A stretch of DNA of 46,114 bases from Methanolobus sp. UBA32 (lineage in GTDB: Archaea; Halobacteriota; Methanosarcinia; Methanosarcinales; Methanosarcinaceae). The stretch spans positions 1 through 46,114 of the forward strand of contig DAZF01000025.1 in NCBI GenBank assembly GCA_002507205.1, given 5' to 3'. The position numbers and the translations under genes were made by a program. This document shows, piece by piece, positions 1 through 46,114 of this stretch. The notes beneath the pieces are model-generated. The model was not told the origin of the DNA. It worked only from the letters and a program-made list of their open reading frames with translations, and searched no databases. Every line of letters starts with the position of its first letter. Within the stretch, counting starts at the first letter, position 1.

Positions 1-185
1 ATATACAGTAGAAGGATATAACAGTATATTTAGACATTTTCTGGCAAGGTTAAGAAGAAAGTCTAAATGCTATACAAAGAGTCTTGAAATGTTGCGATAC
101 TCTGTCCTACTGTTAATGAAGTACAGAAATAAAGAAATAGCGATGTTTAATTAACAATGCCTTGGTTTTTTATGAAATTATTAAC

Positions 186-204
186 TGGCAGGATAATCCT
201 GCCA
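186..204 (-). terminator. hairpin after the marker 14 gene
   Basis: A 19-nt palindrome, TGGCAGGAT-A-ATCCTGCCA, lies about 20-40 nt past the stop codon of the leftward gene at 223. Read on the minus strand it is followed by AT-rich sequence rather than a clean T run, so termination is an inference. The rest of positions 1-222 shows no gene that I can support. Confidence 0.5.
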
Positions 205-222
205 ATTCATGTTCTTTTGTTC

Positions 223-1659
223 TTACTTGTTCTGTAATTTAATACGCTGAGCCAGTATACATTTGCCTTCCCGATGACCACCCAACGGATTAAAAGTGGT
301 TCCCAGGGAATTCATACATCTGGCCATAACTGCGGCACCACGCGCAAGACCATCATCAACGAATACGACATTCTCATCGATCTTGTGGTTGATACCAAGT
401 TCATGCAGGTATTTCAGTATGAGTTTTGGCTTGTTACCTGTTATACCAGCCCTGCCGGTGACACCTATTGCAGTGTCCTCATAGACAAGACCCTCATCCT
501 GTGCCACTTTGACAAGGCGTTGCACTACGCGTCCCATGACCTCATCGATAACAGCAAACAGGAGCTTCATATTGTGTTTTTCATATATCTCAGCACCAAG
601 TGCTGCTAGTTTGTCCATGTCAGAACCATTGTCCCCTACATCACAACCAATGAGCACTACGTTTATAGCGTCTGCTGCTTCAGAGTTCACAGGAACACTA
701 CCATATCGTTTGCGGCCTTTAGGTACCTTCTCGATGATAATGTAGTTCAATATCTTCTCGGCATATTCGTGAATGGTCTTTCCCTTCAGTCTAAGCGCAA
801 GACCGTCAAGTGACTTGTCATCGGAAATATCAAGTGCTGTACCCTTTTTGGAATCAACCTGACCAGTCCCCTTGATAATAGCATCAGGAATCGCACCGGC
901 ATAACCACAGAAGTTACCGATGGTCTTTGCATAGGGAAGATCAGGACTGATTATCCTTCCGTCAAGTGTGGTACCAAAATCCATGGAAATGCATGGGTTG
1001 CGGAAATCCACATCCACCCATTTGGCACCTTCCTTGATTCCTGCTGTTGCAAGTTCTCCTTCCATTTCGTTGGCAACTATCTCAACACCTGTTGCACCGG
1101 TCGGAGGAGTCACACTTGCCACTGCGCCATCGAATATAACTTTTTCAAGTTTGGAATATTTCTGGAACCTGTCAGGGATATTCGAGATGGACATAGGAGG
1201 AGTCATACGGTTTGGAGGCACGCCTGCCATCAGGCAGCCGTCTGCCAGTGCCTTGATGAACTCACCTACTTCATCAGGAGAATCAAAACCTGCGACGACA
1301 CCTGTTGACCTGACAACGAAATGAACATCTGTCTTGATGTCAAGATTTGCCTCTTTCACTGCTCCAAGAAGGGTATTCTTCACCAGCTCTGCGACTGACT
1401 CCCTTGTCAGTTCGACACCGTTCAGCGTCATTCCAAACACCTCTTCCCCGGGTTTTGGAGGACGGACATCCCTTGTCATACTAACTGTTTTTTTAACGAG
1501 CCTGGTCTTACCGTCTTCCAGATTCGTCGCTGTCAGAATGCATTTGGTAGTTGTATTACCAACTTCCACAGATGCCACGATAAAATATGATTTGGATTTG
1601 TCTTTAAGATCGAGTAAACGAACTGAAGGACTTTCTGCGATTCTTGGTTTATATGACAT
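223..1659 (-). CDS. methanogenesis marker protein 14
   Basis: A 478-residue protein that I recognise as the methanogenesis marker 14 family, found almost only in methanogens and of unproven biochemical role. The N-terminus (about residues 30-45) has a VEVGNTTTK motif like the phosphate-1 loop of the ASKHA (actin/hexokinase/Hsp70) ATPase fold, and glycine-rich stretches such as GVTGRAGITGNK near residue 400 fit that fold. No signal peptide or membrane segment is visible, so it should be cytosolic. The ATG is preceded by GAGGGAT at good spacing. It starts only 9 nt after the thioredoxin stop codon, so the two are very likely one transcript, which hints at a redox link with the methanogenesis machinery; that link is inference. 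Confidence 0.88.
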   Translation of the reverse strand: MSYKPRIAESPSVRLLDLKDKSKSYFIVASVEVGNTTTKCILTATNLEDGKTRLVKKTVSMTRDVRPPKPGEEVFGMTLNGVELTRESVAELVKNTLLGAVKEANLDIKTDVHFVVRSTGVVAGFDSPDEVGEFIKALADGCLMAGVPPNRMTPPMSISNIPDRFQKYSKLEKVIFDGAVASVTPPTGATGVEIVANEMEGELATAGIKEGAKWVDVDFRNPCISMDFGTTLDGRIISPDLPYAKTIGNFCGYAGAIPDAIIKGTGQVDSKKGTALDISDDKSLDGLALRLKGKTIHEYAEKILNYIIIEKVPKGRKRYGSVPVNSEAADAINVVLIGCDVGDNGSDMDKLAALGAEIYEKHNMKLLFAVIDEVMGRVVQRLVKVAQDEGLVYEDTAIGVTGRAGITGNKPKLILKYLHELGINHKIDENVVFVDDGLARGAAVMARCMNSLGTTFNPLGGHREGKCILAQRIKLQNK

Positions 1660-1668
1660 TTCTATCCC

Positions 1669-2061
1669 TCACATATAAGGCTGAAGTTTCTGGACAATGT
1701 TCTGTTTAGGAACAGCACCTATTAGCTTGTCAACGAATTTTCCTTCTTTGAAGATAAGCATTGCAGGAATGCTGGTTATTCCAAATTTAACTGCTGTCAT
1801 TTTATCATCATCTACATTCAACTTGCCAAAAACAACTTTCCCCTGCATCTCTGTAGCCATTTCATCGAGAACAGGAGAGAGCATACGGCAAGGTCCGCAC
1901 CAAGGTGCCCAGCAGTCAACCAGCACTAAAGAGTATTTTGATACGAACTCATCAAAAGAAGCATCTGTAATTGTGACAGGACTTGAAGGATACTGTTTTT
2001 GCTCCAGAGATTGTTTCAGTTCCTGCATCCTTTTTTGCTTGATAGATTCTAACTCATCCAT
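1669..2061 (-). CDS. trxA: thioredoxin
   Basis: A 130-residue thioredoxin with the classic WCGPC active site (Cys55 and Cys58 from the chosen start) and the cis-proline segment near TSIPAMLIF. It is a cytosolic dithiol-disulfide carrier for reducing protein disulfides. It carries about 25 charged extra residues at the N-terminus compared with a minimal 105-residue thioredoxin. The start is ATG at 2061 because AAGGGTG lies 6 nt upstream; a GTG three codons earlier (2070) is the alternative. The promoter upstream has a TATA-like element enclosed by a perfect 9-bp inverted repeat (2089-2114). The marker 14 gene follows 9 nt downstream. Confidence 0.95.
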   Translation of the reverse strand: MDELESIKQKRMQELKQSLEQKQYPSSPVTITDASFDEFVSKYSLVLVDCWAPWCGPCRMLSPVLDEMATEMQGKVVFGKLNVDDDKMTAVKFGITSIPAMLIFKEGKFVDKLIGAVPKQNIVQKLQPYM

Positions 2062-2088
2062 TGAATTCACCCTTTTGATTAGTATTAT

Positions 2089-2114
2089 TGTTTACAGATA
2101 TTTAACTGTAAACA
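2089..2114 (-). promoter_or_regulatory. inverted repeat enclosing the trxA TATA box
   Basis: Perfect 9-bp arms, TGTTTACAG and CTGTAAACA, flank an 8-nt centre that reads TTAAATAT on the minus strand, an archaeal TATA-like box. A start site about 25 nt downstream would fall near 2075, giving a leader of about 14 nt to the ATG at 2061. A protein bound to both arms would cover the TATA box, so a repressor operator is the natural reading; the regulator is unknown. Confidence 0.6.
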
Positions 2115-2269
2115 TGATTTAATACATCTATCGGATTTTCTTCTTAGTATCTGTTGTTAACACATTTAATTGTTTGTATGGTTGTGTGATTACTCCGCAA
2201 TACCCGTGGCATCAGCAAACACCGGGAAAAATACATAAACATTATAATGCTAGATTAGCAGGGATAATA

Positions 2270-3289
2270 ATGGCAAAATGGACACTTGAGAATCTGCTAG
2301 GAACTGAACCGCAGGAGTTTGAAATACTGCTCTCAAGGCTTTTTTCGAATATGGGATACAGGACAGAGCTTACCCAATACTCCAGGGACAGGGGAGTTGA
2401 CATCGTTATAAAGATAGAGAATTTCGGGCTCACACACACGTGGCTGGTCCAGGCAAAGAGATATTCAGGGTCTGTCGGGGTCAAAGAAGTAAGGGAATAC
2501 AGCAGTCTCAGGTACAGGGATCGGGTGGATGGCGTGATCATAGCTGCAACCTCATCGTTCACAAAGGAAGCAATGGAGGAAGCAGCAGAACATAATCTTA
2601 AACTTATAGACGGAAACCTGCTTGTGGAGATGCTCAACTACTATTTACCGGACGGATCCACTGAAGTAGCAGATGCAGGAAAACACACCGACAAGTCTTC
2701 TGAAGAAATTGGTGGCGGAGCAATCCTCAAAAGAGGAGAAAATATCCTTGCAAACCAGATCGTGACAATAGGTAATGAAAAGTTCACCATCACCCTTACA
2801 AACAGGAACATATTCCTCAAAAAGGAAAGTTCGGGCTTCTTCTCAAAGAGTTCAGATATTGAAGAGCGGATCGAAGTAAAAGAGATATTGGGCATACATA
2901 CCGAGCCAAACAGGCTCATACTGATAACTGGGAATAAGAGCCTTAAAATGTATCCGATGAGTTCCAGAAGGCTTTCAGAGCTTATTGAGATATTCGAGAA
3001 TCTTCGCCCCGAATACCTGAAAGGCGAACACCTGAATCTTTCCTCAAGAAACGGGACGCAACTAACGATACTTACAAACAAGCGCATCATTGTTTCCGAT
3101 ATTTCAGGGGAGATTCAGAAGGAGATCAACCACAAGAAGATCGTTGGCGTTGAACTGAAAGGCGGTTTCCTCAAGAAAGACCAGTTAATAGTATCAGAGA
3201 ATTCCAATTCTGTGACAAAACACCACCTTGATGTTGATAATCCCCTTCATTGGAAGGATATGATAGAACAGTGCGTAAGAACATGCTGA
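2270..3289 (+). CDS. Mrr-like restriction endonuclease domain protein
   Basis: A 339-residue protein. Residues about 1-125 are an Mrr_cat-type PD-(D/E)xK nuclease domain: the N-terminal helix (EFEILLSRLFSNMGY), then RDRGVDIVI and the catalytic-like VQAKRY, followed by GVIIAATSSFTKEA. The C-terminal half carries two stretches resembling PH/GRAM-like beta folds, each with a TNRN- or TNKR-type turn (about residues 165-235 and 255-320). Such proteins may cut modified or foreign DNA, but many solitary copies have no tested role. I prefer the ATG at 2270 to an earlier in-frame start at 2174, because a TATA-like ATACATA lies near 2230 and the first 32 residues do not look like the family. It has its own promoter, and the downstream genes concern copper. 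Confidence 0.72.
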   Translation: MAKWTLENLLGTEPQEFEILLSRLFSNMGYRTELTQYSRDRGVDIVIKIENFGLTHTWLVQAKRYSGSVGVKEVREYSSLRYRDRVDGVIIAATSSFTKEAMEEAAEHNLKLIDGNLLVEMLNYYLPDGSTEVADAGKHTDKSSEEIGGGAILKRGENILANQIVTIGNEKFTITLTNRNIFLKKESSGFFSKSSDIEERIEVKEILGIHTEPNRLILITGNKSLKMYPMSSRRLSELIEIFENLRPEYLKGEHLNLSSRNGTQLTILTNKRIIVSDISGEIQKEINHKKIVGVELKGGFLKKDQLIVSENSNSVTKHHLDVDNPLHWKDMIEQCVRTC

Positions 3290-3302
3290 TTTTCTTACTA
3301 CA

Positions 3303-3327
3303 CTTCACAAGCGTGAAGCCTATATAA
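3303..3327 (+). promoter_or_regulatory. copper-unit promoter with inverted repeat
   Basis: The inverted repeat CTTCAC-AAGC-GTGAAG (3303-3318) directly abuts the TATA box TATATAA (3321-3327). The start site should be near 3348, about 19 nt before the chaperone ATG. The position over the BRE suggests an operator for a metal-responsive regulator; this is inference. Confidence 0.55.
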
Positions 3328-3366
3328 CTGATGCATCAAATGGATATAATCAGGAGAAATCAAACA

Positions 3367-3576
3367 ATGGTTACAGAAACAATTAAGATAGAAGGTATGA
3401 TGTGCGGACACTGCCAGGCAAATGTTGAAAAATCCATTGCTGCAATTACCGGTGTCAGTGAAGTGAAGGTCGACCTTGCGGCAAAGCAGGCGACGGTTAC
3501 CTTTGATGATTCCGTTGCAAACCTTGATGCTATCAAGGCAGCTGTAGCAGATGCAGGTTACACTGTTGTAGCCTGA
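3367..3576 (+). CDS. CopZ-like heavy-metal chaperone
   Basis: A 69-residue single HMA domain with the metal-binding GMMCGHC motif (Cys13 and Cys16) and the beta-alpha-beta-beta-alpha-beta pattern of the Atx1/CopZ family. It should carry Cu(I) in the cytosol and hand it to the CopA ATPase encoded 53 nt downstream. The start at 3367 is set by GGAG at 3353-3356; an in-frame ATG at 3331 would give 12 extra residues unlike the family. An inverted repeat and TATA box just upstream suggest metal-dependent control. Confidence 0.92.
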   Translation: MVTETIKIEGMMCGHCQANVEKSIAAITGVSEVKVDLAAKQATVTFDDSVANLDAIKAAVADAGYTVVA

Positions 3577-3629
3577 AGTAGTGAAATATACTCGGAAATA
3601 TACCCTTTTCTTTTACTTTTTCCAACAAC

Positions 3630-6395
3630 ATGAAAGCAGATATCAAAGTCTATGGCATGACATGCATGCATTGTCATAAGCGTGTGACTGATGCAATATC
3701 AGCCCTCGATGGTGTGAATTCTGTTGAAGTCAGCCTTGAGGATGAAAGAGCATCCGTGGAGTTCGATGCTGACAGGATTGTCCTTGAGGAGATCAAAAAG
3801 GCAGTTACCGACGCAGGATATGAAGTTGGTGAAGATGCCTGTCAGCTTCCTGATGAAGGAGAGGCTGCATGTCCAATAATAATTGATGACGTGGAACCGG
3901 AAGAAAGCAAACCGGAACCAGGAACTGTTAAGGACATTGCCTTCAAGGTTTCAGGAATGCAATGTTCTGCCTGCGCACAGAACATCGAAAAAGCCCTGAA
4001 TAAACAGGAGGGAGTAATATCGGCTTCAGTGAACCTGCCTATGGAAAGGGCTTCTGTCAGCTATGATCCTGCACTCATAAACCCTGATGAGATGGAAAAT
4101 ATCATTGATTCCATCGGCTATCATGTTGTAAAGGACAGGATAGTCCTTGAGATCGGTGGAATGAAATGTGCCGCCTGTTCCCAGAACGTTGAGAAGGTGC
4201 TCAAGAGACTGAAAGGTGTCAGCTCAGCAAGTGTCAATATCACCACAGGAAGGGCACAGGTAGAGTATAATTCATCCCTTGTCTCAATAGATGAGATAAG
4301 AAAAGCCGTGGATGGTATCGGATATTCTGCATCCCTTCCTGCTGACAGGAAGGAATCAGAAGACAGGGAAAGGAAGGAAAGGGAACAGGAGATCAGACAG
4401 CAGAGGAATAACCTGCTTATTTCTATTGCAGTCCTTATCCCGATAATGCTTGGGAATATGAGAATGATGTTCCCGGGTTTGTTCGGATTCGCACCAGCCT
4501 TGCTTTCCGACAGGAACGTACTGTTCCTGCTGGCAACCATAGTGATGGTTTTCCCCGGAAGACAGTTCTTCATTGGAACATACCGTGGTCTGAGACATGG
4601 CGTCACCGACATGAACCTGCTGATAGCCACCGGTACCGGGGCGGCTTACGTTATCAGTATTGCAGCAAGTTATCTTAATCTCGGTCCCGGCTACGAACAT
4701 GTGTATTACGACACAGCAGTGATGCTTATCACTTTCATCGTTTTCGGAAGATACCTGGAAGCGAGGGCAAAGGGGAGAACATCCGAATCCATCAAGAAAC
4801 TCATCGGTCTTCAGGCAAAGACCGCACGCATCATCGTTGCCGGTGAAGAGAAAGAAGTGCCTGTGGAAGATGTACAGGTAGATGATATAGTCTTTGTAAG
4901 ACCGGGAGAAAAGGCACCTGTGGATGGTGTTATTGTCGAGGGCTCTTCTGCCATGGACGAGTCAATGATAACAGGTGAGAGCATACCTGTGGAAAAGAAC
5001 GTCGGCGATATGGTCATCGGTTCCACGCTTAACAAATCAGGAGCACTGAAATTCAAGGCCACTAACGTTGGTGCTGATACCGCCCTTGCAAGGATAATCG
5101 AACTCGTGGAAAATGCCCAGAATTCCAAGGCACCCATACAGCGTATCGCTGATGTGGTTGCCGGTCATTTCATTCTTGTAGTACATGTTATCGCACTTGC
5201 AGCATTCTTCTTCTGGTACTTCATCGGGTATGAGAGATTCGATGTTGCACTGCATTCAGGAATAGCAAGTCCGTTCCTGTTCTCTTTGCTTATTTCCATC
5301 ACAATTCTTGTGATATCATGTCCATGTGCTGTGGGACTTGCGACACCTGCTGCTATTATGGTTGGTACTGGAAAGGGAGCTGAGAACGGCATTCTCATAA
5401 AAGGTGGTGAAGCCCTTGAGAGAACACTGAAGATAGACACCATTGTGTTCGACAAGACAGGAACTCTCACAAAAGGCAAACCTGAGCTTACAGATATTGT
5501 ACTGACTGCCGGTCATGACGAAGAAGAAATACTTGCAATTGCTGCAAGTGCTGAGAAAGGCTCCGAGCATCCCCTTGGAGAAGCCATTGTGAAGGCTGCC
5601 GGGGAAAATAAACTGGAAATAAGCAATGTAGATAATTTCAACTCCATTGCAGGACATGGTGTTGAAGCCACTATCAATGGCAATCGGATACTTCTGGGAA
5701 CCCGTAAGCTCATGGAGGACAATGATATTGACATCTCATCGCTCACTGAAAACATGGAAAATCTTGAAGCACAAGGTAAGACTGCCATGATAGTTGCAAA
5801 GGAAGGGCAGGCCATCGGTCTGGTTGCTGTTGCTGACACCCTTAAGGAAAACTCCAAAGAAGCCATTGAAAAGCTACAGAGTATGGACATTGAGGTTGTG
5901 ATGATAACCGGAGACAACCGCAGGACAGCAGATGCCATTGCATCCCAGCTTGGTATCAGGAGAGTGCTGTCAGAAGTACTCCCCGGGGACAAGGCTTCAG
6001 AGATCAGGAAGCTTCAGGAAGAAGGCAGGATCGTCGCAATGGTAGGGGATGGAATCAACGATGCACCAGCACTCACCCAATCCGACATTGGAATAGCAAT
6101 GGGAGCAGGAACCGATGTTGCAATGGAATCCGCACAAATTGTATTGATAAAGAACGACCTGCGGGATGTACTTGCATCCATAAGGTTGAGCCGCCTGACC
6201 ATGAACAAGATCAAGCAGAACATTTTCTGGGCATTCGGATACAACAGCATTGGCATTCCGCTTGCAGCCGGGATACTGTATCCGTTCATCACAAAGATAG
6301 TGATAAGTCCCGAACTGGCCGCAGCCTTCATGGCAATGAGTTCCGTATCTGTCACAACCAATTCCCTGCTGATGAAACGCAGCAGAATAAAATAA
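3630..6395 (+). CDS. copA: copper-exporting P1B-type ATPase CopA
   Basis: A 921-residue P-type ATPase that exports Cu(I) across the cytoplasmic membrane. It has three N-terminal HMA domains: CMHC (Cys12/15), CSAC (Cys112/115) and CAAC (Cys180/183). These are followed by paired helices, the TGES actuator loop, the membrane CPC motif near residue 565 that marks the P1B copper group, the phosphorylation site DKTGT near 608, SEHPLGEA in the nucleotide domain and [10 protein letters not shown] near 806. Three HMA domains is more than the usual one or two, and a spacer of about 35 acidic residues separates the first from the second. No clear Shine-Dalgarno precedes the ATG, but an AAATATA box about 30 nt upstream suggests leaderless transcription in addition to read-through from the chaperone gene. 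Confidence 0.96.
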
Positions 6396-6408
6396 AGGAG
6401 ATACTGAC

Positions 6409-6654
6409 ATGGATAAAGTTTCAGGGAACAATACTGGAAAATACGCACTAATCGCAAGCATAGTCTCTTCACTTATCCTTGTTATCATTTTTGCAATACT
6501 TTCTTTCATGGTGAACAGTGCCAGAACAGTGCCACTGTACAGTCAGGTGGATATCATTGCAGGTATGGTCTTTGTGTTCATTCTAAGCATGATAGTATCG
6601 GCTTCTGTGTGGCCGGGAATTATTGAGAAAAGAGCAAAGAACAACTCTAAATAA
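6409..6654 (+). CDS. small two-helix membrane protein
   Basis: An 81-residue protein with two hydrophobic segments, at about residues 11-33 and 46-68, and a basic C-terminus (KRAKNNSK). I do not recognise the family. AAGGAGATACTGAC precedes the ATG and the gene begins 13 nt after the copA stop, so it is translated from the same message. A role as an accessory subunit of copper export is only a guess from position. Confidence 0.72.
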   Translation: MDKVSGNNTGKYALIASIVSSLILVIIFAILSFMVNSARTVPLYSQVDIIAGMVFVFILSMIVSASVWPGIIEKRAKNNSK

Positions 6655-6672
6655 AAATGATCTGAGGAAAAC

Positions 6673-7656
6673 TCATTCCTCCAGATCCACATGAGGATTG
6701 ATATCGCATCCCGTACATGGCAGGCACATCGTATCAAAAGTATCGGCACGCAGGCCATACTCGTCCAATTTCTCTTTCAGGAAACGGTTGAGATGCAGCA
6801 ACCTTTCTGCTGATGGTCTCTCTATTATTACCTCACCCTCGCGCAATGGATGTCTTGCGGCTGCCCTGAGAATTGGTACAACTCCTATGGATACGAGTTC
6901 TTCAATACCTTTCTCAACGGACTCATCAGTTTCACCAAGACCGATTATGAAATTGGAGCAGACCTTGTTCTTTCCGAATATCTCAACGCCTTGCCTCAGT
7001 GAATCAAGCAGGAATTCAAGGTCCTGATCAGGACAGACCTTTGCGTGAATCTCACGGTCCATGGTCTCAACATTGTATTTTAGCTCGCTCGCACCAGCAG
7101 CCTTGAGCCTGCGGGTGGAATCTTCTGTAGGATATACTGAAACACCGATGGGAATATTGTATGTCTCCCTGAGCCTGCGAATGAGTTCTTCAGCCCGGTC
7201 AACCTCGTCCTCTGCGGATACTTCAACGCCTGATGTAATGGAGATTGCTTTCATTCTGCCGGTACTGTTGGCCTCTTCAATCATCTTCAGCATCTTATCC
7301 ATTGTCTTGACCTTGCCGCCGAGTTTTGGGACAGGGCAGAACTTACAGTCAAAGATACATTTCTCACACATGGTGATGAAAGCCTGGTCCGGGCAGTGAA
7401 TGAGTTCTTCTTCAATACTGCCTCTTGCGATCTCAACACCGTCCTTTCTTATCACAAGTTCCCCATCTTCCATTTCTGCATTCAGTGGAGATTCTTTTTT
7501 GACAGCTAGACGCACACGGTGCCCTCCTGAGTTAAAGAAGAAAGCAACATTGCCGGCTCCCGGTCCGGCTGTAGGAATGGTTAACCAATGAATGAGAGCA
7601 GGGTCCATGTTTACGGAACCTGTCGAGATGAGCTGTGCTTTGGTTTCTGGTTTCAT
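6673..7656 (-). CDS. radical SAM protein, biotin synthase-like
   Basis: A 327-residue radical SAM enzyme. The cluster motif CX3CX2C is at about residues 101-108 (CIFDCKFC), preceded by CEK. A second cysteine set, CLPCTGC, near the C-terminus (about residues 313-319) could hold an auxiliary iron-sulfur cluster. The middle has GVSVYP, ELKYNVET and FIIGLGETDE, as in the BioB/HydE/PylB-like branch. I cannot name the substrate. GGAG stands 5 nt before the ATG. The gene lies 52 nt downstream of the sulfite-reductase-like gene on the same strand, so the two are probably co-transcribed; a part in making or inserting that protein's cofactor is possible but unproven. Confidence 0.82.
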   Translation of the reverse strand: MKPETKAQLISTGSVNMDPALIHWLTIPTAGPGAGNVAFFFNSGGHRVRLAVKKESPLNAEMEDGELVIRKDGVEIARGSIEEELIHCPDQAFITMCEKCIFDCKFCPVPKLGGKVKTMDKMLKMIEEANSTGRMKAISITSGVEVSAEDEVDRAEELIRRLRETYNIPIGVSVYPTEDSTRRLKAAGASELKYNVETMDREIHAKVCPDQDLEFLLDSLRQGVEIFGKNKVCSNFIIGLGETDESVEKGIEELVSIGVVPILRAAARHPLREGEVIIERPSAERLLHLNRFLKEKLDEYGLRADTFDTMCLPCTGCDINPHVDLEE

Positions 7657-7708
7657 GAATTCTCCGTTACCAAATGTATGGCCGTTTTTAGTAATATACC
7701 TATACAGG

Positions 7709-8575
7709 CTATTTTTGCCGGGAATACTTTATTGTTTCCCCAAACTCATCCAGACCACGGCGGTCGATGACATCGCCAAGCCTTTCCCCTTCAAGAGCAT
7801 TTTCACGATAATAGTCAATGGTCTTTTCAAGGATATTAAATACAACTTCCTCGTTGTCTGTTCGAAGGAACATGTCGCCCATACGTGGCCTTTTACCCAC
7901 CTTGCCACCAACAAATATCGTAAAGCCCTGAGCCTTTGTTTGCATGGCATCTTTGCGGCAGGCTGAAACACATAAACCGCATGCTACACATTTATTCATA
8001 TCCAGATATAAGCTGCCGTTCTCTATTGTTATGGCAGACATCTCACAGGCTTTCTCGCACAGCCTGCACATGACACAGTTTTCCTCTATAAATAGCGGTT
8101 CTAAAAAACCCATGATACCAAAATCGTTTTCCTGTACTTTCAAACAGGATGCAGGACAACCTGTGACTGCTATTTTGAATTTGTAAGGAACCGGTTTTGC
8201 AAAGTAGAGCTCGTCTATTTTTTCGCATATACCCTGACAGTCGATAAGACCCCGTTTGCATACCCTGTTCCCCTGACATGCAACAACGGCTCTTATCTTC
8301 TTTCCTGATGCTCCGGGACCGATGTCTGCAGACATCATCTGCTCACTGGCATCCCCGGTATTATCTAAATGGATGAACGGAATCTCGATTCCCTGACGTG
8401 AGGTTATGTGCACATACCCTTTGCCGTGCTGGTCCGCAGCATCAGCTACCGCCCGGAGATAGTCTGATGTCACATTACCGCCTGCTGCATGTAAGCGCAT
8501 GGAGAAGTAGTCGTCCTGCCTCTGGGAAAGAAAACCTTTGTCCTTGAGCAGGTCTTTGTCTGTATTTTTTGCCAT
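7709..8575 (-). CDS. dissimilatory sulfite reductase-like protein (Dsr-LP type)
   Basis: A 288-residue siroheme-type reductase. The order is ferredoxin-like reductase half-domain (residues about 8-70), the siroheme/[4Fe-4S] binding motif CX5C...CX3C (Cys100, Cys106, Cys140, Cys144), and an inserted ferredoxin domain with two four-cysteine sets (Cys167/170/173/177 and Cys196/199/202/206; the usual final CP is CR in the second). The layout matches the small Dsr-like proteins of methanogens and the C-terminal half of F420-dependent sulfite reductase; whether it reduces sulfite, nitrite or something else cannot be told from sequence. ATG at 8575 is chosen; GTG at 8584 is the alternative. A gene for an FrhB-like electron donor diverges 250 nt away. 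Confidence 0.85.
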   Translation of the reverse strand: MAKNTDKDLLKDKGFLSQRQDDYFSMRLHAAGGNVTSDYLRAVADAADQHGKGYVHITSRQGIEIPFIHLDNTGDASEQMMSADIGPGASGKKIRAVVACQGNRVCKRGLIDCQGICEKIDELYFAKPVPYKFKIAVTGCPASCLKVQENDFGIMGFLEPLFIEENCVMCRLCEKACEMSAITIENGSLYLDMNKCVACGLCVSACRKDAMQTKAQGFTIFVGGKVGKRPRMGDMFLRTDNEEVVFNILEKTIDYYRENALEGERLGDVIDRRGLDEFGETIKYSRQK

Positions 8576-8825
8576 TTGGGTCACTTTCTGTTCCAGTTGA
8601 TATGGAATTTACTTGAAACGCATGTAAATAGTGAAGGGAGATGAAGGCTCTAATATTGCACGAGATATTGTAAAAACGTTTTGGAAAATATCAAATCAAT
8701 ACTAATATACAATGAATAATCATTACCATGCGAACCTTCATTATTATTTGATTCAATTTTTGTTTTATACCATAAGAACAATGTAGCATTCCTAACAAGG
8801 ACATCCGTGATCCTGGGAGATTGAG

Positions 8826-9986
8826 ATGCCTATTGATCCTATATGTAAGAAAATAGTCCCCGAGGACACTCCGTGTAATACAGAATACGGAGGAAAAAGG
8901 TACCATTTTTGTTCAGACTGGTGCCAGGTTAAATTCGAGCACCTTGAAAAAAGCGTTATCAGAATGAAGAGATCCATCCCTGAAAAAGAGCGCATATCTT
9001 TTGGAAAACTCAGGAAAGATATAATCAAGCCAGGAATCTGTACCTTATGTGGAGCCTGTTCAGCAACCTGTGAATCCATAGCTATCAAAAACGATCAGCC
9101 TACTCTTGTTGATAAATGTACAGCATGTGGTGTGTGTTATAACCAGTGCCCCCGAACTATTACCACTGAGGAAGGATTGATCGGAAAACTGCGGAATGCT
9201 TACAGTGCACGCTCGGCTATGCCTGACATAAAAGGCCAGGACGGAGGAGTTGTAACTTCGATGCTTGCCTATGCTCTTGAAGAAGGACTTATTGACTGTG
9301 CAATCGTCACTAAAAAGTCGGAAGAAGAGCCATGGAAACCAGTGCCCATGATTGCAAGGACCTATGAGGACCTGCTGGAATCATCAGGTAGTATGTACAG
9401 CCACAGCATGACGATGAGTGCATTGATGAGCGCCATCAAACAGGGTTTGAGAAGTATCGCTTTTGTGGGTCCAAGCTGCAATATCGATGCGGTTACCAAG
9501 ATGCAAAAGAGCCCATATGGTTTTTTGAATCTCTTCATGAGAGCAAATATATTAAAAATGGGACTTTTCTGCATGGATACATTCTATTACGAGGGAATTA
9601 AGGATTTTGTGGAAAGTAAGAACATTCGCCTTGAAGACATAGAATCCATGAAGATCCGCAAAGGCCAGTTCGAGTTCCATACCCCTGAAGAACTAAAGGT
9701 ATATCCACTCCATGAGCTGGACATGCACAGGAGCAGTTCATGTAAATTCTGCACGGATATGGCTTCTGAGAATGCCGATATATCTTTTGGCGGTGTTGGT
9801 ACGCCACAGGGATGGACTACGGTCATTGCCCGCTCCGGCCTGGGATACGAGTTGTACAATGAAGCTGTGGATAATGGATATATTGATTCACACCTGCTGG
9901 AAGAGAAAGAGATGAAGGGTGCTCTGAATCTTGCAAAGATGAAGAAGATCCAGATGTATTCACTCAACCGCAGGCAGAATATTTGA
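8826..9986 (+). CDS. YHS domain fused to F420-binding FrhB-like subunit
   Basis: A 386-residue fusion. Residues 1-45 form a YHS metal-binding domain (DPICKK, then YHFCSDWC; Cys7, Cys29, Cys33). Residues 70-110 are a two-cluster ferredoxin domain (Cys72/75/78/82 and Cys98/101/104/108). The rest is the coenzyme F420 hydrogenase/dehydrogenase beta subunit fold, with GGVVTSMLAYALEEGLID, FVGPSCNIDA and the later SCKFCTD cluster motif. It should oxidise F420H2 with FAD and pass electrons through its clusters. FpoF/FqoF are similar but lack the YHS part. GGGAGATTGAG sits before the ATG. The divergent Dsr-like neighbour is a plausible acceptor: the two together cover the domains of F420-dependent sulfite reductase. 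Confidence 0.85.
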   Translation: MPIDPICKKIVPEDTPCNTEYGGKRYHFCSDWCQVKFEHLEKSVIRMKRSIPEKERISFGKLRKDIIKPGICTLCGACSATCESIAIKNDQPTLVDKCTACGVCYNQCPRTITTEEGLIGKLRNAYSARSAMPDIKGQDGGVVTSMLAYALEEGLIDCAIVTKKSEEEPWKPVPMIARTYEDLLESSGSMYSHSMTMSALMSAIKQGLRSIAFVGPSCNIDAVTKMQKSPYGFLNLFMRANILKMGLFCMDTFYYEGIKDFVESKNIRLEDIESMKIRKGQFEFHTPEELKVYPLHELDMHRSSSCKFCTDMASENADISFGGVGTPQGWTTVIARSGLGYELYNEAVDNGYIDSHLLEEKEMKGALNLAKMKKIQMYSLNRRQNI

Positions 9987-10041
9987 GAGGCATAATGCAA
10001 AAACCTCTTCATTTTTAAGCAAAGTCGCACAATATCCTTTC

Positions 10042-10848
10042 ATGACATTCTATGATTACGTCCACGGTTACTCCGAAAGAGAATCTGTCCGTCTCAGCGA
10101 CCAGGCAAACACACTGGAAGAACTCCTGCACAGCGATACAAAATACCCCGCAGGCAGTAAAGTGCTTGAGGCCGGATGTGGTATAGGTGCACAGACAGTC
10201 ATCCTTTCAAAGAACAGCCCCCAGGCACAGATAACATCCATTGATATATCAGAGGACTCCTTGAACAAAGCTAAAGAACGTACCGCAAAAGAGGGAGTTA
10301 CAAATGTGGACTTTCGTGTGGAAAGCATCTTCGACCTCCCATTTGAGAATGAGAGTTTTGACCACGTTTTTGTCTGCTTCGTGCTCGAGCACCTCAAAGA
10401 ACCAGTTCAGGCTCTTGCAAACCTGCGCAAAGTGCTCAAAAAAGGCGGCACCATCACAGTAATAGAAGGCGACCACGGCTCATGTTTCTTCCATCCGCAG
10501 ACCGAGGACGCTGTGAAAGCCTGGAACAGCCTTGTTGAAGTGCAGGCAAGGCTTGGAGGAAATTCACTTATCGGCAGGCAGGTTTATCCGCTTATCAAAC
10601 AGGCAGGCTTTTCCGACATTACTGTTTCTCCCCGTATGGCCTACAGTGATTCCAGCCGTCCGCACATGGAGGAAGGTTTTGTCAGAAAGACCATCATCCC
10701 AATGGTGGAAGGTATCAGGAAGGATGCAATTGAGATGGGTATTATTGAGGCAGAGATCTTTGACAGGGGAATCGAGGATCTGCACAGGACAGCGGCGGAG
10801 TACGGGACTTTTAATTATATATTCTTTAAGGGTGTGGGGAGGAAATGA
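10042..10848 (+). CDS. class I SAM-dependent methyltransferase
   Basis: A 268-residue Rossmann-fold methyltransferase. Motif I is VLEAGCGIGAQT (about residues 41-52), the acidic end of strand 2 is TSIDIS, and FDHVFVCFVLEHLKEP is motif II/post-motif as in the UbiE/Methyltransf_11 group. The substrate cannot be told; small-molecule or cofactor methylation is most likely. No clear ribosome site lies before the ATG, so the message may be leaderless. It is 55 nt downstream of the YHS-FrhB gene on the same strand, and a tandem regulator gene converges from the right. Confidence 0.85.
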   Translation: MTFYDYVHGYSERESVRLSDQANTLEELLHSDTKYPAGSKVLEAGCGIGAQTVILSKNSPQAQITSIDISEDSLNKAKERTAKEGVTNVDFRVESIFDLPFENESFDHVFVCFVLEHLKEPVQALANLRKVLKKGGTITVIEGDHGSCFFHPQTEDAVKAWNSLVEVQARLGGNSLIGRQVYPLIKQAGFSDITVSPRMAYSDSSRPHMEEGFVRKTIIPMVEGIRKDAIEMGIIEAEIFDRGIEDLHRTAAEYGTFNYIFFKGVGRK

Positions 10849-10892
10849 AGAAAGATAATGTTTTGATAGCATTCCTTTTCAGGAAGTCTTGA

Positions 10893-11729
10893 TCATAAAG
10901 ATTGATTCGTACTATTTTGCCAGAATTCTTCGAATTTGGCATGAAGCTCATTTGACAATGTCCTGTCATATATTTTGACCATGCCAAATATTTTATCTAC
11001 AGAAAGAGGATCATTGACTTCCAATATAACCAGATCCCTGTCGATCAATACAAATCGGTGAGGAGTATCCAGAGCCTTTACTTCCAGATATTGAGAGAGA
11101 TTCTGTATTAAGCTTTGATCTTCTGCAGAATCGTGCCATTCCCTGAGAGATTCAGATAGAGCCGGATTTGGATCGATCATTCTGACCTTTATTCCTTTTT
11201 TTATTAATGGAAGAAGAGTATCATGGAACATTGAAGCAAACATGTCCTTGAATTGATTGGATCCCATTGATCTTATTTTCCTTGGAACAACAACACAAAT
11301 CTCGTTTTTAGCCTCATGATAAACATTCTTGATCATCTTCATGACCTCTTCGTCCCCCATTGCAGCCGACCAGAACTGCTGCTCCCCTTCTTCCCGAATA
11401 CTATAGTAAGACAAGGCTTTTTTAATATCATCTATTGTCTTTCTCAATGTATCCAGTTCTCTGTGTATTTCATTTTCCTTTCTGATCAAAAAATTCTCAA
11501 ACGCAATGCTTGCTTCTATTGCACGATATTTTTTTGGCCTGGAATGCTGGACTTCAACAAATCCCATATTCTCCAAATCGTCCAGAACGGAGTAGATCTT
11601 GCCCATTGGTATCTTTGACTTTTTAGAAAGTACGCTTGCATCTGTAAAGCCTTCTCTCAATATGGTCAAATAGGCTACTGCTTCATACTTGTTAAATCCG
11701 ATATTCCTTAATAATTGTTCATTTTCCAT
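10893..11729 (-). CDS. TrmB-family transcriptional regulator
   Basis: A 278-residue regulator. The N-terminal winged helix (about residues 1-75) has GFNKYEAVAYLTIL and IPMGKIYSVLDDLENMGFVEV, typical of TrmB. A coiled-coil linker follows (RELDTLRKTIDDIKK), then an effector domain with EICVVVPRKIRSM and HRFVLIDRDLVILEV. The start is ATG at 11729; the upstream in-frame codons to 11849 would run into the divergent promoter. A TATA-like TATAATAAA about 25 nt upstream suggests a leaderless transcript. The gene diverges from a surface-protein/ABC cassette, and an 18-nt palindrome lies between them (11777-11794), so it probably controls that operon and itself. The effector is unknown. Confidence 0.88.
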   Translation of the reverse strand: MENEQLLRNIGFNKYEAVAYLTILREGFTDASVLSKKSKIPMGKIYSVLDDLENMGFVEVQHSRPKKYRAIEASIAFENFLIRKENEIHRELDTLRKTIDDIKKALSYYSIREEGEQQFWSAAMGDEEVMKMIKNVYHEAKNEICVVVPRKIRSMGSNQFKDMFASMFHDTLLPLIKKGIKVRMIDPNPALSESLREWHDSAEDQSLIQNLSQYLEVKALDTPHRFVLIDRDLVILEVNDPLSVDKIFGMVKIYDRTLSNELHAKFEEFWQNSTNQSL

Positions 11730-11776
11730 GGTTGAACCACTTTTAGGTTTATTATAGAGTGAAAGCCCCATATATG

Positions 11777-11794
11777 AACAACTACTTAGTTGTT
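11777..11794. promoter_or_regulatory. palindrome between TrmB regulator and ABC cassette
   Basis: AACAACTA-CT-TAGTTGTT is a perfect 8-bp inverted repeat with a 2-nt centre. Its right arm touches the TATA-like TTTATAATG (from 11793) of the rightward operon, the BRE position, and it lies about 20 nt upstream of the leftward TATA. It is the best candidate operator for the TrmB protein. Confidence 0.6.
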
Positions 11795-11869
11795 TATAAT
11801 GATTATGTAATAATAACTCATGCTGCAGGATGCACTTACAAAATGCCATATAACAACAAGGTGTCCTTT

Positions 11870-13039
11870 ATGAAAGAAAACACATACAAAGTCCATATAT
11901 TTTTAACAATTATATTATTAATTATCAGTACCCCTATTGTCTGTTCCGCAGGAATCAATGGAATAGGAATAAACGCCATGGAAGTCACGCCACAACCAGC
12001 AGAACCGGGAGGCGATGTTACCCTTAAGATAAGGGTCACAAATGAAGGCGTGGAGAAAATTGAAGACTTTTCAGTTAAAATAGATGTGAAATATCCTTTC
12101 TATCTGAAGAGCGAAAGTAAGAATTTCGAGAACAAGAGAACATTGAGCGTTGGTTCATATGTCGATAACATCTATTATTTGACAGTTGATCCAAATGCTA
12201 TTTCTGGTATATATCCAATAGAATTTGATATTTATGTCAACGATGTGGTACTTAATCCATCAGATAGTAACATTTATGTGCAAGTCGTTGGAAAACCTGA
12301 CCTTACAATAAAAGCCGATGTGATTGATAATATTGCTCCCGGAGATACATTTCCTTTAAAGATATCTGTGAATAATATCGGCACGGGTGTGGCGAAGAAT
12401 GTGAAAGTCATTTCTGAATCTGAAAGTATATTGATACTTGGGTCCAACATTGAACTGATCGATCAGATAATGCCGGCAGAGACATCACAAGTAGAAAGTA
12501 GTTTTATTGCAAAAAATGATCTGGACCCTGATGCACATCAATTCCCTATAACACTCAGATATATTGATGAACTGGGTGCAAATCATACGTCGACATACAA
12601 TATAGGGATCAACATACTGAACCGTGCAGACATTGGCATCCAGAGTATAAAGGTAAATCCAACCCGGATTACTCCCCTCGATGAAGTTCACATAGCTGGA
12701 ATTATTGAAAATACAGGAAACGGTGCTGCAGAGCAAGTGGTTGTGGAACTGGAAAATGAAGATAAAAGCTACAAGTCTTTCATTGGACAACTCAGAAGCG
12801 ACGATGATTCTCCTTTCTATTTTGATATAGATCCCGGTTCTGCAGGGAAAAAGGATCTTAACATAACCATACACTATACCGATGATTTTGGTTCACATAG
12901 AATTCAGCAGTCAATACCAATGGAAGTAGAAAGACCAAAGACGAATATAATCCTGATCATCGTCCTGTTAATAGCAATAGCCATACCAGTAGCATATATA
13001 ATCTTTAAGAGAAGGCGGGGTGAAAATGGAGAGCAATGA
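11870..13039 (+). CDS. exported surface protein, COG1361-like, membrane-anchored
   Basis: A 389-residue secreted protein. It begins with a signal peptide (about residues 7-26, ending VCSAG). Three or so CARDB/COG1361-type beta-sandwich repeats follow, each opening with a 'theory' like PQPAEPGGDVTLKI, TIKADVIDN and IKVNPTRITPLDEV. A C-terminal transmembrane helix (about 361-380) ends in a basic tail, KRRR. It therefore sits outside the cell, held by one helix. The start at 11870 is set by AAGGTG upstream and by the signal peptide; the frame is open further left. Its 3' end overlaps the permease gene, so it is likely part of a MacB-type export or envelope-stress system. Substrate unknown. Confidence 0.82.
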   Translation: MKENTYKVHIFLTIILLIISTPIVCSAGINGIGINAMEVTPQPAEPGGDVTLKIRVTNEGVEKIEDFSVKIDVKYPFYLKSESKNFENKRTLSVGSYVDNIYYLTVDPNAISGIYPIEFDIYVNDVVLNPSDSNIYVQVVGKPDLTIKADVIDNIAPGDTFPLKISVNNIGTGVAKNVKVISESESILILGSNIELIDQIMPAETSQVESSFIAKNDLDPDAHQFPITLRYIDELGANHTSTYNIGINILNRADIGIQSIKVNPTRITPLDEVHIAGIIENTGNGAAEQVVVELENEDKSYKSFIGQLRSDDDSPFYFDIDPGSAGKKDLNITIHYTDDFGSHRIQQSIPMEVERPKTNIILIIVLLIAIAIPVAYIIFKRRRGENGEQ

Positions 13040-14228
13040 TCTTAAAGTAATGTTTTTTCTGGCATACAAGAACCTCATCAAAAGCAAGATCACTTTTATG
13101 GTCATTGTTGCTGTAATGGCAATGAGTTTTCTTTCCATTACTTTTTTTGCTTCGATCATTGATGGCCTGGGGTATGAATTTGAAGAAGGGATGATACGGG
13201 GACAAACCGGGCATCTCATGATAGAACCTCAGGAAGATGATCTTTACATTTCAAACTCCGAGGATCTAGTAAAAGACATTCGGAGAATCCCAGGGGTTGT
13301 TGGCGTTGCACGAAGACTTGATGCAAGTGCGGTAGCAAGGTATGAAACAATAGAGATAGGGAACCCCGTTCTCTTTATAGAACCTGAAAATGAGAAAGAT
13401 GTATCAGATTACTGGAATAGTGTTATTGTGGGGGAATATCTTTCAAAAAGAGATACGGATGAATTACTGATAGGAGCGAATCTGGTTGAATCCTATGCTG
13501 CAGAAGGAGACACCCAGAAGAGATTTGATGTGGATGTGGGAGATAAGATCACATTGAGCTTTAGCAATGGGTTCGTAAAAGAGTACAGAATAAAGGGCAT
13601 ATATAAAACGGGATCACGATTTGTGGATGACAAAATAATTATCAACTTCAACCAGTATCAGTTGATATTTGGTTCTACAGAAGATATTGCATCTAACATC
13701 CTGATAGCACTTCCTCAAAGAGGCATGGAAGAATCCTATACAGAACAGATCATCGATCTTGGGGTTAGTGAACAGATAAATAAATGGCAGACAAAGATGG
13801 GAGCCGTAAATCAGTTTGTAGGAAGTCTTCAGATAACAAATCAGATCACAGGCACCATCGGACTTCTAACTGCTTTTGCAACGATATATATAATAATATT
13901 CATCAATGTCACGAACAAAAGAAAGCAGATAGGGATACTCAAGGCAGTAGGCATTAAAAAGCAAATAATCCTGGGGTCGTATGTGTTACAGTCACTGGCC
14001 TACGGAATCACAGGAGTAATAATAGGAAATATAGTAATGAAGCTGTTACTTTTACTTCTGTCGATACATCCGCTTAACATGCCAATTGGACCAGTGATCC
14101 CCATTCTGACAACAGAGAGACTACTGACAACATCCGCCACACTGATACTGGCATCGGTAGTAGCCGGGTTTTTCCCCTCCAGAAAAGCAGCTGATGAGAA
14201 CATACTGGATGCAATATTCGGAGGATGA
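13026..14228 (+). CDS. FtsX/MacB-type ABC transporter permease
   Basis: A 400-residue permease with the FtsX layout: one N-terminal helix (about residues 20-45), a large external domain (about 46-270) and three C-terminal helices (about 275-300, 320-345 and 365-385), ending in a PSRKAADENILDAI motif typical of the LolC/MacB group. This group uses ATP hydrolysis to move lipoproteins, peptides or surface components rather than to pump solutes. I chose ATG at 13026 (GGCGGGGTG upstream); GTG at 13020 is the alternative. It overlaps the preceding gene by 14 nt and the ATPase start region follows at once, showing tight translational coupling. Confidence 0.88.
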   Translation: MESNDLKVMFFLAYKNLIKSKITFMVIVAVMAMSFLSITFFASIIDGLGYEFEEGMIRGQTGHLMIEPQEDDLYISNSEDLVKDIRRIPGVVGVARRLDASAVARYETIEIGNPVLFIEPENEKDVSDYWNSVIVGEYLSKRDTDELLIGANLVESYAAEGDTQKRFDVDVGDKITLSFSNGFVKEYRIKGIYKTGSRFVDDKIIINFNQYQLIFGSTEDIASNILIALPQRGMEESYTEQIIDLGVSEQINKWQTKMGAVNQFVGSLQITNQITGTIGLLTAFATIYIIIFINVTNKRKQIGILKAVGIKKQIILGSYVLQSLAYGITGVIIGNIVMKLLLLLLSIHPLNMPIGPVIPILTTERLLTTSATLILASVVAGFFPSRKAADENILDAIFGG

Positions 14229-14230
14229 AC

Positions 14231-14926
14231 ATGAAAAAAACGATAATCAATGCCAAACATATCGAAAGAGTTTATACTACAGGTGCTGTTAAGACCTACG
14301 CTCTCAGGGACATAAGTGTTGATATAAAGGAAGGCGAATTTGTTGCCATCATGGGAAAGAGCGGGAGCGGAAAAAGCACCCTATTACATCAGCTGGGACT
14401 TCTGGATAAGCCTACAAAGGGAAGTATAATCATAGACGGAAATGATGTAATAAACATTTCTGAAAAAGAAAGGACCAGGTTCAGACTCCATGAATTAGGT
14501 TATGTCTTTCAGTCATACAACCTGATACCGGAACTTACAGCTCTGGAAAATGTCTATATCACGGCAATGGCCAGGAATCTGAAAAGAGAAGAGTACGAAA
14601 AAATGGCAGAGGAGATCCTTGCTGCAGTGGGGCTTGAGGACCGGGTGTACCATTACCCTTCAGAGCTTTCCGGTGGGCAGCAACAGAGAGTGTCCATTGC
14701 AAGAGCATTGGTCAATAAACCAAAGATCCTTTTTGCAGACGAGCCAACAGCCAATCTTGATTCTGCATCCTCAGAGGATGTCATAAACCTGTTCAGGAAA
14801 TTCAATGAGGAGATCGGGCAAACCATAGTAATGGTCACACATGAGAAGGATGAAGGATATAAGGCAGACCGGATTATCTGGGTCAAGGATGGATTGCTGG
14901 ATACAGACAAATTGGAGAATATGTAA
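14231..14926 (+). CDS. ABC transporter ATP-binding protein, LolD/MacB type
   Basis: A 231-residue ATPase with Walker A GKSGSGKST, Q-loop VFQSYN, signature LSGGQQQR, Walker B ILFADEPTANLD and the H-loop MVTHE. It powers the permease encoded just before it. GGAGG at 14220-14224 touches the ATG at 14225 but is 6 nt from the ATG at 14231, so the second is the better start. The C-terminal end (YKADRIIWVKDGLLD) is copied in degraded form at 20577-20639. Confidence 0.93.
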   Translation: MKKTIINAKHIERVYTTGAVKTYALRDISVDIKEGEFVAIMGKSGSGKSTLLHQLGLLDKPTKGSIIIDGNDVINISEKERTRFRLHELGYVFQSYNLIPELTALENVYITAMARNLKREEYEKMAEEILAAVGLEDRVYHYPSELSGGQQQRVSIARALVNKPKILFADEPTANLDSASSEDVINLFRKFNEEIGQTIVMVTHEKDEGYKADRIIWVKDGLLDTDKLENM

Positions 14927-14966
14927 AATCAAAGTTACGAATGAAATTGTCGAAGTACCCACTCGT

Positions 14967-15728
14967 TCAATCGCCACTATACAGCGCAGCTCCCAATGCC
15001 CCAGTTATCTGCGGCTCAGCAGGCACGTAAAGTGATATTCCCAGTTCTTTTTCCAGCGCTGATTTAATGGCGGTATTCTTTGCCACGCCTCCCACAAAGG
15101 CCACATTTTGTTCTAGCTCTAACTGTCGGGCCATGACAGCAACTCTCCGGGCAATACTCTCAATGATCCCGGCTGCTATATCCTGTTTCGTAAACCCTCT
15201 CGTACGAAGTGATATAACCTCGGATTCTGCAAAAACAGTGCACATACTTGTTATACTCGCAGGTGTTTCAGAATCAAGCGCCAGACTTCCCAGATCATCT
15301 ATGGGAACTTCAAGTGCCCGTGCCGTGTATTCTAAAAACTTGCCTGTGCCAGCTGCACACTTGTCATTCATTAAAAAATCAGTTACCTTGCCGTTATTTA
15401 CCGAGATTACTTTGCTGTCCTGCCCACCAATATCGATTATCCCGTTAACCTCCGGGTACAGGTGATATACGCCTTTAGCATGGGTAGTGATCTCACTTAT
15501 GGCCCTGTCGGCAAACTGTATGCTATTCCTTCCATAGCCTGTTGAATATACATGGTCAACATCTTTTTTGTCGATGCCCGCATGGTCGAGAACTTCGTGA
15601 TATGCAATTTCGGCAGCTGACATGAAATCGAATGCTGTTAAGCGTATGGTATGAGTGATTTTCCTACCCTCTTTGACCAGGACTGCTTTTGTTGTGGCAG
15701 AACCGGCATCTATTCCAATTGAGATCAT
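14967..15728 (-). CDS. ATPase activator of the 2-hydroxyacyl-CoA dehydratase family (YjiL-like)
   Basis: A 253-residue BadF/BadG/BcrA/BcrD ASKHA ATPase. It has the phosphate loops DAGSATTK (near the N-terminus) and DIGGQDSK, the cluster-binding cysteines in NDKCAAGTGKF and ITSMCTVFAESE, and FVGGVAKN near the C-terminus. The homodimer holds one [4Fe-4S] cluster and uses ATP to push a low-potential electron into its partner. Its closest known pattern is E. coli YjiL and the reductase of the double-cubane cluster protein. Its start overlaps the partner's stop by 4 nt. No acyl-CoA enzyme or CoA transferase lies nearby, which argues against amino-acid fermentation. Confidence 0.88.
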   Translation of the reverse strand: MISIGIDAGSATTKAVLVKEGRKITHTIRLTAFDFMSAAEIAYHEVLDHAGIDKKDVDHVYSTGYGRNSIQFADRAISEITTHAKGVYHLYPEVNGIIDIGGQDSKVISVNNGKVTDFLMNDKCAAGTGKFLEYTARALEVPIDDLGSLALDSETPASITSMCTVFAESEVISLRTRGFTKQDIAAGIIESIARRVAVMARQLELEQNVAFVGGVAKNTAIKSALEKELGISLYVPAEPQITGALGAALYSGD

Positions 15729-16930
15729 GAAAGCATCTCCATGAATGCATCCACACGAAGTCCGATCTGCTCAACATCCGAGTTACTGTAATCTGTCTCG
15801 ATAAAAAGCATTGGAATTCCGGCTTTCTTCAGAGCCTGCTGTACCTTATGTTTCTCGATGTTGTATCCGTGGCAGAACTGCAAGGTATAATATACAACCC
15901 CATCTACTTTAAAATCTCTAGTAAGTTCCAGAATGTTATCTATGCGTCTGTCGTTGGGACTCATGCAGGAGCAGGGTATTTTTATGTATCTTTCGGCCAG
16001 TGCAAGCATCGGTTCCTTGTCTTCGTCTACCATGTCCCAGAACGACCTCGTGCCGGTACAGCTTTCCTCTACAACGATCACACCACCTTTGTCCTCTATT
16101 ATCTCAGGTACTTTCGTGTTACCACCTGGCATTGGACAACCGGAGATCATTATCCTTGGTTTGTGTGCACCTTCAGGTTCAACGCTCTCCACTTCACAGA
16201 TAAGCATCCGAAGGTGTTCCTTTAGTTCGTCGGGTGACAGGAAATACTGCTTCTGCAGGATTTTCAGCATATCGACTCCGCTTATAGGGCTTGGATCTCT
16301 CTTCCGTAGTTCATAGAGCCTGTGTAGAAGCTTTCTGGTCTCGTTGGAGGATCTGATCTCCTGTCTTAATCGTTCGGTAGTTACCTTGTTGCCTGTAAGC
16401 TGTTCCATGGCATCTCTGAACTTTTCGAGTTCAGATAAAAAGTATTTCAGAGCTTCCGGGGTGTCAGGCCTTTGAGGGAGATCAATTACGTAGGTAGGAA
16501 CATAATTATCCAGCAGTTCGTACATCTTCTTCTTACTATCACATGTATTCTCGGCTACGATCATGTCTACCATAGTGAAATGAGAGCAGGATTTAATGCC
16601 TGAACATCCATCATTGATGATTGAACCAAAAGAAGATTTCACCAAAGGGCAGATGTTTCTTGGTAAATATTGTTCCGCAATAGATACGGTGTCATTCTTT
16701 CCACCGCATAGTATCATACGGTCAGCACCTGCAGCAAAGATTATCTCGTCAGGTACAAAAAGACAAAATGTACCAACTGATTTCTTCCCTGATTTCCTTT
16801 CATCTGATACCTGACGAATACGCTCAATATATGAGGCTTTGAGATTTTCAAGACTTTTAAAATAGTGCATTTTACCTTCAAGCATTGATATTTTATGCAT
16901 ATTAAGTCTTTTGCGGATTAGAATTAACAT
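15725..16930 (-). CDS. double-cubane-type protein, HgdB/YjiM family
   Basis: A protein of up to 401 residues in the 2-hydroxyacyl-CoA dehydratase D-component family. The landmarks GTFCLFVPDEI, LPRNICPLVKSS, AENTCDSKKKMYE, ISGCPMPGG, EESCTGTR, IPCSCMSPNDRR and LQFCHGYNIEK are in the order of E. coli YjiM and of the structurally known double-cubane [8Fe-9S] protein. It should accept ATP-driven electrons from the YjiL-like gene product and reduce a small substrate that is not known. Start choice is open: ATG 16930 has GAGGAG 14 nt upstream; ATG 16870 would give 381 residues, close to YjiM, with GAAGGT just before it. TATA-like ACTATAAT lies near 16980. Confidence 0.85.
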   Translation of the reverse strand: MLILIRKRLNMHKISMLEGKMHYFKSLENLKASYIERIRQVSDERKSGKKSVGTFCLFVPDEIIFAAGADRMILCGGKNDTVSIAEQYLPRNICPLVKSSFGSIINDGCSGIKSCSHFTMVDMIVAENTCDSKKKMYELLDNYVPTYVIDLPQRPDTPEALKYFLSELEKFRDAMEQLTGNKVTTERLRQEIRSSNETRKLLHRLYELRKRDPSPISGVDMLKILQKQYFLSPDELKEHLRMLICEVESVEPEGAHKPRIMISGCPMPGGNTKVPEIIEDKGGVIVVEESCTGTRSFWDMVDEDKEPMLALAERYIKIPCSCMSPNDRRIDNILELTRDFKVDGVVYYTLQFCHGYNIEKHKVQQALKKAGIPMLFIETDYSNSDVEQIGLRVDAFMEMLS

Positions 16931-17127
16931 TAAACGTATTTAATCTCCTCAAAAATTGCAAACAATGGCCTGACATTATAGTTTCCCTTTGTTTTAATCA
17001 ATAATGTTGATAGGATCCCATAGTTAATGTTATATTAATTTCTAAACAAGTAGCCAATAACAGCACGCATAATATTTGATTGTTTTATAAATAAACGATT
17101 GTATAAACAACTCAGGGATTGAATATC

Positions 17128-17421
17128 ATGGTAAGGCTAAAATGGGAAATTAAATGGAATGGTACACAACTTGGAAAAACAAATGATTTTGTAATGATCG
17201 ATGGAATCAAATATTTCAACCGTGATTTTTTGAATTTGGAATATCTAAAAGAAAACGATAAACATACAGAAGATGAAAAGGGGCAGATCAATTACTATGA
17301 TATTGTAATTAATGATGAGGTCTATAAGAATGGTGCATGGTATTATGCAGATTACAAAACCCATGCAAGAGATTTTAACAAGTTTGTTGCCTTTGGCAAA
17401 GACATAAATTTGTCTGTTTGA
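17128..17421 (+). CDS. DUF427 family protein
   Basis: A 97-residue beta-rich cytosolic protein whose second half matches DUF427: YFNRDFLNLEYLKEN, a GQINYYDI segment and GAWYYADYKTHARDFNKFVAF. The family is widespread in bacteria and its role is unknown. ATG at 17128 follows GGGAT; a TTG three codons earlier is possible. TATA-like TTTATAAATAAA (about 17085-17096) gives a promoter of its own. It appears monocistronic, with 175 nt to the next gene. Confidence 0.78.
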   Translation: MVRLKWEIKWNGTQLGKTNDFVMIDGIKYFNRDFLNLEYLKENDKHTEDEKGQINYYDIVINDEVYKNGAWYYADYKTHARDFNKFVAFGKDINLSV

Positions 17422-17596
17422 TTAAAGAATCCTTTATTGAAGGAATACTAATACCAATATCTCCTTTATTTTTTCATTTACTCCACAACTCAAGTGATTC
17501 CCGAATTTGAGCATAAATGCTTGGTTAAATTGGGTCAAATTAATATTGTATATGTCTGTAAAATTAAATATTGATTTTTTATAAGGAATGGGATAC

Positions 17597-18007
17597 ATGA
17601 AACTGCTGCTGTTCGATGTTGAGTATTTCTGGTTTGACACTCACTGTAAAACGATTGAAACCGTGGGAGATGTAGAAATCGAAGAAAGAATAGAGGATAC
17701 TGCAGTTGTTTTCATCCATGCTGAAGCAGAGGATGAAGAAAGAATGAACAAGGTAATAAAAGGTGCAGTGGGAAACATCAAGTGGTATCTGAATAAAGTA
17801 AATAAGGATAAGATCGTCTTACATTCATTTGCTCACCTGTCTTCAAGCAAATCATCGCCTGAATTTGCAATGGAAGTTATCGTATCGATTGAAGAAAAAC
17901 TGAAAAACAGAGGAATAAACGTTTATTCAGTGCCTTTTGGATATCTTTACCAGTTCGCCATCCATGTTAAAGGCGAATCTCTTGCAAAGGTTTTCAAAGA
18001 GATTTGA
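17597..18007 (+). CDS. free-standing archaeal ThrRS editing-domain protein
   Basis: A 136-residue protein that matches, over its whole length, the N-terminal editing domain of archaeal threonyl-tRNA synthetase, a fold shared with D-aminoacyl-tRNA deacylase. It has the opening MKLLLFDVEYFWFD, VVFIHAEAED, the active-site block SFAHLSSSKSSPE and the closing VPFGYLYQFAIHVKGESLAKV. No catalytic or anticodon domain follows: a stop codon ends it after the domain. It may hydrolyse mischarged Ser-tRNA(Thr) or D-aminoacyl-tRNA in trans; that is inference. ATG at 17597 is placed 9 nt after AAGGA; ATG at 17588 is the alternative. A TATA-like TTAAATATT lies near 17563. Confidence 0.82.
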   Translation: MKLLLFDVEYFWFDTHCKTIETVGDVEIEERIEDTAVVFIHAEAEDEERMNKVIKGAVGNIKWYLNKVNKDKIVLHSFAHLSSSKSSPEFAMEVIVSIEEKLKNRGINVYSVPFGYLYQFAIHVKGESLAKVFKEI

Positions 18008-18047
18008 ATGCCGGGTAAATACTTTTCAACAAATAATGGACTGAGAC

Positions 18048-18617
18048 ATGAAAGCCAGAGAAAGCGGAATGCCTGATGAAAATGTATGGAAAGGGTTTTT
18101 TGAACCGGACCAGATCCTTAAAATGCTGGGTTTGAATGATAAGGTCGCAGATGTGGCAGATTTTGGTAGTGGCTATGGAACCTTTACAATCCCTGTTGCA
18201 AAAATAATAAACGGAAAGGTCTGCGCTATCGACATAGAGCCGGAAATGTTAGAGATCACAGAACAAAAGGCAAAAGTGGAGAACCTAAACAATATTGAAA
18301 CCGTACTCCGTGATTTCATATCAGAAGGCAGCGGTCTTGAAGATGAAAGTGTAGATTATGTCATCCTCGCTAACATTTTACACCTGGAGGAACCGGAAAG
18401 GTTGCTCAGAGAAGCTTACAGGATTCTGAGACAAAATGGAAAAGTAGTGATCATTCACTGGAACTACGATCCTACAACTCCAAGAGGACCACCAATGGAA
18501 ATCCGGCCTACACCGGAAAAATGCATTGAATGGGCCATTTCTTCAGGATTCAGCAATCCGGATAAATATGATCTTAAACCATATCATTATGGAATTGTCC
18601 TGAGTAAAGAGAGGTGA
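18048..18617 (+). CDS. class I SAM-dependent methyltransferase
   Basis: A 189-residue Rossmann methyltransferase with motif I VADFGSGYGTFT (about residues 36-47), motif post-I CAIDIEPEML and the acceptor-side VDYVILANILHLEEPERLL. It belongs to the Methyltransf_11/25 group; no substrate can be named. It starts 40 nt after the editing-domain gene, and its stop codon lies inside the GAGGTGA ribosome site of the DsrE gene, so these two are translated together. This coupling suggests a thiol- or sulfur-related substrate, as inference only. Confidence 0.82.
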   Translation: MKARESGMPDENVWKGFFEPDQILKMLGLNDKVADVADFGSGYGTFTIPVAKIINGKVCAIDIEPEMLEITEQKAKVENLNNIETVLRDFISEGSGLEDESVDYVILANILHLEEPERLLREAYRILRQNGKVVIIHWNYDPTTPRGPPMEIRPTPEKCIEWAISSGFSNPDKYDLKPYHYGIVLSKER

Positions 18618-18621
18618 TTAA

Positions 18622-18945
18622 ATGAAACTTGGTATTGTTATAAGTACGAATGAACCTGAAGTTGTCTGGAACGCTTTCAGATTTGGGGTTACTTCACTGA
18701 AAGCGGACCACGAAGTAAAGATTTTTTTGCTGAATAAGGGAGTTGAAGCAGAGGGTATCAAAGATGAAAAATACAATGTAAAAGAACAGATCGATTCATT
18801 TGTTGAGGATAAAGGAGAGATACTCGCTTGCGGGACCTGCCTGGAATCAAGACATAAAGAAGGGTCCGATGTTTGTCCGATTTCAACTATGATGGACTTA
18901 TTAATATTAGTAGAGGAATCGGATAAGATTCTAACCTTTGGCTGA
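18622..18945 (+). CDS. DsrE-family sulfur-relay-like protein
   Basis: A 107-residue DsrE/F-like protein: GIVISTNEPEVVWNAFRFGVTSLK at its start (nucleotide-free Rossmann-like fold), VKIFLLNKGVEA, a CGTC cysteine pair in ILACGTCLESR (about residues 73-77), and a hydrophobic end MDLLILVEESDKILTFG. Family members pass persulfide sulfur between proteins or act on small thiols. The two-cysteine arrangement could form a disulfide. GAGGTGA lies before the ATG. The 187 nt downstream hold no gene that I can support. Confidence 0.85.
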   Translation: MKLGIVISTNEPEVVWNAFRFGVTSLKADHEVKIFLLNKGVEAEGIKDEKYNVKEQIDSFVEDKGEILACGTCLESRHKEGSDVCPISTMMDLLILVEESDKILTFG

Positions 18946-19132
18946 TATAGTGCATCTATTTCAAAAACCTGTGTACTTCCATACAATTACATTATGGAAA
19001 AATGATGGGTTTTGAAGAGTTCTCTGATGTGCTGGAAAAGAGCAGATCATGAGTTTTGAAATAGGTTCAATGCATAAAAACTACAAATTCGATTGTTTAT
19101 TTTATGTTCCACAGAAAATGTGAGGTTGTTAT

Positions 19133-20245
19133 ATGCATCGTTTCCAGAAAGAAATAAGTTCGTGTATCGATTGTAAGAAATGCTGGGATGTATGCCCTGC
19201 TAACATGGTTACTGAAGGTAACCGTTTTACTCCGCAAGGAAAGATCGAATCACTTGCAAAGATAGTCGCGGGTGAAGAGCTTACACAGGATGAAATGGAC
19301 AATGTTTACCTTTCCACACGGTGTGGGGCATGTGATGATGTATGTCCTGTAAGCATACCAATCACCGATATCATCCAATATGAAAGAGAGTTATTAGCAA
19401 AGCAGGGCAGAGAGCCTGCCAAGACCACGGCTATCTCAAAGAACATTATCGAACGTAACAGTCCCGGAGGTATGGATCCATCAACGAGATTCGACTGGGT
19501 CACTGACGATCTTGAAATTGCCGAAAGTTCTGATATTGCCTATATGACAGGTTGTTGGATCGCACACAGCCAGCCGGACATAGCAAGATCAACTATTCGT
19601 CTGCTCAACCATGTCGGTATCAAGCCGATGCTTTTGAAGGAAGAGAAATGTTGCGGTCTTTTCCTTATTGATAACGGTCATCTTGAGGAGGCAGCCGTGC
19701 ATGCAAAAGGTTTTGTGGACTATATTGAATCCCTTGGAGTGAAGAAAGTTATAGCTTCATGCCCCGGTTGCTACCTGGTTCTGGGTCATGATTACCCAAA
19801 ACTCTACAGGGAGATGAATTTTGAAGTTGAGCATTCCCTTAACTTGTTCAGGGATATGATCGCTGACAGCACTCTCAAACCCGGAAAGCTCGATTACACC
19901 GTTTCAGTAAGAGATGCCTGTCCACTGAGAAAATCAAAGGATGTCCCACGCAGTATTCTTGAAAGTATGGGTGTTGAAGTTAAAGAGCTCTTTGAAGGCA
20001 AACAGGTGTGCTGCGGAGGTCCTGCCGGATTTAAACCCAACTTCCCGGAAATATCTGCCGATATTGCCATGTTGTCGGTTAAGGATTATAAAGAGAAGGC
20101 CGATATGATGATTTCGTATTGTCCTTTCTGCATGCATCATATAGGTGGTGTGTGTAAGTCAAAGGATGAAGAGTTGAACATGAAGGACATTTCTGTTTTG
20201 CTTGCAGAAAGCATATTTGGAAATATAAAAGAGGCAGAATTATGA
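19133..20245 (+). CDS. HdrD-like iron-sulfur protein with two CCG domains
   Basis: A 370-residue protein with the HdrD/GlpC layout. The N-terminal ferredoxin part has a full cluster set (Cys11/14/17/21) and a second set in which the first cysteine is replaced by Ser61 (then Cys64, Cys67, Cys71), so that cluster may be [3Fe-4S] or otherwise altered. Two CCG domains follow: one from the Cys in TGCWIAH through EKCCGLF to CPGC (about residues 138-216), and one from DACPLRK through QVCCGGP to CPFC (about 262-336), the noncubane cluster ligands used for disulfide reduction by HdrB/HdrD. It is shorter than HdrD (about 410) and has no HdrE membrane partner here. GAGGTTG precedes the ATG. Confidence 0.85.
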   Translation: MHRFQKEISSCIDCKKCWDVCPANMVTEGNRFTPQGKIESLAKIVAGEELTQDEMDNVYLSTRCGACDDVCPVSIPITDIIQYERELLAKQGREPAKTTAISKNIIERNSPGGMDPSTRFDWVTDDLEIAESSDIAYMTGCWIAHSQPDIARSTIRLLNHVGIKPMLLKEEKCCGLFLIDNGHLEEAAVHAKGFVDYIESLGVKKVIASCPGCYLVLGHDYPKLYREMNFEVEHSLNLFRDMIADSTLKPGKLDYTVSVRDACPLRKSKDVPRSILESMGVEVKELFEGKQVCCGGPAGFKPNFPEISADIAMLSVKDYKEKADMMISYCPFCMHHIGGVCKSKDEELNMKDISVLLAESIFGNIKEAEL

Positions 20246-20574
20246 AAGTAGGATTGATCAGATGTATGCAAACCGAGGATATATGCCCAGGAACCATGGA
20301 TTTTAAAATAATGAGGGAGAAAAAACTTGCATTCGAGGGCATCGAAGGTGAAATAGAAGTGATCGGTGTTGTTTCATGTGGTGGTTGCCCTGGAAAAAAA
20401 GCAGTTCCAAGAGCTGCTGAAATGGTCAGACGCGGAGCTGATACAATCGTTCTTGCTTCATGTATCACGCGAGGGAATCCTATTGGCTTTGCCTGTCCGA
20501 GTGCTGAACAGATGAAAGCAGCAGTTAAAAAGAAGATTGGTGATTCGATACGATTAATTGATTATACTCATTAA
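20242..20574 (+). CDS. CGGC domain protein
   Basis: A 110-residue protein with Cys8, Cys15 and a SCGGCPGKK motif (about residues 50-58), then VLASCITRG and FACPSAEQM. It fits the CGGC domain family, cysteine-rich proteins supposed to bind metal or cluster; the function is unknown. Its ATG overlaps the stop of the HdrD-like gene by 4 nt, so the two products are made together and may act as one electron-transfer unit. Confidence 0.82.
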   Translation: MKVGLIRCMQTEDICPGTMDFKIMREKKLAFEGIEGEIEVIGVVSCGGCPGKKAVPRAAEMVRRGADTIVLASCITRGNPIGFACPSAEQMKAAVKKKIGDSIRLIDYTH

Positions 20575-20576
20575 TT

Positions 20577-20639
20577 GATAATCATAAAGCAGAACGGATA
20601 ATCTGGATCAAGGACGGATTATTGAAAATGGGAAAATAG
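20577..20639 (+). pseudogene. relic of an ABC ATPase C-terminus
   Basis: Directly after the CGGC gene the DNA reads, in one frame to a TAG at 20637, HKAERIIWIKDGLLKMGK. This matches the C-terminal end of the ABC ATPase at 14231-14926 (YKADRIIWVKDGLLD) in 12 or so of 15 residues, with mostly third-base differences. The rest of that gene is absent. It is a fragment left by deletion or recombination. Confidence 0.7.
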
Positions 20640-20781
20640 AGTTCTGTAGAAACACTCATTTAAAGAATAAGTCACCATTTACAGGTATGTCAATGTAATC
20701 TTACTGATTCTAATGGGAATTCCTACAGAACCATAACATCACAAAATTCGTTTCTAACATTTCAGATCGACCATAGCGGAA

Positions 20782-21333
20782 TTAAGCCCTCACGTAAAGA
20801 TCTTTAAGACTATGAAGAAGCTTGTGGAACTCTTCGTGTTTGCCTTCTCCTACTTTCTCGATTTCAACTAACTCAAATAATTTCAACATATTATCTTGGT
20901 CCTTCTGAGCAAGATGTTCATCTGCCATTGGGAAAAGTCTGTTTTCCTCTTTGTTGATGTGCTGAGTCATAAGTTCAACATAATCCCTTGAACTATTGAC
21001 TATTGTTGATAAATCGTCAGAGTTCATATTTCCGGAAACCGCTTCGCTTATCTTTCTGACATTTCGTCTTCCATGTTCATGTTCTTCCAGAAGTGGATCT
21101 ATGATATCCTGTAAACCAGGAATATCTTCTTTTTCCATTGCAGGGAAAAGATACTCTTCTTCTTTTGTGTGATGACATTTGTCAACAAATACTTTCAAGA
21201 ATTCAACAACATCTTCAAGATGTTCCTGTTTAACTTCTTTTCCTGATTCGATATCTATGCAGATTCCATCCATTATATTCAACATCAATTTGACAGCATG
21301 ATGTTCTTCTTTTAAATCATCTGTTGGTTTCAT
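20782..21333 (-). CDS. hemerythrin-like HHE domain protein
   Basis: A 183-residue four-helix protein with the di-iron ligand pattern of the hemerythrin/HHE family: LKEEHHAVKLML, KCHHTKEEEYLFPAM (HxxxE), LLEEHEHGRRN and MTQHINKEENRLFPMAD (HxxxE). It should bind O2, NO or store iron in the cytosol. GGAAG precedes the ATG. A carboxymuconolactone decarboxylase-like gene diverges from it across 233 nt, in which AATATGCATATT (21361-21372) is a perfect palindrome of unknown use. Confidence 0.9.
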   Translation of the reverse strand: MKPTDDLKEEHHAVKLMLNIMDGICIDIESGKEVKQEHLEDVVEFLKVFVDKCHHTKEEEYLFPAMEKEDIPGLQDIIDPLLEEHEHGRRNVRKISEAVSGNMNSDDLSTIVNSSRDYVELMTQHINKEENRLFPMADEHLAQKDQDNMLKLFELVEIEKVGEGKHEEFHKLLHSLKDLYVRA

Positions 21334-21566
21334 TTAATACTTCCTTTATATTTTCAGAAAAATATGCATATTATTTACTGGGCCATACATACAAATCTCA
21401 ATACATTCGCATTGAATGTTAGATTATTGTCTTTAATATACACCCAGTTAAATCCCTGTAAGCCAATGATAACACCTTACTTAATGTTTTTCTATATGCA
21501 TTACACAACAAAATAACTAAATATCAAATCATCATAAATTGCTATAAGGTAACTGTGGGGGATAAA

Positions 21567-21929
21567 ATGTCTGAATATAAAGAGCTTGAACACAAAGAAT
21601 TACTGAATAGTATGAGTGATAAACTTAGTTTCACTCCGCGAATACTTGAGATAGTGGGAGATATTGATTCTAAATTCCTGAACAAATATAACCTTTGCAA
21701 CCATAGACTGTTGTCAGACGGTGCTTTACCTGCAAAAACAAAGATACTGATGGCTCTGGCAGTGGTTGCATCCAAGCAGTGCGAAAGATGCACAGTCGTC
21801 CAGATGCAGAGTGCAATCAATAACGGTGCTACCAAAGAAGAGATCATGGAAGCAATGGATGTAATTTTCATAACTTCCGGTGCACCAGCTGTTGCTGCCT
21901 GTAGAGATGCACTAAAACAGCTAAAATGA
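21567..21929 (+). CDS. carboxymuconolactone decarboxylase family protein (AhpD-like)
   Basis: A 120-residue all-helical protein of the CMD/AhpD family. The redox pair CERC is at Cys72/Cys75, and Gln79 stands where AhpD enzymes usually have His, so catalysis may differ. The C-terminal half has [25 protein letters not shown], a typical family block. Relatives act as peroxidase partners or disulfide reductases. GGGGGAT is 4 nt before the ATG at 21567; a GTG at 21555 is the alternative. Confidence 0.88.
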
Positions 21930-22056
21930 GACTGGATTGATTTTTATATAAGCACCAGTTGTTGGGACAGTATATAGTTTCAGTGCACGGGACTTAGGCC
22001 TACTATAGTAGCTTGAGATGTAAAACAAACATGGCTCAAAGTGTGGGGTAGATACA

Positions 22057-22287
22057 ATGGCAATGAAGGAAAATAAGTTAGACGAGAACGTTGATGGCGA
22101 TTATTATGTTGACGATGACTGTATAGGCTGCCGGCTCTGTGTGAGCAGCGCACCTGAAAATTTCAAAATGAGGGATGATGATAACACGGCCTATGTATTC
22201 AAGCAACCAGAAAATGAAATTGAGAAGCATGCTTGTGAGAGTGCTCTGGATGAATGTCCCGTAGATGCCATTGGAAACGATGGTTAA
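22057..22287 (+). CDS. single-cluster [4Fe-4S] ferredoxin
   Basis: A 76-residue acidic ferredoxin with cluster ligands Cys22, Cys25, Cys28 and Cys67 (CIGCRLC ... CP), plus Cys60 that could form a disulfide, as in some archaeal mono-cluster ferredoxins. It carries electrons in the cytosol, probably for neighbouring redox enzymes. GGGGTAG lies before the ATG. The perfect palindrome CTACTATAGTAG (22000-22011) lies 45 nt upstream. Confidence 0.92.
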   Translation: MAMKENKLDENVDGDYYVDDDCIGCRLCVSSAPENFKMRDDDNTAYVFKQPENEIEKHACESALDECPVDAIGNDG

Positions 22288-22366
22288 GATTTGAAAAATT
22301 ACATCACAATGCAATATATTATTTGAGTATAGAGACAAAATCTGAGTTAATAGAAAAAACCAAACC

Positions 22367-22414
22367 TATATAATTGCACAAATATTCAAAATATACAAAC
22401 ATATCTTGAATATT
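22367..22414 (+). promoter_or_regulatory. TATA box and 9-bp inverted repeat upstream of the DUF488 gene
   Basis: TATATAAT (22367-22374) is followed by the inverted repeat AATATTCAA (22381-22389) and TTGAATATT (22406-22414) with a 16-nt spacer. A start site about 25 nt after the TATA would be near 22397, in the middle of the repeat. This geometry suits an operator. The leader to the start codon would be about 86 nt. Confidence 0.5.
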
Positions 22415-22482
22415 AACTCTTTTTGCTGAAATCTGAAAATAAAATCATACTATGATATTGCAGTAAATAGGAAGATTAACAA

Positions 22483-22845
22483 TTGATCAGATTAAAAAGA
22501 GCTTACGACCAGCCATCCGATCAGGATGGAATACGGGTGCTTGTAGACAGGCTCTGGCCACGAGGGCTTCACAAAAGTGATGCTATGATCGACCTATGGT
22601 TAAAGGAAATAGCTCCGACAGGAGAACTCAGGAAATGGTTCTCCCATGACCGTGAAAAATGGGATGATTTTAAAAAACGATACAAAGAAGAGTTAGATGT
22701 AAATATTCAGCATGTTCAGAAAATTCTAGACATCGCAAAAGAAAGTGACATCACTCTATTGTATTCTGCAAAGGATAATAAGTTCAATAATGCCGTTGTC
22801 CTGAAAGGATATCTGGAAGAAAGACTCAACAAACCATTTGAATAG
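22483..22845 (+). CDS. DUF488 family protein, YeaO-like
   Basis: A 120-residue protein close to E. coli YeaO: IRVLVDRLWPRGLHKSDA, LWLKEIAPTGELRKWF and TLLYSAKDNKFNNAVVLKGYLEERL. The family fold is known but the activity is not. It starts with TTG; AGGAAG lies 9 nt upstream and no ATG is available at the right place. An inverted repeat straddles its likely transcription start. Confidence 0.85.
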   Translation: MIRLKRAYDQPSDQDGIRVLVDRLWPRGLHKSDAMIDLWLKEIAPTGELRKWFSHDREKWDDFKKRYKEELDVNIQHVQKILDIAKESDITLLYSAKDNKFNNAVVLKGYLEERLNKPFE

Positions 22846-22870
22846 TCTATCCTGCCAATTAAAATAAAAA

Positions 22871-22912
22871 AATAACAGCAATTCTGTAATAGATATGCTA
22901 TTATTTTTAACT
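22871..22912. terminator. possible hairpin between DUF488 and fprA
   Basis: AATAACAGCA (22871-22880) pairs, with one mismatch, with TGCTATTATT (22896-22905), followed by TTTAAC on the plus strand. It lies between convergent genes and could end both transcripts. The stem is AT-rich and the call is weak. Confidence 0.35.
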
Positions 22913-22930
22913 TAATTTTTACTCCTTTAC

Positions 22931-24115
22931 TTATTCCCCTTTTATCTTTGCTGCAAGCTCCATACCCAATTCTCTTACTTTATTGAAATCGTCTTCCCTG
23001 CCAGGCCCGTTAACCTCCAGAGCACCTACAATTTCCATACTAGAAGGTTCAAGAAGCTTTTGAAGCTGGTTAATTGCACCACCGCCCCATCCATAGGAGC
23101 TAAGAGCAACCGCATATTTTGTAGGAGGACGCAGTATCTTGAAAACATTGGATGCATATATTGCAAATGGGTGCATTCCGCCAAGTACGGTGGGTGTTCC
23201 AAGAACAATACCACGGGAATCAACAAGGTCCTTGGCTATATCACCAAGATCTGCATTTGTAAGATTATACACACAGACCTCAATACCTTCTGACAGGAGC
23301 GTTTCAACCATTGCCTTAACCATGTTTTCTGTAGAATTCCACATGGTTACGTACAGAACGATTACTTTCTCCTTAGTTTCTCCTGATGTCCATGCTTCAT
23401 GTGCCTTGAATATTCTGTCGGGATTCCTGTACATTGGCCCATGGCTCGGAGCAACTATCAGAGGATCGAGCTCTTTTGCCTTTTCAAGTCCCTTTTTAGC
23501 CAGCTTCCTGAAAGGCATCATGATTTCACCGAAATACCTCTTTGCAAGCGAAATAAGGTCATCTACCTCATCATCATAGAAACCGAAAGCAGTGTGCGCA
23601 CCAAAGAAGTCACATGTGAACAGTATCCTGTCTTCAACGAGGAACGTGAACATGGTCTCAGGCCAGTGTAGCCAGGGAGCTTCCACAAATTTAAGGGTCT
23701 TACCACCAAGATCAAGAACATCGCCATCCTTGACGATAATCATCCGGTCTTGTGGAATATCAAAGTAAAGACCTGCCATCTTTGCACCTTTTTCACTTGC
23801 GACAAGCATTGAACGGGGGGCCAGATCCATGATATATTTTATGGAAGCCGAATGATCCGGCTCTGCATGGTTCATGATCACATAATCAATATCTTTAAGC
23901 TCACTTAACTGTTCGATCTTGTTCTTTAATTCCTTTTCAAACCCAGGGTTCACAGAATCAATGAGTGCGATTTTCTGGGTTCCCTTAACAAGATAAGCAT
24001 TGTAACTGGTTCCCTGTGGAAGAGGAATGAGGGCATCAAAAAGGCGGCGATTCCAGTCCTTAATCCCAACCCAGAACACGTTGTCAGATATTTCGGGTAA
24101 AGCATATTTGTTCAT
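22931..24115 (-). CDS. fprA: F420H2 oxidase, flavodiiron protein FprA
   Basis: A 394-residue A-type flavoprotein. The N-terminal metallo-beta-lactamase-like domain carries the di-iron ligands in NHAEPDHS, and later in the WPETMFTF and DFFGAHTAF segments. The C-terminal flavodoxin domain (about residues 255-394) starts VIVLYVTMWNSTENMV. In methanogens it reduces O2 to water with F420H2 and guards the cell against oxygen. ATG at 24115 is set by AAAGGTG 5 nt upstream; earlier in-frame codons to 24151 are not needed. The context of hemerythrin, AhpD-like protein and ferredoxin agrees. Confidence 0.93.
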   Translation of the reverse strand: MNKYALPEISDNVFWVGIKDWNRRLFDALIPLPQGTSYNAYLVKGTQKIALIDSVNPGFEKELKNKIEQLSELKDIDYVIMNHAEPDHSASIKYIMDLAPRSMLVASEKGAKMAGLYFDIPQDRMIIVKDGDVLDLGGKTLKFVEAPWLHWPETMFTFLVEDRILFTCDFFGAHTAFGFYDDEVDDLISLAKRYFGEIMMPFRKLAKKGLEKAKELDPLIVAPSHGPMYRNPDRIFKAHEAWTSGETKEKVIVLYVTMWNSTENMVKAMVETLLSEGIEVCVYNLTNADLGDIAKDLVDSRGIVLGTPTVLGGMHPFAIYASNVFKILRPPTKYAVALSSYGWGGGAINQLQKLLEPSSMEIVGALEVNGPGREDDFNKVRELGMELAAKIKGE

Positions 24116-24202
24116 GTTGATCACCTTTTGGTAATTTATCAGAATAAACAATATAATACCTATGTGCTCTTGAGCATAGCGCTGTTAAAATCAAAATCAC
24201 AA

Positions 24203-24881
24203 TTACATTTTCCTCCCCACCACAACAAACCCATTCACCCGATTCCCCGTCCTCGTCACGAACTCATCATTCTTGAAATACTCAACCTCAAACCCGTTCT
24301 CGATCAGCAAAAAAACAATTTCCTTCTCAGTAAAATGATGAGCAACATAAGCAACCTCACCAGTATCCTCATCATAAGCAACGATTGAACCTTCCTCTTT
24401 TGTCACCGGCAGGTCGTTGATGTACCGCTCACGATAGATCTTCGAATGCCACGTCTGGCCGAAATCTGCGATGTAGAGATGGCCTTGTGGTTTCAGAACC
24501 CTGCGCGCTTCACGGATGATCCGGGAACGGTCATCTTTTGAGACAACGGTGGTCAGGAAAGCCTGCATTACTGCAATGTCGAAGGTTGCATCAGCAAAGG
24601 GAAGAGTTGTGGCATTGCCCTTTACGAATAATGGGATGTGCTGGCAGTTCTGTGATCTTGAAGAGGATTTTGCCATACACAGAACCTCTGTGTTGACATC
24701 GACACCAGTTACTGAATAGCCATGCAATGCCAGGGGAATACCCTACCTTTCCGTTGGCACAGCCGATATCAAGGATACGACAGCCAGGAAATGTGTATTT
24801 GTAGATGACAGGGTCAAGCTCAATTGTTGTCGGGATATTCTTTCCCTCAATTCTTGACCATGATGATGATTTGTTTTCCAT
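24203..24881 (-). pseudogene. SAM methyltransferase interrupted by a frameshift
   Basis: Two overlapping frames together make one methyltransferase. From ATG 24881 the first frame gives MENKSSSWSRIEG and motif I CRILDIGCANGKVG; it then runs out of frame at a GGG on the minus strand (plus 24741-24743). The second frame goes on with IPLALHGYSVTGVDVN, VLKPQGHLYIADFGQ and ends at 24203. Removing one base at the GGG restores a protein of about 226 residues. Either the gene is dead, or the base is a sequencing error, or the run is slippery. Substrate unknown. Confidence 0.72.
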
Positions 24882-25042
24882 TGGACAGACTCCGTGATAG
24901 TTTAGCTACTTGCTCTTTGTCCCTTTTTGCCCCTCTTTGCACCTTATAATTAACCTGAAAACTATTTGAATATCTGGTATACCAAATGACAACCTACCCT
25001 GAAGCAAACGTATTATTATGTTAACAGTGAGAAGTACTTAGC

Positions 25043-25420
25043 ATGACAAGACTCGAATCGAAATGTATCTCCAAAACAAGATGCATTATCTATACCATCC
25101 TGCTGTTTATCCTTGCAGGCATTTTTGAGATTGGAGGCGGCTATCTTATCTGGCTCTGGATACGAGAGAATAAAGATCTGAGCTTTGCACTTCTCGGAGC
25201 TGTCACCCTGTTCCTTTACGGCATTGTCCCAACCTTTCAGCCTTCGCATTTCCACAGGATATACGCAACCTACGGAGGTATATTTGTGGTTATGTCACTG
25301 TTATGGGGATGGGTGTTTGACAGGATACCTCCGGACACCTATGACATTATAGGCTGTTCTGTCATCCTCATAGGCGTCGGGATCATTTACTACTGGCCCA
25401 GGGAAGGTGAAGAATCATGA
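25043..25420 (+). CDS. YnfA/UPF0060-family membrane protein (first of pair)
   Basis: A 125-residue protein with four transmembrane helices and the family signature FEIGGGYLIWLWIRE, IVPTFQPSHFHRIYATYGGIFVV and DIIGCSVILIGVGIIYYWPR. YnfA proteins are relatives of the small multidrug resistance (SMR) exporters. The N-terminal 15 residues are polar and longer than usual. The last four bases overlap the start of a second YnfA gene (ATGA), so the two are translated together. Confidence 0.88.
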   Translation: MTRLESKCISKTRCIIYTILLFILAGIFEIGGGYLIWLWIRENKDLSFALLGAVTLFLYGIVPTFQPSHFHRIYATYGGIFVVMSLLWGWVFDRIPPDTYDIIGCSVILIGVGIIYYWPREGEES

Positions 25421-25761
25421 ACGAAGGATTGGTTTCATTTACACTCGTATCCCTCGGACTGTTCTTCCTGGCCGCCCTCTTTGAGATTGGCGGAGGATAC
25501 CTTGTCTGGTTATGGCTGAGGGAAAAGAAAGGCATATGGATAGGCCTGCTTGGAGGGCTTGTGCTTGCAGTCTACGGAATCATACCCACTTTTCAGCCCG
25601 CACACTTTGGAAGGGTGTATGCTGCGTACGGAGGAATATTCATAGTCTCCTCACTTATCTGGGGAAAGTTCGTGGACAGAACAGAGCCGGACAGGTATGA
25701 GATAATAGGTGCCTTGATAGCGCTTATAGGAGTATTCATCATGTTCTATATTCCAAGATAA
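25417..25761 (+). CDS. YnfA/UPF0060-family membrane protein (second of pair)
   Basis: A 114-residue, four-helix YnfA homologue, with FEIGGGYLVWLWLRE, IIPTFQPAHFGRVYAAYGGIFIVSSLIW and EIIGALIALIGVFIMFY. It is about 55-60 percent identical by eye to the gene before it, so the pair arose by duplication. SMR relatives such as EbrAB work as unlike pairs, so a heterodimer is plausible here; that is inference. Confidence 0.9.
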   Translation: MNEGLVSFTLVSLGLFFLAALFEIGGGYLVWLWLREKKGIWIGLLGGLVLAVYGIIPTFQPAHFGRVYAAYGGIFIVSSLIWGKFVDRTEPDRYEIIGALIALIGVFIMFYIPR

Positions 25762-25780
25762 AGTATCCATTTGAGAAGTG

Positions 25781-26119
25781 TCAGTCTGCCGAAGCAGGGG
25801 CTGACTGTTTCTTACTGGCAAGCTTCTGCTCAGCCTCATATCTGCACTCCCTCATAACAGGCTCAGGAATCAATTTCCTTACCAGCAGGAACCCCAGAGG
25901 AATGAGGATAATATCGTCAACTTGACCCAGGATGGGAATAAAATCAGGAATAAAATCGATAGGGATTAAAGCATAGATAGCAACACCGCCCGCAAGCACT
26001 CTGGTATACAGGGGCAGGTCACGCCTTTTGCTTGCCAGGGTGAGCGTCTTTGTGTGTAGCTGCACCTTGTAGAATTTTTCCTTCAACAATGTCTTCAGAG
26101 CTATTTTTACAATACCCAT
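25781..26119 (-). CDS. DUF1232 (YkvA-like) protein
   Basis: A 112-residue protein with the DUF1232 core YALIPIDFIPDFIPILGQVDDI and IPLGFLLVRKLIPEPVM, hydrophobic enough to sit on or in the membrane. The N-terminal 25 residues are basic. Its function is unknown. It converges with the YnfA pair, 19 nt between stop codons. Confidence 0.85.
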   Translation of the reverse strand: MGIVKIALKTLLKEKFYKVQLHTKTLTLASKRRDLPLYTRVLAGGVAIYALIPIDFIPDFIPILGQVDDIILIPLGFLLVRKLIPEPVMRECRYEAEQKLASKKQSAPASAD

Positions 26120-26559
26120 CTAGTGAACTACCACCCAATTAATTAAGTGGCTTCCTGCTTCATCCTTTCCTTTCTTTTGGACAAGTCGGACAGGCTCTTC
26201 CCCTCGTTCCGAGGGTGTTGAAATTAACGTAAACATAATGTAACCACTTGGTTATCGTAGTTACAATTAGAAGAATTATCTTGAAGAATATAAAATTAAT
26301 GGACGCAATTCATCCACCTGTTCCAGTTCGAAGAACTAGAACTCCCATTAAATCTTTGATTTAATGTGAGTTTAAAAACGGTGGTCTTCTTACTACAATG
26401 AGTGATAAATATGTTGCTGTACCATATTTGGAAGAATATTATATAATCTTGACAGAGCATTGATAAAGTTCTTAACCAACATTTTTAATATAATCGTTTG
26501 CTTTTCTAACACTTAAATATCTAGACATATTATTCCATTTCAAATTCGAGGAACTTACG
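26120..26559. other. gene-free stretch before gatC with two hairpins
   Basis: No gene is supported in these 440 nt. Two perfect hairpins are visible: CCCTCG-TTC-CGAGGG at 26201-26215 and CATTAAATC-TTT-GATTTAATG at 26346-26366. Neither has a T run behind it on the plus strand. The gat promoter is at the right end. A small RNA is possible but nothing proves it. Confidence 0.5.
26512..26520 (+). promoter_or_regulatory. TATA box of the gatCAB operon
   Basis: CTTAAATAT lies about 25 nt upstream of a likely start site near 26541. This gives a leader of about 19 nt that carries GAGGAA at 26548-26553, 6 nt before the gatC ATG. Confidence 0.5.
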
Positions 26560-26841
26560 ATGATCACTAAAGAAGAGGTAGAACACGTAGGCTGGCTCGC
26601 ACGTATCGAGATCGATGAGAAGGAATCCGATGCTTATGCGCAGAAGCTCAACTCCGTGCTGGACTATTTCGGACAGCTCGATGAGGTTGATACCGAAGAT
26701 GTGCCACCTACATACCATGTTGCAGACATTATGAACGTATTCAGGGAAGATGTTGTCAAGCCATCCATGCCACAGGATGATGTGCTTGCAAACACCGAGA
26801 ACAAGCAGGAAGGCAATTTCAAAGCCCCAAGGATCATGTGA
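26560..26841 (+). CDS. gatC: tRNA amidotransferase subunit GatC
   Basis: A 93-residue GatC: ITKEEVEHVGWLARIEI, LNSVLDYFGQLDEVDTEDVPPTYHV and the C-terminal FKAPRIM. It clamps GatA to GatB and is needed for folding of GatA. In archaea GatCAB mainly converts Asp-tRNA(Asn) to Asn-tRNA(Asn), while GatDE makes Gln-tRNA. GAGGAA precedes the ATG. First gene of a tight gatC-gatA-gatB operon. Confidence 0.95.
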   Translation: MITKEEVEHVGWLARIEIDEKESDAYAQKLNSVLDYFGQLDEVDTEDVPPTYHVADIMNVFREDVVKPSMPQDDVLANTENKQEGNFKAPRIM

Positions 26842-26850
26842 GGTGTGTCA

Positions 26851-28278
26851 ATGGCAGCATGGACAAGCATTTCAGATATAAAGCAAAAGATCGCAGACTC
26901 CTCAGCCGAAGAGGTCACAGCAGCATACATAGAGACCATCGGCAAGAGCAAGATAAACGGATTCACAACCGTCTGGGACGAAGCAATTAACGTAGCCCGT
27001 GAGATTGACTCAAATGGCCATGAAGGACCCCTTGCAGGTGTTCCGATAGCCATCAAGGAGAACATATCCACAAAGGGACTCTCCACAACCTGCTCATCAA
27101 AGATACTTCAGGGATATGTGCCACCATACGATGCACACGTCATTGAGAGATTGAAGGAAGCAGGTGCGGTGATTCTCGGAAAGACGAATATGGATGAATT
27201 CGCCATGGGCACATCCACCGAATCAAGCTGTTACGGACCCACATTCAACCCATGGGACCTTGACAGAGTACCGGGTGGATCATCAGGTGGCAGCGCCGCT
27301 GTTGTTGCAGCAGGCGAGTCACCTATTTCCCTTGGTTCTGACACAGGTGGGTCGGTCAGATGTCCGGCAGCATACTGTGGTGTGGTAGGACTGAAACCAA
27401 CCTACGGCTGCATATCAAGATACGGACTCATCTCCTACGCAAACTCGCTGGAGCAGATCGGTCCTCTGGCAACAACCGTTGCAGACATTGCAACAATCAT
27501 GGACGTTGTAGCAGGATACGACAGCAGGGACAGCACATCCATCAACAGGGTGAACAACTACAGCGATGCCCTGAAGGATGACGTAAAAGGAATGAAGATC
27601 GGCGTACCTGATGAGTACTTTGGAGAAGGTATCGATAAGGATGTCGAAAAGTCTGTATGGGATGCCATTAGCAAATTCGAGGACATGGGAGCCACTTATG
27701 AGAAAGTGTCCATGCCACACACAAAATACGCACTTGCATCATATTATATAATAGCCATGAGCGAAGCTTCATCCAACCTTGCCCGTTTTGACGGAACCAG
27801 ATACGGGCTCCGTGCAGAAGGCGAGAACTGGCATGTTATGGCATCAAAGACACGTGCAGAGGGCTTTGGAACCGAGGTCAAGCGCAGGATACTGCTTGGA
27901 ACCTACGCACTTTCAGCAGGTTACCACGACAAGTATTATCTTAAGGCACTCAAGGTCAGGACCCTCGTGAAACAGGACTTTGATAAGGCTCTTGCTAATG
28001 TTGACGTGCTCATGGCACCAACCATGCCTGCACCGGCATTCAAGATCGGTGAGAAGATAGAGGACCCGCTTTCACTTTACCTCTCGGATGTCAACACAGT
28101 ACCTGTAAACCTTGCAGGTGTGCCATCCATCTCGGTACCATGTGGGTTCGCAGGTGACATGCCTGTTGGACTGCAGATAATAGGTAAGCAATTCGATGAG
28201 AATACCATCATCAAAGCAGCCTACAGTTATGAGCAGAACACTGATCACCACAGCAGAAGACCCCCGGAGGTGGCATGA
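26851..28278 (+). CDS. gatA: tRNA amidotransferase subunit GatA
   Basis: A 475-residue amidase-signature enzyme that frees ammonia from glutamine or asparagine for the GatB kinase. The Ser-cisSer-Lys triad is visible: Lys in IAIKENI (about residue 69), the two serines in [10 protein letters not shown] and [12 protein letters not shown] (about 144 and 168). It ends in the usual C-terminal helix. ATG at 26851 is preceded by GAGGTG at 5 nt; a GTG two codons earlier (26845) is less likely. Ten nt follow the gatC stop. Confidence 0.96.
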
Positions 28279-29699
28279 TGGTTTACGAGAACCCTGATGG
28301 AGTAAGAATAGGACTTGAGGTCCACGTCCAGCTGAACAAGCTCAACACAAAGCTGTTCTGCGGCTGTTCCACGAACTACCACGACTCAGAACCAAACACC
28401 CACGTATGTCCTGTGTGTCTCGGACTTCCAGGCTCGCTGCCAGTTATCAATGAGAAGGCAGTCGAGTTTGCCATGAAGATCGGACTTGCACTGAACTGCA
28501 GCATCGTCGAGCAGACCCAGTTCCACAGGAAGAACTACTACTACCCCGACCTTCCAAAGGGCTTCCAGACCACCCAGTATGATTTCCCTATCGCAGGCGA
28601 GGGAAGGATAGTCATTGAGGGCGAGGACGGGGAACGTGTAATCGGAATCACACGTGCTCACATGGAAGAGGATCCCGGAAGACTCCAGCACATGGGAAGC
28701 ATCGACAAGTCCAAGGGTACGCTCATTAACTACAACCGTTCAGGAATGACTCTTATTGAGATCGTCAGCGAACCGGATATGAGAAGCCCAAAGGAAGCAA
28801 GACGCTACCTTGACAAACTCAGGAGCATACTTGACTACCTTGATGTTTTCGACGGCGACCTTGAGGGAGCCATGAGGGTGGATGCCAATGTTTCCGTGTT
28901 TATGGGGGAGCGTGTTGAGGTTAAGAACATCTCATCCTTTAAAGGAGCTGAGAGAGCACTTCTTTACGAGATAATGAGGCAGAAGAACCACATCAGACGT
29001 GGTGGCGAGATCACACTGGAAACCAGGCACTTCGATGAGGCCAGAGGTGTGACACTCTCCATGCGTACCAAGGAAACAGAGAATGACTATCGTTATTTCC
29101 CTGAACCTGACCTTGTACCCCTGAGAGTCGCAGACAGAGTGCCGGAGATACTCAAGACATTGCCGGAACTTCCTGATGCGAAGAGAGCGCGTTTTGTCAA
29201 GGAATACGACATCATCGACATGCACGCAAGGGCACTAACCACTGAGATAAAGGTAGCCAACTTCTACGAAGATGTGGCAGCAAAAGTAGACCCTAAAGCA
29301 GCTGCAGTATGGGTTGCAGATATCCTCAAAGGAGAACTCAACTACCGCGATCTGAATGTCGAGGCTTTCACTGTGGATGACATCGCAGAGATAATCACAC
29401 TCGTGACCGAGGAGAAGATAACCGAGAACAGTGGCGTTGAGATCATACGCACCATCCTTGACAACGGAGGAAAACCTCAGGATATCGTCAAGGAAAAAGG
29501 ACTTCTCAAGGTAGAGGATGACATTGTTGCAAAGGCAGTGGAAGAGGCAATTGCCGAGAACCCTGAAGCTGTTGCAGATTTCCATGCAGGCAAGGAGAAG
29601 TCAATGAACTTCCTTGTAGGCAAGGTCATGCAGAAGACAAAGGGACGTGCTGATGCAAGAGAAGCAAGAGAAAAACTCATTGAGAAATTGAATGAGTGA
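28278..29699 (+). CDS. gatB: tRNA amidotransferase subunit GatB
   Basis: A 473-residue GatB that phosphorylates the side chain of mischarged Asp/Glu-tRNA and amidates it. It starts VRIGLEVHVQLNKLNTKLFC, has the zinc cysteines in CGCS and CPVCLG, YYPDLPKGFQ, and ends in the helical YqeY-like tail (NFLVGKVMQKTKGRADA). ATG at 28278 lies 5 nt after GGAGGTG; ATG at 28275 is one codon earlier and overlaps the gatA stop. A strong terminator follows. Confidence 0.96.
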   Translation: MVYENPDGVRIGLEVHVQLNKLNTKLFCGCSTNYHDSEPNTHVCPVCLGLPGSLPVINEKAVEFAMKIGLALNCSIVEQTQFHRKNYYYPDLPKGFQTTQYDFPIAGEGRIVIEGEDGERVIGITRAHMEEDPGRLQHMGSIDKSKGTLINYNRSGMTLIEIVSEPDMRSPKEARRYLDKLRSILDYLDVFDGDLEGAMRVDANVSVFMGERVEVKNISSFKGAERALLYEIMRQKNHIRRGGEITLETRHFDEARGVTLSMRTKETENDYRYFPEPDLVPLRVADRVPEILKTLPELPDAKRARFVKEYDIIDMHARALTTEIKVANFYEDVAAKVDPKAAAVWVADILKGELNYRDLNVEAFTVDDIAEIITLVTEEKITENSGVEIIRTILDNGGKPQDIVKEKGLLKVEDDIVAKAVEEAIAENPEAVADFHAGKEKSMNFLVGKVMQKTKGRADAREAREKLIEKLNE

Positions 29700-29711
29700 A
29701 TTATGAAGTAG

Positions 29712-29742
29712 AATGGGGTTACAACCCCATTTGCTACCTTTT
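29712..29742 (+). terminator. intrinsic terminator of the gat operon
   Basis: AATGGGGTT-AC-AACCCCATT (29712-29731) is a perfect 9-bp stem, followed by TGCTACC and a run of six T (from 29739). It starts 13 nt after the gatB stop. Confidence 0.8.
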
Positions 29743-29763
29743 TTACAGACCTTTGACTAAAAC

Positions 29764-29777
29764 CCACTGCCCAGTGG
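29764..29777 (-). terminator. terminator of the leftward winged-helix gene
   Basis: CCACTG-CC-CAGTGG is a perfect stem 14 nt beyond the stop of the leftward gene at 29791. On the minus strand it is followed by GTTTTAG. It faces the gat terminator, so the convergent genes are insulated. Confidence 0.6.
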
Positions 29778-29790
29778 CTCATTATTAGAT

Positions 29791-30447
29791 CTAAAGGTGC
29801 TTATGATCGACATTCTCAAGGAATGCCTCGCCGCGTACTGTGATTACGTAAGTCGTGTCATCTTCTTTTTCGATGTAGAGGGTATCCACAAGCATATCGA
29901 GATTCAGCCTGGCCTGTACATCATTGAGATCGAATTTGGCCTTGACCTCATCAAAGGTCATTTTGCCTTCACCAAGGCTTTCAACAATGTGCCTGCGGAC
30001 AGGATTCTGCATGGCTTTCAAACCAGCCCTGTGGTCTTCTGTGGGATTTTCCTTGAGCTTGCCTTCTTTCTTTGCTTTCTCGTACCATTCGTCTCTTCTT
30101 TTCTTCAGGTCATCTTTTGGTTCAATACTTGCAAGATAGTCCTCGCCACGTGGTGTGATGACGTAGGTTGTTTCATCCTCTTTTTCGATGTAAAGGTTCT
30201 CTTCCAGCATTCCAAGATGCAGCTTCATTGGCATGTCCTGCAGGTCGAACTCGCCCTTTAGCTCATCGAATGTCATCTTTCTTTCATTCAGGTGTTTGAT
30301 GATATCTCTTCGGACAGGGTTCTGTAGTGTCTTCAGTTTTGCGTTATGGTCCTCAATGGGACTCTTATTGAGCTTACCCTCTTTTTTTACTTTCTCGTAC
30401 CATTCCTGTCTTCTTTTCTCCGGATCATCATTTGTCATATCAATCAT
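29791..30447 (-). CDS. tandem winged-helix protein, duplicated
   Basis: A 218-residue protein made of two repeats of about 100 residues (about 7-107 and 110-213). Each has KKRRDEWYEKAKKEGKL-type basic start, QNPVRRHIVESLGEGKMTFDEV and a wing-like YIEKEDDTTYVITVRGE. The two are about 60 percent identical by eye. The pattern is that of an ArsR-type helix-turn-helix with recognition-helix sequences that differ (DMPMKLHLGMLEEN versus DVQARLNLDMLVDT), so it may bind an asymmetric site as a monomer. No known family name. An ATG three codons in (30438) is the alternative start. Confidence 0.8.
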   Translation of the reverse strand: MIDMTNDDPEKRRQEWYEKVKKEGKLNKSPIEDHNAKLKTLQNPVRRDIIKHLNERKMTFDELKGEFDLQDMPMKLHLGMLEENLYIEKEDETTYVITPRGEDYLASIEPKDDLKKRRDEWYEKAKKEGKLKENPTEDHRAGLKAMQNPVRRHIVESLGEGKMTFDEVKAKFDLNDVQARLNLDMLVDTLYIEKEDDTTYVITVRGEAFLENVDHKHL

Positions 30448-30653
30448 TCATCATTAATCATGATACAATTAAATAGTTTGTCCTGTGGAAAGAAGAAATT
30501 GCATGAATATTTATACCATAGGAGATAGTGACAGAGTAACTCAATAGGATACGAAATAGAACATGGGTTTGCCAAAACAATTATATGTTTTGAGCATCAT
30601 GTAAGCAGCCTATTATTCTAATAATACATATTACAATCATTTAGGTGAAAATA

Positions 30654-30803
30654 ATGGCAAGATTTCCAGAAGCTGAAAACAGAATACTGATAAAGAAGAT
30701 CTGTATGGACTGCAATGCGCGCAATGCAGTACGTGCAACAAGATGCAGGAAATGCGGCGGCAAAGCCCTGCGTATGAAATCCAAGGAAGCAAAGGGTGGC
30801 TGA
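30654..30803 (+). CDS. ribosomal protein L40e
   Basis: A 49-residue zinc-ribbon ribosomal protein: [20 protein letters not shown], a CMDCNARN pair, then [15 protein letters not shown]. The four cysteines (17, 20, 31, 34) bind zinc in the large ribosomal subunit. AGGTGA is 5 nt before the ATG. The gene ends 8 nt before the GGGP synthase start, so the two share a transcript. This small gene is easily missed. Confidence 0.94.
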
Positions 30804-30811
30804 TCGTTTTC

Positions 30812-31555
30812 ATGCAAGTGGAAGAGTACCTTAACAAGATCGCAGAAAGCGAAGGTACAGTTCACTTGACACTTATCGACCCGGCATCCCAGACTCCTGA
30901 AGAGGCTGCAGAAATTGCATATGCTGCAAGCCTTGGAGGAACGGATGCCATCATGGTCGGTGGTTCCACAGGAGCCGGAGGAGTGGTACTGGATCAGACA
31001 CTCCTGAAAATCAAAGAGAAAACAGACAAGCCTACCATTCTGTTCCCAGGCAACGCAGCAGGCGTCAGCAGATATGCAGATGCTATATTCTTCATGAGCT
31101 TGCTGAATTCCCGTGATATAAATTTTGTCACGACAAATCAGGCAATGGGAGCGCCGTTTGTTTACAAGAGTGGTATTGAACCTATCTCCATGGCTTACCT
31201 GATAGTAGAACCCGGAGGGACGGTTGGCTGGGTCGGCGATGCCAGACTCATACCAAAACGAAAGCCAGAGCTTGCAGTTGCCTATGCACTTGCAGGAAAA
31301 TACCTTGGCATGCATTACACATACCTGGAGGCAGGTTCCGGTGCTGACGCGCCTGTGAGCCCGGAAATGATAGGTGCGGTAAAACATGTCCTTGGAGACA
31401 ACAAATTGATAGTTGGTGGCGGAATACGAGACGGCGAGACTGCAAAGTTATGCGCCCTTGCAGGAGCCGACATGATAGTAACAGGAACTATCCTTGAAGA
31501 GAGTTCAAATGTTACTGCAAAGATAGAAGAACTTGTTTCAGCTATTAAGAAGTAA
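30812..31555 (+). CDS. geranylgeranylglyceryl phosphate synthase
   Basis: A 247-residue TIM-barrel prenyltransferase that joins geranylgeranyl diphosphate to sn-glycerol-1-phosphate, the first committed step of archaeal membrane lipid synthesis. Motifs: HLTLIDPA, MVGGSTGAGG, LFPGNAAGVS, YLEAGSGADAPV and GGGIRDGETA. The ATG at 30812 gives the normal length; the frame is open further left and overlaps rpl40e in another frame. It sits 8 nt behind L40e. Confidence 0.93.
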   Translation: MQVEEYLNKIAESEGTVHLTLIDPASQTPEEAAEIAYAASLGGTDAIMVGGSTGAGGVVLDQTLLKIKEKTDKPTILFPGNAAGVSRYADAIFFMSLLNSRDINFVTTNQAMGAPFVYKSGIEPISMAYLIVEPGGTVGWVGDARLIPKRKPELAVAYALAGKYLGMHYTYLEAGSGADAPVSPEMIGAVKHVLGDNKLIVGGGIRDGETAKLCALAGADMIVTGTILEESSNVTAKIEELVSAIKK

Positions 31556-31617
31556 TTAAAGGACTTTCCTTTTTCTTATATTTTCTTCGGTCCAGAACCA
31601 TTCACGGAGGTTTGGCG

Positions 31618-33339
31618 ATGCTTGAAGTATGCAATGTCGTAAAAGAATATGAATTCAATAACGAGAAGATAAGAATTCTGGATAATATCTGTTTCAATGT
31701 TGCAGACGGAGAGATCCTTGGAATTACCGGAAAAAGCGGGAGCGGTAAAACAACCATTTTAAAGATACTCAGAGGACTTGAGGATTTTGATTCCGGTTAT
31801 TTTGAACTTGATGGAGAAAGGATCGAGCCGAATGCAGGAAAAGATAAACTGAAGTTCCTCACATATACAAGCGCAATACACCTTCAGCGTAATTTTGGCC
31901 TATGGAACGGACCTGCAATCGAGAATATAGTCCGCAAGTTGAATTTCCAGATAGGAGGGCATGAAGGATTGCCGGAACCTGATGACCTCAACTATGAACA
32001 ACTATACGAAGAGGCCATGTACTACATGCGTCTTGTAGGACTTGAGAACAAGGCAAAGCATTCTGCAAACCTGTTGAGTGGTGGAGAGAAACAAAGGCTT
32101 ATACTCGCACGTCAGCTTGCAGCAAAACCAAGACTTTTACTTCTGGATGAACCTGTAACCATGACAGGTCCCGGCACAAAACAGGACATGCTTGATCTCA
32201 TAAAGAATATCAAGACAGAACTTAACATTCCTATTATCCTCGTTTCACACCTTCCTGAAGTCCACATGTACCTTGCAGACAGGGTTGCGTACCTGGAAGA
32301 AGGCAAGATCATAGAGATTGGTGAAGCTGAAAAGGTACTGAAACATTTCCTGAAGGACATCCAAGAACAGGTCCCACTCACCGATAAGGCAGACGATAGT
32401 CCAATAATAAAAGTAACAGGGCTCTCAAACCGTTTTGTCCTTCTAAGGGTCGGAGAAGTATTAAACTTTGAAGACATTTCACTTGACATCAACAAAGGAG
32501 AGATAACTGCATTCATCGGACCTTCCGGTGCAGGAAAGACAACGCTTCTGAAGATGATAGCTGGCCTCAGGGTTCCAAAAGAAGGAGCTATCAGTTATCT
32601 GCATAATGGAAATTGGATGAACATCATCGATTTTACCCTGCAGCGCCTGGACCTTCGCAGGAAGATGAGCATCATGCATCAGGAGTTCACGCTTTCACCC
32701 CATTCCACCATCAGAGATCAAATGGCATTCAAACTGCGCCTCAAAGGTGAAAGATCACTTGATTATGCCCGACAAAAGGCTGCAGAACTTGGCATATCAG
32801 ATGAAGCGCTTGATACACTTTACAGGATAACAGAAGACAACGAGGATGAGAAGGACAAGACACTCAGGGAAATGAACCTGTCCATTGATATCTATTCCAA
32901 GCTATTCCCCATCATCACAAGAGAGGATGTTGACGAACATGCCGTAGAGGTATTTGAGGCTCTTGACCTTCCACTCTCAGTACTTGATAAAACCCCATAC
33001 CAGATAAGCGGCGGAGAACATGTAAGGGCATATATCGCACTGGCACTTGTATCACGTCCGGAAATACTGATCCTTGACGAACCGTTCGGCGACCTTGACC
33101 CGGTCACCCTCAGAGATGTCACAAACTCCCTGAAGAGGATAAATCAGAAATTTGGCACGAGCATTGTCTTTGTAAGCCATCACATGGACTTTGTAAAGGA
33201 AGCTGCACACCGAGCCATCCTTATTGACAACGCAAAGATAATCATGGATGGCCGACCGGATGATGTATGCAGCAAACTCATTGAAATGAGTCATGCAACG
33301 TACCTTGAGCACGATATCAGTGAATTGGTTGAGAACTGA
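31618..33339 (+). CDS. twin ABC ATPase resembling methyl-CoM reductase component A2
   Basis: A 573-residue soluble protein of two ABC ATPase domains with no membrane segment. Domain 1: Walker A GKSGSGKTT, signature LLSGGEKQR, Walker B LLLLDEPVTMTGPGT. Domain 2: Walker A GPSGAGKTT, signature ISGGEHVR, Walker B ILILDEPFGDLDPVT. An insertion of about 60 residues with acidic DNEDEKD lies before signature 2. The size and lone twin layout match AtwA, which helps ATP-dependent reductive activation of methyl-coenzyme M reductase; another twin-ABC role cannot be excluded. ATG at 31618 lies 6 nt after GGAGGT; TATA-like TTCTTATATTTT is near 31575. Confidence 0.72.
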   Translation: MLEVCNVVKEYEFNNEKIRILDNICFNVADGEILGITGKSGSGKTTILKILRGLEDFDSGYFELDGERIEPNAGKDKLKFLTYTSAIHLQRNFGLWNGPAIENIVRKLNFQIGGHEGLPEPDDLNYEQLYEEAMYYMRLVGLENKAKHSANLLSGGEKQRLILARQLAAKPRLLLLDEPVTMTGPGTKQDMLDLIKNIKTELNIPIILVSHLPEVHMYLADRVAYLEEGKIIEIGEAEKVLKHFLKDIQEQVPLTDKADDSPIIKVTGLSNRFVLLRVGEVLNFEDISLDINKGEITAFIGPSGAGKTTLLKMIAGLRVPKEGAISYLHNGNWMNIIDFTLQRLDLRRKMSIMHQEFTLSPHSTIRDQMAFKLRLKGERSLDYARQKAAELGISDEALDTLYRITEDNEDEKDKTLREMNLSIDIYSKLFPIITREDVDEHAVEVFEALDLPLSVLDKTPYQISGGEHVRAYIALALVSRPEILILDEPFGDLDPVTLRDVTNSLKRINQKFGTSIVFVSHHMDFVKEAAHRAILIDNAKIIMDGRPDDVCSKLIEMSHATYLEHDISELVEN

Positions 33340-33370
33340 TTGCTTTTTATTTATCTTTCCAGTTCTTCTC

Positions 33371-33381
33371 TTTTTTTTTTT
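33371..33381 (+). terminator. U-rich terminator
   Basis: Eleven T in a row about 30 nt after the stop of the twin ABC ATPase gene, with further T-rich sequence before it. This is the usual archaeal termination signal. Confidence 0.6.
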
Positions 33382-33505
33382 AATCATGTTTGTTTAACAG
33401 GGCATTTGTGCTTTTACCGCCAAACTTGATTCAGAGTCAAACCTGCTACCCATCAGAACAAGATATTTATTCTTACACTGGATAATTAATCATTGGAGGT
33501 TTAAA

Positions 33506-33853
33506 ATGAAAGACGTTTCAGACATCACAGAAATCATGAAAAAGGTTGGTCTTTTTGGAATCGGTTTGTGGGCATTGACAGAGGAGAAGATACAGGACAT
33601 TGCCGACGATCTTATCGAGAATGGGGAGATCAAGAAGGAAGAAGGCAAAAAATTCGTTCGCGAAGTAGTTGATGAACAAAAGAAACAGAAGGAAGACATC
33701 GAGAAGAAGATATCATCCAAGGTCCAGGAGACTATCAACAAAGCTGACATCGCAACAAAAGATGAAGTCCGCGAGCTCAAAGAGATCATTAAAAAGCTTG
33801 ATGAGAAACTTGACAAACTCACAGGTTCCAATGACGAAGAGAAGGATGTTTAA
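33506..33853 (+). CDS. phasin-like coiled-coil protein
   Basis: A 115-residue helical protein. It opens with a short amphipathic segment VGLFGIGLWALTEE and goes on in long charged heptads (KKEEGKKFVREVVDEQKKQKEDIEKK, RELKEIIKKLDEKLDKL). This is the arrangement of the phasin/PHA-regulator-like family, common in methanogens without polyhydroxyalkanoate. Its role is unknown; it may coat a surface or scaffold other proteins. GGAGG is 6 nt before the ATG and a TATA-like ATATTTATT lies near 33465. Confidence 0.78.
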   Translation: MKDVSDITEIMKKVGLFGIGLWALTEEKIQDIADDLIENGEIKKEEGKKFVREVVDEQKKQKEDIEKKISSKVQETINKADIATKDEVRELKEIIKKLDEKLDKLTGSNDEEKDV

Positions 33854-33925
33854 CTTTAAAGTGGAGGAGTAAACTTTAGCAAAAGTGACAATCTCTTTCT
33901 GCTTTTTTCAAAGATACTTTATTCT

Positions 33926-34474
33926 TTGATCTATGAACAGACAGAGGAGAACCCGGATGCAGCATTGGATGAATGGAGCATTCATCCCTCCACACCCTGT
34001 ACAGGAGATGTTCTGGACATAGAAGGGAAAACAAATCCAGGGGAAACTATAGGAATGTCAGTTTCATTCACAATATACACCCCGGTCATTGACAATGAAT
34101 ACAGATACGTATTCAAAAATATCAGAATACCTGGCGGAAGTAACAGTTTTCAGGTAAGATCACAAAATGTTGAGGATCTGAATTTTATAGTCCATATGTT
34201 CGTGGATTTTAAGCGTAGCTTTGATGCTGAGGACGGAATCGCCGAATTCTTTGAAAAGAACGTTCCAGCCGGGAACTATGAGATCGTAGTCGAAGGAAAT
34301 GCACTGGATGGTGAAAAAGAAGTAAAGATCGATTTTGTAGCCACCCAGACCATCAGGGCAGACGAAGAAGGCAATTTTTATCACAAATATGATACCAGTG
34401 CATTACCGGATGGAGAATTCACTGTGAAGATAGGTGACAGCGAAAAAATAATCACATTATTGCCTGCTAATTAA
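33926..34474 (+). CDS. beta-rich protein of unknown function, start uncertain
   Basis: A protein of about 182 residues from a TTG start, rich in beta strands like two Ig-like modules (about 20-105 and 105-175): CTGDVLDIEGKTNPGETI, then GNYEIVVEGNALDGEKEV and GEFTVKIGDSEK. No signal peptide is seen. The frame is open back to 33860, where GGAGGAG (33863-33869) stands without any ATG, GTG or TTG behind it in this frame. A homologue with an N-terminal extension may exist; I could not settle the start. It follows the phasin-like gene and converges on the DUF3303 gene. Confidence 0.6.
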   Translation: MIYEQTEENPDAALDEWSIHPSTPCTGDVLDIEGKTNPGETIGMSVSFTIYTPVIDNEYRYVFKNIRIPGGSNSFQVRSQNVEDLNFIVHMFVDFKRSFDAEDGIAEFFEKNVPAGNYEIVVEGNALDGEKEVKIDFVATQTIRADEEGNFYHKYDTSALPDGEFTVKIGDSEKIITLLPAN

Positions 34475-34506
34475 AGACAAAAATAGGAATAAATAGGGAA
34501 AGGGAA

Positions 34507-34776
34507 TCAGAGTCCCTTTGCTATCATAAGTTTTATGAAATCCGTGGATTCCATTACAGGCACACTGTCTATCACGCATACATCAGACCATGGAATATTG
34601 AATTCTGCATATGCTTCTGAGCTTTCGGCCTCATAGAGGATGAAATACCTGCCCCCATTGAGGTCCACCCACTGGTTGATTACATTAATACCTGCAGGTG
34701 GTCTTAAATTCTTAAAGTGTTCAATTACCTTTTCACTATCATGGGGATCCCATGAGCTTATATCAAAAAATAGCAT
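34507..34776 (-). CDS. DUF3303 family protein
   Basis: An 89-residue protein: MLFFDISSWDPHDSEKVIEHF, INQWVDLNGGRYFILYEAES, then DVCVIDSVPVMESTDFIKLM. It fits DUF3303, small ferredoxin-like-fold proteins of unknown role. GGAG lies before the ATG (AAGGAGTGAGGAAG). Monocistronic. Confidence 0.8.
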   Translation of the reverse strand: MLFFDISSWDPHDSEKVIEHFKNLRPPAGINVINQWVDLNGGRYFILYEAESSEAYAEFNIPWSDVCVIDSVPVMESTDFIKLMIAKGL

Positions 34777-34966
34777 TCTTCCTCACTCCTTGTTACCTAT
34801 TTCGAAGAAATCGTCAGATATTTTCTGACTATAAACAATTTGGAGTCTGAAATTATATAACTGTTCCTCTAAATATTGAAACACCGGCATCAACGATAAT
34901 TTAATAATAAAGCCGGTCATAAATAATACTACATCCAAATAAAAGAATCAAAGTACAAGGACGATA

Positions 34967-36646
34967 ATGAGACCCCGGAAACTCCACCGATATTCAATGA
35001 TCAAAAGATATGGGAAGATCGTTGATGCACTGGTAAAATATGAATTCGGACATCTTGCCGACAGGATGGGAATAGGTAACATAAGGCCTTTAAAATCAAG
35101 AATAAAAAAACAGGAAAGAGTGTTGAAAGACACCGATTCCGGGCCAAAGAAAGTCAGGATGATGCTGGAAGAACTTGGACCTACATACATAAAACTTGGC
35201 CAGATACTCAGCATGCGACCGGACCTGGTACCTCCTGAATACGCAAATGAATTTTCCAGGCTTCAGGATGAGATACAGCCTTTTGGAATGGAAGAGGTTG
35301 AAAAACTCATCAAGGAAGAACTTGGTTCAGGCGTAGATGATCTTTTTGAGTCTTTTGAAGATATTCCTATTGCTGCAGCTTCGATCGGCCAGGTCCACCG
35401 TGCAAAATTAAAAAGCGGTGAGGAAGTGGTTGTCAAGGTCCAGAGACCTGGTATCAGGAAGGTAATAGAAGCAGACCTTGACATAATGTACAGTATTGCG
35501 TCTTTTGCAGAAGAACACTTGCCGGAAGCAAGTTTATATCGGCCCGTGGAAATTGTTGAGGAGTTTGAACGATCCATACGTGCAGAACTTGATTACACCC
35601 AGGAAGGCAGGAATGCCGAGCACTTTGCCCACAATTTCAGAGAACATCCACTCATATACATCCCTAAGGTCTATTGGAAATATTCCAGCATGAAAGTACT
35701 GACCCTTGAGTACATTGACGGTGTAAAAAGCAGTTCCTTTGAAGAACTTGACAGAATGGAAGCGGACAGAAAGGAAATCGCCACCGAAGTGCTGAAAGCA
35801 TTCATGATGCAGGTATATGATGACGGCTTCTTCCATGCAGACCTTCATCCGGGAAATGTTTTCATAATGAAAGACAGAAGGATAGCACTTCTGGACTTTG
35901 GAATGGCAGGATTCCTGTCTTCTGATATGCGCAATCTGCTCATTGACGAGCTTATTGCCATAACCAGAGGTGACACAGTCCTGTATATTGAACTTTTAAG
36001 GGACCTTGGATCAATTGGAGATGACGTGGATATAGCATCCCTTAAGATCGACGTTGATCACCTTCTATACAAGTACTATGGAAGAACGGCCAACCAGCTT
36101 AACACTGCACTGATACTGGAAGAAATGATCAATCTCCTGAGGAAATACCAGGTAAGAGTTCCTGCCAATGTTGCATTGTTATCAAAGGGTGCTATGACCA
36201 TAGAGGGATTCAGCAGCATGATGGACCCACAGATAAACCTGACAATCGTAGCGGAACCCTTTGCAAAGAAAGCAATAAAGGACCGTCTTCGCCTCACAAA
36301 CATTGCAGGCACCGCCTATCGGGATTTTAGCAACTGGTCCCGTGTTCTTCATAGGGCACCTATGAAGATATCACATATACTGGATATTGCTGAAAGAGGT
36401 TACCTGAAACTGCAGTTCGAACCCCAGGGCTTTGACAGGGTCGTTGCTGAAATAGATGCAGCAAGTAACCGCCTTGCATTCAGTCTCATAATTTCAGCCA
36501 TAATTGTAGGATCTTCCCTGATAATACAAACCGGGATGGAGCCCCATATATGGGGAGTTCCTTTACTTGGAGTCATGGGATTTCTTATGGCAGGATTTTT
36601 GGGAATGTGGCTTGTGATATATATTCTTCGAACTGGAAGGATATAA
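34967..36646 (+). CDS. AarF/ABC1/UbiB family atypical kinase
   Basis: A 559-residue ABC1 kinase-like protein. The family marks are the KxGQ motif (YIKLGQILSMRPDLVP, about residue 73), the Ala-rich loop AAASIGQVHRAKL in place of a P-loop, VVVKVQRPGI, FHADLHPGNVF as the catalytic loop and LLDFGMAG for metal binding. Two hydrophobic helices at the C-terminus (about 505-525 and 532-555) anchor it in the membrane. Relatives support quinone or other isoprenoid lipid biosynthesis; in a methanosarcina-type cell a role with methanophenazine is possible but is inference. AAGGACG lies before the ATG. Confidence 0.93.
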   Translation: MRPRKLHRYSMIKRYGKIVDALVKYEFGHLADRMGIGNIRPLKSRIKKQERVLKDTDSGPKKVRMMLEELGPTYIKLGQILSMRPDLVPPEYANEFSRLQDEIQPFGMEEVEKLIKEELGSGVDDLFESFEDIPIAAASIGQVHRAKLKSGEEVVVKVQRPGIRKVIEADLDIMYSIASFAEEHLPEASLYRPVEIVEEFERSIRAELDYTQEGRNAEHFAHNFREHPLIYIPKVYWKYSSMKVLTLEYIDGVKSSSFEELDRMEADRKEIATEVLKAFMMQVYDDGFFHADLHPGNVFIMKDRRIALLDFGMAGFLSSDMRNLLIDELIAITRGDTVLYIELLRDLGSIGDDVDIASLKIDVDHLLYKYYGRTANQLNTALILEEMINLLRKYQVRVPANVALLSKGAMTIEGFSSMMDPQINLTIVAEPFAKKAIKDRLRLTNIAGTAYRDFSNWSRVLHRAPMKISHILDIAERGYLKLQFEPQGFDRVVAEIDAASNRLAFSLIISAIIVGSSLIIQTGMEPHIWGVPLLGVMGFLMAGFLGMWLVIYILRTGRI

Positions 36647-36731
36647 GTTGAACAGTACATCTTAAATAGACATAGAATATAACTAATACGCCGTAGACAA
36701 TAGTCATCGACAACCATCTTCGAGTGAAAAA

Positions 36732-37706
36732 ATGACTGATCCAAACGTTGAGAGAAAGCTTGTCGAAATTATGCGCATTATCAGTGAAAGTGACAAGCCA
36801 GTAGGTGCGCGCCTTATAGCGGATGAGCTGCACAATCGTGGCTATGCAATTGGAGAAAGAGCCGTCAGATACCATTTGCGTATACTGGATGAAAGAGGCT
36901 TTACAAAGAAACACGGATACATCGGACGCACTATAACTGAACGTGGCAAGAAAGAACTAAATGATGCACTTATAAGTGACAGGTTTGGTTTTGTCATTAC
37001 CAAAATAGAAGAGTTGATGTACAGGGCAAACTACGACCTGGAATCCGGTAAAGGCAATGTTATTGTCAATATCACGAATATCGACAAAAATGATTACGAC
37101 AACGCCACAGATATTATCAGATATGCTATGGAACATGGTGCAACCATCAGTCCCAGAGTAGGAATAATCGAGGAGGATACAGACATTGATATTTATGTTC
37201 CTGAGGGAAAAGTAGCTGTTGCAACCGTGTGCAGTATCACTTTTGACGGTTTACTTTTGAATAACGGAGTTCCTGTAGTTCCTGTTTATGGCGGTCTTAT
37301 GCAAATGGAAGACTACAACCCCACGGGTTTTCTGGATCTAATTTCATATAGCGGGACATCCATTGACCCCATTAAGATCTTCCTCAGGCGTAAAGCAACG
37401 TCCATCCTTGAAGCAATTGAGACTGGTAACGGGAGGATGCTTGCAAACGTGCGCCAGATACCGGCATCTGCAGCCCAGAGAGCAGCCGAGATTATGGAAA
37501 TGGCACAAAAAGATGACATTAGCGGCCATATTACGATAGGAGATCCTGGAGAGGATGTTCTTTATGCACCGATAGAAAGAGGGAAGATCGGTATTCCGGT
37601 AATGGTGGGAATCAATTCTGTTGCTGCTGTAGAAGAAGCAGGCATCAATGTTGATACACATCCGGTATCAGCAGTTATGGAATACAGCAAGATGAAGAAG
37701 CTTTGA
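36732..37706 (+). CDS. nitrogen repressor NrpR (HTH plus one NRD domain)
   Basis: A 324-residue NrpR protein: N-terminal winged helix (about residues 8-70, VGARLIADELHNRGY, VRYHLRILDERGF) followed by a single NrpR domain (about 85-320) with GLLLNNGVPVVPVYGG, NVRQIPASA and GIPVMVGINSVAAVEEAG. NrpR represses nitrogen genes until 2-oxoglutarate releases it. One HTH plus one effector domain is the NrpRI form, so a separate NrpRII is expected elsewhere. GAGTGA is 5 nt before the ATG. It stands 605 nt ahead of amtB-glnK, classic NrpR targets. Confidence 0.93.
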   Translation: MTDPNVERKLVEIMRIISESDKPVGARLIADELHNRGYAIGERAVRYHLRILDERGFTKKHGYIGRTITERGKKELNDALISDRFGFVITKIEELMYRANYDLESGKGNVIVNITNIDKNDYDNATDIIRYAMEHGATISPRVGIIEEDTDIDIYVPEGKVAVATVCSITFDGLLLNNGVPVVPVYGGLMQMEDYNPTGFLDLISYSGTSIDPIKIFLRRKATSILEAIETGNGRMLANVRQIPASAAQRAAEIMEMAQKDDISGHITIGDPGEDVLYAPIERGKIGIPVMVGINSVAAVEEAGINVDTHPVSAVMEYSKMKKL

Positions 37707-38311
37707 AGAACTGTTCAGGTTCTTTAAGCTCTATTTTGTCCAGCCTTCTCTGTTGAAAGGGCTTTTATAATTCACTTTTACTGCAGAATATAACCTATTT
37801 TGAAAATGCAGGCAAGTTAGAGAATAATGCATCTATAGTTTTAAGTTTAGTTATCCAGCTAAAACCTGCAGAAATGTACCATACCTTCAAATGAAGGCCA
37901 GAGATCAATAACATATAACTAAATCGGTGAACAAAAGGTATTTTATAACGACAACCGGTTGCTCCTAATTGACACTGTTTTTGTGCCATATAAATTAGCC
38001 TTAATATGTAAAACATTTTTTGCAGGAAATCCTTTATTGAATTCTTGCCCCGGCATATTGACGGAATCTGCGGAAGAATCATAGAGAAATGAGAACTCTT
38101 TTTATATTATTTAGATAGAAAAATATCTAATGTGTGGGATTTGCTGTTTTCAGGCCTGGTTTTGACTCTAAATACGAACAACTGAGTAGAGATTTAACAG
38201 ATTTTGCAAAAGATATATGATGAGTTATAAAGGATAACCAGTTAATTTAAATAATATAAAGTCTACACATAGAATCCGTCTTCCTAATAAAACAAAACAA
38301 AGGTGTTACTC
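37707..38311. other. gene-free stretch between nrpR and amtB
   Basis: About 600 nt with no credible gene. It holds the palindrome TTAGATA-N6-TATCTAA (38111-38130), with TATA-like TTTATATTA just before it, and, at the right end, the amtB promoter. A small RNA from the first promoter is conceivable, as methanogens have nitrogen-regulated ones, but nothing in the sequence proves it. Confidence 0.5.
38243..38284 (+). promoter_or_regulatory. amtB promoter with near-consensus NrpR operator
   Basis: An AT-rich TATA region (TTTAAATAATATAAAG, about 38246-38261) is followed by AGAA-TCCGTC-TTCC at 38271-38284. This differs from the known GGAA-N6-TTCC type operator by one base and lies where the start site should be, the usual NrpR position. 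nrpR is the neighbouring gene. Confidence 0.55.
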
Positions 38312-39724
38312 ATGTATGGAATATCACAGAAACTCAATTCAAAGATGATCTGGCAGGCTTTACTGCTGATGAGCGTCATTTTTATGTTATTTATAGTTCC
38401 GGCATCCGCTGGAACGGTTGAAGAGAACAGCGAATCAATAGCAAACCTTGAAACTGCACTCACATTCATGTGGTTGATAATTGCAGGTGCAATAGTGTTC
38501 CTTATGCATGCCGGTTTCTCACTTGTTGAGATCGGTCTGACAAGAACAAAGAACACAGCCAACATCCTCATGAAGAACTTCATGACCATCTGCCTTGGTG
38601 TAATTGTATACTGGGCAGTCGGCTGGGGAATCATGTACGGTGCTGACTTTGCAGGGCTTATTGGTATTGACCAGTTCTTCCTTGTAGGAGCTGACAATGC
38701 ATTATGGAACAGCTGGTGGTTCCAGATGGTCTTCGCAGCAACCGGTGCAACAATCGTTTCCGGTGCAATGGCTGAGAGGACTGACTTCAAGGCATATCTC
38801 ATTTACACAGTACTTATGGTAGCACTCATCTACCCAGTATATGGACACTGGGTATGGAGCGGCACAGGAATTCTTACAAGCGGATTTATCGTTGATGCAA
38901 TTGGTGTTGCACACCACGACTTCGCAGGTTCCGGTGTAGTACACTCAATTGGTGGTTACTCAGCTCTTGCAGGTGTATTACTAGTAGGCCCAAGGATCGG
39001 TAAGTTCAAGAACGGAAAGGCATTGGCAATTCCCGGTCACAGTCTTCCACTCGCATTCCTCGGTACCCTTATACTGGCATTCGGCTGGGTAGGATTCAAC
39101 GGTGGTAGTACCCTTGATGCAATGGACCCATTTGTAAACCTTGTAATCGCAAACACATTCATAGCTGGTGCAGCTGGTGGAATCGCTGTCATGATCATCA
39201 CCTGGATGAAGACAGGAAAGCCAGACCCATCCCTTACAGCAAACGGACTTCTCGCAGGTCTTGTAGCTATCACAGCACCTTGTGGATCAGTCAGTAACAC
39301 TGGTGCACTCATCATTGGTATCATCGGTGGTATTATAGTATACGCAGGTGTAATGTTCAATGAGAACGTACTCAAGCTGGATGACCCTGTAGGTGCAATC
39401 GCAGTACACGGTTACACAGGTAGCTGGGGACTTCTCGCAGTAGGTCTCTTTGCACTCGGAACCGACGGTACAATACTCGAAGGTGCAGCATACACTGCAG
39501 AAACAGCAGGTCTCTTATACGGTGGTGGAATGGGACTCCTTCTCATCCAGATAGTCGCTGTAATACTCAGTATAGTCTGGGCATTTGGTATCTCATTCAT
39601 CATCTTCAAGATCCTCGATGTTGTAATCGGACTCCGTGTATCTGAAGAGCATGAGATCACAGGACTGGACGTCGTTGAACACGGTATCAGTGCATACCCA
39701 GAGTTCCTTATTGCAAAGGAGTGA
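38312..39724 (+). CDS. amtB: ammonium transporter AmtB
   Basis: A 470-residue ammonium channel. It has a cleavable signal-like segment at the start (about residues 13-33, ending PASAG), then eleven helices with family marks NTANILMKNF, FAGSGVVHSIGG, GWVGFNGGST, GGIAVM and DPVGAIAVHG. It moves ammonium through the membrane and is closed by the PII protein GlnK encoded 6 nt downstream. ATG at 38312 is preceded by AAAGGTG at 6 nt. Confidence 0.96.
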   Translation: MYGISQKLNSKMIWQALLLMSVIFMLFIVPASAGTVEENSESIANLETALTFMWLIIAGAIVFLMHAGFSLVEIGLTRTKNTANILMKNFMTICLGVIVYWAVGWGIMYGADFAGLIGIDQFFLVGADNALWNSWWFQMVFAATGATIVSGAMAERTDFKAYLIYTVLMVALIYPVYGHWVWSGTGILTSGFIVDAIGVAHHDFAGSGVVHSIGGYSALAGVLLVGPRIGKFKNGKALAIPGHSLPLAFLGTLILAFGWVGFNGGSTLDAMDPFVNLVIANTFIAGAAGGIAVMIITWMKTGKPDPSLTANGLLAGLVAITAPCGSVSNTGALIIGIIGGIIVYAGVMFNENVLKLDDPVGAIAVHGYTGSWGLLAVGLFALGTDGTILEGAAYTAETAGLLYGGGMGLLLIQIVAVILSIVWAFGISFIIFKILDVVIGLRVSEEHEITGLDVVEHGISAYPEFLIAKE

Positions 39725-39730
39725 TTTTAA

Positions 39731-40069
<339 letters not shown>

Positions 40070-40426
40070 GTGCTTTCTCCTTCTATTTTTATTTTTAAAA
40101 ACGTCCTTACTTACATTACAGAACAATCACAGTGAGCCCCGGGAATTCAACATACCTATTGCAAAGGATTCTGCAAGTACGGTTGTCACAATATATAGCA
40201 CACTTCCATAGTTTCCGGGGCCCTTCCCTAACTACATTTTTACATTGGATTTCTCGTTTTAAAGTTGTTTTCTCATTTTTTCTTATTTGCTTATTTTTAT
40301 CTGCACCCATACAGATAATATTTATATTAAATGTACACCTAAACTTTGTCAAAATCATTTCATTTTCCCTTCCCCACAATTATCCGTAACTCCTGATAAA
40401 CAGCGGAAGTTTAGAAGTGTAGGAAC
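40070..40426. other. gene-free stretch between glnK and hsdR
   Basis: 357 nt with no supported gene. It holds T-rich sequence after glnK (TTCTATTTTTATTTTTAAAA, about 40080-40101) that may end that message, and TATA-like TTTATATTAA at 40321-40330, a possible promoter for the restriction locus with a long leader of about 75 nt. Confidence 0.5.
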
Positions 40427-43183
40427 ATGAACTATAATCAAAATCCAGAGCAGAAAGCCAGAGACAGGATTGACGAAAACCTGAATCGTTCTGGCTGGAA
40501 AGTGCAAAAAAGAGATGAAATAGACTGGAGTGTTTCTTCCGGAATTGCTGTTCGTGAGTACTGGACTGATGTAGGACCGGCTGATTATGTTCTTTTTGTA
40601 GATAAAAATCCTGTTGGGGTCATTGAGGCGAAGAAAGAGGAAGAGGGACATAAATTGACCGTTGTTGAGGAGCAGTCGGCAGAATATGCGTCCAGCAAAC
40701 TGAAATACCTGAATAATGACCGACTTCCTTTTGTTTACGAGAGCAACGGAGAGCTTACAAGATTTACAGACTATCGTGACCCAAAGCCAAGGTCAAGGCC
40801 TGTTTTTTCATTCCACCGACCAGAGACTTTCAGGACATGGCTCAAAAAGGATAGATCTTTGCGGGAGAGATTGCTTGACATTCCGGGATTGGGGACTAAG
40901 GGATTGCGTGATTGCCAGGTAAAGGCCATCATGAACCTTGAGAACTCTTTCAAGGATAACCGGCCAAGGGCACTTATCCAGATGGCAACAGGGTCGGGAA
41001 AAACATATACTGCTATTACTTTTATTTACAGGCTGCTGAAATATGCAGATGCTAAAAAGATTCTTTTCCTTGTAGATACAAGAAACCTTGGAGAGCAGGC
41101 TGAGCAGGAATTCATGGCCTATGTGCCTAATGATGATAACCGCAAGTTCACTGAGCTGTATAATGTACAGCGGCTGCGTTCCAATTATATTGCTTCGGAT
41201 AGTCAGGTGTGTATTTCCACTATCCAGCGTTTTTATTCTATTTTGAAGGATGAAGAGCTGGATGAGGAAACTGAGGAGGAGAATCCTGCTGAGAGGAAGT
41301 GGCAACCGAAAGAACCGATTCCTGTTGTGTATAATGAGAAGATACCGATAGAGGAATTTGATTTTGTCGTTATTGATGAGTGCCATCGCTCAATATACAA
41401 CCTGTGGCAGCAGGTGCTGGATTATTTTGATTCATTTTTGATAGGGCTTACTGCTACCCCGGACAAGCGTACTTTCGGGTTTTTCAATGAGAATGTGGTT
41501 AGTGAGTACAGCTATGAAGAGGCTGTTGCAGATGGTGTGAATGTTATTTATGATGTTTATACCATTGAAACTGAGATCACAAAGAATGGTGCGCAGATAA
41601 GGGCCAGCGAATTTGTGGATAAAAGAGAGAAACTGAGCCGCAGGAAACGATGGGAACAACTGGATGAGGATCTGATATACAACGGCAAGCAGCTTGACCG
41701 GGATGTGGTCAATCCCAGCCAGATACGCAATGTTATCCGGGCGTTTCGGGATAAGCTGCCTGAGATATTCCCCGGCAGGAGTGAGATCCCAAAGACCCTT
41801 GTATTTGCCAAGACGGACAGCCATGCGGACGATATTATCCAGATAGTGAGGGAAGAGTTCGGAGAGGGGAACGCTTTCTGCAAGAAGGTGACCTACAAGG
41901 CGGAGGACGACCCGAAATCTGTGCTGGCGGCTTTCCGTAATGATTATAATCCGAGGATCGCTGTGACGGTGGATATGATAGCTACAGGTACGGATGTGAA
42001 GCCGCTGGAATGCCTGTTGTTTATGAGGGATGTCAGAAGCCGTAATTATTTCGAGCAGATGAAGGGACGCGGTACACGTACCATAGAGTATGATGACCTG
42101 AAGAAAGTCACACCTTCGGTGGTTTCGGCTAAGACGCATTTTGTTATTGTGGATGCTGTGGGCGTGACAAAATCCATGAAGACGGATAGCAGACCACTTG
42201 AACGTAAGAAAGGTGTTGCTCTGAAGGACCTGCTGGCGGCTGTGACATTTGGAGCGCAGGATGAGGACCTGTATGTGTCACTTGCCAACCGGCTGGCCAG
42301 ACTGAACAGGCAGCTTACGGATGAGGAAAGAGATAATTTTGCCCAGAAGGCAGATGGCAAGACTGTTAACCAGACGGTGAGGGACCTGCTGAATGCTTAT
42401 AATCCAGATATTATTGAGACCAAGGCTTTTGATATCAAGCAACGCCAGCCGGAGATGCCGGAGTCACAGGTGAAAGTGCAGGCTCAACAGGAGTTGATAG
42501 ATGTTGCAAGGTCGACATTTACCGGAAAGCTGAACGAATACATTGAGAATGTTCGCAGGGTGCATGAGCAGATAATCGATACGGTGAATATTGACAATGT
42601 GACCAGAGCCGAATGGGATAAGGATGCTGTGGCAAATGCAGAGGAGCTTGTGAACGATTTTAAAACATATCTGGAAGCTCACAGGGATGAGATCACGGCG
42701 CTGAAGATATTCTACAACCAGCCCTTCCGGCGCAGGGAAGTTACCTTTGATATGATCAAGGAAGTGCTGGAGAAACTGAAGATGGAAAAGCCCCAGTTTG
42801 CACCTTTCAGGCTCTGGCATGCATACGAGCAACTGGAAAAGGTCAATGGTAACTCACCCAAAAACGAGCTTACAGCTCTGGTTTCCCTTATCCGCAGGGT
42901 GACTGAGATAGACCCGGTTCTTACAGCTTACGATTTGACGGTCAACCGCAATTTCCAGGATTGGGTTTTCAGCAAACAGGCCGGAACCCTGAAGTTCAAT
43001 GAAGACCAGATGAACTGGCTGCGCATGATAAAGGATTACGTTAGCAACAGTTTCCACCTGGAAATAGATGACCTCGATTACACTCCTTTCGATGCACTGG
43101 GCGGTCGTGGCAGGATGTACCAGCTCTTTGGCGATGAGATGAACGTGATCATCAGCGAATTGAATGAGGCACTGGCGGCTTGA
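40427..43183 (+). CDS. hsdR: type I restriction enzyme subunit HsdR
   Basis: A 918-residue motor-nuclease subunit. The N-terminal PD-ExK nuclease has Asp53, Glu67 and Lys69 (GPADYVLFVDKN, GVIEAKK). The helicase core has Walker A ATGSGKT (about 187), VDTRNLGEQ, DECHRS (about 317), LTATP, FAKTDSHADDI, TVDMIATGTDVK and the final motif QMKGRGTR. The C-terminal part joins the HsdM/HsdS core. It translocates and cuts unmodified DNA. AGG lies 3 nt before the ATG. No hsdM precedes it. Confidence 0.96.
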   Translation: MNYNQNPEQKARDRIDENLNRSGWKVQKRDEIDWSVSSGIAVREYWTDVGPADYVLFVDKNPVGVIEAKKEEEGHKLTVVEEQSAEYASSKLKYLNNDRLPFVYESNGELTRFTDYRDPKPRSRPVFSFHRPETFRTWLKKDRSLRERLLDIPGLGTKGLRDCQVKAIMNLENSFKDNRPRALIQMATGSGKTYTAITFIYRLLKYADAKKILFLVDTRNLGEQAEQEFMAYVPNDDNRKFTELYNVQRLRSNYIASDSQVCISTIQRFYSILKDEELDEETEEENPAERKWQPKEPIPVVYNEKIPIEEFDFVVIDECHRSIYNLWQQVLDYFDSFLIGLTATPDKRTFGFFNENVVSEYSYEEAVADGVNVIYDVYTIETEITKNGAQIRASEFVDKREKLSRRKRWEQLDEDLIYNGKQLDRDVVNPSQIRNVIRAFRDKLPEIFPGRSEIPKTLVFAKTDSHADDIIQIVREEFGEGNAFCKKVTYKAEDDPKSVLAAFRNDYNPRIAVTVDMIATGTDVKPLECLLFMRDVRSRNYFEQMKGRGTRTIEYDDLKKVTPSVVSAKTHFVIVDAVGVTKSMKTDSRPLERKKGVALKDLLAAVTFGAQDEDLYVSLANRLARLNRQLTDEERDNFAQKADGKTVNQTVRDLLNAYNPDIIETKAFDIKQRQPEMPESQVKVQAQQELIDVARSTFTGKLNEYIENVRRVHEQIIDTVNIDNVTRAEWDKDAVANAEELVNDFKTYLEAHRDEITALKIFYNQPFRRREVTFDMIKEVLEKLKMEKPQFAPFRLWHAYEQLEKVNGNSPKNELTALVSLIRRVTEIDPVLTAYDLTVNRNFQDWVFSKQAGTLKFNEDQMNWLRMIKDYVSNSFHLEIDDLDYTPFDALGGRGRMYQLFGDEMNVIISELNEALAA

Positions 43184-43196
43184 ATTTAAAAATAAC

Positions 43197-43232
43197 TGTG
43201 GTGTAAACTGTGGAGATAAGTACGGTGTAAAG
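43197..43232 (+). repeat. three 12-nt repeats between hsdR and hsdS
   Basis: TGTGGTGTAAAC, TGTGGAGATAAG and TACGGTGTAAAG stand head to tail; in one frame they read CGVN-CGDK-YGVK. They lie after the hsdR stop and before hsdS in non-coding sequence, in a frame different from both. Confidence 0.6.
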
Positions 43233-43258
43233 TTCAGAGAAAGTGAACTTACAAGAGT

Positions 43259-44791
43259 ATGAATCAAGTTTCTGCGATGAAGATTAATGTGAAGAATATG
43301 TTGGGTGAAAAGTTGGGTGAAAAGTTGGGTGATGATTGGGTGAAAGTTGGGTGGAAAAACATCAATATTGGAGAAATTATTGATTTTGTAGGCGGGGGAA
43401 CTCCAGACAAAAAAAAATCTGAATATTGGAATGGAAATATAAAATGGGCTTCAGTAAAAGATGTAAAAAATAAATACTTGCATGAAACACAAGACAGGAT
43501 AACTGAATTGGGACTCAAAAACAGTTCTTCACAATTAGCAAGAGAAGGAGAACTAATATTAGTCACTCGCATTTCTCCGGGAAAATGTGTGATTGCAAAA
43601 GATGACATAGCTATTAACCAAGATTTAAAAATTGTTAGACTTAAATCAGATGTTTCAACTAACTTTCTTTACTACTTTTTTACTGCAACAGAAAATGAGT
43701 TCATAAAAAGATCGAGTGGTACAACTGTAAAAGGAATAAGGCTTGAGGAGATTAGAAACGTCAAACTTAATCTCCCACCACTCCCCGAACAACGCGCCAT
43801 AGTCTCCAAAATCGAGCTGCTCTTCAGCGAACTCGACAACGGCATCGCCAATCTCAAACTGGCACAGGAGCAGCTCAAAGTTTACAGGCAGGCGGTGCTG
43901 AAGAAAGCGTTTGAGGGAGAGCTTACGAAGGAGTGGCGAAAATCAAATGAAAATCAAGATATAAATAAGTTCATTTATGAAATAGATGAGAAAAGGGCAG
44001 ACTACTTTCTACAAAAAGGCAAGAAGGTAAAGAAAGTCAAACCAGTTAGTGAAGAGGAAATTTCAGAGCAATCACCTTTGCCACTTAATTGGAAACATGT
44101 ACGTTTAAATGATTTATCATTTTTAATCACAGATGGTAAACATGGTGATTGCAAAAATCAAGATGCTTCTGGGTACTTTTTTATCAGTGCTAAAGACATT
44201 TTCGATGGAAAAATAAACTATAAAAATGCTCGCCAAATAACGAAAGATGATTTTGAAGAAGTACATAAAAGAACTGATTTACAACCTGAAGATGTGTTAG
44301 TTACAAATGCAGGAACCATTGGGAGAATTGCAATTGCGACTGCAAACGATAAAACATCAAAAACAACTTTTCAAAAAAGCGTCGCTATTATAAAGAAACC
44401 GAATTTATTAGTTGATTCAAAATACCTTGCTTATCATTTGGAAAATGATGTTGAGCGAATTAAAATGGTTTCTAAAGGAACAGCACAGAAAAACTTGCTT
44501 CTTGGAACAATGTCTGAATTGATAATTTCAATTTGTCCTTTTAAGGAACAAAAACAAGTTGTCACCGAAATCGAAACCCGCCTTTCAGTCTGCGATAAAG
44601 TGGAACAGGATATCGCGGAGAATCTGGAGAAGGCTGAGGCGCTTAGGCAGAGTATCCTGAAAAAGGCGTTTGAGGGGAAGTTGCTGAGTGAGAGGGAACT
44701 GGAGGAAGTGAGGTTGGCAGAGGACTGGGAACCGGCTGAGGTTTTGTTGAAAAGAGTGAAGGCTGAGAGAGCAGAAAGTGGGAAGAGATGA
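43259..44791 (+). CDS. hsdS: type I restriction specificity subunit HsdS
   Basis: A 510-residue specificity protein with two target recognition domains (about residues 36-180 and 280-425) and two conserved helical spacers, one central (LPPLPEQRAIVSKIELLFSEL, to about 225) and one C-terminal (FKEQKQVVTEIETRLSVCDK, to about 495). Each domain reads half of a bipartite DNA site. The N-terminus is odd: it opens with a short tandem repeat translated LGEK-LGEK-LGDD. The first ATG is chosen for lack of better evidence; no good ribosome site is seen and 43277 or 43298 are possible. The recognition domains are AT-rich compared with the spacers, as usual for exchanged segments. Confidence 0.92.
   Translation: MNQVSAMKINVKNMLGEKLGEKLGDDWVKVGWKNINIGEIIDFVGGGTPDKKKSEYWNGNIKWASVKDVKNKYLHETQDRITELGLKNSSSQLAREGELILVTRISPGKCVIAKDDIAINQDLKIVRLKSDVSTNFLYYFFTATENEFIKRSSGTTVKGIRLEEIRNVKLNLPPLPEQRAIVSKIELLFSELDNGIANLKLAQEQLKVYRQAVLKKAFEGELTKEWRKSNENQDINKFIYEIDEKRADYFLQKGKKVKKVKPVSEEEISEQSPLPLNWKHVRLNDLSFLITDGKHGDCKNQDASGYFFISAKDIFDGKINYKNARQITKDDFEEVHKRTDLQPEDVLVTNAGTIGRIAIATANDKTSKTTFQKSVAIIKKPNLLVDSKYLAYHLENDVERIKMVSKGTAQKNLLLGTMSELIISICPFKEQKQVVTEIETRLSVCDKVEQDIAENLEKAEALRQSILKKAFEGKLLSERELEEVRLAEDWEPAEVLLKRVKAERAESGKR
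43301..43354 (+). repeat. five-copy TTGGGTGA repeat at the start of hsdS
   Basis: TTGGGTGA (last copy TTGGGTGG) occurs at 43301, 43313, 43325, 43336 and 43347. The period is 12, 12, 11 and 11 nt, so later copies are read in another frame than the first three. The unit also looks like a Shine-Dalgarno core. Confidence 0.8.
43898..44676 (+). repeat. direct repeats flanking the second recognition domain
   Basis: CTGAAGAAAGCGTTTGAGGG (43898-43917) and CTGAAAAAGGCGTTTGAGGG (44657-44676) match in 18 of 20 bases and encode the same KKAFEG helix in the two conserved spacers of hsdS. They are 759 nt apart, a whole number of codons (253), so recombination between them would delete the second domain in frame. 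Confidence 0.75.
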
Positions 44792-44918
44792 GGGAGCAAC
44801 TGAGGGAGCAAAATCGAGTACTAGAAATAAACATAGATAGTGTTGAAAACAAATCATAAAAGTTTATAACTGCAACGTATCCTTGATACAGTAAATAGGC
44901 ATAAAACAAAGGAAGATT

Positions 44919-46114
44919 ATGATATCCGAGCAATTGAGGAGCATCATCAGAGATGGTGAAGGACTCACAATAGAATTCAAAGAGTGCACGCATCAGGTTA
45001 ACAAAGATGTATACGATACCGTTTGTGCATTTCTCAATCGCAATGGTGGGCATATTGTCCTTGGAGTTCGGGATGATGGGGTCGTTACAGGGATTGATGC
45101 TGATGCTCTGCCACAGATTAAAAAGGACATTGTAACAACACTCAACAATTCTCAAAAAATCAATCCGCCATTGTACATATTGCCGGAATCGCTCAACATT
45201 GACGGGAAGATCGTGCTTTACATCAATATTCCTGAAAGTTCGCAGGTGCATCACTGCAACGGGAAGATATTTGATCGAAACGAAGATGGAGACCTTAATA
45301 TAACCAATAATCCTGATGCAGTAGCTCATCTGTATATCCGCAAGCAAAGCTCATTTTCCGAGAACCGGATTTATCCTTATGTTCGACTGGAAGACCTCAG
45401 AAGCGATCTCATCCAGAGAGTGCGAAAAATAGTCAGCATCAATAACCCGGATCATCCCTGGGCAACAATGACAGATGAACAGCTCTTAAGCAGTGCCCGT
45501 TTGCATCAGCACGATTATCAGAGCGGGAAAGAAGGTTACACACTGGCAGCAGTTTTGTTATTTGGTAAAGATGAAGTCATTCAGACCATATTACCTCAAT
45601 ATCGTACCGATGCCATCCTCCGTAAAGTGAATCTGGACCGCTATGACGACAGGGACGACATCCGCACCAACCTCATAGAAAGTTATGACAGGCTCATGGC
45701 TTTCGTTGCAAAACACCTCCCAGACCCTTTCTATCTGGAAAAGGACCAGAGGATCAGCCTGCGGGACAAACTGTTCAGGGAAGTTGTTGCAAACATACTC
45801 ATACACAGGGAGTATCTCAACGGATTCCCTGCAAAATTCATAATTGGAAATCATCAGGTTACTTCTGAGAACGCCACCAGACCGCATGGACATGGAATTA
45901 TCGACCCCGCCGACTTCACGCCATATCCTAAAAATCCTGTAATTGCCCGTCTGTTCAAGGAAATAGGAAGGGCGGATGAATTGGGTTCAGGTGTAAGGAA
46001 ACTGTACAAATATACAAAGGCTTATTCAGGAGGAGCAGACCCAAAGTTACTTGAAGGGGATATTTTTAAAATCATTATTCCTCTTACCCATCAAGCTACC
46101 CCCCAAGCTACCCC
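44919..46114 (+). CDS. AlbA_2/Schlafen-type DNA-binding protein, cut by the window edge
   Basis: At least 398 residues with no stop before the right edge. The N-terminal AlbA_2 domain has GEGLTIEFKECT, VCAFLNRNGGHIVLGVRDDG and YINIPESSQVHH (about residues 12-110). The middle has the RecG-like C-terminal fold of COG2865: LREVVANILIHREY-type (here LFREVVANILIHREY) and ARLFKEIGRADELGSGVRKL. The end enters tetrapeptide repeats (QATP-QATP). The family is common beside restriction systems and is thought to regulate transcription or DNA damage responses. GGAAG lies 4 nt before ATG 44919. Confidence 0.85.
   Translation, partial: MISEQLRSIIRDGEGLTIEFKECTHQVNKDVYDTVCAFLNRNGGHIVLGVRDDGVVTGIDADALPQIKKDIVTTLNNSQKINPPLYILPESLNIDGKIVLYINIPESSQVHHCNGKIFDRNEDGDLNITNNPDAVAHLYIRKQSSFSENRIYPYVRLEDLRSDLIQRVRKIVSINNPDHPWATMTDEQLLSSARLHQHDYQSGKEGYTLAAVLLFGKDEVIQTILPQYRTDAILRKVNLDRYDDRDDIRTNLIESYDRLMAFVAKHLPDPFYLEKDQRISLRDKLFREVVANILIHREYLNGFPAKFIIGNHQVTSENATRPHGHGIIDPADFTPYPKNPVIARLFKEIGRADELGSGVRKLYKYTKAYSGGADPKLLEGDIFKIIIPLTHQATPQAT
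46092..46114 (+). repeat. 12-nt tandem repeat running off the window
   Basis: CAAGCTACCCCC at 46092 is followed by CAAGCTACCCC to the last base. It encodes QATP repeats and is expected to go on beyond the edge. Confidence 0.7.

Follow-up and report, generated by a model that had tools for sequence, protein, structure and literature searches.

The F420-dependent sulfite reductase Fsr unites an F420H2 oxidase and a sulfite reductase in a single polypeptide. Its loop 171–189 is a platform for both ferredoxin domains and provides Glu180 as a ligand to cluster 3, and four sulfite-binding residues of MjFsr have been named by Jespersen et al. (PMC10229431). FsrII, for which a substituted residue pattern has been reported, reduced nitrite, not sulfite, with F420H2, and siroheme is made by the laboratory strain Methanosarcina acetivorans (PMC9295563). 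An F420-dependent sulfite reductase split over two genes has already been proposed in print: the putative aFsr of haloarchaea comprises a sulfite reductase subunit and an Fsr-N homolog encoded by two genes (PMC3448663). The Dsr-like proteins (Dsr-LPs) of group III are free-standing and carry a siroheme-cluster motif and two further [4Fe-4S] motifs, subgroup IIId being recognized by a four-Arg/Lys pattern according to Susanti and Mukhopadhyay (PMC3448663). They were called biochemically uncharacterised in 2018 (PMC6286981). A group III Dsr-LP of Methanoperedens is upregulated under long sulfide exposure, and another gives sulfite resistance to M. maripaludis, as cited in the same paper (PMC12138975), both observations being consistent with a role in sulfite metabolism.

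We analyzed a pair of divergent genes in a 46,114-nt stretch of DNA from Methanolobus sp. UBA32, hereafter the window. One encodes a group III Dsr-LP and the other a protein, YHS-FrhB, made of a YHS domain, a two-cluster ferredoxin and an FrhB module. The first-pass annotation had proposed that the two form a two-piece, F420H2-driven reductase. Because the pair is usually apart in relatives, two separate enzymes are likelier than a new two-piece enzyme.

The Dsr-LP and YHS-FrhB proteins

The Dsr-LP gene lies on the minus strand (7709..8575). Its open reading frame extends from 7709 to 8584 if a GTG start is used, but homologs begin at the ATG located at 8575, which is therefore the most likely start and gives a protein of 288 residues. 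This free-standing siroheme sulfite/nitrite reductase, as assigned by domains, homologs, cysteine alignment and residue mapping, matches the Pfam families NIR_SIR (6.5e-35), NIR_SIR_ferr (3.8e-18) and Fer4 (1.9e-11). Its siroheme-cluster motif consists of a CX5C (C100/C106) and a CX3C (C140/C144), encoded by codons 100–144 (8144..8278, minus strand), and is followed by the inserted ferredoxin domain (7958..8077, minus strand) with its eight cysteines, C167, C170, C173, C177, C196, C199, C202 and C206 (288-residue numbering). The CX5C, the CX3C and the eight insert cysteines are invariant in an alignment of 16 sequences, taken from the 120 listed of 584 matches. The features described for this gene in the first-pass annotation are indeed present. 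The structure model built from the 16-sequence alignment is of middling confidence (mean pLDDT 71.7).

The similarity of Dsr-LP to the C-terminal half of Fsr (7npa; 3.1e-43) is far beyond chance. In the phmmer alignment to MjFsr, Dsr-LP keeps all four sulfite-binding Arg/Lys residues, the counterpart of Arg388 and the four siroheme-cluster cysteines: R30, R98, K135 and K137 (291-residue numbering) align with MjFsr R355, R423, K460 and K462. This is the group IIId pattern, unlike the substituted pattern of FsrII. Dsr-LP thus shares with the published group III proteins its free-standing nature, its cluster motifs and its subgroup d residues, and differs in having YHS-FrhB as a divergent neighbor, within one clade (compare PMC3448663). 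An aSir-type alpha subunit like that of aFsr can be dismissed, Dsr-LP being Dsr-type and nearest to the C-terminal half of Fsr. Assignment to AsrC, the anaerobic sulfite reductase subunit C, was likewise rejected: the AsrC model TIGR02912 is the best NCBIfam model for Dsr-LP, but the score of 169.1 bits falls below the family cut-off of 324.1, and neither AsrA nor AsrB was named among the six flanking proteins scanned.

YHS-FrhB is encoded on the plus strand (8826..9986) and is 386 residues long. It comprises a YHS domain (residues 3–39, with C7, C29 and C33; 8832..8942), which scores 41.4 bits against PF04945 for a gathering cut-off of 30.3, two ferredoxin [4Fe-4S] motifs (C72 to C108; 9039..9149), and the FrhB_FdhB N and C domains (residues 125–359; 9198..9902; Pfam 3.8e-27 and 2e-40, respectively). 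The eight ferredoxin cysteines are invariant among 22 aligned sequences, taken from the 120 listed of 603 matches, and the cluster-1 cysteines, mapped to Fsr, are kept as C218, C249, C306 and C309. With both FrhB_FdhB domains, the cluster-1 cysteines and two N-terminal clusters, YHS-FrhB belongs with FrhB and the N-terminal half of Fsr, and the domain composition proposed in the first-pass annotation stands, as does the divergent arrangement.

By phmmer, the best match of YHS-FrhB is the zeta subunit of the F420-reducing CODH of Ca. Ethanoperedens (8riu_B; 2.3e-53), close to the N-terminal half of Fsr (7np8; 4.7e-52). The zeta subunit, in which a two-cluster ferredoxin also precedes the F420-reductase domain, is the top structural match as well. 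Indeed, when the model of YHS-FrhB was compared with known folds, the F420 subunits of F420-reducing CODH and hydrogenase came ahead of Fsr; this model, built from the 22-sequence alignment, is of middling confidence (mean pLDDT 69.4) and the comparison barely probed the YHS and ferredoxin parts. It suggests a predicted FAD/F420-binding fold. The zeta subunit differs from YHS-FrhB in being a bound subunit of CODH and in having, in the part of its description available, a domain list without YHS. No CODH was found among the six flanking proteins scanned in the window.

YHS-FrhB is present in Methanosarcinaceae, ANME-2 and Methanoperedens, as judged from a profile scan of genome contigs that returned at least 80 loci (150 of the 151 matched stretches encode relatives); proteins of Asgard archaea match it only from about residue 36 onward. 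It is a conserved Methanosarcinales architecture of which we found no description in the literature searched, and this conserved F420 enzyme architecture is the new element of the locus. In some Methanococcoides (L021 and L172–L176; genomes G016, G037–G040 and G044), an in-frame TAG occupies codon 341, which specifies Tyr in the window and in the Methanococcoides loci L027, L028 and L033. The reading frame is conserved beyond the TAG to the end of the gene, and pyrrolysine read-through is a possible explanation.

The two genes together hold the domain set of Fsr, as had been proposed, both halves being homologous and the sulfite pocket, the siroheme-cluster ligands and the cluster-1 cysteines being conserved. 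The locus differs from one-chain Fsr in that the F420H2 oxidase and the sulfite reductase are encoded by two divergent genes and in the extra YHS domain; it differs from haloarchaeal aFsr in having a Dsr-type instead of an aSir-type subunit, and YHS is unmentioned in the part of the aFsr report consulted (PMC3448663). A pairwise sequence alignment indicates that the Fsr loop 171–189 is absent from YHS-FrhB, where 30 residues, against 40 in Fsr, separate cluster-1 cysteines. In the same alignment, an Asn faces Glu180, and YHS-FrhB has a regular fourth ferredoxin cysteine (C101) instead.

Linkage and history of the two genes

A tblastn search detected Dsr-LP in 8 of the 80 YHS-FrhB loci listed, adjacent to YHS-FrhB in 7 (L001, L002, L007, L009, L010, L030 and L072); in L016, a Dsr-LP that is 50% identical lies about 6 kb away. 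We also surveyed 111 genomes from the family of the nearest relative, so that loci were not picked by linkage. YHS-FrhB occurs in 79 of them (85 matches, E ≤ 1e-70) and Dsr-LP in 67 (82 matches, E ≤ 1e-60), absences being weak evidence since genome completeness was not given. Both proteins are found in 56 genomes, YHS-FrhB only in 23, Dsr-LP only in 11 and neither in 21. Co-occurrence of any Dsr-LP with YHS-FrhB is therefore above chance (Fisher p = 5e-4, uncorrected for kinship), which points to some link, although it could stem from shared ancestry and from small genomes among those with neither.

The adjacency check suggested in the first-pass annotation gave a divided answer. Window-type Dsr-LPs, i.e. 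those at least 65% identical to the window protein, occur in 16 genomes and are divergent from and adjacent to YHS-FrhB in 14, with 120–273 nt between the two matches, but in 65 of the 79 genomes that carry YHS-FrhB no Dsr-LP adjoins it. Each of the 66 Dsr-LP matches whose identity is 57% or lower lies at least 6.3 kb from YHS-FrhB. The two exceptions among window-type genomes are G070, where Dsr-LP (65%) and YHS-FrhB lie about a megabase apart, and G063, where Dsr-LP is followed by the radical SAM gene discussed below and a 225-residue gene product (methyltransferase-like by eye) stands in the place of YHS-FrhB; no YHS-FrhB match was found in the G063 assembly, whose contig ends about 1.2 kb past Dsr-LP. 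Conversely, adjacency is kept in L166–L168, where inserted genes separate Dsr-LP from the radical SAM gene, and in G007 and G069, which have a differently placed YHS-FrhB allele and a shorter intergenic region. Six genomes (G004, G006, G007, G059, G064 and G069) carry two YHS-FrhB copies.

The linkage turned out to be confined to one Methanolobus-centred clade, and the expectation that it would hold in relatives at large was not borne out. In a tree of 69 YHS-FrhB rows, obtained by a quick method that left 20 of 66 inner branches open, it requires four changes, for example one gain and three losses, all in that clade. Identical sequences were collapsed, and thinning by hand removed a further 20 of the 89 rows, none of them linked to Dsr-LP; the cut-off linked copy of G007 is absent because sequences under 300 residues were left out. 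The clade contains 23 rows, including 9 unlinked ones in which YHS-FrhB is kept, Dsr-LP is missing and the radical SAM gene lies no more than 4 kb away. In G064, which stands among the linked rows, YHS-FrhB and the radical SAM gene are both present, with no Dsr-LP separating them. The radical SAM gene is the older neighbor of YHS-FrhB in this clade. The unlinked second copies placed in the tree (L016 and L177–L180) form a separate group with Methanomethylovorans.

In the Dsr-LP tree, which has 38 rows (two of the three unassigned ones repeat others, and the published group III sequences are not among them) and was rooted at the midpoint because no Fsr outgroup was among the rows, window-type Dsr-LPs form one clade (100/99). 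The adjoining clade is Methanosarcina-rich and often found beside azlC (98/93), and a cys-operon clade (98/94) lies further out. That latter association was seen in 7 loci, where BLAST clustering places a paralogous Dsr-LP next to a CysH-type gene with no FrhB: the order is Dsr-LP, CysH, CysD, CysN in L152, L154, L155 and L156, and a different gene comes after Dsr-LP and CysH in L164, L169 and L171. Genome G057 carries a cys-operon Dsr-LP as well as the linked pair. HMM searches, carried out for L155, identified the neighbors as APS/PAPS reductase, CysD, CysN, an SsuA-family binding protein and a CysP-like permease. The setting of these paralogs suggests that they reduce sulfite for assimilation without an attached F420 module, and argues that a free-standing Dsr-LP of this type can do so when no F420 subunit is encoded next to it. 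The arrangement was not reported in the parts of PMC6286981 and PMC3448663 consulted. Another type of Dsr-LP adjoins an azlC-family gene in six loci (L143–L146, L148 and L157) and an azlD-family gene in five, both families being confirmed by HMM in L143.

Two enzymes or one

From the domains, ligand residues and genomic distribution observed, we infer that Dsr-LP and YHS-FrhB are probably two separate redox enzymes that are neighbors only in the Methanolobus-centred clade, Dsr-LP being fed by ferredoxin-type donors and YHS-FrhB being a general F420H2:Fe-S oxidoreductase. A ferredoxin-type donor would reduce the two [4Fe-4S] clusters of the Dsr-LP insert, which would pass electrons to the siroheme-[4Fe-4S] centre, where sulfite, possibly nitrite, would be reduced for detoxification or assimilation. 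In YHS-FrhB, F420H2 would reduce FAD, from which cluster 1 and the two N-terminal clusters would carry electrons to free ferredoxin or to a partner protein, while the YHS domain may bind a metal or help docking. In genomes that encode both proteins, YHS-FrhB may pass electrons directly to Dsr-LP, but this would not be what keeps either gene. Several results argue for this reading: YHS-FrhB is widespread and yet adjacent to Dsr-LP in only 14 genomes; the linkage stays within one clade, in which the unlinked rows and G064 retain YHS-FrhB and the radical SAM gene; YHS-FrhB lacks the docking loop and Glu180; Dsr-LP paralogs stand by CysH without FrhB; and no family other than YHS-FrhB is common to more than 21 of the 81 clustered loci. 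The persistence of the pair in 14 of 16 genomes, even where its surroundings have changed (L166–L168, G007, G069), the co-occurrence above chance and the fact that no electron donor for Dsr-LP was identified count against it.

The same features bear on the proposal that the two proteins are the subunits of a dedicated F420H2-dependent sulfite (or nitrite) reductase, in which the N-terminal clusters of YHS-FrhB would feed the ferredoxin insert of Dsr-LP as happens within the Fsr dimer. The full Fsr domain set with all ligand residues, the divergent pair retained in most window-type genomes and the co-occurrence speak for it, and this much of the first-pass proposal holds. Its remainder fits poorly with a linkage limited to one clade, with the missing docking loop and Glu180, with the paralogs in cys operons and with the window-type Dsr-LPs of G063 and G070 that have no YHS-FrhB beside them. 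Nor does the pair clearly replace Fsr: at E ≤ 1e-90, one-chain Fsr was scored present in 2 of the 16 genomes with window-type Dsr-LP and in 22 of the 95 others. Synteny does not uphold a dedicated pair beyond one clade, and we consider such an enzyme unlikely. We hold as equally tentative a local variant, whereby in the Methanolobus-centred clade a group IIId Dsr-LP captured a pre-existing YHS-FrhB as its donor, a step before Fsr fusion, with the YHS domain docking in place of the Fsr loop. If the pair did work together, it would illustrate how Fsr could have arisen from free parts.

It is rather improbable that YHS-FrhB has a different fixed partner whose gene lies elsewhere, such as a CODH, a hydrogenase or a system that handles metals, and only happens to lie here. 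No partner gene is conserved beside YHS-FrhB, the commonest neighbor families occurring in 21 of the 81 clustered loci (many of which are short contigs), and coupled F420-reductase activity of CODH was undetected in extracts of related methanogens (PMC11493965). Still less probable is a functional unit made of Dsr-LP and the radical SAM protein (6673..7656, minus strand), acting for instance in maturation or in a sulfur-related step. The two genes are on the same strand, the radical SAM gene 52 nt downstream of Dsr-LP, and remain together without YHS-FrhB in G063, and over 12 loci the distances of Dsr-LP correlate better with those of the radical SAM gene (r = 0.91) than with those of YHS-FrhB (r = 0.64). 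This advantage rests on one locus, since it nearly vanishes without L002 (0.82 and 0.79, respectively). In addition, Methanohalophilus and many Methanolobus loci have the radical SAM gene next to YHS-FrhB and no Dsr-LP, other genes intervene between it and Dsr-LP in L166–L168, and its family has generic names only, among the 120 listed of 2048 matches and in family models.

Intergenic region and flanking elements

The Dsr-LP and YHS-FrhB genes are separated by 250 nt (8576..8825). Comparison of leaders revealed, upstream from YHS-FrhB, a conserved 23-nt element, AAGGACATCCGTGATCCTGGGAG (8797..8819, plus strand), which ends six bases before the start codon. Save for one C/T difference, it is identical in 12 of the 14 genomes with linked Dsr-LP and in three unlinked loci (L003, L075 and L126), and is found in none of the remaining YHS-FrhB leaders listed. 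When 11 genomes were searched with up to two mismatches, it occurred once in 8 and not at all in 3. It may serve as an operator or act in translation. The leader RNA folds no better than shuffled sequences (160 of 200 and 126 of 200 shuffles were equally good), and Rfam gave no match at E ≤ 1 across 6300–10200.

An inverted repeat, AATAATCAT / ATTATTATT (8715–8723 and 8740–8748), lies upstream of the TATA-like stretch of YHS-FrhB; its counterpart in L009 has 14-nt arms at 93%. Finally, the window encodes a CopA-type P-type ATPase with three HMA domains (3630–6395); 19 of the 81 clustered loci have a member of this family close to YHS-FrhB.
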